Positions 1 to 38,811 of a stretch of DNA of 38,811 nucleotides are shown piece by piece; the first letter of the stretch is position 1, and every line of letters begins with the position of its first letter. This DNA comes from a virus, in the IMG/VR virus record IMGVR_UViG_3300009788_000193, positions 1 to 38,811 of that record; one strand, 5' to 3'. A program made the position numbers and the translations under genes. The notes under the pieces are model-generated. The model made no database searches, had not been told where the DNA came from, and saw only the letters and a list, made by a program, of their open reading frames with translations.

Positions 1-113
1 GGCGTGCAGTTTTTTGGTGGTATTCTGGGTAAGTTTGCCAATGTAGGGTATGTGACGTAGGATTTAGCGGTAAGGTTTGGCTTCTCGGACGCGCGGTTTA
101 ACTGGGTTCGACT
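1..113. other. left edge, no complete gene
   Basis: One plus-strand frame is open from base 1 to a TAG at 58-60 and could be the last 19 residues of a gene cut by the window edge (it would end in GYVT). The fragment is too short to recognise. A small-terminase gene would be expected about here in this gene order but cannot be seen. No clear promoter was found upstream of the HNH gene. Confidence 0.3.
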
Positions 114-479
114 ATGGGAGACGGCCAAAAACCCATCATGCGACCGCAAAGGCACCGCCCTGGACAGGTGGTTCGTCGGCGTATTCGTCCAGAACGCCAA
201 TGGAAGCGCATATATGATTCAGCCCGTTGGAAGCGACTTAGAAAGCGGCTCTTGTCGGCTAAACCTGAATGTGCAGGCTACCGATGTCCCCGTTGGGCTG
301 CCGATGTTGACCACATCATTCCGCTCTGGGAAGGGGGCAACCCGTGGTCGCTCCAAAACCTCCAAGGTCTCTGCAAGCGTTGCCACGCCCACAAAACAAG
401 CAGGGAGGAAGGGCGCCGGAAGACCCAAGCACTCCTCGATAGCCGTGAAGATGAGGAAAGCGGACGCCCTTCGCCGTGA
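114..479 (+). CDS. HNH homing-type endonuclease
   Basis: A 121-residue HNH nuclease that cuts or nicks DNA. In phages with HK97-type packaging, an HNH protein beside the large terminase often helps cut DNA during packaging. The zinc-knuckle pairs are C53/C58 and C87/C90, the metal-binding core is DVDHIIP (residues 64-70, H67), and N82 and H91/H93 supply the rest of the motif. The N-terminus is Arg/Lys rich, as expected for DNA binding. ATG at 114 is used; ATG at 138 is an alternative, and neither has a strong ribosome-binding site. The gene overlaps terL by 29 bp. The fold call is secure; a packaging role rather than a free-standing homing role is inferred from position. Confidence 0.88.
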   Translation: MGDGQKPIMRPQRHRPGQVVRRRIRPERQWKRIYDSARWKRLRKRLLSAKPECAGYRCPRWAADVDHIIPLWEGGNPWSLQNLQGLCKRCHAHKTSREEGRRKTQALLDSREDEESGRPSP

Positions 480-2181
480 TTCCCATCGAAAGAAGAAGGT
501 ACCACCCAAGCCCCCGGCCCCCACGGTCAAGTCTAAGCGGGTCTTCAAGGCCAAGCTTGAGGAATACTGTCGGACCCTGATTCCGGGGTATGACCCATGG
601 GAGCAGTCTGAGGGGTGTTATTTCGACATTCATGCGGCCATCCATGCGGTAGAGTTCTTTCATCAACGCCTTCGCCATGCCAAGGGAACCAAAGCACGCG
701 AGCCGTTCAACCTAGAGCCTTGGCAGCAGGCGTTGGTGGGAAACCTTTGGGGTTGGAAGCGTGATGATACGGGCTTTCGTCGCTACCGAAGGGCCATGAT
801 TGAAGTCGGTCGCAAGAACGGGAAGACCCCCCTTGCGGCTGGCTTGGTCTTGCTTCTGCTTTGTGAAGATGGGGAGTTTGGGGCCGAGGTGTATGGCGCG
901 GCGTCAGAGTACCGGCAGGCGTCTTTAGTGTTTGAGCACGCTCGGATGATGGTCTTGTTCGACGACCAGATGAAGGATATGTGCCAGATATTCAAGGGCC
1001 AGAGCAAGGCGATCCAGTTGGATGAGTCGTGGGGGTTCTCTACTTATCGTCCGATTGTGTGTGATGCGGACTCTGCTCAGGGGTTTAATACTCACGGCGC
1101 GGTGGTAGATGAGTTGCATACTCAGCCGAATCGTGGCCTTGTGGACGCTCTCGAGACCTCGACGGCGGCTCGGCGTCAGCCCTTATTGATCTATATCACC
1201 ACTTCTGACTACGAGAGGCCGGATTCAATCTGTAATGAGATCGAGGAATACGGCATCAAGGTCCGTGAGGGCATTATCCACGATTCCGAGTTTCTGCCTG
1301 TGATATACAAGTGTGACAAGAAAGATGATTGGCACGACGAGAAGGTGTGGCGAAAGGCGAATCCGAACATCGGGGTGTCCGTGGGCATTGATTATCTTCG
1401 CACCGCCCACAAGAAAGCTTGTGAGATCCCTTCGTTTGAAAACACGTTTAAGCGACTACACCTCAACCTTCGTACGGAGACAGACATTCGATACGTGGAC
1501 ATGGATGCTTGGGATGAATGTGGCGACGCTATGATGGTGGATCCAGAAAAGCTGAAAGGTCGTAAGTGCTATGCTGGACTGGACTTAGCGGCAGTCAGTG
1601 ACAGCAATGCGTTCGTTTTAATGTTCCCAGAGCCGGATGGCGGGTTTCAGGTTCTTGCATGGTTCTGGGTTCCTGATGAGACGGTTCGATTGAAACGGGA
1701 CAAAACACCCTACGTCGACTTCGTGGCTCGTGGCGAGATACGGACGACTCCGGGCGAGGAGATCAGTTATCAGCAGATCCGCAAAGAGATCAATGAGATT
1801 GCTTCGGACTACAAGATCCATGAGATTGCCGTTGACCGCTACTTCCAGGGTGGCCAATTGACGCAGGAGTTGATGCACGAGGACGGATTCAAGATGATTG
1901 ACTTTCCTCCGACTCATGCCGCAATGGCGGCGCCATGCTCAGAGATGGAAAATCTGATCGCTGCTCGAAAGCTGTACCATGGCGGCAATCGGGTGATGCG
2001 GTGGATGGCGTCTAATGCCATTGCTTGCTATTCTCGCGAGGGGAACGTAAAAATAGATAGGTCAAAATCTACAGCCAAGGTTGACGGCATGGTAGCAATG
2101 GTTATGGCATTGGGTCGAGCGATCCAAGACAAGAAGCCTGCATTCGGTTATTCCAAGGACCGGGGGTTCAGCACATTATGA
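451..2181 (+). CDS. terL: terminase large subunit (TerL)
   Basis: The DNA-packaging motor ATPase and nuclease of the HK97/lambda-like TerL family, 576 residues. The Walker A segment GRKNGKT is near residues 120-126 and Walker B AVVDE near 217-221. The C-terminal nuclease domain shows the first acidic site in GLDLA (D378), a second in EIAVDR, and a third in KVDGMV near the end. The frame stays open upstream to 214, but that stretch is the HNH gene read in another frame and shows no terminase similarity, so ATG 451 is chosen. The stop overlaps the portal start (ATGA). Cleavage pattern (cos or pac) cannot be told from this sequence. Function is secure; the exact start is moderate. Confidence 0.95.
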   Translation: MRKADALRRDSHRKKKVPPKPPAPTVKSKRVFKAKLEEYCRTLIPGYDPWEQSEGCYFDIHAAIHAVEFFHQRLRHAKGTKAREPFNLEPWQQALVGNLWGWKRDDTGFRRYRRAMIEVGRKNGKTPLAAGLVLLLLCEDGEFGAEVYGAASEYRQASLVFEHARMMVLFDDQMKDMCQIFKGQSKAIQLDESWGFSTYRPIVCDADSAQGFNTHGAVVDELHTQPNRGLVDALETSTAARRQPLLIYITTSDYERPDSICNEIEEYGIKVREGIIHDSEFLPVIYKCDKKDDWHDEKVWRKANPNIGVSVGIDYLRTAHKKACEIPSFENTFKRLHLNLRTETDIRYVDMDAWDECGDAMMVDPEKLKGRKCYAGLDLAAVSDSNAFVLMFPEPDGGFQVLAWFWVPDETVRLKRDKTPYVDFVARGEIRTTPGEEISYQQIRKEINEIASDYKIHEIAVDRYFQGGQLTQELMHEDGFKMIDFPPTHAAMAAPCSEMENLIAARKLYHGGNRVMRWMASNAIACYSREGNVKIDRSKSTAKVDGMVAMVMALGRAIQDKKPAFGYSKDRGFSTL

Positions 2182-3764
2182 GAATCAATCACCTTGTGCG
2201 GCGATTGCTGCGACTTGATCCTAATCAGGTCCGCTTTTGGTCGTCTCCTGTGTCCAAGTCTACTACGGTTATTACGCACGACAATGCGTTGACCGTTTCC
2301 ACCTTCTGGGCTTGTGTTCGGTTGGTTAGCGATACGATTGCTTCGTTGCCATTTCACGTAATGCGTGAACAGACGAATGGCGATAAGGTTCGTGAAAGGG
2401 ATCATCCGGTCGATTTTGTCATTGGCCATCGTCCGAACCGCGAGACTACGGCGTTTGACTTTTGGCAGACTATTGTCGCTCACGTTTTGATTTGGGGTAA
2501 TGCGTACGCGGAGATAGAGCGAAATACTAGCGGGACGGTTTTGGCGTTATGGATACTTCCGCCCGACCGTATTCAGGTGATGCGTTCTGAACGCGGCGAG
2601 GTTGTTTACGACTTTAATAATGGCGAAGCCACATTGCCCGCCCACAAGGTACTTCATATCAAGGGTCTTGGTTTTGATGGCTTAGTTGGGTATTCGGTAG
2701 TTGCTTACATGAGGCAGCAGTTGGGTCTTGCGATGGCCACCGAGGAGTTTGGTTCCAACTTCTTTGGTAACGGCGCCCATCCTAGTGCGATTGTTTCAAC
2801 TGATGAGGCGCTTAACGATGATACGGTCGATCGAATGCAGCAATCGTATCGGGATCAGCTCAGTCGCGGTAACTGGCTCAAGCCAATCATTATGCACAGC
2901 GGTCTAAAGTGGCAGGCTACGGGTACGCCGCCCGAAGACGCCCAGTTCTTAGAGACTCGCAAGTTCCAAGCTGAAGAGATTGCTCGCGCATTCCGTTGTC
3001 CACCGCATAAGGTTGGGCTACTTGACAAGGCGACATTCAACAATATCGAACACCAGTCTATCGAGTTCGTAACCGATACGTTGCGTCCATGGATTGTGAA
3101 GATCGAACAAGAGGTAGATGTCAAGCTTATGCCTCGGTCGCTGAAGTCGCGGGGTTTGTTTTCGCGAATCAATACGAATGCATTACTCAAGGGCGATATG
3201 AAGGCGCAGCAGGAGGCGTTCTCGATTGGCGTGCGTGGTGGTTGGTTGTCGCCGAATGATGTTCGACGGTTCCTTGACCTTAACGGCATTGGCAAGGTTG
3301 GCGACACGTATATGGTTCAAGCTCAGATGGTTCCGATCGAGGTTATACTGGAACGCGAGACGATTCCGGGTGCCGCCCCTGTAGCAGAACCGGACCAGGA
3401 CGAAGACGATAAAACTAGCGGGGAAGATGGGGCTGTAGAGGGTGAGCAGAAGTCATTTGCTCCGGTTAAGATACTGTCGGATGCGCTGAAGCGGATACAT
3501 CGCAAAGAGATGGCAAGTAAGCACTTTGCTACGCTAGGCGAGAAACACCGGTCATGGGCACAACAAGGGCTGGTAGACGCGGCGGCTTGTTTTGTTTCGT
3601 CTATCAACGGCAAAACCGTCGATGAAGATGAAATGGCGCAAATACGAACTTCGGTCTTGGGTTGGCTTGTGTGTCGATTGGAGGATGCTCAGGCGGACGA
3701 GAATTACGATTGGGATGTATCAGTTGGCCGAGAGGTTGACGAACTTATGGAGTTATTGACGTGA
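2178..3764 (+). CDS. HK97-family portal protein
   Basis: The dodecameric head portal through which DNA enters and to which the tail binds, 528 residues. The N-terminal half carries family landmarks: a serine/threonine-rich start followed by an FWACVRLVSDTIASLPFHV-like segment, the HYI-type NAYAEIERN strand, and a clip/stem region ending in IEQEVDVKLM. Residues from about 400 form an acidic linker (DQDEDDK, GEDGAVEGE) and a helical extension of roughly 120 residues that is longer than the core family. The ATG overlaps the terL stop by 4 bp, and the last bases (GTGA) overlap the protease start, so packaging, portal and protease translation are likely coupled. Confidence 0.94.
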   Translation: MRINHLVRRLLRLDPNQVRFWSSPVSKSTTVITHDNALTVSTFWACVRLVSDTIASLPFHVMREQTNGDKVRERDHPVDFVIGHRPNRETTAFDFWQTIVAHVLIWGNAYAEIERNTSGTVLALWILPPDRIQVMRSERGEVVYDFNNGEATLPAHKVLHIKGLGFDGLVGYSVVAYMRQQLGLAMATEEFGSNFFGNGAHPSAIVSTDEALNDDTVDRMQQSYRDQLSRGNWLKPIIMHSGLKWQATGTPPEDAQFLETRKFQAEEIARAFRCPPHKVGLLDKATFNNIEHQSIEFVTDTLRPWIVKIEQEVDVKLMPRSLKSRGLFSRINTNALLKGDMKAQQEAFSIGVRGGWLSPNDVRRFLDLNGIGKVGDTYMVQAQMVPIEVILERETIPGAAPVAEPDQDEDDKTSGEDGAVEGEQKSFAPVKILSDALKRIHRKEMASKHFATLGEKHRSWAQQGLVDAAACFVSSINGKTVDEDEMAQIRTSVLGWLVCRLEDAQADENYDWDVSVGREVDELMELLT

Positions 3765-4438
3765 ACGTGAAAGAGCAGATCAATGTGATCGAGCATCGGT
3801 ATCGGCCAGATGGCGAGTTGCGTGTTGAGGATGGCGAGGGGAATAGCCAGAATCCTACGCGCTTGATCGGGCACGCGGCTGTGTTTGATTCCCTTAGCGA
3901 AGACCTCGGCGGTTTCCGTGAGATCATCAAGCCGGGCGCCTTTGCCGAATCGCTCAAGCGTGGCGATGATGTTCGTGCGCTGCTTGAACATCAGGGCGGG
4001 GTGAACACCTTGGGGCGAACTAAGAATGACACGTTGACCCTGGTTGAAGACAAGGTTGGGTTGTGGTCAGAGATATTCCCGCCAAACACCTCGGTCGGCA
4101 ATGACGTTCTGGAATTGGTCCGTCGTGGTGATTTGTTCCAAATGTCCTTCGGTTTCCGCGCGGTAGATGACATCTGGCGAACGGTGGACGGCGAGGAGGT
4201 TCGGGAAATCCACAAAGCGGACTTATTTGATGTGTCCGTAGTTTCGTTCCCAGCGTATCCAGCCGCCGAGGTCCAAGCCCGTAGCCGAGAGGTCTTAGAG
4301 GTGCGTAAGCGGTTATCTGAGGGCGATTTAGCCAAGGTGGCCGTTGAGTTGACCCCGGATGAACGAATCGAGATTATGGCGGCTACAGACGCTCGCTTGA
4401 CTAAGTATTACGCGGGGCAGATAATCCAAGGAAGCTAA
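3761..4438 (+). CDS. HK97-type prohead maturation protease (U35)
   Basis: A 225-residue serine protease that trims the capsid protein's N-terminal scaffold during head maturation. It shows the family opening LIGHAAVF (about residues 35-42), the IKPGAF motif near 56-61, catalytic His77 in LLEH, and the nucleophile Ser129 in QMSFGF. The later VSVVSFPAYPAAEV segment is also characteristic. It starts with GTG at 3761, overlapping the portal stop as GTGA; no other start fits the motif spacing. The product probably acts inside the procapsid before DNA entry. Function is secure by motif and by its place between portal and capsid genes. Confidence 0.94.
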   Translation: MNVKEQINVIEHRYRPDGELRVEDGEGNSQNPTRLIGHAAVFDSLSEDLGGFREIIKPGAFAESLKRGDDVRALLEHQGGVNTLGRTKNDTLTLVEDKVGLWSEIFPPNTSVGNDVLELVRRGDLFQMSFGFRAVDDIWRTVDGEEVREIHKADLFDVSVVSFPAYPAAEVQARSREVLEVRKRLSEGDLAKVAVELTPDERIEIMAATDARLTKYYAGQIIQGS

Positions 4439-4526
4439 TTGAATAATCGCGTCACTGGATAGCCCAAAGGGCGGTCCGGTGCCTCGTCGGGAACTCCAAA
4501 GGAATAACCGGCACGCAGTTGGCCTT

Positions 4527-4551
4527 AACCGGCCATGTGTGCCGGTTTTTT
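4527..4551 (+). terminator. intrinsic terminator-like hairpin before capsid gene
   Basis: A perfect 7-bp stem (AACCGGC, 4527-4533, pairing with GCCGGTT, 4541-4547) with a 7-nt loop is followed by a T tract running to 4551. It lies in the only sizeable gap of the head module (4439-4572), just upstream of the capsid ribosome-binding site. It could stop part of the upstream transcription, or be a processing site that raises capsid mRNA stability. Another AACCGGC-like copy at about 4505-4512 could form a competing structure. Confidence 0.7.
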
Positions 4552-4572
4552 GTTTAACCATAGGAGTTTGTA

Positions 4573-5937
4573 ATGGACGACGATGACGAGGAAAACAAGG
4601 TTTCCAAGGACATTCTTGGAATCCAAGATCGCATTGCCGAGAAGATGAAAGAGATCGCAGAGCGTTCGGCCTTGTGTAAGGTCGAGGCCCGTGATCCTAC
4701 CAACGACGAACTGTCTGCCAATGCGGAAGCGTTGACCGTTGTTCGTGGTTTGGAATTGCAGCAAGAGCAGATGGCCGAAGTGCAGGCCATCGTTAAGCGT
4801 CAGATGAACCCCGGCGTTGAGCCGGTAGAAACTGGCGATAGGGTCATTAAGCCGGACGTTTCGCGTGGCGCTAATGTGGTAATCGGTCAGCCGAACCTCA
4901 TCAAAGACCCTGATTGGGGGTTTCGATCGTTTGGTCACTTCTGTCACGACGTAGCCCAAGAAAAGCGTGGTGGTGGTCGGTCTGAGGCTATGACTCGCGC
5001 GGCGACCACGTTCGGAACTGAAGCAGTTGGCACGGATGGTGGTTACGCCGTTCCACCGGCGATGAGTTCTACCATTCTCGCGGAATTGGAAGACGAGGAC
5101 TCTCTGCTGGCGAGAGCGTCAACAGACATCATCGCTACCAATTCTATGACCTACCCCAAAGACGAGGCTACGCCGTGGGGAACCACTGGCATTATCTCAG
5201 AGTGGGAAGGCGAAGGCGGGACACATACGGAACGCAAGCCGTCGCTCAAGACATCAACCATTAACGCCAACAAGCTGGTTTCGATGGTTAAGGTCACGGA
5301 CGAACTGCTTAAGGATGCAAGCGCTTTGAATAGTTATGTGTCGCGTAAGGCGGCTTCGGCTATTCGGTTCAAGACTGATCTTGCGCTCAACCAAGGTGAT
5401 GGCGTTGGTTCGCCACTTGGTTTCCGAGATGCGCCTGGCACGATCGCGGTTGCGCGAACCGATACCAACGTCGCGGAGTTGGAAGTTCGTTCTATGTGGG
5501 TTCGCCTGTACGGTCCTTGGCGAAAGAACGCTGTATGGCTTGCCAATCAGGATGTGGAGACACATTTAATGGTCATGCAGGGGCTCGTTAAGAACGACGC
5601 AGGAACGGAAAACGTCGGCGGTTATCCGATTTACTTACCGCAAGGCGGATATTCGGCGTCCCCGTTTGCTACGCTGTTTGGTCGTCCGGTCATCTACACG
5701 CAGACGTGTGATGCGGTCACGAACAAGGGTGACATCTGCTTGGTGGATATGACGCAGTACCGCGCCGTCCAGAAGGGCGGGATGCGTGCCGATTCGTCCA
5801 TCCACTTGCATTTCGATCAGGACATTACCACGTTCAAGTTCGTGATGCGTGTGGGCGGTCAACCGATGTGGGAGAGTGCGATTTCTCCGCGTAGCGGTTC
5901 GGTCACTTTGTCTGGCTTTGTGGTTCTTGCCGCCTAG
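4573..5937 (+). CDS. HK97-fold major capsid protein
   Basis: A 454-residue capsid precursor. The first 75 or so residues are acidic and helical (DILGIQDRIAEKMKEIAERS and a QQEQMAEVQ heptad), matching the delta/scaffold domain removed by the adjacent protease. The HK97-fold body begins around residues 135-160 with FGTEAVGTDGGYAVPP and continues through LEDEDSLL, the long SEWEGEGG...TERKPSLKT E-loop region, VKVTDELLKDA spine-helix region, and the C-terminal A-domain with FDQDITTFKFVMRVGGQ. Its ribosome-binding site is TAGGAG about 6 nt upstream. No separate scaffold gene is visible, consistent with a fused scaffold. Confidence 0.94.
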   Translation: MDDDDEENKVSKDILGIQDRIAEKMKEIAERSALCKVEARDPTNDELSANAEALTVVRGLELQQEQMAEVQAIVKRQMNPGVEPVETGDRVIKPDVSRGANVVIGQPNLIKDPDWGFRSFGHFCHDVAQEKRGGGRSEAMTRAATTFGTEAVGTDGGYAVPPAMSSTILAELEDEDSLLARASTDIIATNSMTYPKDEATPWGTTGIISEWEGEGGTHTERKPSLKTSTINANKLVSMVKVTDELLKDASALNSYVSRKAASAIRFKTDLALNQGDGVGSPLGFRDAPGTIAVARTDTNVAELEVRSMWVRLYGPWRKNAVWLANQDVETHLMVMQGLVKNDAGTENVGGYPIYLPQGGYSASPFATLFGRPVIYTQTCDAVTNKGDICLVDMTQYRAVQKGGMRADSSIHLHFDQDITTFKFVMRVGGQPMWESAISPRSGSVTLSGFVVLAA

Positions 5938-5950
5938 AAAGGAGTTGGTT

Positions 5951-6409
5951 ATGGCTGATTTTCCAGGTGCAATCGGCGAAAGCGTTGCCATTCTTGGTGC
6001 GCTTGATCCAGCAGCAATCGCGGCGACGACTTCGGTCACGTCCTGGGGTTCTGCGGCTAAGTTCAAGAAGGTTGGTGCGATTCTTCTTCTTGGTGCCACT
6101 AACGGCACGATAGAAATGGAGTTGCGTCAAGCTACGGACAGTTCCGGTACTGGCGCTAAGGACTTTTCTCCTGCTGTAGCGTTTACTGCTGCGATTTTCG
6201 GTGCGGCTACAGATAACACGCAAGGCATGTTGTCTTGCGATGTGGCTAGGTGCATGGATGTCGATAATGGGTTCACGCATTTCGCGGCTTCCGTGGTTAG
6301 TGGCGGCACTACGAACGTGTTTGGCGTCATACTGCTTGGTGCCGGAAATCGTTTCGGCGATGTGTCCTCATCGGATGATGCTGCGGTTAGAGAGATCGTC
6401 AGCGTTTAG
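5951..6409 (+). CDS. small head protein, possible decoration protein, copy 1
   Basis: A 152-residue Ala/Gly/Ser/Thr-rich protein directly after the capsid gene. ATG 5951 is preceded by AAAGGAG, and the open frame further upstream overlaps the capsid gene and is discarded. It shares QATDSSGT, a C-D-V-A-x-x-M-D-x-D-N-G-F-T-H segment and a LGAGNR(F/Y)G(D/E)VS ending with the next gene, so the two are tandem paralogues. Position and composition suggest a capsid-decorating or head-vertex protein of beta fold. That role is inferred; I do not recognise a named family. Confidence 0.75.
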   Translation: MADFPGAIGESVAILGALDPAAIAATTSVTSWGSAAKFKKVGAILLLGATNGTIEMELRQATDSSGTGAKDFSPAVAFTAAIFGAATDNTQGMLSCDVARCMDVDNGFTHFAASVVSGGTTNVFGVILLGAGNRFGDVSSSDDAAVREIVSV

Positions 6410-6422
6410 AAAGGAATTTGAT

Positions 6423-6875
6423 ATGACTAAATTGCTTGGATCGATCGCAGAAGATGTTGCGGTGTTATCCCTTATCGCCCCCGTTGATGGCGCTACGGGC
6501 GCTACGACAGGCGGATGGGGCAATGTGGCCAACTTCTCTCAAGTGGGCTGTGTTGCCATTGTGGGCGTTATCTCTGGTACGGTTGCCGTAAAGTTGCAAC
6601 AAGCCACGGATAGTTCCGGTACTTCCAATAAGGACATCACCGGCGCCACGAATACAACGTTGACAGCAACGGATGACGGCAAGGCCGTGGTCATTGGTTG
6701 CGACGTGGCGAAGAACATGGACATCGACAACGGATTCACTCATGTGGCGGCTGTGATGACCATTACCGGTGGTGCGGCCAGCTTTATCTCCGCCGTTATT
6801 CTCGGCGCTGGCAATCGCTACGGCGAGGTGTCTGGTACAGATTCGTCCCTAGTCTTTGATACGACGAGTATTTGA
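6423..6875 (+). CDS. small head protein, possible decoration protein, copy 2
   Basis: A 150-residue paralogue of the preceding gene, with the same QATDSSGT, CDVA/MDIDNGFTH and LGAGNRYGEVS blocks at the same positions but a diverged N-terminal third. ATG 6423 follows AAAGGAATTTGAT, the same leader style as copy 1 (AAAGGAGTTGGTT), suggesting the leader was duplicated with the gene. Retention of both copies suggests hetero-oligomers or two binding sites on the head. Role is inferred from position only. Confidence 0.75.
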   Translation: MTKLLGSIAEDVAVLSLIAPVDGATGATTGGWGNVANFSQVGCVAIVGVISGTVAVKLQQATDSSGTSNKDITGATNTTLTATDDGKAVVIGCDVAKNMDIDNGFTHVAAVMTITGGAASFISAVILGAGNRYGEVSGTDSSLVFDTTSI

Positions 6876-6876
6876 T

Positions 6877-7137
6877 ATGAAGATCAAATGGCGAAAGCCC
6901 TACCACCATAAAGGCGTTTCCTATAAAGCGGGGGATGTCTGTGATGTGTCGGACGAGTTCGGTGCTGGGCTACTAAAGCACAATCGTGCGGCATTGGTTG
7001 ACGATGACGGCAAAGATGTTCGTGTTGAGAAGAAGGCGGAGGTTGTCGAAACGGCAACCGTTAAGCCGGAAGCTGAGACGGCCACAATGAAAGGTCGCCG
7101 CAAGAGGAAGGTAATGCCATCCGATGGCACATCGTAG
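6877..7137 (+). CDS. hypothetical small basic protein
   Basis: An 86-residue protein of unknown function. The first 45 residues form a compact beta-rich module (KGVSYKAGDVCDVSDE followed by GLLKHNRAALVDDD), a pattern often seen in short phage proteins beside head-completion genes. The C-terminal part is low complexity and ends in the basic run KGRRKRKV. The ATG lies one base after the preceding stop, and the 3' end overlaps the next gene by 14 bp. Confidence 0.7.
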   Translation: MKIKWRKPYHHKGVSYKAGDVCDVSDEFGAGLLKHNRAALVDDDGKDVRVEKKAEVVETATVKPEAETATMKGRRKRKVMPSDGTS

Positions 7138-7726
7138 GTTTACGCCTTCCGTTCTTGATGAAACGGCGGCTCCTGTTGCGGAACCGATTACCACAGCAGA
7201 GGCCAAGTCGTATATGTACGTTGATACAGCAACCGACGATACGCTGATTGGCGAACTGATCGTAAGAGCACGCCAAGAGATGGTTAAGACTCTTGGCGTG
7301 GTGTTCGTCAATACGACGTGGGATATGTACTTTGATGGTTTTCCGTCTATCGGAAGCGAAATCGTCTTCCCACGCAATCCAGTGTCCTCCGTCACCTCGG
7401 TGACGTACACGGATCAGAACGGCGATGCACAGACTTGGAGTTCGACTCTTTACCAGACGGACTTCAAGTCTGTGCCCGCCCGACTCAAACCGATTGAAAG
7501 TGAAGATTGGAAGGACACACAATCGGGAACATACAACACCGTTAAGGTTACGTTCGTTGCGGGGTTCGGTGCCGCAGCGTCGAACGTGCCGGAAGAATAT
7601 AAAAAGTTAGTTGCGCGGGTCACCCGTGCCATGTACGACGACGAACGTAATCCTGATTCCAAGATGAGTTCGCTATCGCGGGTGGTGAATCAGATTATGA
7701 ATAAGAAAACGCGATGGGCCGTATAA
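7124..7726 (+). CDS. head-tail connector (phiE125 gp8 / gp6-like adaptor)
   Basis: A 200-residue adaptor that forms the first ring below the portal. Family marks are the N-terminal EPITTAEAKSYMYVD motif, followed by TDDTLIGELIVRARQEMVKTLG helices, and an internal PVSSVTSVTY strand pair. The C-terminal helix region EYKKLVARVTRAMYDDE ends near LSRVVNQIM. It overlaps the previous gene by 14 bp and the next by 13 bp, as is usual in connector operons. The family assignment is good; ring stoichiometry cannot be seen here. Confidence 0.88.
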   Translation: MAHRRFTPSVLDETAAPVAEPITTAEAKSYMYVDTATDDTLIGELIVRARQEMVKTLGVVFVNTTWDMYFDGFPSIGSEIVFPRNPVSSVTSVTYTDQNGDAQTWSSTLYQTDFKSVPARLKPIESEDWKDTQSGTYNTVKVTFVAGFGAAASNVPEEYKKLVARVTRAMYDDERNPDSKMSSLSRVVNQIMNKKTRWAV

Positions 7727-8085
7727 GGTCATTGGCGAATCCGATGCGAATGCGTCGGTCGTTGACGTTGCAGACGTTGACGGAAACGGACGCGGCGAAC
7801 GGCGGCGTTACCCGTGCGTGGGCCAATGTGGTTGGAGACGACGCCACGCGGCGAGCGGAAGTCAAGGCGTTGGGTGGAAGGGAGTTCTTGCAAGCGGCGC
7901 AGGGCAAGACAGAGGCCACGCACCGGGTGATTGTCCGGTACGTTCCGGTTCTTATCAATGCCGTCGATCCAACCGTGTATCGTTGGATTGATGAGAATAC
8001 GAGAGCGCTGAATGTGGTTCATGTTAATGATGTCGATGGTCGGCATTCCATGACAGAATGCTTGGTAAAGGAATCGTCTATCTAA
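7714..8085 (+). CDS. head closure / head-tail joining protein (SPP1 gp16-like)
   Basis: A 123-residue small beta-barrel protein of the phage head-tail joining family that plugs the connector after packaging. The N-terminus RRSLTLQTLTETDAANGGVTRAWANV followed by RRAEVKALGGREFLQAAQGKTEATHRVIVRYV matches the family order of strands. C-terminal residues DENTRALNVVHVNDVDGRHSMTECLVKE complete the barrel. It ends in TAATG, its last base being the first of the next gene's ATG. The call is supported by motif pattern and by position. Confidence 0.87.
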   Translation: MGRIRSLANPMRMRRSLTLQTLTETDAANGGVTRAWANVVGDDATRRAEVKALGGREFLQAAQGKTEATHRVIVRYVPVLINAVDPTVYRWIDENTRALNVVHVNDVDGRHSMTECLVKESSI

Positions 8086-8585
8086 TGGCACTTGAGTTTG
8101 ATATTCGTGCGATTGGCGACAAGGCGTTGGAGAAGAAGCTCGGTCGCTTGGAGCGGAGAATCCAACGCAAGATCATCATCTCGTCCATGAGAAAGCAGGC
8201 CAAACGAACGGGCGGCCATATCGTTCGCATGGTGGAGACTCGCGTTACTCCACGAACGGGTATGTTTGTTTCCGCTGTTAAGGCGTTGGCTCTTAAACCA
8301 CCTGTGACGCTCAAGCGTAGTCGCCGCCGCATTGGTCTTGGTATCCCCACGCCGCCGCGAGAGATGTTGGCTCCACCTCGTTCGACTGAACCTGGATTGT
8401 GGTACGTCCCTGGCATTCTCGAATATGGCGACAAGGGAAGCAGGAAAAGTCGCTTCGGTGGTCGAGGCCCATTGAAACCACGCCGCATCTACCGTGATGC
8501 GGTGGACAAGAATCTCGATATAAGTTTTGCCATAATGGCCAGAGAGATGGGCGATGATCTCATTAAAGTTGCGGGTGGCCGATGA
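8085..8585 (+). CDS. HK97 gp10-like tail-completion protein
   Basis: A 166-residue basic protein of the HK97 gp10-like family, needed to cap the head-proximal end of the tail. The N-terminus (LEFDIRAIGDKALEKKLGRL, then a helix of RRIQRKIIISSMRKQAKRTG) and the downstream VTPRTGMFVSAVKA plus WYVPGILEYG segments match the family. ATG 8085 sits in a TAATG overlap. An upstream ATG at 8058 lies inside the previous gene and is less likely. The stop overlaps the next start as ATGA. Confidence 0.83.
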   Translation: MALEFDIRAIGDKALEKKLGRLERRIQRKIIISSMRKQAKRTGGHIVRMVETRVTPRTGMFVSAVKALALKPPVTLKRSRRRIGLGIPTPPREMLAPPRSTEPGLWYVPGILEYGDKGSRKSRFGGRGPLKPRRIYRDAVDKNLDISFAIMAREMGDDLIKVAGGR

Positions 8586-9016
8586 GCGTAGAGACGGCGA
8601 TGGCCGTCGAAATGAAGGCGACGGCTGCGATTACGACGAAGACTTCGACGAGGATATACGTGTCTTTGGCGCGGCAAGGTGCCACGTTGCCTCGGATCGT
8701 ATTGCACTTGGTTTCAGCGCAGCATACGCACCATCTGAACGGTGGATCGGGTCTTGCGGAAGGGACGATTGCGGTTGAGTGTTTCGATGACAACGCAATT
8801 GATGCCACGGATCTCGGTAATGATGTCCGAACGGCTTTTGATAACTTTGTGGGTGACATGGGCAGTGGCGGCAATCTGGTTGCTTGCAAGTCTTGTCACT
8901 TAGGTAGCGAATCGTCGGCTTATGTTGAGCCGACCGATGGCAGTGAAGTCGGCACGCATGTGTTCCGACAGTTTTGGAGTGTCTGGTATTCGGAAACGAA
9001 ACCAGCACCGACTTAG
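8582..9016 (+). CDS. tail terminator-like protein (DUF3168 type)
   Basis: A 144-residue protein with the small-tail-terminator layout: a short N-terminal helix, strands TRIYVSLARQGATLPRIVLHLV, a GTIAVECFDDNAIDATDLGNDVRTAFDNF strand-helix unit, and a final VFRQFWSVWYS strand. This order is typical of DUF3168/gp17-like proteins that stop tail-tube growth and join tail to head. It lies between the gp10-like and tail-tube genes, its expected place. The ATGA overlap with the upstream gene supports the start. Confidence 0.78.
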   Translation: MSVETAMAVEMKATAAITTKTSTRIYVSLARQGATLPRIVLHLVSAQHTHHLNGGSGLAEGTIAVECFDDNAIDATDLGNDVRTAFDNFVGDMGSGGNLVACKSCHLGSESSAYVEPTDGSEVGTHVFRQFWSVWYSETKPAPT

Positions 9017-9028
9017 AAGGAGTTTGAT

Positions 9029-9457
9029 ATGGCTGCTGGTGACACGGCATTAGCTAATCTTACGACGCTAGCTTGGGGAACTGGGCTAACCGCCATTGAA
9101 GTGCTCGATTTCGATTGGTCCGGCATCGAAAAGGCATCGGTTGATACCTCGTACTTCGGACTGACCGGCGGTAAGACGTTCATCTACTCGGACCAGTACG
9201 ATCCAGGGACGTTAGATATTACCGTTCACTTCGATGACACGCGGAATGAGCTGATCACCGATTTGGCGAATCCTATGACGACGGTCGATACGCTTATTCT
9301 GACCTTCCCGCAAGTCGGCGCGACTTCCGCTGCTACTTGGACGGCGGACAATGCGGGCCTTGTCAGTATGGGCGTGGCAGGTTCATTGGATGACAAGATA
9401 ACACAGACTTTAAGCTTTAAGTTGAGTGGCAACATTGTTTGGGTTGACGGAGTTTAA
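9029..9457 (+). CDS. tail tube protein, copy 1
   Basis: A 142-residue beta-rich protein with the compact tail-tube fold expected of the major tail protein. The core FDWSGIEKASVDTSYFGLTGGKT and SDQYDPGTLDITVHFDD blocks resemble strand pairs that line the tube. The next gene is a same-length paralogue, about 71% identical when aligned by eye. It has an AAGGAG ribosome-binding site upstream. It sits directly before the tail chaperone and tape measure genes, the usual location. Confidence 0.82.
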   Translation: MAAGDTALANLTTLAWGTGLTAIEVLDFDWSGIEKASVDTSYFGLTGGKTFIYSDQYDPGTLDITVHFDDTRNELITDLANPMTTVDTLILTFPQVGATSAATWTADNAGLVSMGVAGSLDDKITQTLSFKLSGNIVWVDGV

Positions 9458-9459
9458 TC

Positions 9460-9888
9460 ATGACAATTGGTGATACAAGTTTAGCGAACACGGTTACTCT
9501 GTCGTTCGCAACAGCGATTGGTAGTCTGGAAATCCTTGACTTCGATTGGTCTGGAATTGAGAAAGCTTCAGTTGATACTGCCTACTTTGGATTAACAGGC
9601 GGTAAGACGATGATCTATTCTGACCAGTACGATCCGGGCACACTTGATGTGACGGTTCACTTTGATGATACCAGTAGCGAGTTGATTACGGACCTTGCCA
9701 ATGCCATGACAACGGCTGCGGCGTTGACGTTGACATTCCCGCAGACGGGTGCCGGCGCTGCTGGTAAGTGGGTTTGTACGAATGCAGCATTAGTTACTAT
9801 GGGCGTAACGGGTTCATTGGATGACAAGATCACTCAGCCGTTAAGCTTCAAACTTAGCGGGGACATCGCTTGGACTGACGCCGCGTAA
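9460..9888 (+). CDS. tail tube protein, copy 2
   Basis: A 142-residue tandem paralogue of the preceding gene. The two centre blocks (WSGIEKASVDT-YFGLTGGKT and YSDQYDPGTLD-TVHFDDT) and the C-terminal SLDDKITQ-LSFKLSG are nearly identical, while the first 25 residues and residues 85-115 differ. The ATG begins 2 bp after the previous stop, without a strong site of its own, so coupling is likely. One copy may be a minor tube or tip subunit, or the tube may be mixed. Which one is major cannot be decided from sequence. Confidence 0.82.
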   Translation: MTIGDTSLANTVTLSFATAIGSLEILDFDWSGIEKASVDTAYFGLTGGKTMIYSDQYDPGTLDVTVHFDDTSSELITDLANAMTTAAALTLTFPQTGAGAAGKWVCTNAALVTMGVTGSLDDKITQPLSFKLSGDIAWTDAA

Positions 9889-9904
9889 CTTTTGAAAGGT
9901 TTTT

Positions 9905-10258
9905 ATGTCTCTGTTCACACGCAAGAAACTGAAAGAACGATCCGCTGAAACGAAGGTGTTCAAGGTCATGCTCGACGGTGGTGAGCATGTCTATGTCCGC
10001 GAGGTGAAAGCTAAGGATGCTAAGATACTTGTCAAGCTCGACAAGATGGAGGGCGACGAGAGTATTTGCCGCACCGTCATCATGGCAGCATGTGACGACG
10101 AGGGTAAATCGCTCTACACGGAAGCCGACTACACCAGTCTTCTCGAATCACCAATCAGGACGCTCAAACAGATAGCGGATGCGTTCCTTGAGTTTAACGG
10201 CTTCGCAGGCGAGGACGAGGAACTGGAAAAAAACTCCGAAGCGATCCGTATCGCCTGA
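9905..10258 (+). CDS. tail assembly chaperone, short form (lambda gpG analogue)
   Basis: A 117-residue protein that binds the tape-measure protein and recruits tube subunits during tail assembly. The body has a mixed strand-helix pattern (FKVMLDGGEHVYVREVKAKDAKILVKLD) and a helical C-terminus LKQIADAFLEFNGF followed by an acidic linker GEDEELEK. The ribosome-binding site is AAAGG upstream of ATG 9905. It carries a slippery heptamer 24 nt before its stop codon, so some ribosomes make the longer form. Assignment rests on position, the frameshift and the downstream partner domain. Confidence 0.85.
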   Translation: MSLFTRKKLKERSAETKVFKVMLDGGEHVYVREVKAKDAKILVKLDKMEGDESICRTVIMAACDDEGKSLYTEADYTSLLESPIRTLKQIADAFLEFNGFAGEDEELEKNSEAIRIA

Positions 10259-10575
10259 TGGCGTTTCGGATCGCCAAAGAGCTTAGTATCTGGGATGTGG
10301 ACGGCATGCTTGAGTGGATGCCATTACGGCTGTTTCTCGAATGGTGTGCTTACTTTCGAGTAGAGCCGTTCGGCGAAGAAAGAGACGATTTGCGTTCCGG
10401 CGTAATCGCCTCAGTGATTGTTAATGCGTTGAGCAAGAACGGCAAGGCCACACCGTCTGACTTTGTTCTGTTCAGCAGCCGCCCAAAACGCAAGTCGTCA
10501 GACGTGCTTCGTAAGAAGCTGATGGCCTTTACGCAACAGTACAGGATCTCACAGGCAACCCATGGCAAAACGTAA
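9905..10575 (+). CDS. tail assembly chaperone, -1 frameshift fusion (lambda gpGT analogue)
   Basis: The extended chaperone: 110 residues of the short form, then 113 residues read in the -1 frame from 10234, total about 223. After the slip the frame reads LRSDPYRLMAFRIAKELSIW without a stop. The T part shows family marks: IAKELSIWDVDGMLEWMPL, then LFLEWCAYFRVEPFGEERDD and GVIASVIVNALSK. A separate ATG exists at 10258, but the signal upstream shows fusion is the main route. The T domain binds the tape measure; its 3' end overlaps that gene by 14 bp. The fusion is a prediction from sequence. Confidence 0.88.
10228..10274 (+). promoter_or_regulatory. programmed -1 ribosomal frameshift signal
   Basis: The slippery heptamer A-AAA-AAC occupies 10228-10234 in the exact reading phase for simultaneous slippage of both tRNAs. 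After a 6-nt spacer, a stem GCGATCCG (10241-10248) pairs with CGGATCGC (10267-10274). It encloses symmetric tat/ttt internal loops and an inner CGCC/GGCG stem (10252-10255 with 10260-10263) closed by the tetraloop TGAT. The hairpin includes the zero-frame stop codon and the 10258 ATG. Spacing and architecture match known frameshift stimulators. Confidence 0.92.
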
Positions 10576-12100
10576 AACGATAGCCCACTTCGGCGTTGCC
10601 TTAACAGCCAACACCAAAAAGTTCCTTTCTGGAATACAGAAAGCGATCAAGTCGTTAAAGGCGTTTGGCAAGAACGTCAAAAGCGTTGTCAGTAAAGTCT
10701 TGAGTTTGAAAAATGCGATTCTCGGTCTTGCTGGTATTGGTGGCGGGATTGGTGGTATTGCATTCCTCATCAAGAAGCAATTGAAGTTCAACGCTTCGCT
10801 GCTTGACATGTCTTCGCGTCTTGGGTTTACAACGAAAGAGATCGGAACCCTTCGCGTAGCCATGGCCAGGATGGGCGTGCCGTTCGTGAACGTGGCATTG
10901 GCTATGCAACGGTTCGTGCGTCGTATTGGTGAAGCAGCAGTCGAGACCGGTGAAGCTCGTTTTGCGTTGAAGCGATTGGGTGTTGATGCCCAACGACTTT
11001 CCAAGATCAGTCCGTTCCAAGCGTTGCTCGACGTGTCGGACGAACTCGCCAAGATGACCAACGTGTTTGAGCGTACTTCGATTGCTATGAAGTTGCTCGA
11101 CATTGAAGGCGTCGATGTTGCTCGCGTTATGGCGCTGCTGGGATCGGAAGGATTCAGGCGTGCGGCGAAAGCAGCTAAGGAATTTGGGGTATCGCTTGGT
11201 AAAGGGGCTGTGGCTCAAGCCAAGGTAGCGCAAGTGGCTTTTGTGGATATGGGATTCTTCATCGAAGGATTGACGAACCAAATGGTGATAGCGGCTGCGC
11301 AGTGGACGACGTTGCTCAATAGTGCGTTTAGAGAATTAGGGGTAACTATACCAAACATGAGCGATGCGTTGAAGAATTCGATGTTCGGCATTTTGACTAC
11401 TATCGCCGGAACGCTTGATGGTTTGGATACGCTAATCCTTCGGATGAAGGTGTTTCGACGAGAAGTTAAGGCCATCAAGCTTGGGTTTGATCCGCAGGGC
11501 GGGAAGGTTGGCGGGTTGGGTGCCAACTCGCTGGCTGGCGATGTGGCTCTTTCAATAGCTAATTTCTTAGATCGGCCTACCGACAAGCATGGGGTGTCTA
11601 CTGCTCTTGATTTCTTCACCAAGGATTTTACTAACAAGTTGCGGACGTTTGCTGGCGAGGCGGTTAAGCCCCTGGGCGATCTTAGCGATGCGCAGCTAGA
11701 TTTGGTCAATGAATTAAACAATCTCGACAAAGAGATTGCTGCTCTCGGCGCCGCCAATCCCAACGCCAACTTGGACAGGATGACCGCTTTTCTCGAACGC
11801 ATGATAAACTCCGCAGGTGACGCTACGGTTGAAATGGCAAACCTCTTTAAGGTGTTGAAGGAGGGAGAAGATATACTCAATCCAGCAAAGAACAAGGCGT
11901 TCGCTCTGCCTCGTGGTGGAACACCTCAGATACTTACGGCTGCTTCCGGCTTGAACTTGTCTGGCTCATTAAAAACCCAGTTAGGCACCAAAGCAAAGCC
12001 GATGGTTGTGTTTGATCCCGGCTCGGAAAAGAAGATGAACGATATGTTGTTTGAGTTGCGTCGGCAATCGAACATCAACAGTTTTGCGATCGTGGCATAA
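10562..12100 (+). CDS. tail tape measure protein
   Basis: A 512-residue protein that sets tail length and is likely ejected with the DNA. The N-terminus is basic (KRKTIAHFGVALTANTKKFLSGIQKAIKSLKAFGKNVKSVVSKV), then a Gly-rich hydrophobic stretch (ILGLAGIGGGIGGIAFLI, about residues 54-71) and long amphipathic helices with repeated KAAKEFGV-type segments. A second hydrophobic patch lies near residues 225-250. It is short for this family, so a short tail is expected. No lytic transglycosylase or peptidase motif is visible. It starts inside the end of the frameshifted chaperone gene. Confidence 0.88.
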   Translation: MAKRKTIAHFGVALTANTKKFLSGIQKAIKSLKAFGKNVKSVVSKVLSLKNAILGLAGIGGGIGGIAFLIKKQLKFNASLLDMSSRLGFTTKEIGTLRVAMARMGVPFVNVALAMQRFVRRIGEAAVETGEARFALKRLGVDAQRLSKISPFQALLDVSDELAKMTNVFERTSIAMKLLDIEGVDVARVMALLGSEGFRRAAKAAKEFGVSLGKGAVAQAKVAQVAFVDMGFFIEGLTNQMVIAAAQWTTLLNSAFRELGVTIPNMSDALKNSMFGILTTIAGTLDGLDTLILRMKVFRREVKAIKLGFDPQGGKVGGLGANSLAGDVALSIANFLDRPTDKHGVSTALDFFTKDFTNKLRTFAGEAVKPLGDLSDAQLDLVNELNNLDKEIAALGAANPNANLDRMTAFLERMINSAGDATVEMANLFKVLKEGEDILNPAKNKAFALPRGGTPQILTAASGLNLSGSLKTQLGTKAKPMVVFDPGSEKKMNDMLFELRRQSNINSFAIVA

Positions 12101-13176
12101 TGAAGATCATTGAGTTCAATCGAACCAACGCCGCCTTGCTCAGAGAGGAATTGCAGTCGAACGTAGCCATCAACCAGGTGGTCATCGATGGTGTTCTTTC
12201 TGATCTCGTTGATGGTGGCAGTGCGACGGTGGACATCAATAACGGCCCAAGTGGCAATCGTTCGTTCATCGTGTCTGGTATTGATGGACCACCGGAAGCC
12301 GCCATGTGGTCGGCGTTGCAGGCGGCGGGCATTCCTCGTATTGGCGACCCGCATCCAGCTATGGCTTTGTTGCCTGTGAGCAATGTGCGTGCTGATCCCA
12401 TTGATGGATTTACTGATGCCGCCAAAGTAATCGTTACTTACGGCATCACCGACAGCGGCCCCGGCAACAACCCTGACGACCCGGAAGCTGCACCGACTAT
12501 CGAAGTCAGTACCACGTTGCAGACGGTAAAATTCAATGTGGACCGTAACGGCAAGGTAGTTGATCTCTGGTTCCTTCTGCCGATTGATGGCGGAAAGGTA
12601 TTGACGGATAACGGGCAACCGTTGATTGATCCTGTAACGGGCAAACCGCTTATCGAAGAAGCGACCGAGTGGATATCAGATCGCCAAGTGGCCACGCTTG
12701 AACGTCAAGTTCCCATGTCCGTAGTGACATTTAAGAGGCGGGAGAACGCAAGCCCCGGTTTGATTGCGTCTCGTTTTGTGGGGCATGTCAATTCGTCCGG
12801 CATTTTCGGCGACTCTAGTCGCACATGGCTTTGCGCCGAGTTGTCGGGCAGCAGTAATGACGGTGGCTTGACGTACGATGTGACGTACCAATTCCAACGT
12901 GCCGCCGACATGACAACACCCACTGACCAATTGATGCTCGATTTATTTAGAAGGCAAGCGCCTGGTAAGGTGGTACTGGGTTGGGATGTGATTGCCCGGT
13001 ACGTGAAAAAGGATGGGTCGGTTCCTGACCCCGGCGAGATGTTCTGGGGTCCAATCGGTAGTTCGATCAAATTGGTGGAGGTGTATCCAGAGGCAGACTT
13101 TAGAGATATTCCGGGTTTGCCTTTTGGTTTGCGTGTTACTCAGATAGGACCGGGCGGCATTAGTCCGAGACCATAA
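12100..13176 (+). CDS. putative distal tail / tail-tip protein
   Basis: A 358-residue protein of unrecognised family in the tail-tip position directly after the tape measure, where distal-tail or hub proteins are normally found. The sequence is mostly beta-type, with an internal segment describing repeated short strands (VDRNGKVVDLWFLLPIDGGKV, NGQPLIDPVTGKPLIEEATEW). C-terminal residues LGWDVIARYVKKDGSVPDP and PFGLRVTQIGPGG are conserved-looking. There is no enzymatic motif. The start overlaps the tape-measure stop as TAATG, and its end overlaps the next start in the same way. Confidence 0.6.
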   Translation: MKIIEFNRTNAALLREELQSNVAINQVVIDGVLSDLVDGGSATVDINNGPSGNRSFIVSGIDGPPEAAMWSALQAAGIPRIGDPHPAMALLPVSNVRADPIDGFTDAAKVIVTYGITDSGPGNNPDDPEAAPTIEVSTTLQTVKFNVDRNGKVVDLWFLLPIDGGKVLTDNGQPLIDPVTGKPLIEEATEWISDRQVATLERQVPMSVVTFKRRENASPGLIASRFVGHVNSSGIFGDSSRTWLCAELSGSSNDGGLTYDVTYQFQRAADMTTPTDQLMLDLFRRQAPGKVVLGWDVIARYVKKDGSVPDPGEMFWGPIGSSIKLVEVYPEADFRDIPGLPFGLRVTQIGPGGISPRP

Positions 13177-13754
13177 TGGCTGACGTAGGCGACAACTTAG
13201 CAGTACCATTGGACGACTGGCGGGCGGGCAGCACGCCTTCCGCTCGCCACTGGAACCAGCCGGTTGAGATGTTGCGTGGGCTCACAAAAGGCGTGGCGCC
13301 TCCGGGGCAGGTGGTATTACCTAGTGGCTTTGCCGAAGCGGAAGAGGCGGGCGTTGCGGTCAATTTCTTTGTTGTTGAGAGTTCGGTATTTGATTACTTG
13401 CTTTGCGAAAACGACCAAGACCCAGAAGCTCCTATCGTGGTTGCGAAATCAACTATGCTGCAACCCAACAGGCAGCGAGACCGTGGCGGTGTTGGTGGCG
13501 TGGTATACCTTTATAATGATGCAGATGGGTTACGGAGAACTGCGATACAAACGGTGGACGACATACAGATATTCCAAACCGAGGTTGTTTTGCCGACATA
13601 CTTTCCGGGTGATGTTGTGGCTACTGTTCCGACTACCACTGATTTGCGGGAGGTGAAAGACATTGAAGGAATTGTGAAGAATGCTAAACATATCGAACTC
13701 AACGGTGGACGCGCCTGGGGCGCTGTATCAGTGGTTTGGAATCCGGTGGAGTAA
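13176..13754 (+). CDS. hypothetical tail protein
   Basis: A 192-residue protein that I cannot assign. A proline- and glycine-rich N-terminus (LDDWRAGSTPSARHWNQPVE, then GVAPPGQVVLPSG) is followed by strand-rich segments ending in LNGGRAWGAVSVVWNP. TAATG overlaps on both sides put it in the tail-tip operon. It may be a baseplate-associated connector or part of the receptor-binding complex; this is inference from position. Confidence 0.55.
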   Translation: MADVGDNLAVPLDDWRAGSTPSARHWNQPVEMLRGLTKGVAPPGQVVLPSGFAEAEEAGVAVNFFVVESSVFDYLLCENDQDPEAPIVVAKSTMLQPNRQRDRGGVGGVVYLYNDADGLRRTAIQTVDDIQIFQTEVVLPTYFPGDVVATVPTTTDLREVKDIEGIVKNAKHIELNGGRAWGAVSVVWNPVE

Positions 13755-14533
13755 TGCCAATAGTTGAAGCAAAAATAGGCGACGCTTTCGATGCTGAGAC
13801 CGACTTCGGTGGAACATTTGTTGAAGCGTTTATAGGTGATGCGCGAAATGCGAGAATCGGGAATCCATGGACCCGCAGCAGCATTATGCCCATTGTCTTT
13901 ATTGACGAAGATTCGGCATACGCCTCGGAGTCGATCGAGGGATTCCCGTTTGTGATTTCAACCGAAGCCGATTTGGCTGTTTGGACTGAGGATTACAATG
14001 CTTGGCAAGGGTTTTTGGCTGAGATTGAAGCACTGAGGCTCGCTAGTCATATTTGTTTTTTCCATGTTGAAACATTCCTTCCTGCTTTTGGTGGGTGGCG
14101 TCAGATACCTATTCGTCCTACGATCCAACCGGGATCGGACAATTTCAACGAAATTACCAACTGGGTGTCGTTGCAGAGATGTGCTGTGTTGTCACCAGAG
14201 TTCCAAGAGATAGTTCTACAACGCATGAAGGATCATACGTTATCCGTGATCGATACTGTGCGGCGTAGTATCGCGCGATCTCGATGGGATGTTGTAACGA
14301 TTCCGATATTTGTTGACAACTCTGGGTCGATGACGACTGCCGATTTGGAACCATGCCTTTCCGAATGGATGGACTGGCTAAACGCATTGACCTTTCGAGA
14401 AATCAGGGTGGTCATTGGTGATATGTTTCTTGATGAGGAGTTTATTTCGGACCAGTCTGGGGAGCGATGGTTGTTTCAATTGCTAAAGCGTATTAGATTG
14501 CTGCAAGAACAGGAAGAACAGGAGTCACCCTAA
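13754..14533 (+). CDS. tail protein with von Willebrand A-like MIDAS motif
   Basis: A 259-residue protein of unknown family whose C-terminal third looks like a von Willebrand factor A domain. Strand VVTIPIFVDNSGSM (about residues 185-198) gives the metal-binding D-x-S-G-S motif, followed by helix LEPCLSEWMDWLNAL and strand IRVVIGDMFLDEEF. The rest of a full domain is short, so it may be truncated. The N-terminal part is acidic and unrecognised. VWA domains bind partners through a metal ion, so attachment or adhesion to the host surface is an attractive guess. The start is fixed by TAATG overlap with the upstream gene. Confidence 0.62.
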   Translation: MPIVEAKIGDAFDAETDFGGTFVEAFIGDARNARIGNPWTRSSIMPIVFIDEDSAYASESIEGFPFVISTEADLAVWTEDYNAWQGFLAEIEALRLASHICFFHVETFLPAFGGWRQIPIRPTIQPGSDNFNEITNWVSLQRCAVLSPEFQEIVLQRMKDHTLSVIDTVRRSIARSRWDVVTIPIFVDNSGSMTTADLEPCLSEWMDWLNALTFREIRVVIGDMFLDEEFISDQSGERWLFQLLKRIRLLQEQEEQESP

Positions 14534-15417
14534 TGGCAGCAGGCGACATAGTTAGATGGATCAGTAACGTAAGTACGGCTTGGAGCACAGGGGCGAATTG
14601 GGATAGCGGTTCGGCTCCGGCGGCGGGCGAGATAGCCGTGTTCGACGGCACGGGGCAAGCCAATGTGGATGGTGGCGATGAGTCTACGACCTACCAGCTT
14701 CGGGCAATTACCACACAGCCGGAGTACACGGGGAATATCGGCGCGTCGGGCAATCCACTGATCCACAACATCGACACGTCATCCACGAATAAAGAGTCGT
14801 TCCTGACCATACGCGGCACTGGTGACTTCTATTGGCAGGCTGGTGGAGCTGGCGTTGGTGGTGACGAGGATTATTCGGCGTTGGTTGATACGGATGGGAA
14901 TGGGATCGTTTTTCTTGATAGCGATACATCGACGGGCGAGGCGCTCACCGTTTATGTCAAAAGCGGCAATGTGACCATAGCCGGATCACTGAAAACGCAA
15001 CTGGTGCTGGCAGGCAAGCGAGCCAATGTCACCCTGAACGAACATGCTGACGAGCCAGGAGTTATCTGGGTTATCGACGGTACCTTGACCAGTGCGCGAA
15101 CGCTTGCTACTACGGTGGCTGTAGTTATGGACGGCGGGATCTGGGTGCAAACTGGGCTTGTAGGCGTTCCGGTATCTATACATAGTGCCGCCCGATGGGA
15201 TTACAGGCCGCCGTCAGCGGTAACGGTCGGTACTATATCTCTTTACCTCAATGGCACTTTGGATTTGTCGAATAGCAACTTTGTCACGGGGTGGGCAACA
15301 TATGTTCGCGGTCCTCTGGCTCGTGAAATCGGCAAGGCCAAACAAGGATTGTTAGCACTTCCAGCCACGGCTGGTTTATACATGGACTTACGGGACGAGT
15401 ACCCGGACGGAGAATAG
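14533..15417 (+). CDS. tail appendage, beta-helix-like, W/G-rich domain copy 1
   Basis: A 294-residue probable tail fibre or spike protein. It opens with W-x-S-x-x-S-T-A-W-x-T-G-A-N-W-D-x-G-x-A-P-x-x-G-E-I-A-V-F, a surface-type module also in the next gene and in the exported protein at 35921. The next block YTGNIGASGNPL recurs as YTGNIGGSGNAL in the following gene. Repeated short strands (VTIAGSLKTQLVLAGKRANVTLNE) suggest a right-handed beta-helix. A role in recognising the host surface is inferred from place and composition. Confidence 0.72.
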   Translation: MAAGDIVRWISNVSTAWSTGANWDSGSAPAAGEIAVFDGTGQANVDGGDESTTYQLRAITTQPEYTGNIGASGNPLIHNIDTSSTNKESFLTIRGTGDFYWQAGGAGVGGDEDYSALVDTDGNGIVFLDSDTSTGEALTVYVKSGNVTIAGSLKTQLVLAGKRANVTLNEHADEPGVIWVIDGTLTSARTLATTVAVVMDGGIWVQTGLVGVPVSIHSAARWDYRPPSAVTVGTISLYLNGTLDLSNSNFVTGWATYVRGPLAREIGKAKQGLLALPATAGLYMDLRDEYPDGE

Positions 15418-15419
15418 TT

Positions 15420-16232
15420 ATGGCGAACATAGTATGGTCAGGCGCAGCGAGCGGCGACATTAACGCGACAGGTAATTGGGTTGGCGGAGCAGTGCCCACC
15501 TTGTCTGATGTAGCCGTCTTCAATCAAGGCAGCGTGGATGCTGACACCAACGTAACGGCGCCTACCAACGCTGTTTGGCTGGGGCTGGTTGTGACGCCCG
15601 GCTACACCGGCAACATCGGTGGTAGCGGCAATGCGCTCACAGTCAGTTTCTCAGGTGCGGGATACCGTGTCGAGCATTACGGGGCTGGACAGTTGTGGTT
15701 GAAAGATAGCTCAGGCACCACGACCGGCGTCTACATCGCCACGGCATCAGCCAATACAATCGTTGATCTTGGCGGTAACACTATGACCGACGTGACCATT
15801 CTTCGCGGCATGGTGACGCTGGCAGGTGACATGGGCGCGATAACCAAGTTGGCAATCGGGCAAGTCAACAGCGTCAACGACGCTACGGTGGTACTCACGG
15901 CGGGCATGTCTGCGGTGACGAAAGCAATCATTGCGGCGGGCACGGTGACAGTCAACAGTACCATTACCACACTAAACATGGCGGGCGGACGACTCACTAT
16001 TCCGGTATCATCGGCAGGCACGCTCACCACCGCAGAACAGACCGGCGGGACCATTGTCCACAACGGGACCAGCACGGTTGGGACATTGCTCACTACGGGT
16101 GGAACTTTCGATCTGGGCACTGCGGCCAAGACGGTAACAACGGCAGACCATGTGGGCAATCTGATTGCCAACGAGGGCATTCATACTCTAACCACCGAGT
16201 TCGACCGTAGACACATGATGGTGACTGCGTAA
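15420..16232 (+). CDS. tail appendage, beta-helix-like, W/G-rich domain copy 2
   Basis: A 270-residue paralogue of the preceding gene, starting 2 bp after its stop. Shared pieces are the TGNW-x-G-G-A-V-P-x-x-x-D-V-A-V-F module and the GYTGNIGGSGNALTV segment. The C-terminal 150 residues are a long run of Thr/Val/Ala/Gly turns (TVVLTAGMSAVTKAIIAAGT and similar) typical of a parallel beta-helix. No catalytic residues are evident. It is probably a second fibre or spike subunit. Confidence 0.72.
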   Translation: MANIVWSGAASGDINATGNWVGGAVPTLSDVAVFNQGSVDADTNVTAPTNAVWLGLVVTPGYTGNIGGSGNALTVSFSGAGYRVEHYGAGQLWLKDSSGTTTGVYIATASANTIVDLGGNTMTDVTILRGMVTLAGDMGAITKLAIGQVNSVNDATVVLTAGMSAVTKAIIAAGTVTVNSTITTLNMAGGRLTIPVSSAGTLTTAEQTGGTIVHNGTSTVGTLLTTGGTFDLGTAAKTVTTADHVGNLIANEGIHTLTTEFDRRHMMVTA

Positions 16233-16540
16233 TGGCCGGACGGATACTAGCTGACGGAACGAAGACCGTAACGGCGATAGGCTTTGCCGAACGGCTGGCG
16301 GACCTGGAAGGGTTGCCGGTGGGTACGCTACACATTCAGGCGTTGAACAGCAATACCGGCGTGGTGTATTTCGGAACGTCGGATGTGTCAAGTGCACGAG
16401 GCGATGAACTGCACGTTACCAGCGAACGTGGGGACTACCAAAATTTAGCGGGACAAGATCCACGCGATGTATGGTTAGATGTGTCGGTAGCAGGCGAAGG
16501 TGTTAAATGGATAGTCTACGATGGCACGTCAGTCGGGTAG
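16232..16540 (+). CDS. hypothetical tail protein
   Basis: A 102-residue beta-type protein in the fibre cluster (ILADGTKTVTAIGFAERLAD, then GTLHIQALNSNTGVVYFGTS). It resembles the short structural proteins that sit beside fibre genes, but no family is recognised. The start overlaps the previous stop as TAATG, and the 3' end overlaps the next gene by 20 bp. Confidence 0.6.
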   Translation: MAGRILADGTKTVTAIGFAERLADLEGLPVGTLHIQALNSNTGVVYFGTSDVSSARGDELHVTSERGDYQNLAGQDPRDVWLDVSVAGEGVKWIVYDGTSVG

Positions 16541-16955
16541 TACAACCTCTGGCGGCAAGGGCATTGCGTCTCGCGTACCCGTCGTTGTATCGGCAACCGC
16601 ACCGCTACCCCGTAAGGGTTTGCTCTGGCTCGATACCTCCGTGTCAGCTACGGCAATCGGCATACGCTCCATCACGACACTGACTGCTGCCGAGACGCTA
16701 GACACGACGCACGACGTCGTATTGTGTGACGCTTCGTCCGGTGCGTTCACCGTGACACTGCCAGCGGCGGCTACGCTTGTCGGGAAGCAGTACGACATCA
16801 AGAAGATTGATTCGTCGTCTAACGTGGTCACAGTGGACGCCAACGGATCGGAGACGATTGACGGGTCGCTGACGATACTGATTCCTGCACAGTACAGCGA
16901 CATTACGATTGTGACGGATGGCACTAACTGGCATATTTTGGCGGTTTCATCATAA
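16521..16955 (+). CDS. tail fibre tip-like protein
   Basis: A 144-residue protein whose C-terminal 90 residues carry a widespread fibre module: TVTLPAAATLVGKQYDIKKID followed by NVVTVDANGSETIDG and a final YSDITIVTDGTNWHIL strand. This pattern is common at the C-terminus of phage tail fibre proteins. The first 50 residues are Ser/Thr/Gly rich, likely a flexible or coiled attachment stem. It could be a small accessory fibre subunit. Confidence 0.75.
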   Translation: MARQSGSTTSGGKGIASRVPVVVSATAPLPRKGLLWLDTSVSATAIGIRSITTLTAAETLDTTHDVVLCDASSGAFTVTLPAAATLVGKQYDIKKIDSSSNVVTVDANGSETIDGSLTILIPAQYSDITIVTDGTNWHILAVSS

Positions 16956-18175
16956 TGACATTCTCTAACGCCATGCGTTTCGACGACACCCCCAACCTGG
17001 ACGCCTTCAGCAGACTCAGGGTGTCGCAGCCTTTGACACTATTCGACTCCAAGCAAATCCACGACAATCAACCTTTGTTCTGGGACGACCAACAGGAAAG
17101 CGGTAGCGGTACGACCAGCGTGCATAGCGTCAACGCAGCACGAACACGCATGGGCGTGGCACTCAACACGGCGGGCAAGCGGACACGCCAGACGTTTATG
17201 CGCTTCACTTACCACCCAGGAAAATCGCAGCTTGTTGTTATGACGACACTCCTGAGCGGTGGCGGTAGCGGTATTACGGCCAGTGTAGGTGCATTCGATG
17301 ACGACAATGGCATATTCTTTTCTAGCATCGACGGAACCCTTAAAGCTGTGATTCGTTCCAACGTCACGGGTACGCCGGTTGATACGGCGATATCTCAATC
17401 GTCGTGGAACAAGGACAAGATGGACGGTTCTGGCCCGTCGGGGCAGACGATCGATCCGACAAAGACGCAGATACTCTGGTTCGATTTCGAGTGGCTGGGT
17501 GTCGGGCGAATACGATTTGGCTTCAAAATCGATGGGATATTTATCCTCGCCCATCAAGTTCTAAACGCCAACGCGCTCGACGTGGTTTATATGTCCACAC
17601 CCAACTTGCCATTGCGCTATCAGATCGAGAACGACGGCACGGGCGCAGCTACGACGATGGACCATCTCTGTTCAACGGTCATATCGGAGGGCGGCAAGTC
17701 TGAGCTTGGCGTGCTGCGTTGCGTGTCTACCGGTGGCACTCATGTAGACGTGGCCACAGAGAATATCATCTACGCCATCCTTGGCATACGTCTCAAGTCT
17801 ACGCACCTGGGTGCTGACATTGAGATTGTGTCGGCGGATATAGCGGAACATACGGGCAGCAAGTTTCTGGAATGGATGCTGATTCTCAACGGCACGGTGG
17901 CTGGTCCGCCAACGTGGGGCGACGAAACCAACTCGGCCATACAGACATTTACCGGCGCCACAGCCAACACGGTCACGGGGGGCACGGTAATCGGTGGCGG
18001 CCACTTTGCTTCGGCCAACAAGGGCGGCGCAGAAGGCAATACAATCAGCAGCGCGTTACGTCTCGGCGCTGCCATCGATAACACGGTGGATGAGATTGTT
18101 CTTGCTGTTCGGCCAATCGGCGGCTCGGCCAACGCCGACGTTGAAGGCTCCTTGATCTGGCGAGAGGAACCCTAG
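16955..18175 (+). CDS. structural / fibre-associated protein
   Basis: A 406-residue protein of a type found in the tail modules of environmental phages. It opens with NLDAFSRLRVSQPLTLFDSK, a characteristic N-terminus I associate with such structural proteins, followed by a beta-rich body with jellyroll-like runs (MRFTYHPGKSQLVVMTTLL, WFDFEWLGVGRIRFGFKIDG). C-terminal residues AVRPIGGSANADVEGSLIW end the domain. No enzymatic site is seen. Function within the virion is not known. Confidence 0.72.
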   Translation: MTFSNAMRFDDTPNLDAFSRLRVSQPLTLFDSKQIHDNQPLFWDDQQESGSGTTSVHSVNAARTRMGVALNTAGKRTRQTFMRFTYHPGKSQLVVMTTLLSGGGSGITASVGAFDDDNGIFFSSIDGTLKAVIRSNVTGTPVDTAISQSSWNKDKMDGSGPSGQTIDPTKTQILWFDFEWLGVGRIRFGFKIDGIFILAHQVLNANALDVVYMSTPNLPLRYQIENDGTGAATTMDHLCSTVISEGGKSELGVLRCVSTGGTHVDVATENIIYAILGIRLKSTHLGADIEIVSADIAEHTGSKFLEWMLILNGTVAGPPTWGDETNSAIQTFTGATANTVTGGTVIGGGHFASANKGGAEGNTISSALRLGAAIDNTVDEIVLAVRPIGGSANADVEGSLIWREEP

Positions 18176-18852
18176 TGGCCGTACTCAAGACATGGAATGG
18201 CACGCAATGGGTGGTTGCCACTGGGGCGGAAGATTTGACCGGCCTAAGCAACATCGTTGAAGACCTGACGCCCCAACTCGGCGGTGATCTGGACGTTAAC
18301 GGGAAAGAGATACAGTCAGCCGCCAATATTCCTTTTCAACTTGGCGATGCAGCGGGGGTGAATGCGGTTCAGGTTCAGGATTCCGGTGGAGTACAGGTAG
18401 CCAGTATCAACAGTGATGGCGCCTTGGTCCTGGCGAGCGGGGCGACTCTTACGGCTGGCAATCTGGTTCTCACCCTGGGCAACCTGACGCTCACCAATGG
18501 CATACTGGCGTTTACGGAGGGGCACGCTCATTTCGGGACGGAGACGGCGAACACGTCTAGCAGCGGCGTATTGACCCTCGATTGGACAGTTGGCAACAAA
18601 CAGAAACTTACCCTATCTGAAGACGTGACCACACTGAACTTTACGAACCCCGGAGGCGTCTCGTCATTGACGGTGCGGGTGATTCAAGACAGCACGGCAC
18701 GCACAATCGCCTGGACAGATATTCCTGTCATTTGGACAGACGCTGAAGGAGAACCGGACTTGTCTACCATAAGCAAGGTGTACTTCATCACACTCTATAC
18801 AGATGGTACAACCTACTGGGGATTCAAGACGCCGCCGCACGCCGCATCCTGA
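18175..18852 (+). CDS. tail fibre protein with LGGDLDVNGK motif
   Basis: A 225-residue fibre protein. It carries the phage-fibre signature NIVEDLTPQLGGDLDVNGKEI (residues 22-42), a Leu/Thr/Gly repeat stem (LTAGNLVLTLGNLTLTNG), and a C-terminal domain with LDWTVGNKQKLTLSEDVTTLNF and DGTTYWGFK. The start is GTG at 18175, overlapping the previous stop (TAGTG). The C-terminal module occurs at the tips of many marine and environmental phage fibres, where it is thought to bind the host surface. Confidence 0.82.
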   Translation: MAVLKTWNGTQWVVATGAEDLTGLSNIVEDLTPQLGGDLDVNGKEIQSAANIPFQLGDAAGVNAVQVQDSGGVQVASINSDGALVLASGATLTAGNLVLTLGNLTLTNGILAFTEGHAHFGTETANTSSSGVLTLDWTVGNKQKLTLSEDVTTLNFTNPGGVSSLTVRVIQDSTARTIAWTDIPVIWTDAEGEPDLSTISKVYFITLYTDGTTYWGFKTPPHAAS

Positions 18853-18865
18853 TGGAGACTGATTG

Positions 18866-20101
18866 ATGGCACTCGGACACGGCTCCGGCCTCTTCTCGCA
18901 GACCGAAGACACGCTGTCGACTAGCGGTACAGACATACTTGCCCTGGTCGGTGGTCGCATCAAAGGCGCTTCGTATGCGAAGTCTCTGATACCTGTGTCG
19001 AGCTTCGTGCGGAGTCTCCGCGTCGAGCTAGAAACCGCGCCTGGCGCGGGCAAGTCACGCTCTTTCCGGCTGTGGAAAGACGGATCATCAACGTCACTGA
19101 CTTGTACCATCAGCGATACCGATACGACTGGTTCCGATCTTGTCCACCAGGCGCTCGGATCGACAAGTTCATATTACGAATGGCGTTGCACTACGAGCGG
19201 CACACCAGCGGCATCCCGTGTGCGCATATCCGCATTGCTGGACACGAGAAACGCAGCCGACGATTTCTCCTATGTGATGTCCGGCTTGGACGGTTCGACG
19301 GCCATTGGTAATTCCACGGCATTCCTATCGTTGGCCGGTGACTATCAAATCGCAGACACAACTGACGTAGGCTCTCGCTGCTACTTGCCACACACCGGAA
19401 AAATCATTGCGATGTCGGCTAGATTGAATACCGCCACCCCACCCAAGGGTGATCCGAATCCACACCGTAGACGTTTGCAACTTTTCAAGAACACGACTGA
19501 TCTGGGGGCTGGTTACAGAATCAATTACACCGAATCGGATGCTGCGGGTACGATCCTTATAACGTCGCCAGGTACGACCACGTATGCGGATGGCGATTAC
19601 CTGACTGTGAAGTCCACCGCTACTGTCGGCACGCCACGCGATTCGTTTATCTCTGTTGCAGTCCTCCTTGCGTCTGACGCCGACGAGTTCGTTGTACCGT
19701 ACACCGGCATCCAGGGAAACTTGCCTGTAGGTTCAACAACAGTATTCGGTCATTTCGCCAAAGGTGTGGCAGCGCCGATTACCTCGTTTTCGCAGCGCCG
19801 CTCTTGCGGCATGGCGTGGCGTGGCAAGAAGATGCTCACGAATATATCCGTGCTTCCGGGCGGCAAGGGCCAATCCTGGCGGATGGATTCGCCGTATGGA
19901 TTCAATGTCACCTACACTGGCTCCAGCGCCAACACGTTGACGGACGATACGGGTGGTTTGATTAAAGGCGTATTCGACGATCTAAGCTGGGCGATAGAGG
20001 CTACGTCGATCGGCGCCTCGCTAAAGTCTAAGTTCAACTTCGCCTTGTTGTTGGAGCCCTTGCCCAACACGATCGGCGGGACGATGGGAGTACACTTTTG
20101 A
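18866..20101 (+). CDS. large tail appendage protein
   Basis: A 411-residue beta-rich protein at the end of the fibre cluster. Two halves seem to repeat: SRSFRLWKDGSSTSLTCTISDTDTTGSDLV and RLQLFKNTTDLGAGYRINYTESDAAGTIL, each followed by long strands, suggest duplicated jellyroll or sandwich domains. ATG 18866 is chosen; a TTG three bases earlier is possible. GGAG lies about 9 nt upstream. A receptor-binding or adhesion role is inferred from place only. Confidence 0.7.
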   Translation: MALGHGSGLFSQTEDTLSTSGTDILALVGGRIKGASYAKSLIPVSSFVRSLRVELETAPGAGKSRSFRLWKDGSSTSLTCTISDTDTTGSDLVHQALGSTSSYYEWRCTTSGTPAASRVRISALLDTRNAADDFSYVMSGLDGSTAIGNSTAFLSLAGDYQIADTTDVGSRCYLPHTGKIIAMSARLNTATPPKGDPNPHRRRLQLFKNTTDLGAGYRINYTESDAAGTILITSPGTTTYADGDYLTVKSTATVGTPRDSFISVAVLLASDADEFVVPYTGIQGNLPVGSTTVFGHFAKGVAAPITSFSQRRSCGMAWRGKKMLTNISVLPGGKGQSWRMDSPYGFNVTYTGSSANTLTDDTGGLIKGVFDDLSWAIEATSIGASLKSKFNFALLLEPLPNTIGGTMGVHF

Positions 20102-20430
20102 GTCGAGAAATACTACGCTGCGGAGAGTGCCACGCTTGTTGCGTGAACCACCAGAAGGTCATGCTGCAACCTGGCGAGAGCCCGCGAGACTTCGATACGG
20201 TCAAGGATGGACAGGGCAACGAGTGCATCCGTAATCGCGACAACGGCGATTGCATCTACCTACGTCGTGGGTTTGGATGCACGATTTGGGATAAGCCACC
20301 CCAAGTCTGCTATTATCACAATTGCTACAAGTACGTCGTGGTGAACGGTCACCAGGCAGACGAGGCCGAAAAGGTTGCTGCTGAACGCATCGGGCGCGGG
20401 CTGACGGGACTAGGGAATGATCGAGCCTAG
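20098..20430 (+). CDS. CxxCxxCC (YkgJ-like) metal-binding protein
   Basis: A 110-residue protein with the signature CGECHACC (C8, C11, C14, C15) and further cysteines at 43, 52, 61, 71 and 76, the layout of the YkgJ zinc/iron-cluster family. The start is TTG at 20098, overlapping the upstream stop as TTGA; no ATG is available before the motif. Family function is unclear; some members may bind an Fe-S or zinc site. It is the last gene of the late plus-strand operon and converges on the leftward operon. Confidence 0.72.
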   Translation: MSREILRCGECHACCVNHQKVMLQPGESPRDFDTVKDGQGNECIRNRDNGDCIYLRRGFGCTIWDKPPQVCYYHNCYKYVVVNGHQADEAEKVAAERIGRGLTGLGNDRA

Positions 20431-20460
20431 CTCCTGCTGAACGCTGCGGCGACGATTAAA

Positions 20461-20781
20461 TCAGCGCTTACCCATGGGAAAGAAACGCTTCCGAACGAGA
20501 TAGACAGCCATCATTCCAGCAGCACCGACGAGCCCTTGGAGGGGTGACACGGGTTCGGTTGGCGTGGATGGCGGGGTATATTGTTCCAAGAAGTGTGATA
20601 GTTTTGTTTCAAGTCGATCAAGCCCCGTCTCGACGGCGGTGCGTGTGAACGTTTGCGTCAAGCCTGTTCGTTCAGCTTGCGAACACCCGCCCAGGCTTGC
20701 GAACACCACTATGCCCAAGACGACGGCGGCAACAACGCCCACCCATACCGCCGCCTCGAACCATTTGTTGCGGCGGGTCAC
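20461..20781 (-). CDS. small membrane protein / lipoprotein-like, lysis-region
   Basis: A 106-residue protein with an N-terminal hydrophobic segment (AAVWVGVVAAVVLGIVVFASLGGC) that ends at a lipobox-like LGGC and a second segment GLVGAAGMMAVYLV before a basic tail RKRFFPMGKR. The middle is a coiled, Glu/Thr-rich region. GTG 20781 is chosen because it overlaps the upstream stop as GTGA. Topology fits a holin-type or spanin-type lysis protein, but no family is recognised. It is the last gene of the leftward operon. Confidence 0.62.
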   Translation of the reverse strand: MTRRNKWFEAAVWVGVVAAVVLGIVVFASLGGCSQAERTGLTQTFTRTAVETGLDRLETKLSHFLEQYTPPSTPTEPVSPLQGLVGAAGMMAVYLVRKRFFPMGKR

Positions 20782-20984
20782 CCTACGCCTCTCGCAAGAA
20801 AACACACCGCAGCCATGTAGACAACCAGACCGATTGTTCCGCCGATCTTGATCCAGGTTTCGCGGGAGAGTGCCACGCGCCTGCGAGGCATATCCCCTTC
20901 AAACGACAGGCCAGCATCCAAGGGGTTGTTAACGCCCGAAACTACTGCCCATTTGTCGCCGTCCCACACCTTGTGACATCCCAT
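20778..20984 (-). CDS. small single-pass membrane protein
   Basis: A 68-residue protein with one C-terminal transmembrane segment (IGGTIGLVVYMAAVCFLARG). The start ATG at 20984 overlaps the preceding stop as TGATG; a longer reading from 21005 is possible but breaks that pattern. The front part (MGCHKVWDGDKWAVVSGVNN) is soluble and unrecognised. Position in a run of membrane genes suggests a lysis or envelope role. Confidence 0.58.
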   Translation of the reverse strand: MGCHKVWDGDKWAVVSGVNNPLDAGLSFEGDMPRRRVALSRETWIKIGGTIGLVVYMAAVCFLARGVG

Positions 20985-21307
20985 CAGCCCGTTCCCCAGA
21001 CCCAAGCAAGGAAGGCTTGCGCGCCGCCAACCACTGAGTCTAATAGTCCACCCCCAACCGTCGCATCAACAGCCATAACCGCTACGTCGGAGAACACATC
21101 GATCTTGACATCAGCGGGCAAGCTCAGGTGTCCGTGTACGATGCTGGTCTCTTCGATGCCAACGCGGAACTGGATCATAGTTGCCTGACGGTCTTTGTCG
21201 TACTTGCTGTGGAGCATACAACCGGATGCCGCGCATATAGCGACAAGAGGTAGCACTAAACGGCCAAGAGGTAATAGTAAACGGCATAAAGGTCCAAGTA
21301 GCTTCAT
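20984..21307 (-). CDS. lipoprotein, lysis-region
   Basis: A 107-residue lipoprotein. The signal peptide KLLGPLCRLLLPLGRLVLPL is followed by the lipobox AASGC, with the acylated cysteine at about residue 30. The mature part has strands HGHLSLPADVKIDVFSD and a C-terminal hydrophobic stretch. ATG 21307 has a good site (AAAGGTG 6 nt upstream); the ATG at 21322 lies on top of that site and is less likely. An outer-membrane spanin-like role is possible; proof would need partner genes. Confidence 0.68.
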   Translation of the reverse strand: MKLLGPLCRLLLPLGRLVLPLVAICAASGCMLHSKYDKDRQATMIQFRVGIEETSIVHGHLSLPADVKIDVFSDVAVMAVDATVGGGLLDSVVGGAQAFLAWVWGTG

Positions 21308-21380
21308 CGTTTCACCTTTCATGGGAGCGGGGCGGGCAGCAAGCCATCAGGGAACCACCCGCCCCTGGAGAGGGAAATAC

Positions 21381-21491
21381 CTACAGTCCCAGCCCAGCGA
21401 ACAGTCCCGACACATCAAGATCGATACCGAATGCGCTGAGCAGCACAGACATAATCAAATTCACAAGCCAAGCTATGAGTGCTTCCATCAT
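21381..21491 (-). CDS. 36-residue membrane peptide
   Basis: A very small protein, MMEALIAWLVNLIMSVLLSA followed by 16 residues ending LFAGLGL. Residues 3-20 form one membrane helix and the C-terminal half is amphipathic with two acidic positions. Start ATG 21491 overlaps the upstream gene's stop as ATGA and is preceded by AAAGGA. It could be a holin-like or regulatory micropeptide. The frame and coupling are clear; the function is not. Confidence 0.62.
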   Translation of the reverse strand: MMEALIAWLVNLIMSVLLSAFGIDLDVSGLFAGLGL

Positions 21492-21931
21492 TTTTCCTTT
21501 CTAGAAAATTTTACATAAACAACACTGAGCGGATCAATATACCGCTCTTTGATTGTAACCGATAATCCGCAGCGATTGGCAATGGTGCGGATATGTTTTT
21601 GGAACCGCTTCCAGCATGGCTCAGGTAGCGATAGTCCTGATAACCCGTCGCCATGCTTAGACAGGCTTCCGTGAGAGGATAGAACCGGGGTTTTTGAGTC
21701 TGAATAGCCGGACGACGCGACTTTATTGTTAATTGGCCCACGGTTCCAAGCGGCAGACATCGCATCAACCGTCCTGCCGAGGTAGAAAAGCGTGTTTTCG
21801 TTGATATCAGCAGAGAAACGCCCTTGTCCGGTTTGTGCCCTCTTGGCGTTTCTCGACTTATTGCGAGATTCGCGTGCGTCGCCGCCACGCTCAATCCAAT
21901 CTGGATGCAGTTTGTCGGTTCGTCGTGCCAT
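21488..21931 (-). CDS. hypothetical basic protein
   Basis: A 147-residue protein rich in Arg, Lys, Ser and Asn. An N-terminal region (DWIERGGDARESRNKSRNAKRAQTG) looks disordered and basic, followed by a helix NENTLFYLGRTVDAMSAAWN. The C-terminal 45 residues (CWKRFQKHIRTIANRCGLSV, then VVYVKFSRKEK) could form a small mixed fold. An overlapping frame of 141 residues exists, but this one has the ATGA coupling to the next gene. I do not recognise it. Confidence 0.55.
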   Translation of the reverse strand: MARRTDKLHPDWIERGGDARESRNKSRNAKRAQTGQGRFSADINENTLFYLGRTVDAMSAAWNRGPINNKVASSGYSDSKTPVLSSHGSLSKHGDGLSGLSLPEPCWKRFQKHIRTIANRCGLSVTIKERYIDPLSVVYVKFSRKEK

Positions 21932-21942
21932 CGCATCGGATT

Positions 21943-22305
21943 CTATCCCCGGTTGGCGTCTTCGGTCTCGCTTTGCTTCGGCCTTAACAGTCGTCCCTTC
22001 GAATCTTTCAGGGTTCCCGCCTTGAGTTCGTCGAGGGCGCCTTTCAGACTACCGATTATTTCCTGCCCCACCTTGGTCTCACGTCCTTCGGCGCGGGCGA
22101 TGATAGCGTCGAGTTGCTCCTGTTCGCCTTTGTCGTAGTTTGGAGTGCAACCATATATTCTTATTAGACGAAGCATTCCTAGCATGTCCCCTGCCGCCGC
22201 GTGAAGCGGGCAAAGGTCGATCACCTCCTGTAATCGAACCGCCTCGCCATTTTCGTCGGTCGATTCTGACCAGCCTCGCAATTTGCAGTCTGTGCACGTC
22301 GCCAT
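21943..22305 (-). CDS. hypothetical Cys-containing phage protein
   Basis: A 120-residue protein. The first 35 residues carry CTDCK and a later CPLH motif, a small zinc-knuckle-like pattern, followed by a helical body (MLRLIRIYG, LDAIIARAEGRE, ALDELKAGTLKDSK). The start overlaps the preceding stop as TAATG and has GGAGG upstream. Function unknown. Confidence 0.65.
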   Translation of the reverse strand: MATCTDCKLRGWSESTDENGEAVRLQEVIDLCPLHAAAGDMLGMLRLIRIYGCTPNYDKGEQEQLDAIIARAEGRETKVGQEIIGSLKGALDELKAGTLKDSKGRLLRPKQSETEDANRG

Positions 22306-22769
22306 TAGTCCTCCTTAGGTTTCGCATCATCAATCGTCAACCGCGTAGCCGATTCGTCCGATTCCGGGCACACAATCTCACAGGGATCGCGGAAACTTGG
22401 CGGGCACATGACGTAGCAATCCTCTAGGAACTCCAAGAAGCCGTCTGTGTTGCCGTCTAAGCCATCTTCGCCGTCTAGGCCGTCAGAACCATCGGCGCCG
22501 TCAGTACCATCGGCTCCTGGGAGTCCATCGACTCCATCGGCTCCGTTGGCCCCATCAATACCATCCGCGCCCGGTGCCCCGTCAAGGCCGTTGGTCCCGT
22601 CAGCACCAGCCTCCGAGGACACCAGACGCGCAACGAATATGTCGCGGATTAGATCATCAGCGCCGCAACCCATCAGGCTCAATCCCGCACCACCGACAGC
22701 CGTTACCATCGCCAACTTGCCCAGCATCTTTGCGTACGCCCCGACCTTTTGTTGCATGTCTCTACTCAT
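22305..22769 (-). CDS. collagen-like lipoprotein
   Basis: A 154-residue protein with an N-terminal hydrophobic signal (KLAMVTAVGGAGLSLMGC) ending in an LMGC lipobox near residue 34. A tract of about 18 Gly-X-Y triplets (GADGTNGLDGAPGADG and similar, residues about 53-108) is rich in Asp and lacks the usual Pro content of collagen. The C-terminal 45 residues contain four cysteines. ATG 22769 has GGAG upstream. Collagen-like tracts form trimers; a phage-encoded trimeric surface lipoprotein could alter host surface or superinfection, which is inference. Confidence 0.75.
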   Translation of the reverse strand: MSRDMQQKVGAYAKMLGKLAMVTAVGGAGLSLMGCGADDLIRDIFVARLVSSEAGADGTNGLDGAPGADGIDGANGADGVDGLPGADGTDGADGSDGLDGEDGLDGNTDGFLEFLEDCYVMCPPSFRDPCEIVCPESDESATRLTIDDAKPKED

Positions 22770-22902
22770 CGTCAATTCTCCTATGGTTGTAACAATTTGG
22801 CCCCTACCGGGACTTCCAGCGAGCGTAATCGTTGCCACCGATGCTCTACTTCGCTGTGTCTGCCGGTTGAACGGCAATTCCTGCGGGGCTAGACAGGAAG
22901 TA
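22770..22902. other. 133-bp gap within the leftward operon
   Basis: Between the collagen-like lipoprotein gene and the next upstream gene I see only the GGAG ribosome-binding site (about 22775-22780). No small reading frame with a good start and no clear hairpin is visible. Confidence 0.4.
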
Positions 22903-23145
22903 TCAAATTTCCAATTCTGGCCATCCGGCCAATTCCTTACCATGCTCCCCTCGTAACTCGTTCACTCGATCACGCAACCAATCCAGCCTAGCGTCGCGTT
23001 CCTCGTCGTCCTCGATACGTTCTACCGTTTCATCTTCGTAGACCGCGTGGAAGCGTTCGGCATCCACGTAGAACTTGAACCCGCCAGCCACAATCGCCAT
23101 GATTGCCGTGGCGATGATGGGTAGGAGCCAAGCGGGGAATTTCAT
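22903..23145 (-). CDS. membrane-anchored coiled-coil protein (i-spanin-like)
   Basis: An 80-residue protein with an N-terminal membrane segment (FPAWLLPIIATAIMAIVAGG) and a highly charged helix afterwards (VERIEDDEERDARLDWLRDRVNELRGEHGKEL). This is the topology of inner-membrane spanins (Rz-like), which pair with an outer-membrane lipoprotein. A lipoprotein gene lies nearby at 20984-21307. Coupled to the upstream gene by ATGA. Spanin function is a topology-based suggestion. Confidence 0.6.
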   Translation of the reverse strand: MKFPAWLLPIIATAIMAIVAGGFKFYVDAERFHAVYEDETVERIEDDEERDARLDWLRDRVNELRGEHGKELAGWPELEI

Positions 23146-23339
23146 TTCATATCCGCCCGTATCAAGGCGATCTCGCGCCAGACTTGCAAACCGTCTTGGT
23201 TATCGAAACGGTTTGATTCCATCATGGCGACTCGCGTGTTGAACGTGAATATCTGCATGACCGTCCACCCTTGCACGGCAACGATAACGCCCAGAACCCA
23301 TAGAATGATGCCTATACGTCCGTTCATGTCCTTGCTCAT
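23142..23339 (-). CDS. small single-pass membrane protein
   Basis: A 65-residue protein with one strong membrane helix (IGIILWVLGVIVAVQGWTVM, residues about 9-28) and a charged C-terminus with helix VWREIALIRADMK. It could be a holin. The start may be ATG 23339 (GAGG adjacent) or ATG 23327. The 3' end overlaps the coiled-coil gene by 4 bp. Confidence 0.6.
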   Translation of the reverse strand: MSKDMNGRIGIILWVLGVIVAVQGWTVMQIFTFNTRVAMMESNRFDNQDGLQVWREIALIRADMK

Positions 23340-23421
23340 ACCTCGGAGCCTCCCGTCTGTAAAGTTGTGGGAGGCTACCGAACTCCCTTGCCTGTATCAT
23401 ATTCAGACGGGTGGGCGGTGG

Positions 23422-23598
23422 TCAATCGTGTCCAATCACAGCGTAAAGCCGCTCCAACCCCTGTAGCTGCTCCCTCGTCAGCTTCTTACCTTTGCAGTGC
23501 TCCCGCAAGCTGCGGGCGAATTCGTCGTCATTCCCCGTCAGCATGTCGGAGGTGTCCAGCAGGATAGCGTTAACCATTGCTTTTTGTTTAGCATTCAA
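23422..23598 (-). CDS. 58-residue hypothetical protein
   Basis: A short frame starting with TTG at 23598 that overlaps the upstream stop as TTGA, the same coupling seen at 20098. The product begins MNAKQKAMVNAILLDTSDML and continues with a DDEFARSLREHC helix and KKLTREQLQGLERLYAVIGHD. Composition and helical pattern look like a real protein. An internal ATG at about 23577 would give 51 residues. Function unknown. Confidence 0.62.
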   Translation of the reverse strand: MNAKQKAMVNAILLDTSDMLTGNDDEFARSLREHCKGKKLTREQLQGLERLYAVIGHD

Positions 23599-23879
23599 CC
23601 ACCCGCGTCCGTTAGGCTCTGCAATTCATTCTTCAGCCGTTCGACCTCTTTCTCTGCCGTCGCTATCCGTTCTTCGGGCGACTTGCACCACTTACAGCGA
23701 TTGACGTATCTTGTGCTGCTTGAGGTAGGACTAACTGGATGCCATACCACCCAGCACAAGCATTTCGTTGGCTTGCAGTCCGGGCAAAGTATGGGTCGGG
23801 GCGGGCCAATACCAGCTTTAACTCGGTCCATTGAAACAATCGTCCCCGTTCCGCCGCATGTCTCGCAGGTGTCAGTCAT
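23595..23879 (-). CDS. DnaJ-type zinc-finger and coiled-coil protein
   Basis: A 94-residue protein with CETCGGTG (residues 5-12) and CPDC (32-35) motifs, the CxxCxGxG-type zinc knuckle of DnaJ, followed by CLCW and CKWC pairs and a C-terminal coiled coil (ERIATAEKEVERLKNELQSL). Overlaps the upstream gene as ATGA. It may be a small RNA- or protein-binding adaptor; no known phage role. Confidence 0.66.
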   Translation of the reverse strand: MTDTCETCGGTGTIVSMDRVKAGIGPPRPILCPDCKPTKCLCWVVWHPVSPTSSSTRYVNRCKWCKSPEERIATAEKEVERLKNELQSLTDAGG

Positions 23880-24082
23880 CGCTTGCCTCCATGTTGCTGC
23901 TTATATACGGCAAGGCGCTCCTCATATTCTTCCTTTGGGCCGTGCCTCTTGAGCCGTGTTAATTCCTCTCCCCACCATTCGTCTTCTCGGTATTTCTGAT
24001 ACTTCGTCCAGAACAGCATGGCGATATAGAATATGCCAACCAGCGGCACAGCAATTCGCAATAACAATAAGTCACTCGTCAC
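23876..24082 (-). CDS. small membrane protein
   Basis: A 68-residue protein with one membrane segment (LLLLRIAVPLVGIFYIAMLF) and a charged, helical C-terminus (KYREDEWWGEELTRLKRHG). GTG 24082 is chosen: the frame stays open much further upstream, but that part is the shadow of two other genes. TTG at about 24070 is an alternative. Confidence 0.55.
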   Translation of the reverse strand: MTSDLLLLRIAVPLVGIFYIAMLFWTKYQKYREDEWWGEELTRLKRHGPKEEYEERLAVYKQQHGGKR

Positions 24083-24278
24083 AAACCACCTCAACTTCCT
24101 TGCACGCCTGTATCCTCGCCAGTGCCCGCTTGGCGGCTCGGAGGGCGGAGGGCTTGGATTTATAGCTCCTATGGTTATCAATAGTGTAGTCGCCAAAATA
24201 GGAAGCAACTCGCCAGAACCCAAGGAACAGGTCGTCCTCCCACAAGCGAATGACAATTTTATTCTTACGCTTTGGCAT
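24072..24278 (-). CDS. hypothetical basic protein
   Basis: A 68-residue protein with strands (KIVIRLWEDDLFLGFWRVASYFGDYTI) and an Ala/Lys/Arg helix (KPSALRAAKRALARIQACKEV). The pattern of three strands and one helix recalls small DNA-binding domains of the AP2/integrase-arm type. That is a weak fold suggestion. It overlaps its upstream neighbour by 14 bp. Confidence 0.58.
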   Translation of the reverse strand: MPKRKNKIVIRLWEDDLFLGFWRVASYFGDYTIDNHRSYKSKPSALRAAKRALARIQACKEVEVVCDE

Positions 24279-24786
24279 CGGAACCCCCTTTCACGTAACA
24301 GGTATGCACGCCCAAGCCCACGCCCGTCTTGCCGCACTTGGGGCACTGCCAAGGGATACGTTGGCAGTGCTCGCATTCGTCTACATATTCGACGTGCCCG
24401 GCCTTACAGGCTTTCCATTCGATGCGGGCGATGAGATCACCTACTTCCTTCTGCGCGCAAGGCGACAAACAGGCGCCATGCATACATGATGCAACGTGAA
24501 ACATGCCGCCAAGGTGCCATGTCTCAATAAGATCCAGCATCTCCGCGTGCTCGGCGTGTATCTTGAGTAGGAGGGCTGCACCTTCGCTTGCGACTCGCTG
24601 GATGCCTTCGGCGCACGATTCGCCTTCTTTCAGGTTGCGGAAATCGCTGCTCAATGGCTCGCACCAATCCTCGGTAAGGTGATACGCCTTGCCCGCAGTT
24701 CCTACCGCCTCCAAGATGGCATCTACTTCTTCGACGCCCGTAGCATCGAATCCATAGTAGTAGCCGTATAGTTTTCGTTCTCCCAT
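24265..24786 (-). CDS. hypothetical protein with C-terminal zinc ribbon
   Basis: A 173-residue protein. The N-terminal part (RKLYGYYYGFDATGVEEVDAILEAVGTAGKAYH) and central helices are unrecognised. The last 45 residues have a zinc-ribbon layout: CEHC, then CPKCGKTGVG and a final C. Extra cysteines (CMHGACLSPC) sit in the middle. ATG 24786 has AAAGGAAAAGCGAG upstream. Confidence 0.65.
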   Translation of the reverse strand: MGERKLYGYYYGFDATGVEEVDAILEAVGTAGKAYHLTEDWCEPLSSDFRNLKEGESCAEGIQRVASEGAALLLKIHAEHAEMLDLIETWHLGGMFHVASCMHGACLSPCAQKEVGDLIARIEWKACKAGHVEYVDECEHCQRIPWQCPKCGKTGVGLGVHTCYVKGGSDAKA

Positions 24787-24935
24787 CTCGCTTTTCCTTT
24801 CACTGGCACGGGCCGGGTATGAGCCGACTTACTCTGCGATCGTCTGACACGATTGTCACCTACTGGCTAGAGCACCAACTTGCGTTGTGCGTGTCTCACC
24901 ACGCCGCCGTGCCTCCCAACGTCCGAGAACGTGGG
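24787..24935. other. 149-bp intergenic region with an AACGTCCGAGAACG copy
   Basis: No gene seen. The stretch carries AACGTCCGAGAACG at 24918-24931, repeated at 25164-25177 in the next gap. The element may be a regulatory or processing site. Confidence 0.4.
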
Positions 24936-25177
24936 TTAGTTAGCTAATGCCTCAAACGCTTCTTGCACGCAAGTTGTGTGGTCGTGGAAATTTGACCACT
25001 CCTTTTTACACCCAGCCTGCCGAGCCATAGATTGACATTGGTCCGAAGTGGCGTCACGCTCAGCAAGTGTTTCATCTAACGCCTTTTCCAGCCGCTTGAT
25101 TTCATTTCGCAGTTCATCGACTAAACTCATATCGCTAGGTGCCATTTAAATCTCCTTTATAACAACGTCCGAGAACG
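24918..25177. repeat. AACGTCCGAGAACG direct repeat pair
   Basis: The 14-bp sequence AACGTCCGAGAACG occurs at 24918-24931 and 25164-25177, in the gaps on either side of the 69-residue gene, each followed by a G-rich GGGTTA-like tail. The element contains AACG at both ends. It could be a protein-binding site. Confidence 0.5.
24936..25145 (-). CDS. small coiled-coil protein
   Basis: A 69-residue protein. The first 35 residues form a coiled coil (LVDELRNEIKRLEKALDETLAERD), followed by a C-terminal part with two cysteines and the segment WSNFHDHTTCVQEAFEALAN. It has a strong AAAGGAG site. Function unknown. Confidence 0.6.
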   Translation of the reverse strand: MAPSDMSLVDELRNEIKRLEKALDETLAERDATSDQCQSMARQAGCKKEWSNFHDHTTCVQEAFEALAN

Positions 25178-25180
25178 GGG

Positions 25181-25348
25181 TTACGTTGCACTCACCTTTC
25201 CCGTCCCGTTGCAATCTGGGCACTTGACGAAGTGGTAGCCGTCATCGCTTGGTGATTTGGCTTCTGCCGCATCCCAAAGAGCATCGTACGTTCCGTCCCG
25301 TTGGGTCGGAATCCAGCCGGTTCCTTCGCTCGTCGGTTCAGACATCAT
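25181..25348 (-). CDS. small DnaJ-type zinc-knuckle protein
   Basis: A 55-residue protein ending with CPDCNGTGKVSAT, a CxxCxGxG knuckle as in the gene at 23595. The N-terminal part (EGTGWIPTQRDGTYDALWDAAEAK) has a phage-type polar composition. It starts at ATG 25348 or 25345, preceded by GAGGTGG and overlapping the upstream gene by 8-11 bp. The frame continues upstream to 25387, but that part is a shadow. Confidence 0.6.
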   Translation of the reverse strand: MMSEPTSEGTGWIPTQRDGTYDALWDAAEAKSPSDDGYHFVKCPDCNGTGKVSAT

Positions 25349-25778
25349 CCACCTCGATTCCCGCATGCCTGGCCACGCCGTCAACAACCTTCCGCGTCGC
25401 CACTTCGTCGATATGCTGGGCGTCGGACTTGGGTTGGGTGGCTCGCCAAGCGTTCATTGCATGATGCAAGGCGTTTTTAGCGTAGTCGTTGGTCCTTAAT
25501 AATTCGCACACTGCGTTGGCTGTGGTTAGCTCTGCAACCACCTTATCAATCTCTTTTCCGTACCTCGACTGCGTTTCCTGAACCAACAACTTCAGCCGCT
25601 TTATCTCGTCACACGCAGCCGCCATCGCAGAGTCAATCGCTCCCTCCCATTGGATTGGATGGTCAAGGAGTAGGGCCAGCCAAGGCTTACCGGCACTGTC
25701 TATTAGTTCCTTCAGTAGCGCAACCTCCACTCTCGCCTCGTCCCGCTCGCGGTGGTATCTATCTTCGCGCAGGGTCAT
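25338..25778 (-). CDS. coiled-coil protein with NAWRATQPK motif
   Basis: A 146-residue helical protein with coiled-coil segments at residues 6-30 and 55-85. The segment MNAWRATQPK near residue 110 recurs as LNAWRAIQPKE in the gene at 28939-29271, suggesting shared ancestry of a C-terminal helix. Function unknown. Confidence 0.62.
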   Translation of the reverse strand: MTLREDRYHRERDEARVEVALLKELIDSAGKPWLALLLDHPIQWEGAIDSAMAAACDEIKRLKLLVQETQSRYGKEIDKVVAELTTANAVCELLRTNDYAKNALHHAMNAWRATQPKSDAQHIDEVATRKVVDGVARHAGIEVDDV

Positions 25779-25953
25779 TGTATTTCTCCGTGATTTTCAG
25801 ACAGGACGCACAGCCACATCTTCGGAAAGGCCCGTAATCCGTGTACTCATCAATCGAAACACCGGTCATCCGCTTGACGCGACACTTCTTGATCTCAGGT
25901 GGGTCGGGGATGTCGGGTTCGTCCATCCATGGGTAGTGGATCTCGTTAGTCAC
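25759..25953 (-). CDS. small Cys/Pro-rich hypothetical protein
   Basis: A 64-residue protein beginning with GTG at 25953. A proline-rich N-terminus (PWMDEPDIPDPPE) is followed by KKCRVKRMTGVSID and a C-terminal CGCASC pair. Overlaps its neighbours by 20 and 8 bp. Unrecognised. Confidence 0.55.
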   Translation of the reverse strand: MTNEIHYPWMDEPDIPDPPEIKKCRVKRMTGVSIDEYTDYGPFRRCGCASCLKITEKYNDPARR

Positions 25954-26116
25954 TTTTGCGATCTTTCGTTTTCGTCAGCATGTGCCAACCTATATAGTAA
26001 ACCAAGAGCCCAGCGTACACCCATGTAACGGCAACGTGGATATACGATAACCCGTAGCCAACAAGTGACATTCCTAAAACGGTAATCAATCCGCCCACGT
26101 GGTCAGTATTCGCCAT
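25946..26116 (-). CDS. 56-residue two-pass membrane protein
   Basis: Read directly from the minus strand: a 56-residue protein starting MANTDHVGGLITVLGMSLVG, with hydrophobic segments at about residues 9-22 and 30-44 and a basic tail KTKDRKSD. The ATG at 26116 shares its first base with the upstream stop (TGATG). Two-helix topology with a charged tail resembles small holins; no family match is claimed. Confidence 0.62.
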   Translation of the reverse strand: MANTDHVGGLITVLGMSLVGYGLSYIHVAVTWVYAGLLVYYIGWHMLTKTKDRKSD

Positions 26117-27162
26117 CAGTCATCATCCGGTGCGTTGTGGTCGTCATGATCGGGCTGGTCCACGATGCCATCCCGCATTGACATATCAGGGCCAGCCGCC
26201 ATATCGACCCCAATTTCATAGTTCGGCATTTCCATCGGCCACTTAATCGCAGCCGCTCGTATCATTGCGTTCGCACGAGCCACTTGTTGCTCCTGCATGT
26301 GGTTATCTTTTTCGCCCAAGACGGGATTCCTATCTGCCCATCCCGTAACCGCTAAGCGAGCCGCTTCCGGCCCTTCGTCAATCTTTTCCATGCCAGCGTG
26401 CATGGCGTTACCAATCCATAAGGCTTCCGAGTCTTCCCCTACGCCTTTTCGCAGCCGTCGCTCATGTGCCCAAAAGTAAATCATCTCGCACAAATGCAGA
26501 TCGCCAAGGGACGAATAGGTAATGATATTACCCTTACCCTCATCACCTAATTCTGGATGAGAGTTATCAAGTACGCGATAGCCCGAATCGATCAGCCATT
26601 CTACGTCAGCGCCGTTCTGGACGGCATCGCATAGTGGTATGTACTGGCACTCCCGTTCCCATGCGAAGCAGGCATGAGTATTGGGTATCCAGCGGTCGCA
26701 GCGTCGGTTTTCAAGGAGGCGGCGCGACGATTCCCACAGATACCATTCCGCCTGTTCGAGTTTGGCGGAATGGATCGGGTAATTGTGGGTTGTCATTTTA
26801 GCGGGATCACCCAAGAGCCATTTCAAACAACGGTTTTCGTACACTTCGGGTACTGGAAGGCCGGTCTCCTTCGATTCCTTTTCATCTTTAACGTACATTC
26901 GGATCGTCGGGCGGGCGATTAGGCGGTATTCTATCTCATCGATGGCCACGTTCGCCGCTTGTTTGGCCAAGGTGTATAGTTCGCCTTGATAGCCAATTCG
27001 GGATCGAGTGATAAACCTGTCAACCTTCGCTACTCCTTTCCAATCGATGATTTTGCTTTCCTCGACTCGATCGATCTTGCCCTTGAATCGGCATCGGGCT
27101 TCTACGCCGTTGTTAGGGTTGATGACGGCTAGGCTGATTATTTGCTCGGTTGATGTTTCCAC
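26116..27162 (-). CDS. PD-(D/E)XK nuclease (RecB/Cas4-like), circularly permuted
   Basis: A 348-residue DNA exonuclease of the RecB/AddB/Cas4 superfamily. Landmarks appear in a rotated order: GKID (D31), IIDWK (D40, K42), Q59-x3-Y63, the three C-terminal iron-sulfur cysteines C165/C172/C178, HPEL (202-205), and only then the normally N-terminal YSSL (216-219), C225 and G251-x3-H255, with a candidate E316 near the end. Normally YSSL...C...GxxxH comes first. All catalytic and cluster residues remain. It starts with GTG in a TAGTG overlap with the SSB-like gene. Together with SSB-like and Sak4-like genes it forms a recombination set. Confidence 0.85.
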   Translation of the reverse strand: METSTEQIISLAVINPNNGVEARCRFKGKIDRVEESKIIDWKGVAKVDRFITRSRIGYQGELYTLAKQAANVAIDEIEYRLIARPTIRMYVKDEKESKETGLPVPEVYENRCLKWLLGDPAKMTTHNYPIHSAKLEQAEWYLWESSRRLLENRRCDRWIPNTHACFAWERECQYIPLCDAVQNGADVEWLIDSGYRVLDNSHPELGDEGKGNIITYSSLGDLHLCEMIYFWAHERRLRKGVGEDSEALWIGNAMHAGMEKIDEGPEAARLAVTGWADRNPVLGEKDNHMQEQQVARANAMIRAAAIKWPMEMPNYEIGVDMAAGPDMSMRDGIVDQPDHDDHNAPDDD

Positions 27163-27623
27163 TAGAAAGGTATCTCATCCCCGGTTGGTGGTTGCGGTTC
27201 GACAAACTTACTTTGCGGACGAGGGGCGGGTTTGGGGGCGTCAATGGATTGCCATTCGATCACTTCCCCGTATTTTGGATCGCCTCTGGTTTGGCGAGCT
27301 ACTTCCACGCTAACAGTTTTGCCGACCATGACCTGATGCGATCTATCGATGTCGAGATCATAAGCCTTGAATTCTTTTTTTGATATACCGCAACATTTGA
27401 CAAAATGAGCCAGCCTTTTGGCGGCACCTTCTTCTTTTAGATTCGGACCCGTGAGCCAGAACATGATTTTCTGTTTGGCTTCACCAGCCTTGAGCGAAAA
27501 CTCCACGCCGCGATTGTCGTTGTTGGGGTTTGGCCTCATTTCCCAACCGTCGATCATCACATCGTGCCAACCATCGCGCAACCAACTCCCACCCTCGCCC
27601 TCGTAATCACTAAGGCTTCGCAT
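27162..27623 (-). CDS. SSB-like single-stranded DNA-binding protein
   Basis: A 153-residue protein with a beta-rich body (DGWHDVMIDGWEMRPNPNNDNRGVEFSLKAG, then KIMFWLTGPNLKEEGAAKRLAHFVKCCG) like DUF669/OB-fold phage SSBs. Strand KTVSVEVARQ comes before a Pro-rich linker and the C-terminal tip GDEIPF, which copies the acidic-hydrophobic tail that SSBs use to recruit partner enzymes. AAAGGA precedes the start. It lies between the nuclease and the Sak4-like ATPase. Confidence 0.82.
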   Translation of the reverse strand: MRSLSDYEGEGGSWLRDGWHDVMIDGWEMRPNPNNDNRGVEFSLKAGEAKQKIMFWLTGPNLKEEGAAKRLAHFVKCCGISKKEFKAYDLDIDRSHQVMVGKTVSVEVARQTRGDPKYGEVIEWQSIDAPKPAPRPQSKFVEPQPPTGDEIPF

Positions 27624-28380
27624 TCGCGTTTCCTTTCAGGATTTTGCTGAACAGTTTAGTCCAGTCGGTTTCTTCGTACGGATCGAGTGCGCCGCTTGAG
27701 TCTTTGGCAAGGATCTCGCCGTCGTTGAATGTTTGCCATTTCCGCTCGTTGTCATCGTTCACGCCCATGTGCAATACCAGATCGAAATGCGCAGGGCATT
27801 CTGTGGCAATCTTCCCCGGCAGGTTCGGCGTGCGGTACACGTCGCCGCCATGTTTGTCTTTGCTCCATGCCGATAGACACGTCATAATGATGTTGACATT
27901 AAGCCCGGTGAACGATGCAAGTAGATGGGCGATTTTGCTGCGGAACAAACCATAATCTTCTTGTGTTAGCTGCTTCTTGTATATCCCTACTGGCTCGTCT
28001 CTTTTGTTTCCAGTGCGCTCTCTTGTCAAAGAAACGCGCTCAACATTTACAATGTGCTCTACGCACAAATCGCTAATCTTACTGAGAGAATCGACAAACA
28101 GAACTCTTGTCCCTTTGACCTTGGATTTGATTTCCGCATCCTCAATCCCATCCGGGCGAGCGAACATCCGATAAATGATTTGTATGTCGTCCCAAGTATG
28201 AAACCGCAAAACAGGGTAGTCCTTGTAGCGTAGCGGCAGCGCGCCACGATCACCGATTGCCAGTAGTGTCCGGTCCTCCGGCAGCGTCAAGGCACTGGTT
28301 GTCTTCCCGATCCCGCTATCGCCATGTAGCAGGGCGGATATAGTGGTGAGGTGTTTGTCCTTAGTGCTGGTCAGTTTCAT
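27610..28380 (-). CDS. Sak4-like RecA-fold recombination ATPase
   Basis: A 256-residue P-loop ATPase. Walker A is GDSGIGKT (residues 20-27), Walker B is VLFVD (93-97), and the core continues with strand VNIIMTCLSAW and a GxIATECPAHFD sensor-like segment. Size and order match Sak4-type phage single-strand annealing proteins, which work with SSB and an exonuclease. Here both partners are immediately downstream. It overlaps neighbours by 14 and 20 bp. Confidence 0.84.
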   Translation of the reverse strand: MKLTSTKDKHLTTISALLHGDSGIGKTTSALTLPEDRTLLAIGDRGALPLRYKDYPVLRFHTWDDIQIIYRMFARPDGIEDAEIKSKVKGTRVLFVDSLSKISDLCVEHIVNVERVSLTRERTGNKRDEPVGIYKKQLTQEDYGLFRSKIAHLLASFTGLNVNIIMTCLSAWSKDKHGGDVYRTPNLPGKIATECPAHFDLVLHMGVNDDNERKWQTFNDGEILAKDSSGALDPYEETDWTKLFSKILKGNANAKP

Positions 28381-28747
28381 CGTTTAAGTCTCTCGAACAA
28401 TATGCCAAGTAATCTAGTGGAAGCTCGAAAATTGCTTTACGCAACTTTTGTTTTTCCGCCCATAGCGCGTCTACCGACACGCCTCTGTTGCTCTGGTTTT
28501 TTAGAATATCCATTTCCCTCTGTACAACTACAAGTTGATCGGTTAGCCATTTCATCGCCCTTTCCGCAACAGACCGCAAAGACGTCAAATGGGGTCCAAT
28601 GTTTTGGTGTTTTGATTCGTGGCCTTCGAGCCACTGGACTCTATACCAATTACCCCGTCCTCTTTCGGTCATAACCACGCCCTCGTTGAATGCAACCTTG
28701 CCATCAATGAGCATGAATCGGAAGACTTTTGTTCCCTGTGCAATCAT
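28361..28747 (-). CDS. hypothetical protein
   Basis: A 128-residue protein. N-terminal strands (KVFRFMLIDGKVAFNEGVVMTERG) resemble a small barrel. Helices follow (SLRSVAERAMKWLTDQLVVVQREMDIL) and then a basic helix EKQKLRKAIFELPLDYLA. Its ATG overlaps the upstream gene as ATGA, and its 3' end overlaps Sak4 by 20 bp. Possibly a recombination accessory by position. Confidence 0.6.
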   Translation of the reverse strand: MIAQGTKVFRFMLIDGKVAFNEGVVMTERGRGNWYRVQWLEGHESKHQNIGPHLTSLRSVAERAMKWLTDQLVVVQREMDILKNQSNRGVSVDALWAEKQKLRKAIFELPLDYLAYCSRDLNDETDQH

Positions 28748-28938
28748 CGTTTAGCCTTTCGTTTTCGATCCCTATCTGCCTTGTCCTTGGCACGCACCGC
28801 TTGGTACGCTTCCTCTATCGCTATGCTGGCCTGCGTGCATTCCTTTCGCAGGTATCGGTTGCATAGTTTTTTTAGCATCCACTTTGCTTTGTCCGTGACC
28901 CAAATCCTCGTTTGTCCCTCGTGCATTCGTTTCGCCAT
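28744..28938 (-). CDS. small basic helical protein
   Basis: A 64-residue, very basic protein (ending RAKDKADRDRKRKAKR). The first half (TRIWVTDKAKWMLKKLCNRYLRKECTQASIAIEEAYQAVRAK) has a strand followed by two helices, like a ribbon-helix-helix DNA-binding domain. It could be a small regulator. The start directly follows the upstream stop. Confidence 0.6.
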   Translation of the reverse strand: MAKRMHEGQTRIWVTDKAKWMLKKLCNRYLRKECTQASIAIEEAYQAVRAKDKADRDRKRKAKR

Positions 28939-29271
28939 TCATTTACTCGCTTCCTTTGGTTGGATGGCTCGCCAGGCGTTTAATTTCCTTCGTAGCGACA
29001 ACGGAAGCGGCATAGTCAGAGTGTCTAGTTCCAAGCGCGCCGCGTTCGCCCTTTGGAGTTGCCTCCACAGTTTGACATTTTCCTCGGAACCCAGCGCGTT
29101 ATGTGTCTGCATGGACTTCACCTGCTCGCGGAGACGGGTGATTTCCCTGTTGAGCACCGCCACCTTCGCCAACCATTCTTCGCCCGTGTATTCACCTGCT
29201 CGTTGGCACAGGGCTTGTTCAATACACCCATCCATACTCGCCAGCCGTTCGCCGCTCATCGGTTCAGTCAC
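28939..29271 (-). CDS. coiled-coil protein with NAWRAIQPKE tail
   Basis: A 110-residue helical protein starting with GTG at 29271. Coiled-coil residues LAKVAVLNREITRLREQVKSM occupy the middle, and the end LRRKLNAWRAIQPKEASK matches MNAWRATQPK in the gene at 25338. Unknown function. Confidence 0.6.
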   Translation of the reverse strand: MTEPMSGERLASMDGCIEQALCQRAGEYTGEEWLAKVAVLNREITRLREQVKSMQTHNALGSEENVKLWRQLQRANAARLELDTLTMPLPLSLRRKLNAWRAIQPKEASK

Positions 29272-29273
29272 AA

Positions 29274-29390
29274 TTAACTCCCTGCGGTCACAATCGCCGC
29301 CACAAATCCTAACGCTAGCACGAAAATCGCAACCGCGTTATCTACTATGCCTGTGTCCGGCCTTCCCTGGCCACCCTTGCATCCGTACAT
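29274..29390 (-). CDS. 38-residue single-pass membrane peptide
   Basis: Beginning at ATG 29390 (AAAGGA 6 nt upstream): a Gly-rich N-terminus MYGCKGGQGRPDTGIVD followed by the membrane helix AVAIFVLALGFVAAIVTA. The frame is open further upstream to 29477 but without a start signal. The last stop is 2 bp before the next GTG. Confidence 0.55.
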   Translation of the reverse strand: MYGCKGGQGRPDTGIVDNAVAIFVLALGFVAAIVTAGS

Positions 29391-29560
29391 GATTGATCCT
29401 TTCAAGAGTGCCGGTCTCTCCCGGCTGTCACTGCTGTAGGCGGCTATTACCCCCGCCATGAATGCGTCCAATTGCAAGGCTCGCAGTCCTCCCGGACTTC
29501 AATAGTCGCCCCGGCCAGAACTCTGTCCGAAGACCAGGCGGGGCTAAGCGGGTGGCGACC
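29391..29560. other. 170-bp gap, no gene seen
   Basis: Between two small minus-strand genes. One long frame crosses the region, but it has no start signal. A small CCGGGAG-containing imperfect repeat is visible around 29415 and 29497. No convincing promoter or terminator is seen. Confidence 0.35.
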
Positions 29561-29734
29561 CTACGAGCCGCTACCGTTTCTCACGTCTTCATTCTCATCG
29601 GCTATCCGATCTTCTCTGCACGACCTACACGGCCCCTGACTGCTCACGTAGCAGCCGCAGTCCGGGCATTCGCCTTCTTCGCCGAAGTATTCCTCCACGC
29701 CTGTTACGCCTGCTGGGAGGTTGGAGCCGGGCAT
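29561..29734 (-). CDS. 57-residue zinc-ribbon protein
   Basis: A small frame read from ATG 29734, inside the 3' end of the Ala-rich gene. The product opens with MPGSNLPAGVTGVEEYFGEE and carries CPDCGC (residues 23-28) and CRSC (36-39), a compact zinc-ribbon pair, ending with ENEDVRNGSGS. The CxxC pairs and spacing argue for a real protein. Function unknown. Confidence 0.58.
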   Translation of the reverse strand: MPGSNLPAGVTGVEEYFGEEGECPDCGCYVSSQGPCRSCREDRIADENEDVRNGSGS

Positions 29735-30345
29735 TTTTCAGTTACCAATGCAAAACGCGGGTAATGTTTGCGGACAATATCAGCACATTGCCTCAACGTT
29801 TGTTTTCTCGAAGCATCAGCATCAGCAGCATCAGCAGCACAAGCAGCAGCTTCAGCAGCACAAGCAGCAGCGTCAGCAGCTTCAGCAGCAGCATCAGCAG
29901 CATGAGCGGCATAAGCATCAGCAGCAGCAGCATAAGCAGCAGTAGCAGCAGCAGCATAAGCAGCAGTAGCAGCATAAGCGGCATAAGCATCAGCAGCATG
30001 AGCGGCATAAGCATCAGCAGCATGAGTAGCAGCATCGCGGCAGTTAGCCAACGTCACGCCATCTTCGCCCCTTGCCCATTTCTCTGCCGTTTCTATCGCT
30101 GTACGTGGACGTTCTTCGCTTTTGGGAAAATGCCCCAACGCCAGCCGAGCACATTCGCACGTCGCCAACACCAATGGCTTGCGCTTGTCATCGCCCGGCG
30201 GGCCCGCTTGAATACCCACGAGCCACAGCATCCAATCGCCGCGCTCGCAACTCGCCCAAGCGGTGGCGAAATCGGGCTGTGTGTCGCACCAGTTCACAGC
30301 TCCGCTGCAAGCACTTTCGGGCAAATCCTTAGTCCAGGCTGGCAT
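29704..30345 (-). CDS. Ala-rich repeat protein ('putative immunity protein' type)
   Basis: A 213-residue protein of a type often annotated as a putative immunity protein in phages. The N-terminal 100 residues are globular: CSGAVNWC, then FATAWASCERGDWMLWLVGI, a family landmark, and CECARLALGHFP. Residues 105-180 are Ala-rich repeats (DAYAAHAADAYAAYAATAAY and similar) predicted to form one continuous helix or solenoid. ATG 30345 has AAAGGA upstream; longer upstream reading is rejected. The repeat DNA (29815-30040) is GCA/GCT-rich and prone to expansion. First gene of the leftward operon. The immunity label is by family name only. Confidence 0.7.
   Translation of the reverse strand: MPAWTKDLPESACSGAVNWCDTQPDFATAWASCERGDWMLWLVGIQAGPPGDDKRKPLVLATCECARLALGHFPKSEERPRTAIETAEKWARGEDGVTLANCRDAATHAADAYAAHAADAYAAYAATAAYAAAATAAYAAAADAYAAHAADAAAEAADAAACAAEAAACAADAADADASRKQTLRQCADIVRKHYPRFALVTEKCPAPTSQQA
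29815..30040. repeat. imperfect GC(A/T) microsatellite encoding the Ala tract
   Basis: Degenerate AGCAGCATCAGC-type tandem units of 3, 12 and 15 nt (on the plus strand) fill this stretch, all in frame with the Ala-rich gene. Variation is mainly between Ala codons and single Tyr, His, Asp or Glu codons, so protein-level selection is preserved. Confidence 0.8.
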
Positions 30346-30387
30346 TTGGCTTTCCTTTCGATTGATTCTTCCTGTCACCATGGACCA

Positions 30388-30416
30388 ACTGTACCCCACG
30401 TATCGACGGGGTGCAA
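30388..30416 (-). promoter_or_regulatory. possible leftward promoter
   Basis: On the minus strand TTGCAC (plus 30411-30416) and TACAGT (plus 30388-30393) are 17 bp apart, weakly matching -35 and -10 boxes. It would start transcription of the long leftward operon at about 30380. Match quality is low. Confidence 0.4.
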
Positions 30417-30446
30417 GCGGATTCACAATGTTTTTATGTTTTATAT

Positions 30447-30474
30447 TTGACGGCGGCGAAAGATGTGGTATATT
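30447..30474 (+). promoter_or_regulatory. rightward sigma70-type promoter
   Basis: TTGACG (30447-30452) and TATATT (30469-30474) with a 16-bp spacer; an A/T-rich stretch lies just upstream (30428-30446). It points into the rightward module. Confidence 0.7.
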
Positions 30475-30481
30475 TCGAGCA

Positions 30482-30538
30482 TGGTGACAAGTAAACATTC
30501 CATGGTTCAACCCGTTTCGGCTGGCCGTCTTGTCACCA
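30482..30538. repeat. inverted repeat TGGTGACAAG / CTTGTCACCA
   Basis: TGGTGACAAG at 30482-30491 and CTTGTCACCA at 30529-30538 form a perfect 10-bp inverted repeat just downstream of the rightward -10 box. Another TGTCACCA is at 30373-30380, near the leftward promoter. A second pair, GGCTGGCC (30519-30526) and GGCCAGCC (30547-30554), overlaps. This is an operator-like layout. Confidence 0.6.
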
Positions 30539-30567
30539 ACAATCCTGGCCAGCCTGACGGACCCCAG

Positions 30568-30597
30568 CCCCCTTCCCGTCTCCTTGCGGGAAGGGGG
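30568..30597 (+). other. strong 11-bp hairpin in the leader
   Basis: CCCCCTTCCCG (30568-30578) pairs perfectly with CGGGAAGGGGG (30587-30597) around an 8-nt loop. There is no T tract after it, so it is not a standard intrinsic terminator. It lies between promoter and first gene, where an attenuator, protein-binding site or mRNA stabiliser would sit. Confidence 0.6.
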
Positions 30598-30674
30598 TGT
30601 ATTCTGTGGAATAGCTATATGTGTTCAGGGTAACTGGCACCCATCAATGCCAGCGGCTTCGATTGGAGTACGAG

Positions 30675-31253
30675 ATGTACAAGAAAGTCAGTTTTATCGC
30701 AGAAGGCCTTACACCAACCATCATGCACAACGGACGTTTAGCCAACCCGCTGAACGAAATCGTTAAGCAGATGAAAGTGATTACGGCCAAACGCAAGAAA
30801 ACCGACCAGGACACAGAAGACTTAATGAAGTTGGAGTGGTTTGGTGGGTTATACCTGGACGACAAGGGCAGGCCTTCTTGGCCGGGTGAGTGTATCGAGG
30901 CGGGGCTGATTACCGCAGCGAAGCGGAACAACCTCGGCAAAGTATTCAAGGCTGGCATGGTGTGCGACGGCCTATGGCCAATCAAATACGAGGGGCCGAA
31001 GGACATGGAAAAGCTGTATTTGGACAGCAATTTCGTGGACTTTCGTAAGGCTCGCGTGGGTACGGCTTCTATCATGCGCACCCGTCCGATTTTTCGGGCA
31101 TGGTCGCTGGCATTCGACGTGGACTATATGCCCGAAATGCTGAACGAGTCGCAGGTGATTGCTGCGGCTAAGGATTTAGGTGTTTACGTCGGGCTGAGTG
31201 ACAATCGGCCTCGGTATGGGAAGTACGAGATTACGTCTTCTAAGGCGGCGTAG
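30675..31253 (+). CDS. conserved phage protein of unknown function
   Basis: A 192-residue protein of a type I have seen widely in siphoviruses. Landmarks are TPTIMHNGRLANPLN near the N-terminus, a middle WPGECIEAGLITAAKR segment, then MRTRPIFRAWSLAFDVDY and a C-terminal VGLSDNRPRYGKYEI. The mixed beta-helix order ending in a Gly-rich loop distantly recalls RAMP-type RNA-binding proteins, but that is a guess. ATG 30675 has GGAG upstream. It is the first gene after the rightward promoter, so it is likely early. Confidence 0.65.
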   Translation: MYKKVSFIAEGLTPTIMHNGRLANPLNEIVKQMKVITAKRKKTDQDTEDLMKLEWFGGLYLDDKGRPSWPGECIEAGLITAAKRNNLGKVFKAGMVCDGLWPIKYEGPKDMEKLYLDSNFVDFRKARVGTASIMRTRPIFRAWSLAFDVDYMPEMLNESQVIAAAKDLGVYVGLSDNRPRYGKYEITSSKAA

Positions 31254-31272
31254 CAGTTAGAGTTACACGAGT

Positions 31273-31302
31273 GCCCCGTGGTGGCGTTTGCTGCCACGGG
31301 GC
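31273..31302 (+). other. GC-rich hairpin after the first rightward gene
   Basis: GCCCCGTGG (31273-31281) pairs with CCACGGGGC (31294-31302) around a 12-nt loop. No T tract follows. It separates the coding gene from the pentamer array and may mark an RNA processing or pausing site at the array's 5' edge. Confidence 0.6.
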
Positions 31303-31386
31303 GAGAGGATTGGACGGGACTGGAGGGGAGTGGAAAGGAGCGTAGGGTATGGGAGCGGAGGGGATGGGAAAGGAAGGTAGAGGCTG

Positions 31387-31769
31387 TAATCATAGATGAC
31401 GATTCGATTAAAGGACAGGACGAGATTGTATGGGAACGGACCGGATCGGATGGTACGGGACAGTAAAGTAGCGGATGTGAAAGGACGGGACGGGACAGTA
31501 GCGGATAGGAGTTGGAAGGCAAGGGTTTCAATCATACATAATGATTTAATATGGGAGCGGAGTGGAGGGTAGGGGACTGGAAAGGACTGTAGTGTACGGG
31601 AACGTAGGGTAGTTGAGCGGAAAGGAATGTAAGGGTTTTAATCATACATAACGGTCTGATTAAAGGATGGTAAAGGACAGTAGGTTAGCGGATGTGACTG
31701 GACGGGACGGGACAGTAGCGGATGGGAGTTGGAATGTAAGGGTTGCATTTATATATGGCGATTCGATCA
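31387..31769 (+). repeat. four copies of a 24-nt block between pentamer runs
   Basis: Copies lie at 31387-31410, 31529-31550 (22 nt), 31639-31662 and 31746-31769. They start YAATCATACATA and continue AACGATTCGATTA with variations. Copies 1 and 3 have short inverted ends (TAATC...GATTA, TAATCA...TGATTA). Each follows the array end motif GTAAGGGTT or similar. They cut the array into five sub-arrays. Confidence 0.78.
31461..31744 (+). repeat. 67-bp near-identical sub-array pair
   Basis: 31461-31527 and 31678-31744 match at 59 of 67 positions, with offset 217 bp. Identity covers free bases of the pentamers as well as the fixed ones, so the array grew by larger duplications too. Confidence 0.75.
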
Positions 31770-31983
31770 AGGGAATGTATCGTAGGGTAGGGTAGCGTAA
31801 CGGAATGGACAGGACGGTATGGGAACGGAAAGGAAAGGATAGGACAGGACCGGAAAGGATGGGATCGGAACGGAAAGGACGGGGCCATACTGGACGGGAT
31901 GGGATTGGATCGGAAAGGAAAGGACTGGAGATGAAAGGACTTGAAGGTAATGTAAAGGTTTTCTTTTTTAAGGAGATACCAAA

Positions 31984-32457
31984 ATGGTAGACATGGACAG
32001 GTTCGAGCGAGAGATTGATTGCGATAGGTTGCAAAAGGGCGACGTGGTAGCTGTTGATCGTATAGAGGTGATAACGCAAACAAAGTTCGGGACCACGGCC
32101 TATGGCCTTGCGGCTCTTGGGTTGTGTCAAGAAATCGAACGACGGCTAGCCACCCGCAAGCACGACGCAATCGAAACAACGATACGCACTAAAGAGGGGA
32201 ATATTCAGGTGTGTACGGATGTAGATGCATCTTACATTAACGAATCCCGATTTGCAAAAGCGGCACGATCCATGCGCAGTGCAATTAGGCGGCACTGTGC
32301 GGTTGATGTCACCAAGCTGCCAGCGGATCGTGTGCAGAAGCATGATCGCAATGGCCAGATTATGGCTGGTGGTTTCAATGCGCTCATGGTGCATAAAGAT
32401 GTAAACCTTGTACTTGACTCACATACGCGAGCAGTACCAGGGTTACCAGGGAACTAA
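31984..32457 (+). CDS. hypothetical protein directly after the pentamer array
   Basis: A 157-residue protein of unknown family. The N-terminal part (MVDMDRFEREIDCDRLQKGDVVAVDRIEVI) has a strand-turn pattern, then a helix YGLAALGLCQEIERRL, strand-rich DAIETTIRTKEGNIQVCTDVD, and a basic helix RFAKAARSMRSAIRRHC. Ribosome-binding site AAGGAG lies 9 nt upstream, immediately after the array, so the array may form its 5' untranslated region. A role in binding or regulating through the array is possible by position only. Confidence 0.65.
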   Translation: MVDMDRFEREIDCDRLQKGDVVAVDRIEVITQTKFGTTAYGLAALGLCQEIERRLATRKHDAIETTIRTKEGNIQVCTDVDASYINESRFAKAARSMRSAIRRHCAVDVTKLPADRVQKHDRNGQIMAGGFNALMVHKDVNLVLDSHTRAVPGLPGN

Positions 32458-32478
32458 AGAAGGGGGCCGATCAAACCA

Positions 32479-32799
32479 ATGAACACAACCCCATTCAACC
32501 TCGACGGCACCATCAAGGCGTCATTCTTTCGCGGCGCACTCGCTGAGCTTGACTGCACGAAAAACCACTTACTAACCTTCCAGAAGACTTACGCCACTCT
32601 AATGAAGTTGGATTCGTCTACTACGGGCGCGATACGAGAAATCGAACTCATGCTGGCGGTGGTGGCCCAATTAAAACTGGATCAAACCGAAGACGCCAAA
32701 CTTCGCAAGGCCCGTGACAAGGAATTGCTGGCGAAGGGGTTTCCAAGGAAACAGGCGCCGTTTGAGAAGATGCACAAGCGGCACAAACGAAAGGACTGA
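32479..32799 (+). CDS. hypothetical helical protein
   Basis: A 106-residue, mostly helical protein (GALAELDCTKNHLLTFQKTYATLMKLD, then IREIELMLAVVAQLKLD) with a very basic C-terminus (KMHKRHKRKD). Such tails usually bind nucleic acid. The start ATG 32479 has only a weak AGGGGG upstream. Unknown function. Confidence 0.58.
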   Translation: MNTTPFNLDGTIKASFFRGALAELDCTKNHLLTFQKTYATLMKLDSSTTGAIREIELMLAVVAQLKLDQTEDAKLRKARDKELLAKGFPRKQAPFEKMHKRHKRKD

Positions 32800-32802
32800 A
32801 CG

Positions 32803-33048
32803 ATGGGCGACGAAAAGCAACCGATCGACGATGGCGGACCGGCGTTTGCGAGTCAACATAGCGGGGGCGACTTCAAGACAGCCCTGGGCCTCTCCAAGCG
32901 TGAATACTTCGCGGGGCTGGCGATGCAGGGTTGGCTGGGAACTTGGAGAAACGAAGGCCCAAGCGCGGGTATAGATCCTCCGTCATTGGCTACGTTCGCG
33001 TGCGAGATGGCCGACGCCCTCCTCGCGGCACTGAAAGGGGATGGGTGA
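32803..33048 (+). CDS. small conserved phage protein (DGGPAF type)
   Basis: An 81-residue protein starting with the phage motif DDGGPAFASQH, followed by GLSKREYFAGLAMQGWLGTW. This N-terminal signature occurs in many small phage proteins of unknown role. Ends at TGATG, shared with the next ATG. Confidence 0.7.
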   Translation: MGDEKQPIDDGGPAFASQHSGGDFKTALGLSKREYFAGLAMQGWLGTWRNEGPSAGIDPPSLATFACEMADALLAALKGDG

Positions 33049-33233
33049 TGGCAAAAACGCTAGTGAAGCCCTTGGTCGTTAAAGAGGAGCGTAAGAGGCG
33101 TTACGTTTGTGTTGACTTGGGCTACGAAGTTCACGACGCCTTGCGTAAAGCGAAGAATGAGAAACACATGACCTTCCAGGCTCTCGGTAAAGCCTATATT
33201 GAATGGTGCCTGAAACACGAAGGCTACTTGTAA
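33048..33233 (+). CDS. ribbon-helix-helix-like small protein
   Basis: A 61-residue basic protein. Strand RRYVCVDLGYEVHDAL followed by helices RKAKNEKHMTFQALGKAYIEWCLKH fits a ribbon-helix-helix DNA-binding domain, so it may be a transcription regulator. ATG 33048 overlaps the upstream stop as TGATG. Confidence 0.62.
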   Translation: MAKTLVKPLVVKEERKRRYVCVDLGYEVHDALRKAKNEKHMTFQALGKAYIEWCLKHEGYL

Positions 33234-33241
33234 GGACATGG

Positions 33242-33475
33242 ATGATGGAATGTACGTGTAAGACAGTCACGGTAAAAGACCCAGAAGGAAAGTTTGTGCG
33301 ATGGATAGATGCAGATAACCGCTGCTCCCGCTGCGTCAAGCGGGACGAGTTGTGGCCGGAGATCGTGGCTTCGATAGAAAACGGCTTGCACGAGTGTGTT
33401 GCTGTGAATCGAATAGGGCGAGCGCGCGAGCTGAAAGACCTGCTCGCCCGCTGCAAGGAGCTTGACAATGCCTGA
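33242..33475 (+). CDS. small zinc-knuckle protein, copy A
   Basis: A 77-residue protein with CTC near the start and the pair CSRC, followed by VKRDELWPEIVASIENG. The motif C-x-x-C-x-x-R-D-x-L-W recurs in the gene at 33728, so both belong to one family. Start ATG 33242 (or 33245). It ends 8 bp inside the next gene. Confidence 0.6.
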   Translation: MMECTCKTVTVKDPEGKFVRWIDADNRCSRCVKRDELWPEIVASIENGLHECVAVNRIGRARELKDLLARCKELDNA

Positions 33476-33719
33476 CTGCAACCATTCCGAACTCAAGACA
33501 CCGCACTGTCCGGAGTGCGGAAGGGCGGCTACGGACGTAATGGAATGCACCGTTTCGCTTAGTGTCGGTGCTAGATTGTTCCAATTCTACGGTGCCGTCA
33601 GGGAAATCAACTGGGGCCGCCAGCTAGCGAACGGCATATACGACCCTTTCACGATACAAATACAGATCGATCTGGCTGGCCCGGTGGAGACGATTGACCC
33701 TTCGCGGGCGGGGGAGTAG
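33468..33719 (+). CDS. small zinc-ribbon hypothetical protein
   Basis: An 83-residue protein with an N-terminal CNHSELKTPHCPECGR zinc motif and a beta-rich body (VSLSVGARLFQFYGAVREINWG, then DPFTIQIQIDLAG). ATG 33468 has AAGGAG 7 nt upstream. Unknown function. Confidence 0.6.
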   Translation: MPDCNHSELKTPHCPECGRAATDVMECTVSLSVGARLFQFYGAVREINWGRQLANGIYDPFTIQIQIDLAGPVETIDPSRAGE

Positions 33720-33727
33720 GAGGAATT

Positions 33728-33928
33728 ATGAGTAAATGCGAATGTCGGTGTGAGATCATCCGCTGCGACCACTGTAAGGGTCGAGATGCTTTGTGGAGTG
33801 ACATGGTGGCATTGTATAGGCGTGTGAGCAATTGCCCTTGTCCAAATTGCAGTAAATTTGCTCAGAGAATCGGCGCTCGGATGACAGCGATAGGTGAGGC
33901 TCTTAAGAAAAACAGATGGTCCTTGTGA
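33728..33928 (+). CDS. small zinc-knuckle protein, copy B
   Basis: A 66-residue protein with CECRCEIIRCDHCKGRDALW and a second CPCPNC motif, related to the gene at 33242. The C-terminus is basic (KKNRWSL). TAGGAGG gives a strong start. Unknown function; metal binding is likely. Confidence 0.62.
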   Translation: MSKCECRCEIIRCDHCKGRDALWSDMVALYRRVSNCPCPNCSKFAQRIGARMTAIGEALKKNRWSL

Positions 33929-33934
33929 GCATGG

Positions 33935-33963
33935 TTGACCGTTGGTCGGTGCTTGAATATGAT
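33935..33963 (+). promoter_or_regulatory. sigma70-type promoter before the replication genes
   Basis: TTGACC (33935-33940) and TATGAT (33958-33963) with a 17-bp spacer. This is the best promoter match in the window and sits in a 151-bp gap ahead of the initiator and helicase-loader genes. Confidence 0.78.
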
Positions 33964-34033
33964 ACGAGCATGAAGCATCAAACTTTCCAATCCAAACCCG
34001 GCGTATCTTTGGGTGATGCTTCTGATGCGCCTT

Positions 34034-34063
34034 TATCCCCCGGCCCTGAAAAGCCGGGGGATA
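34034..34063 (+). other. 11-bp perfect hairpin in the replication leader
   Basis: TATCCCCCGGC (34034-34044) pairs with GCCGGGGGATA (34053-34063) around an 8-nt loop. It is followed by GGTTTTGGAGG, whose GGAGG is the ribosome-binding site for the next gene. With no real T tract it may be an attenuator or translation-control element. Confidence 0.65.
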
Positions 34064-34079
34064 GGTTTTGGAGGCTTGC

Positions 34080-34810
34080 ATGTCTTGGATAGTGATGCGT
34101 ACAGATTTAGCGGGAGATCCGTCCACCATATCAAATCGAACAGTCTCGACGTAGGCGTGTACGAAACCATCGGGATCTTGCATTGCCTCTGGTCGTGGAT
34201 TGACGCGCAGTCACACAATGGTCACGCTTTAGGTGTGACAAAAGTGAACATAGATCGACTTGTTGGTGTGACAGGGTTTGCAAGTGCGATCGAAAAGGCG
34301 GGCTGGTTGGTGGTCGAAAAGGACGGAATCACTATACCCAACTTCGACAACTGGATGTCCAAATCGGCCAAGAAGCGCCTTAAAGCGGCAAAACGCAAGC
34401 AAAAGCAACGGTCGAGCTTGTCACACATTGAGTGTGACAAAAGTGTGACCACAGTACAGAACATAACAGAACAAGTAAAAAATAACCCCCCTACCCCCCT
34501 TCGGGGGCATTCGTCGTGGGAAGAAATCGAAACCAAACTGAACGGATCGCCACTGAAAGAATCCCCCGAATTCAAGTTTGCATGGCGGTGTTGGGTGGTC
34601 TACCGAAAAGAACGGCGGAAACCACTCACTGCCAGTACCGTCACCAGACAAATCAAAAAACTGGCGGCCATGGGCGCGGACCAAGCCGTAGCCAGTATCG
34701 AACGGTCGATAGAGCAGGGTTGGACAGGACTATTCGACGAAACCAAACCATCTGCGGTCAAGCCGCCCGGACGGGTACAATCGAGGCCAGGAAAATATGC
34801 GGGGATGTGA
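34080..34810 (+). pseudogene. replication initiator-like protein, apparent one-base frameshift
   Basis: A phage replication protein (helicase-loader/organiser type). From ATG 34080, with GGAGG 5 nt upstream, the product begins MSWIVMRTDLAGDPSTIS, the usual N-terminus, then meets a stop at 34152-34154. The rest of the family pattern continues in the -1 frame: SLDVGVYETIGILHCLWSWID, then GFASAIEKAGWLV, IPNFDNWMSKSAKKR, a Lys/Arg-rich linker and, at the end, ASIERSIEQGWTGLFDE. The break lies around 34128-34140. A single missing base would restore about 243 residues. It could be a real mutation, a sequencing error, or an unusual programmed shift. The start of the long single frame (34013) gives an unrelated N-terminus. 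Confidence 0.8.
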
Positions 34811-34811
34811 T

Positions 34812-35123
34812 ATGCCAATGGTTGATGCCCATCGATGGCTAAAGGAAATGGATGCAATAGCAAATGATGGGAGATATAACAGGGTGCCAGTTGTTCTCTT
34901 GGCGCAATGCGTAACCGAAATCAAACGCTTGCGCGAGTTCATAAACACACAGGTTACGGTGTTAAACGCGACAGAAGATCTGCTGCAAGCAATTATGGCG
35001 CATTATAACGGATGGGACCCTGACGGCGATGTTGCGGATACAAAGAGGGTGTACGATGACCTGATTGACGAAGAAACAGCTAACTTGTGCGATGAGGCAG
35101 GGGATAACAATGCGGGTCAATAA
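34812..35123 (+). CDS. hypothetical helical protein
   Basis: A 103-residue protein, mostly helical (VDAHRWLKEMDAIAND, then LAQCVTEIKRLREFINTQV) with an acidic C-terminus (DGDVADTKRVYDDLIDEETANL). ATG 34812 immediately follows the initiator stop. It overlaps the helicase loader by 14 bp. May be a small partner of the replisome; unrecognised. Confidence 0.6.
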   Translation: MPMVDAHRWLKEMDAIANDGRYNRVPVVLLAQCVTEIKRLREFINTQVTVLNATEDLLQAIMAHYNGWDPDGDVADTKRVYDDLIDEETANLCDEAGDNNAGQ

Positions 35124-35715
35124 GGCAATCCAGAACATGCTCCAAAACGCAAAAACCGGGCGGGACGAAGGGTGTTGTAAGATCGAACGCCGGGAAGGAC
35201 GTTATAACCTCCCCGACAATTATCGTTCCCAAGCGTTTATCTGCGAGCATTTACGCAATACCATCCGATTGCTGATCACCGGACGTAAGCCGTGGCCATT
35301 GTTTCTTCACGGCGAAGCAGGAAGTGGCAAGACCTGCGCGGCCCTTTGTATGTTTGATTGGTGGGGTGGCCGCTACGCCGATTATCAAGATATGTGTGCC
35401 AATCTGCGCTTGGCCATGAAAGGCGAAGCGTATTCGTCAGGTGGGTATCGGATATTTGAGGCCGACATTTGGAGGCCGTGGACGAAAAGTAATCTAACGG
35501 TCCTAGACGACTTCGGCGCTAGGCAGCCAACCGATTTCCAATACGACGTACTCAAAAAGGCAATCGATACCCGCCATCAAAAACCGGCGGTGTTCATATC
35601 CAACCTGAACCTGGAGCAGATTGACGCCCTGTACGACGATCGCGTTGCTTCGCGTCTAAGCGCCGGAACGATTGTGGAGTTGAAAGGGGATAGGCGTGGG
35701 GAGAAAGTGCCTTAG
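35110..35715 (+). CDS. DnaC-like replicative helicase loader ATPase
   Basis: A 201-residue AAA+ ATPase of the DnaC/IstB type. Walker A is GEAGSGKT (residues 68-75), Walker B VLDDF (131-135), sensor-1 region VFISNLNLEQI, and an arginine-rich end DDRVASRLSAGTIVEL. The front part has CC and NLPDNYR like other loaders. It would load the host replicative helicase at the phage origin. The gene overlaps its upstream neighbour. Confidence 0.86.
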   Translation: MRVNKAIQNMLQNAKTGRDEGCCKIERREGRYNLPDNYRSQAFICEHLRNTIRLLITGRKPWPLFLHGEAGSGKTCAALCMFDWWGGRYADYQDMCANLRLAMKGEAYSSGGYRIFEADIWRPWTKSNLTVLDDFGARQPTDFQYDVLKKAIDTRHQKPAVFISNLNLEQIDALYDDRVASRLSAGTIVELKGDRRGEKVP

Positions 35716-35762
35716 AATCGATTGCAGGTGCCTTCTCGGGCATCCTAGGAAAGGCGGACGAC

Positions 35763-35951
35763 ATGAAATGGCGAGTTGTTAGCGTGAATGGGTTTGATTT
35801 CGTTTTGGCGGCAGTACTGTTTCTGCCTCTGACCATTTGGGCCTTGGTGGTGATGGTGGCAGTGCTAGGTAACGAAATGTGGCGCGATTTCAAGAGGGAC
35901 TTCTTCGGGAGCGATTCAATATGGAACGCAGACGATTCATCGGATCAATAA
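35763..35951 (+). CDS. small single-pass membrane protein
   Basis: A 62-residue protein with one membrane helix (FVLAAVLFLPLTIWALVVMVAVLG, residues 13-36) and an acidic soluble tail. GGAAAGG precedes the start. The next gene begins 31 bp before its end. Function unknown. Confidence 0.62.
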   Translation: MKWRVVSVNGFDFVLAAVLFLPLTIWALVVMVAVLGNEMWRDFKRDFFGSDSIWNADDSSDQ

Positions 35952-36364
35952 CCGGCGTCATGCTCGCCGGGCTGTTCAAGTGGAATTTCCCGATGTTGGG
36001 AAAGCCGATTGAGGAATTGCTGGTACTGGATCAGGGAAAGCCGACGAGCAGAACCGTGTGGTGGGCTGGCGGAACCGGGGAATGGGATAACCCCTTAATT
36101 TGGACGAGCGGCCAAGTACCAGGGGCAGGCGACGTTGTGTTTATAAACAGCGGCCACATCTTGCCATCCAAGAACAAAGACGCCGTGTTGGAGGCGGAGT
36201 CTCTGAATATCCGTAACGGAACGGTAGAAATTGGAACCATAGAGCTTTCTGATGACTGGCGAGCTTTGCGGAATACGAGAGTCGTTGACGCTGCCGACCT
36301 CGATGCCATCGAAAAACGGGGCGTGGAAATGGCGAAGGAATTGACGTGGGATTCAGAATCATAA
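35921..36364 (+). CDS. Tat-signal exported protein with W/G-rich domain
   Basis: A 147-residue protein with a twin-arginine-like start MERRRFIGSITGVMLAGLF, then a linker and the module VWWAGGTGEWDNPLIW-x-SGQVPGAGDVVFINSG (about residues 46-77). The same W-x-x-G-x-W...G-x-x-P-x-x-x-D-x-x-x-F pattern opens the two tail appendages at 14533 and 15420. The rest has strands (LNIRNGTVEIGTIELSDDWRAL). It lies in an early operon, not the tail module. A secreted or surface protein is likely; its target is unknown. Confidence 0.68.
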   Translation: MERRRFIGSITGVMLAGLFKWNFPMLGKPIEELLVLDQGKPTSRTVWWAGGTGEWDNPLIWTSGQVPGAGDVVFINSGHILPSKNKDAVLEAESLNIRNGTVEIGTIELSDDWRALRNTRVVDAADLDAIEKRGVEMAKELTWDSES

Positions 36365-36567
36365 GAGAATCGGTGTCGGTGGATGGACGAGCAGCCAAGG
36401 TGATTTATGTTGTGACTGAAGAACTGTTTATGGATAAGGAACAACTGAGGCCCTGGAAGAACCGCAAGCGGCCTCGTGCGATTGCAGAACTCAGGATGCG
36501 AACGAAGAAACAATGTCAACGAGAGCGAGAATTGACAGCCGACAAACTACTGTCAGAGGAGCGGTAG
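36346..36567 (+). CDS. small basic hypothetical protein
   Basis: A 73-residue protein starting with GTG 36346 after AAGGAA. Strand GFRIIRESVSVDGRAAKVIYVVTEELF is followed by a long basic helix (KNRKRPRAIAELRMRTKKQCQRERELT). Nucleic-acid binding is possible. Unrecognised. Confidence 0.55.
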   Translation: MGFRIIRESVSVDGRAAKVIYVVTEELFMDKEQLRPWKNRKRPRAIAELRMRTKKQCQRERELTADKLLSEER

Positions 36568-36978
36568 ATGAAATACGATGACGTCTATGTGAAAATAAAA
36601 GTGCCGGGGGTCATGGTGTACGCCGATGGAAGTTGGCGAAAAGGTGACATAGTTGATGAAGAAGATGAAGAACCTCTCAATAATCCGTATAACCTTGGAT
36701 ATGAATGGGAACTTGCAACGTGTTTGTGCAGGGCAATAGATGGGGTATGCGAAATCCCATACAGGGCGGACTATGTGCTATCTAATGTTGTTCTTCAATT
36801 ACTTGAAACATGGCGATTGCCCGGTGTTAAAATGATAGAAGATGCTAATCGCACGTTTTATGATGCTGCTCAGGAGTTGGATGATGCGTACTCTAAGCAT
36901 GACATATGGCAAGCGGGTGCAACCGACGAAGATCTCAAAAAGGGTTATGATAAATGTAATCACCGGGTTGCCAAGTAG
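36568..36978 (+). CDS. hypothetical protein
   Basis: A 136-residue protein with an N-terminal strand pair (YVKIKVPGVMVYADGSWRKGDIVDEED) and a helical C-terminal half (VVLQLLETWRLPGVKMIEDANRTFYDAAQELDDAY). AGAGGAG precedes ATG. Function unknown. Confidence 0.6.
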   Translation: MKYDDVYVKIKVPGVMVYADGSWRKGDIVDEEDEEPLNNPYNLGYEWELATCLCRAIDGVCEIPYRADYVLSNVVLQLLETWRLPGVKMIEDANRTFYDAAQELDDAYSKHDIWQAGATDEDLKKGYDKCNHRVAK

Positions 36979-36988
36979 CGGAAACGCA

Positions 36989-37204
36989 ATGCAGTATAGA
37001 TCGTCAGCCGTTTGGTCACTTACGACAATGCCAGAAATTATAACTGGCTGCACAGTAACTAAGAAGGGGGTAGTCGATGGGGGCAGATTAACCCGCGTTT
37101 TTAAGTGTAACACCATAAAATGCTTGCCTGTAGTCGGTAAGAATGGGCGCGTGCCTGATCGGTTCAGGTTACTATTTGAGTGTGAGGATGAACCTCTTGT
37201 ATAA
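36989..37204 (+). CDS. hypothetical small protein
   Basis: A 71-residue protein from ATG 36989 (weak GGAA site); a start at 36947 would add 14 residues but overlaps the previous gene. Beta-rich (PEIITGCTVTKKGVVDGGRLTRVFKCN) with three cysteines. Function unknown. Confidence 0.45.
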   Translation: MQYRSSAVWSLTTMPEIITGCTVTKKGVVDGGRLTRVFKCNTIKCLPVVGKNGRVPDRFRLLFECEDEPLV

Positions 37205-37213
37205 AGGCACAAA

Positions 37214-37360
37214 ATGGGCAGACTGCCTGAACTGTTGATTTGCATGGCTGGCGTGGGCCTGATGGGCTACGGCATATGGCTCGCGTGGCCACCCTTGCTC
37301 TGGATATTTACCGGAGTGGCCGCAGTTAGCTTGAGTTATGTTTTGTACCAGACGGAGTAG
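37214..37360 (+). CDS. 48-residue two-pass membrane protein
   Basis: Read directly: MGRLPELLICMAGVGLMGYG followed by IWLAWPPLLWIFTGVAAVSL and a short tail SYVLYQTE. Two hydrophobic helices around an aromatic turn fit a holin-sized membrane protein. AAAGG lies 6 nt upstream. Last gene of the rightward unit. Confidence 0.6.
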   Translation: MGRLPELLICMAGVGLMGYGIWLAWPPLLWIFTGVAAVSLSYVLYQTE

Positions 37361-37423
37361 CGCCTGGAAAAACGTAAAAATTTAGCGGGAGATTTCACCA
37401 GGAACAGCCCGTGTCGTTTTTCC

Positions 37424-37517
37424 GTCCGATCCCGGCCACTCCCCGTGTCCGACACCGACACGCCCGCGGCACGTCCGATATCGGTCGATGTCCCGAAACC
37501 GCCCACGTCCGATATCG
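37424..37517. repeat. GTCCGA(T/C)-type iterons
   Basis: GTCCGA occurs at 37424, 37447, 37473 and 37507. The last two extend to GTCCGATATCG preceded by CACG or GCACG, a 13-bp match. CGTGTC...GACACG around 37445-37462 is a partial palindrome. Spacings are 23, 26 and 34 bp. Such clusters are typical of replication origins or multi-site operators. Confidence 0.6.
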
Positions 37518-37732
37518 AACACCTGTTTCGGGTGCCAACATGTGGCATTCGCACCCTAACAGAACACGTCAAGATTTTCTTTGTAACATTTGAGATTGTT
37601 TCTCCACGCCTACGGTTCGACTGATTCTACGCCGATCCGTCAAACCGCCTGTGTTCGTCTGTACCATACACAAACGCACTGCATGGTATGATTCCACCAA
37701 ACGATACGATTGCGTCCAACGCAGCCAAAGGA

Positions 37733-37775
37733 AAGGGGATCGCACCAAAGCCTAAGCTAATGATACGATCCCCTT
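37733..37775. terminator. inverted repeat near the convergent junction
   Basis: AAGGGGATCG (37733-37742) and CGATCCCCTT (37766-37775) are perfect 10-bp arms with a 23-nt loop. On the minus strand it comes just after the last leftward gene. The long loop and absence of a T tract make terminator status tentative. Confidence 0.4.
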
Positions 37776-37804
37776 GCAAGGGAACTATTCGATTGTCGAA
37801 TCGC

Positions 37805-38065
37805 CTACGCTTTCAATGCGTCTGCTCTATCCGCGAAGAACGGACGGTTGCTCGTTTCTTTGGTTGTCATTGGCATATGCTCAATTCCGAATGAAGCATG
37901 GCAATCCACCGATACTTCACGAATCATACGCAACGCCGTACGGATGCGTACCCGATGCTCAAATGAGAACAATCGGCAATTGTACCTGTACCATGTTGCC
38001 AGTTCTGCTCTAATGCGTTCGATATCTTCGCATGCGCCGATGTATGCATGTTTCATTGCGCCCAT
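37805..38065 (-). CDS. hypothetical protein
   Basis: An 86-residue helical protein (ACEDIERIRAELATWYRYNCRLFSFEHRVRIRTALRMIREV). AAAGGATAGGACA precedes the ATG, a leader shared with the gene at 38392. Function unknown. The other strand carries overlapping frames without start signals. Confidence 0.58.
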   Translation of the reverse strand: MGAMKHAYIGACEDIERIRAELATWYRYNCRLFSFEHRVRIRTALRMIREVSVDCHASFGIEHMPMTTKETSNRPFFADRADALKA

Positions 38066-38069
38066 TGTC

Positions 38070-38168
38070 CTATCCTTTCCTAATAACGATCCAAAAGCGG
38101 ATCAAGTAAACGATTGCAACGGTCGCGCTTATGTACGCGATTCCGTCAATGCCGATGTGGATGTCCAT
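38070..38168 (-). CDS. 32-residue membrane peptide
   Basis: Read directly: MDIHIGIDGIAYISATVAIV followed by YLIRFWIVIRKG, one membrane helix with a basic end. AAAGGAAC is 5 nt before the ATG. Its 3' end lies in the leader of the next gene. Confidence 0.52.
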   Translation of the reverse strand: MDIHIGIDGIAYISATVAIVYLIRFWIVIRKG

Positions 38169-38170
38169 GG

Positions 38171-38413
38171 CTAGTTCCTTTCCCTTGCGTCTGCGATAGC
38201 TAGTGCTTCGCTATCGAATGGTCCGAACGGATCGCTATCTGGCAGACAACCTGGGAAGCACGACCACCAGTACCAGCCTGGATCTAGCATGATTAGCTTA
38301 TCATCACAGTCGCGTGGCATGTTCCAAACGTCGCCACTGACAACACGGAAAGCCTCACAGTCTGGTAATGCGCGTGCGTCTGATTCCCTCTCTACGTCGC
38401 TATAGAATTGCAT
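38171..38413 (-). CDS. hypothetical acidic protein
   Basis: An 80-residue acidic protein rich in Trp, Cys and Pro (VVSGDVWNMPRDCDDKLIMLDPGWYWWSCFPGCLPDSDPFG). GAAAGGGAACGGC precedes ATG. Acidic small phage proteins often mimic DNA or block host enzymes, but that is only a possibility. Confidence 0.56.
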   Translation of the reverse strand: MQFYSDVERESDARALPDCEAFRVVSGDVWNMPRDCDDKLIMLDPGWYWWSCFPGCLPDSDPFGPFDSEALAIADARERN

Positions 38414-38568
38414 TGCCGTTCCCTTTCGTCTTGTGTGTGTGCCAGCATTGCACGTACTACTGGCACCATGGCGTAATAGTCCTCGCCGTTGGCATCACAC
38501 ACTGTCCAGTAGAAATAATTCCAGAATGTATCCCTCATTGCACTGGCTACTGCGTGCTCGTTTTGCAT
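38392..38568 (-). CDS. 58-residue hypothetical protein
   Basis: Starts at ATG 38568 after AAAGGATAGGATA; the frame is open upstream but without a start signal. The product has VASAMRDTFWNYFYWTVCD and a helix VVRAMLAHTQDERE. It overlaps the next gene by 22 bp. First gene of the small leftward operon. Confidence 0.56.
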   Translation of the reverse strand: MQNEHAVASAMRDTFWNYFYWTVCDANGEDYYAMVPVVRAMLAHTQDERERQCNSIAT

Positions 38569-38594
38569 TATCCTATCCTTTCCGTTGAACCCAC

Positions 38595-38649
38595 TTCCGT
38601 GCCAACAACAGGCACCGCCTATATAGAGGAATCGAACGTTCCGTGCCAA
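38595..38649. repeat. 11-bp direct repeat flanking a promoter
   Basis: TTCCGTGCCAA occurs at 38595-38605 and 38639-38649, 44 bp apart (near four helical turns). One copy overlaps the -35 box and the other is just downstream of the -10. A short GTGCC...GGCAC hairpin lies at 38600-38615. This is the arrangement of a two-site operator. Confidence 0.65.
38620..38649 (-). promoter_or_regulatory. leftward promoter for the 38 kb genes
   Basis: On the minus strand TTGGCA (plus 38644-38649) and TATATA (plus 38620-38625) are separated by 18 bp. Transcription would start near 38612, about 45 bp before the first gene. Confidence 0.6.
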
Positions 38650-38688
38650 ACTCTGGTGAAAACAGCGATACGAAATTGACGCTGGTTC

Positions 38689-38733
38689 ACAATGCCACCA
38701 CCGTGACACACAGCGTCATCCGTGTGGCATTGT
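38689..38733. repeat. 10-bp inverted repeat ACAATGCCAC / GTGGCATTGT
   Basis: Perfect arms at 38689-38698 and 38724-38733. More TGCCA/TGGCA half-sites occur at about 38748, 38758 and 38782 in the last 120 bp, which carry no gene. This resembles a regulator-binding or origin region at the window edge. Confidence 0.55.
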
Positions 38734-38811
38734 CCCGCATCCGGACAGTGCCGCCCCCGTGGCACCGGCTGTGGGGGGCTGTGCCATTGCTACGGCCACC
38801 CCCTGGACGAC

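Follow-up and report, generated by a model that had tools for sequence, protein, structure and literature searches.

A naturally circularly permuted RecB/Cas4-like exonuclease family encoded near Sak4-like genes in phages

Introduction

Is a phage gene in which the motifs of a RecB/Cas4-like nuclease stand in swapped order a genuine circular permutant? This question is raised by the IMG/VR virus record IMGVR_UViG_3300009788_000193, of which the complete stretch of 38,811 nucleotides was analysed (referred to as the window in the following). The 38.8-kb record is that of a tailed phage, as it encodes a terminase large subunit, a replication initiation protein and a DnaC-like loader. The replication initiation protein is followed by the helicase loader at 34013-35715 on the plus strand, and a collagen-like repeat protein of the tail-fibre type, with numerous PHROG tail fibre matches, is encoded at 22305-22943 on the minus strand. 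The nuclease gene spans 26116-27162 on the minus strand and encodes 348 amino acids from a GTG start codon.

Results

Motif order in the window protein

In the canonical linear order of PF12705, the N-terminal half (A-half) precedes the C-terminal half (B-half). The window protein departs from this order and reads B-A. Its B-half (residues 4-183, 26614-27153, minus strand) comes first and harbors E6, the acidic residue ahead of GxxD, followed by GKID (residues 28-31, 27070-27081, minus strand) with the predicted metal-binding residue D31, by DWK (residues 40-42, 27037-27045, minus strand), which represents the (D/E)xK motif, by Q59xxxY63 (26974-26988, minus strand) and by C165, C172 and C178 (26629-26670, minus strand), the putative ligands of an Fe-S cluster. 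A linker with HPEL at residues 202-205 (residues 179-214, 26521-26628, minus strand) leads into the A-half (residues 203-260, 26383-26556, minus strand), which comes last and contains YSSL (residues 216-219), C225 and GNAMH (residues 251-255). The swapped order claimed in the original prediction, with GKID, DWK, QxxxY and three cysteines ahead of YSSL, a cysteine and GNAMH, was confirmed, and the motif positions given there were correct. The chain ends with a C-terminal extension (residues 262-348, 26119-26379, minus strand) of predicted helices up to residue ~306 and a disordered acidic tail.

Profile matches follow the same order. PF12705 matches the window protein (3e-11, 44.1 bits, cut-off 22) in two stretches, and residues 215-304 correspond to profile positions 3-99, i.e. 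the C-terminal part of the protein aligns to the start of the canonical profile. For phrog_1218 (364 positions, 2.1e-10), residues 209-267 correspond to profile positions 5-62, and both parts of this profile are matched, in two stretches, in the window as well as in the permuted proteins described below. No match to PF01930 (Cas4) was obtained in the window, and a sequence search of the PDB found nothing.

Conservation of catalytic and cysteine residues

Permuted relatives were obtained from two Acidobacteriota phage isolates (Tunturi_1 and Tunturi_2) and as 42 non-redundant complete IMG/VR proteins (n=44). Conservation was analyzed in an alignment of the window protein with 40 relatives (41 sequences), to which the window is 19-24% identical. 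In total 16 columns are invariant, among them E6, G28, D31, K42, Q59, Y63, C165, C172, C178, S217, C225, G251 and H255 of the window. D40 is conserved in more than 90% of the 41 sequences, with DHK as the family consensus of the DWK motif, and the PF12705 motifs GxxxH, E, GxxD, (D/E)xK and QxxxY were all found and are at least 90% conserved. The expectation that catalytic and cluster residues are retained was therefore borne out, as they are invariant or above 90% across all sequences including the window.

Judging from these residues, the protein is most likely active, and as an exonuclease it would most likely serve the adjacent Sak4/SSB-like recombination module. The very strong divergence of the window would suit a protein that has lost nuclease activity and merely binds DNA or acts as a structural partner of Sak4. 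However, E6, D31, K42, H255 and all four cysteines are invariant and D40 is kept, and since a decayed enzyme would likely drop some of these residues, such a loss is improbable.

Structure models

AlphaFold2 was used to model the window protein and the relative L041 as monomers. L041 was predicted as a compact single domain (pLDDT 93.9, pTM 0.88). The window model, for which the permuted family at 19-24% identity served as alignment, is of moderate confidence (pLDDT 78.1, pTM 0.71) and drops below a pLDDT of 50 at residues 307-338 and 340-346, in the disordered acidic tail after residue 306. In both models one domain was obtained and not two unrelated ones, in agreement with the single domain that had been anticipated. 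Foldseek neighbors of both models in the PDB were mostly PD-(D/E)XK nucleases (RecE, Cas4 SSO0001, MGME1 and AddAB) with weak E-values (best 1.7e-3), and the matches were partial, as would be expected of a sequential aligner that meets a permuted chain. The best BFVD match, A0A6J5NSY1, has the same order and was aligned over the full length (TM 0.77/0.79), and most other matches were partial.

An obligate domain-swapped dimer or oligomer, in which the B-half of one chain is complemented by the A-half of another, is open to any B-A chain, and the models considered here are monomeric. Nevertheless, the L041 monomer is compact and confidently predicted and the linker of ~35 residues is long enough for intramolecular closure, so that complementation between chains appears unlikely. 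Very probably, the window protein is a single-domain PD-(D/E)XK nuclease of the RecB/Cas4-like (PHROG 1218) type with a circularly permuted chain.

The permuted order in a family of phage proteins

With half-specific profiles, the order B-A was obtained for the window, whose A-half was matched by the A-profile with E=5e-8, and for 44/44 relatives, whereas the canonical proteins that were scorable for both halves (6/6; L079, P1201, Goodman, Olihed, Sparcetus and Theresita) gave A-B. Such a separate search of both halves with comparison of their order had been proposed as a check, and its outcome supports the circular permutation put forward in the original prediction. When PHROG 1218 was compared with 24 virus records, a single A-B match spanning the profile was found only in the record of L079, while the remaining 23 showed both halves in the order B-A in most cases and one half only in a few. 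BLASTP against L079 likewise gave the permuted order in each of the 37 proteins for which both halves could be aligned. Searches of phages with tblastn matched only the exonucleases of the Tunturiibacter phages Tunturi_1 and Tunturi_2, in which phrog_1218 positions 105-329 are located at residues 30-254 and the part equivalent to YSSL/GxxxH comes after.

From IMG/VR, 18 loci were gained by alignment of the junction and 55 by alignment of the family. Their ORFs are single genes of ~330-440 amino acids in the order B-A, except for L079, the truncated or frameshifted L077 and L078, and fragments at contig ends. In L077 (3376-4276), the permuted nuclease is broken by a frameshift and its B-half and A-half lie in separate frames. 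One copy of the permuted nuclease was also present on a Planctomycetaceae MAG contig. In a PF12705 search covering 17 records, no second PD-(D/E)XK gene of this kind was detected in the permuted phages examined.

Across the junction, the native-order family HMM is collinear with residues 104-260 of the window protein (63 bits), and the window carries the junction pattern B-linker-A of the subfamily, consisting of CCC, HxEL, (T/Y)xS and C. Two queries with the window alone found no close relatives of its protein in IMG/VR; the window protein is a divergent orphan member of the permuted family. It had been argued that an order standard for the family would speak against a permutation. B-A is indeed standard within its own subfamily, and the window is consequently a subfamily member and no unique event, but the canonical proteins of PHROG 1218 are A-B.

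The relation between both orders is visible in the canonical sister L079 (IMGVR_UViG_3300014208_000299, ~31% identical), which reads MESTRKVLTNSALSCFKCC...GSAYH...GGKID...CPNCCYFGLC...VNPEL. A family profile for which every protein was rotated at its HxEL before building matched L079 without interruption over 6-339 (164 bits). With the native-order HMM, the match to L079 breaks in two. The NPEL tail at the canonical C-terminus of L079 equals the linker of the permuted proteins, and the window linker is homologous to this tail according to the native HMM match and to VNPEL of L079. The assignment of HPEL to the C-terminal edge of the domain thus proved right, as L079 ends with ...GLCSS...VNPEL...

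Taken together, the B-A order represents a genuine circular permutation that arose naturally in a phage exonuclease of the RecB/Cas4-like type and is seen throughout the family. That pieces of two genes were joined by mis-assembly or frameshift is extremely improbable: the window contig is of unknown completeness and close relatives of this very gene were not found in IMG/VR, but the same order is present in 44 relatives from independent samples, including two complete phage isolates, the junction keeps the reading frame and is homologous, both gene ends overlap their neighbors, as had been claimed, in each case by one base (TAGTG at the 5' end with the upstream and TGATG at the 3' end with the downstream neighbor, each a stop/start overlap), and the separate-half order tests with their canonical control exclude an assembly error.

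Origin of the permutation

As the window and the family share the junction, they probably also share the event that joined the original ends. The chain ends of the window may have been opened elsewhere, since residues 280-306 could form the helix that would be expected ahead of E6; when this C-terminal helix was compared with the N-terminal helix of the family, the alignment was suggestive and not significant (p=0.23). One fusion with two opening sites, one behind the GxxxH helix (most family members) and one behind the next helix (the window), is a tentative and rather doubtful scenario. If true, duplication and trimming of the nuclease gene would have given more than one permutant, i.e. a natural permutant series of one enzyme.

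That the C-terminal tail of the window protein (E317...GIVD336) preserves the remains of another E/GxxD copy was considered and rejected by shuffling (p=0.71). A search in six frames for a residual A-half before or B-half after the gene, covering 1.5 kb in the relatives and 3 kb in the window, yielded no more than a frameshifted remnant in L077 and, in L061, a single match that was marginal. No long direct repeats were found around the nuclease gene in the window.

In the phylogenetic tree, the window groups with L075 (89/93) on a very long branch of 6.3 substitutions per column. The canonical L079 is located inside the permuted group, together with L061 (94/97), also on a very long branch, and a single permuted clade was not rejected by the AU test (p=0.19 with and 0.26 without the window). 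L061 (5785-7059) is itself a permuted member with a long N-terminal extension, in which DxK is changed to ExK (REIKT).

Neighboring recombination genes

On the minus strand of the window, the nuclease is the third gene of a run that starts with a Sak4-like RecA-type ATPase/ssDNA annealing protein (27610-28380, minus strand; phrog_124 7.6e-30, AAA_24 6.4e-16), followed by the upstream neighbor of the nuclease, a DUF669/single-strand-binding-like protein with weak matches (27162-27623, minus strand; PF05037 E=0.047, phrog_6015 E=0.038). In every locus examined, the window included, a Sak4 gene is located beside or near the permuted nuclease. Sak4 comes after the permuted gene in L028, L041, L042, L063, L070 and Tunturi_1/2, in the latter with one small ORF in between, and in some permuted loci an annotated or profile-supported SSB comes next after Sak4. 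The gene order Sak4, SSB-like protein, nuclease (from 28380 down to 27162, where the nuclease begins) is that of the window, while in the examined permuted relatives and in canonical L079 the nuclease is ahead of Sak4. In Tunturi_2 (L001:3692-4435), an annotated phosphoadenosine phosphosulfate reductase gene is located directly upstream of the permuted exonuclease; in Tunturi_1, none is annotated in the stretch shown.

Discussion

Proposed mechanism

In canonical nucleases of the Cas4/AddB type, one N-terminal and three C-terminal cysteines share a single cluster. As these cysteines meet in one cluster, the original chain ends are expected to be close together, and fusing them while opening a distant loop would therefore be tolerated and structurally easy via a short HxEL linker. 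In the permuted family, this linker would have joined the canonical N-terminus to the canonical C-terminus, right after the three-cysteine segment, and the chain would have been opened anew in the loop behind the GxxxH helix. In L079, the site that corresponds to this opening lies between HEGLDLLRTT and NDLDTALTAV of this loop, and the permuted proteins start with ...LDAAL. The permuted chain is predicted to fold to an ordinary active site formed by H255, E6, D31, D40 and K42, and C225, C165, C172 and C178 may together hold a cluster or another metal site, as suggested by their conservation. By resecting DNA, the nuclease could provide ssDNA for the Sak4-like annealing ATPase and the SSB-like protein, and a role as phage recombination exonuclease would be analogous to recombination of the Red/RecET type.

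Significance

A permuted RecB/Cas4 nuclease was not reported in the titles, abstracts or examined passages of the open-access papers searched, and an earlier mention, e.g. in superfamily surveys, is possible; the arrangement apparently has not been described before. Natural circular permutants of nucleases seem to be rare. Together with its canonical sister L079, the subfamily allows the effect of chain closure at the cluster, with opening at another place, on activity, processivity and pairing with Sak4 to be compared, and it is informative on how permutation by gene duplication proceeds. PHROG and Pfam show the permuted proteins as broken partial matches, and pipelines that rely on motif order or on coverage by a single stretch would overlook or truncate them.

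Comparison with known systems

The canonical exonucleases of PHROG 1218 (L079 and the annotated exonucleases of Corynebacterium phage P1201 and the Microbacterium phages Goodman and Sparcetus) contain the same motifs as the permuted family, in the order A-B instead of B-A. Further features common to L079 and the permuted proteins are the segments KPxI and RPExYxQRRxxPRLDSE and the tail xPEL, and in L079, too, a Sak4 gene comes next. The annotated exonucleases of Tunturi_1 and Tunturi_2 (XJP11549.1 and XOB77130.1) have the same permuted order, junction and cysteine pattern as the window protein, to which they are ~30% identical, and are followed by Sak4 and SSB genes. They differ in that their gene is located before Sak4 and not after it, and in that a helix which is perhaps at the C-terminus of the window protein is N-terminal. 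A0A6J5NSY1 of an uncultured Caudovirales phage, whose structure follows the permuted model sequentially over the full length, is 25% identical to L041, and its annotation ('PD-(D/E)XK nuclease superfamily') is at the superfamily level only. Cas4 and the RecB-family nucleases with four cysteines (SSO0001, the nuclease domain of AddB) have the PD-(D/E)XK core, GxxxH and the 1+3 cysteines in common with the permuted proteins, but are of canonical order, and the window lacks a Cas4 Pfam match. The 'Cas4-domain exonuclease' of PHROG 1990 (Nipunavirus, Vid5 and others) is found in a similar setting near Sak4 and DUF669 genes, but represents a separate PD-(D/E)XK family whose members are not detected by the profiles of the permuted family.
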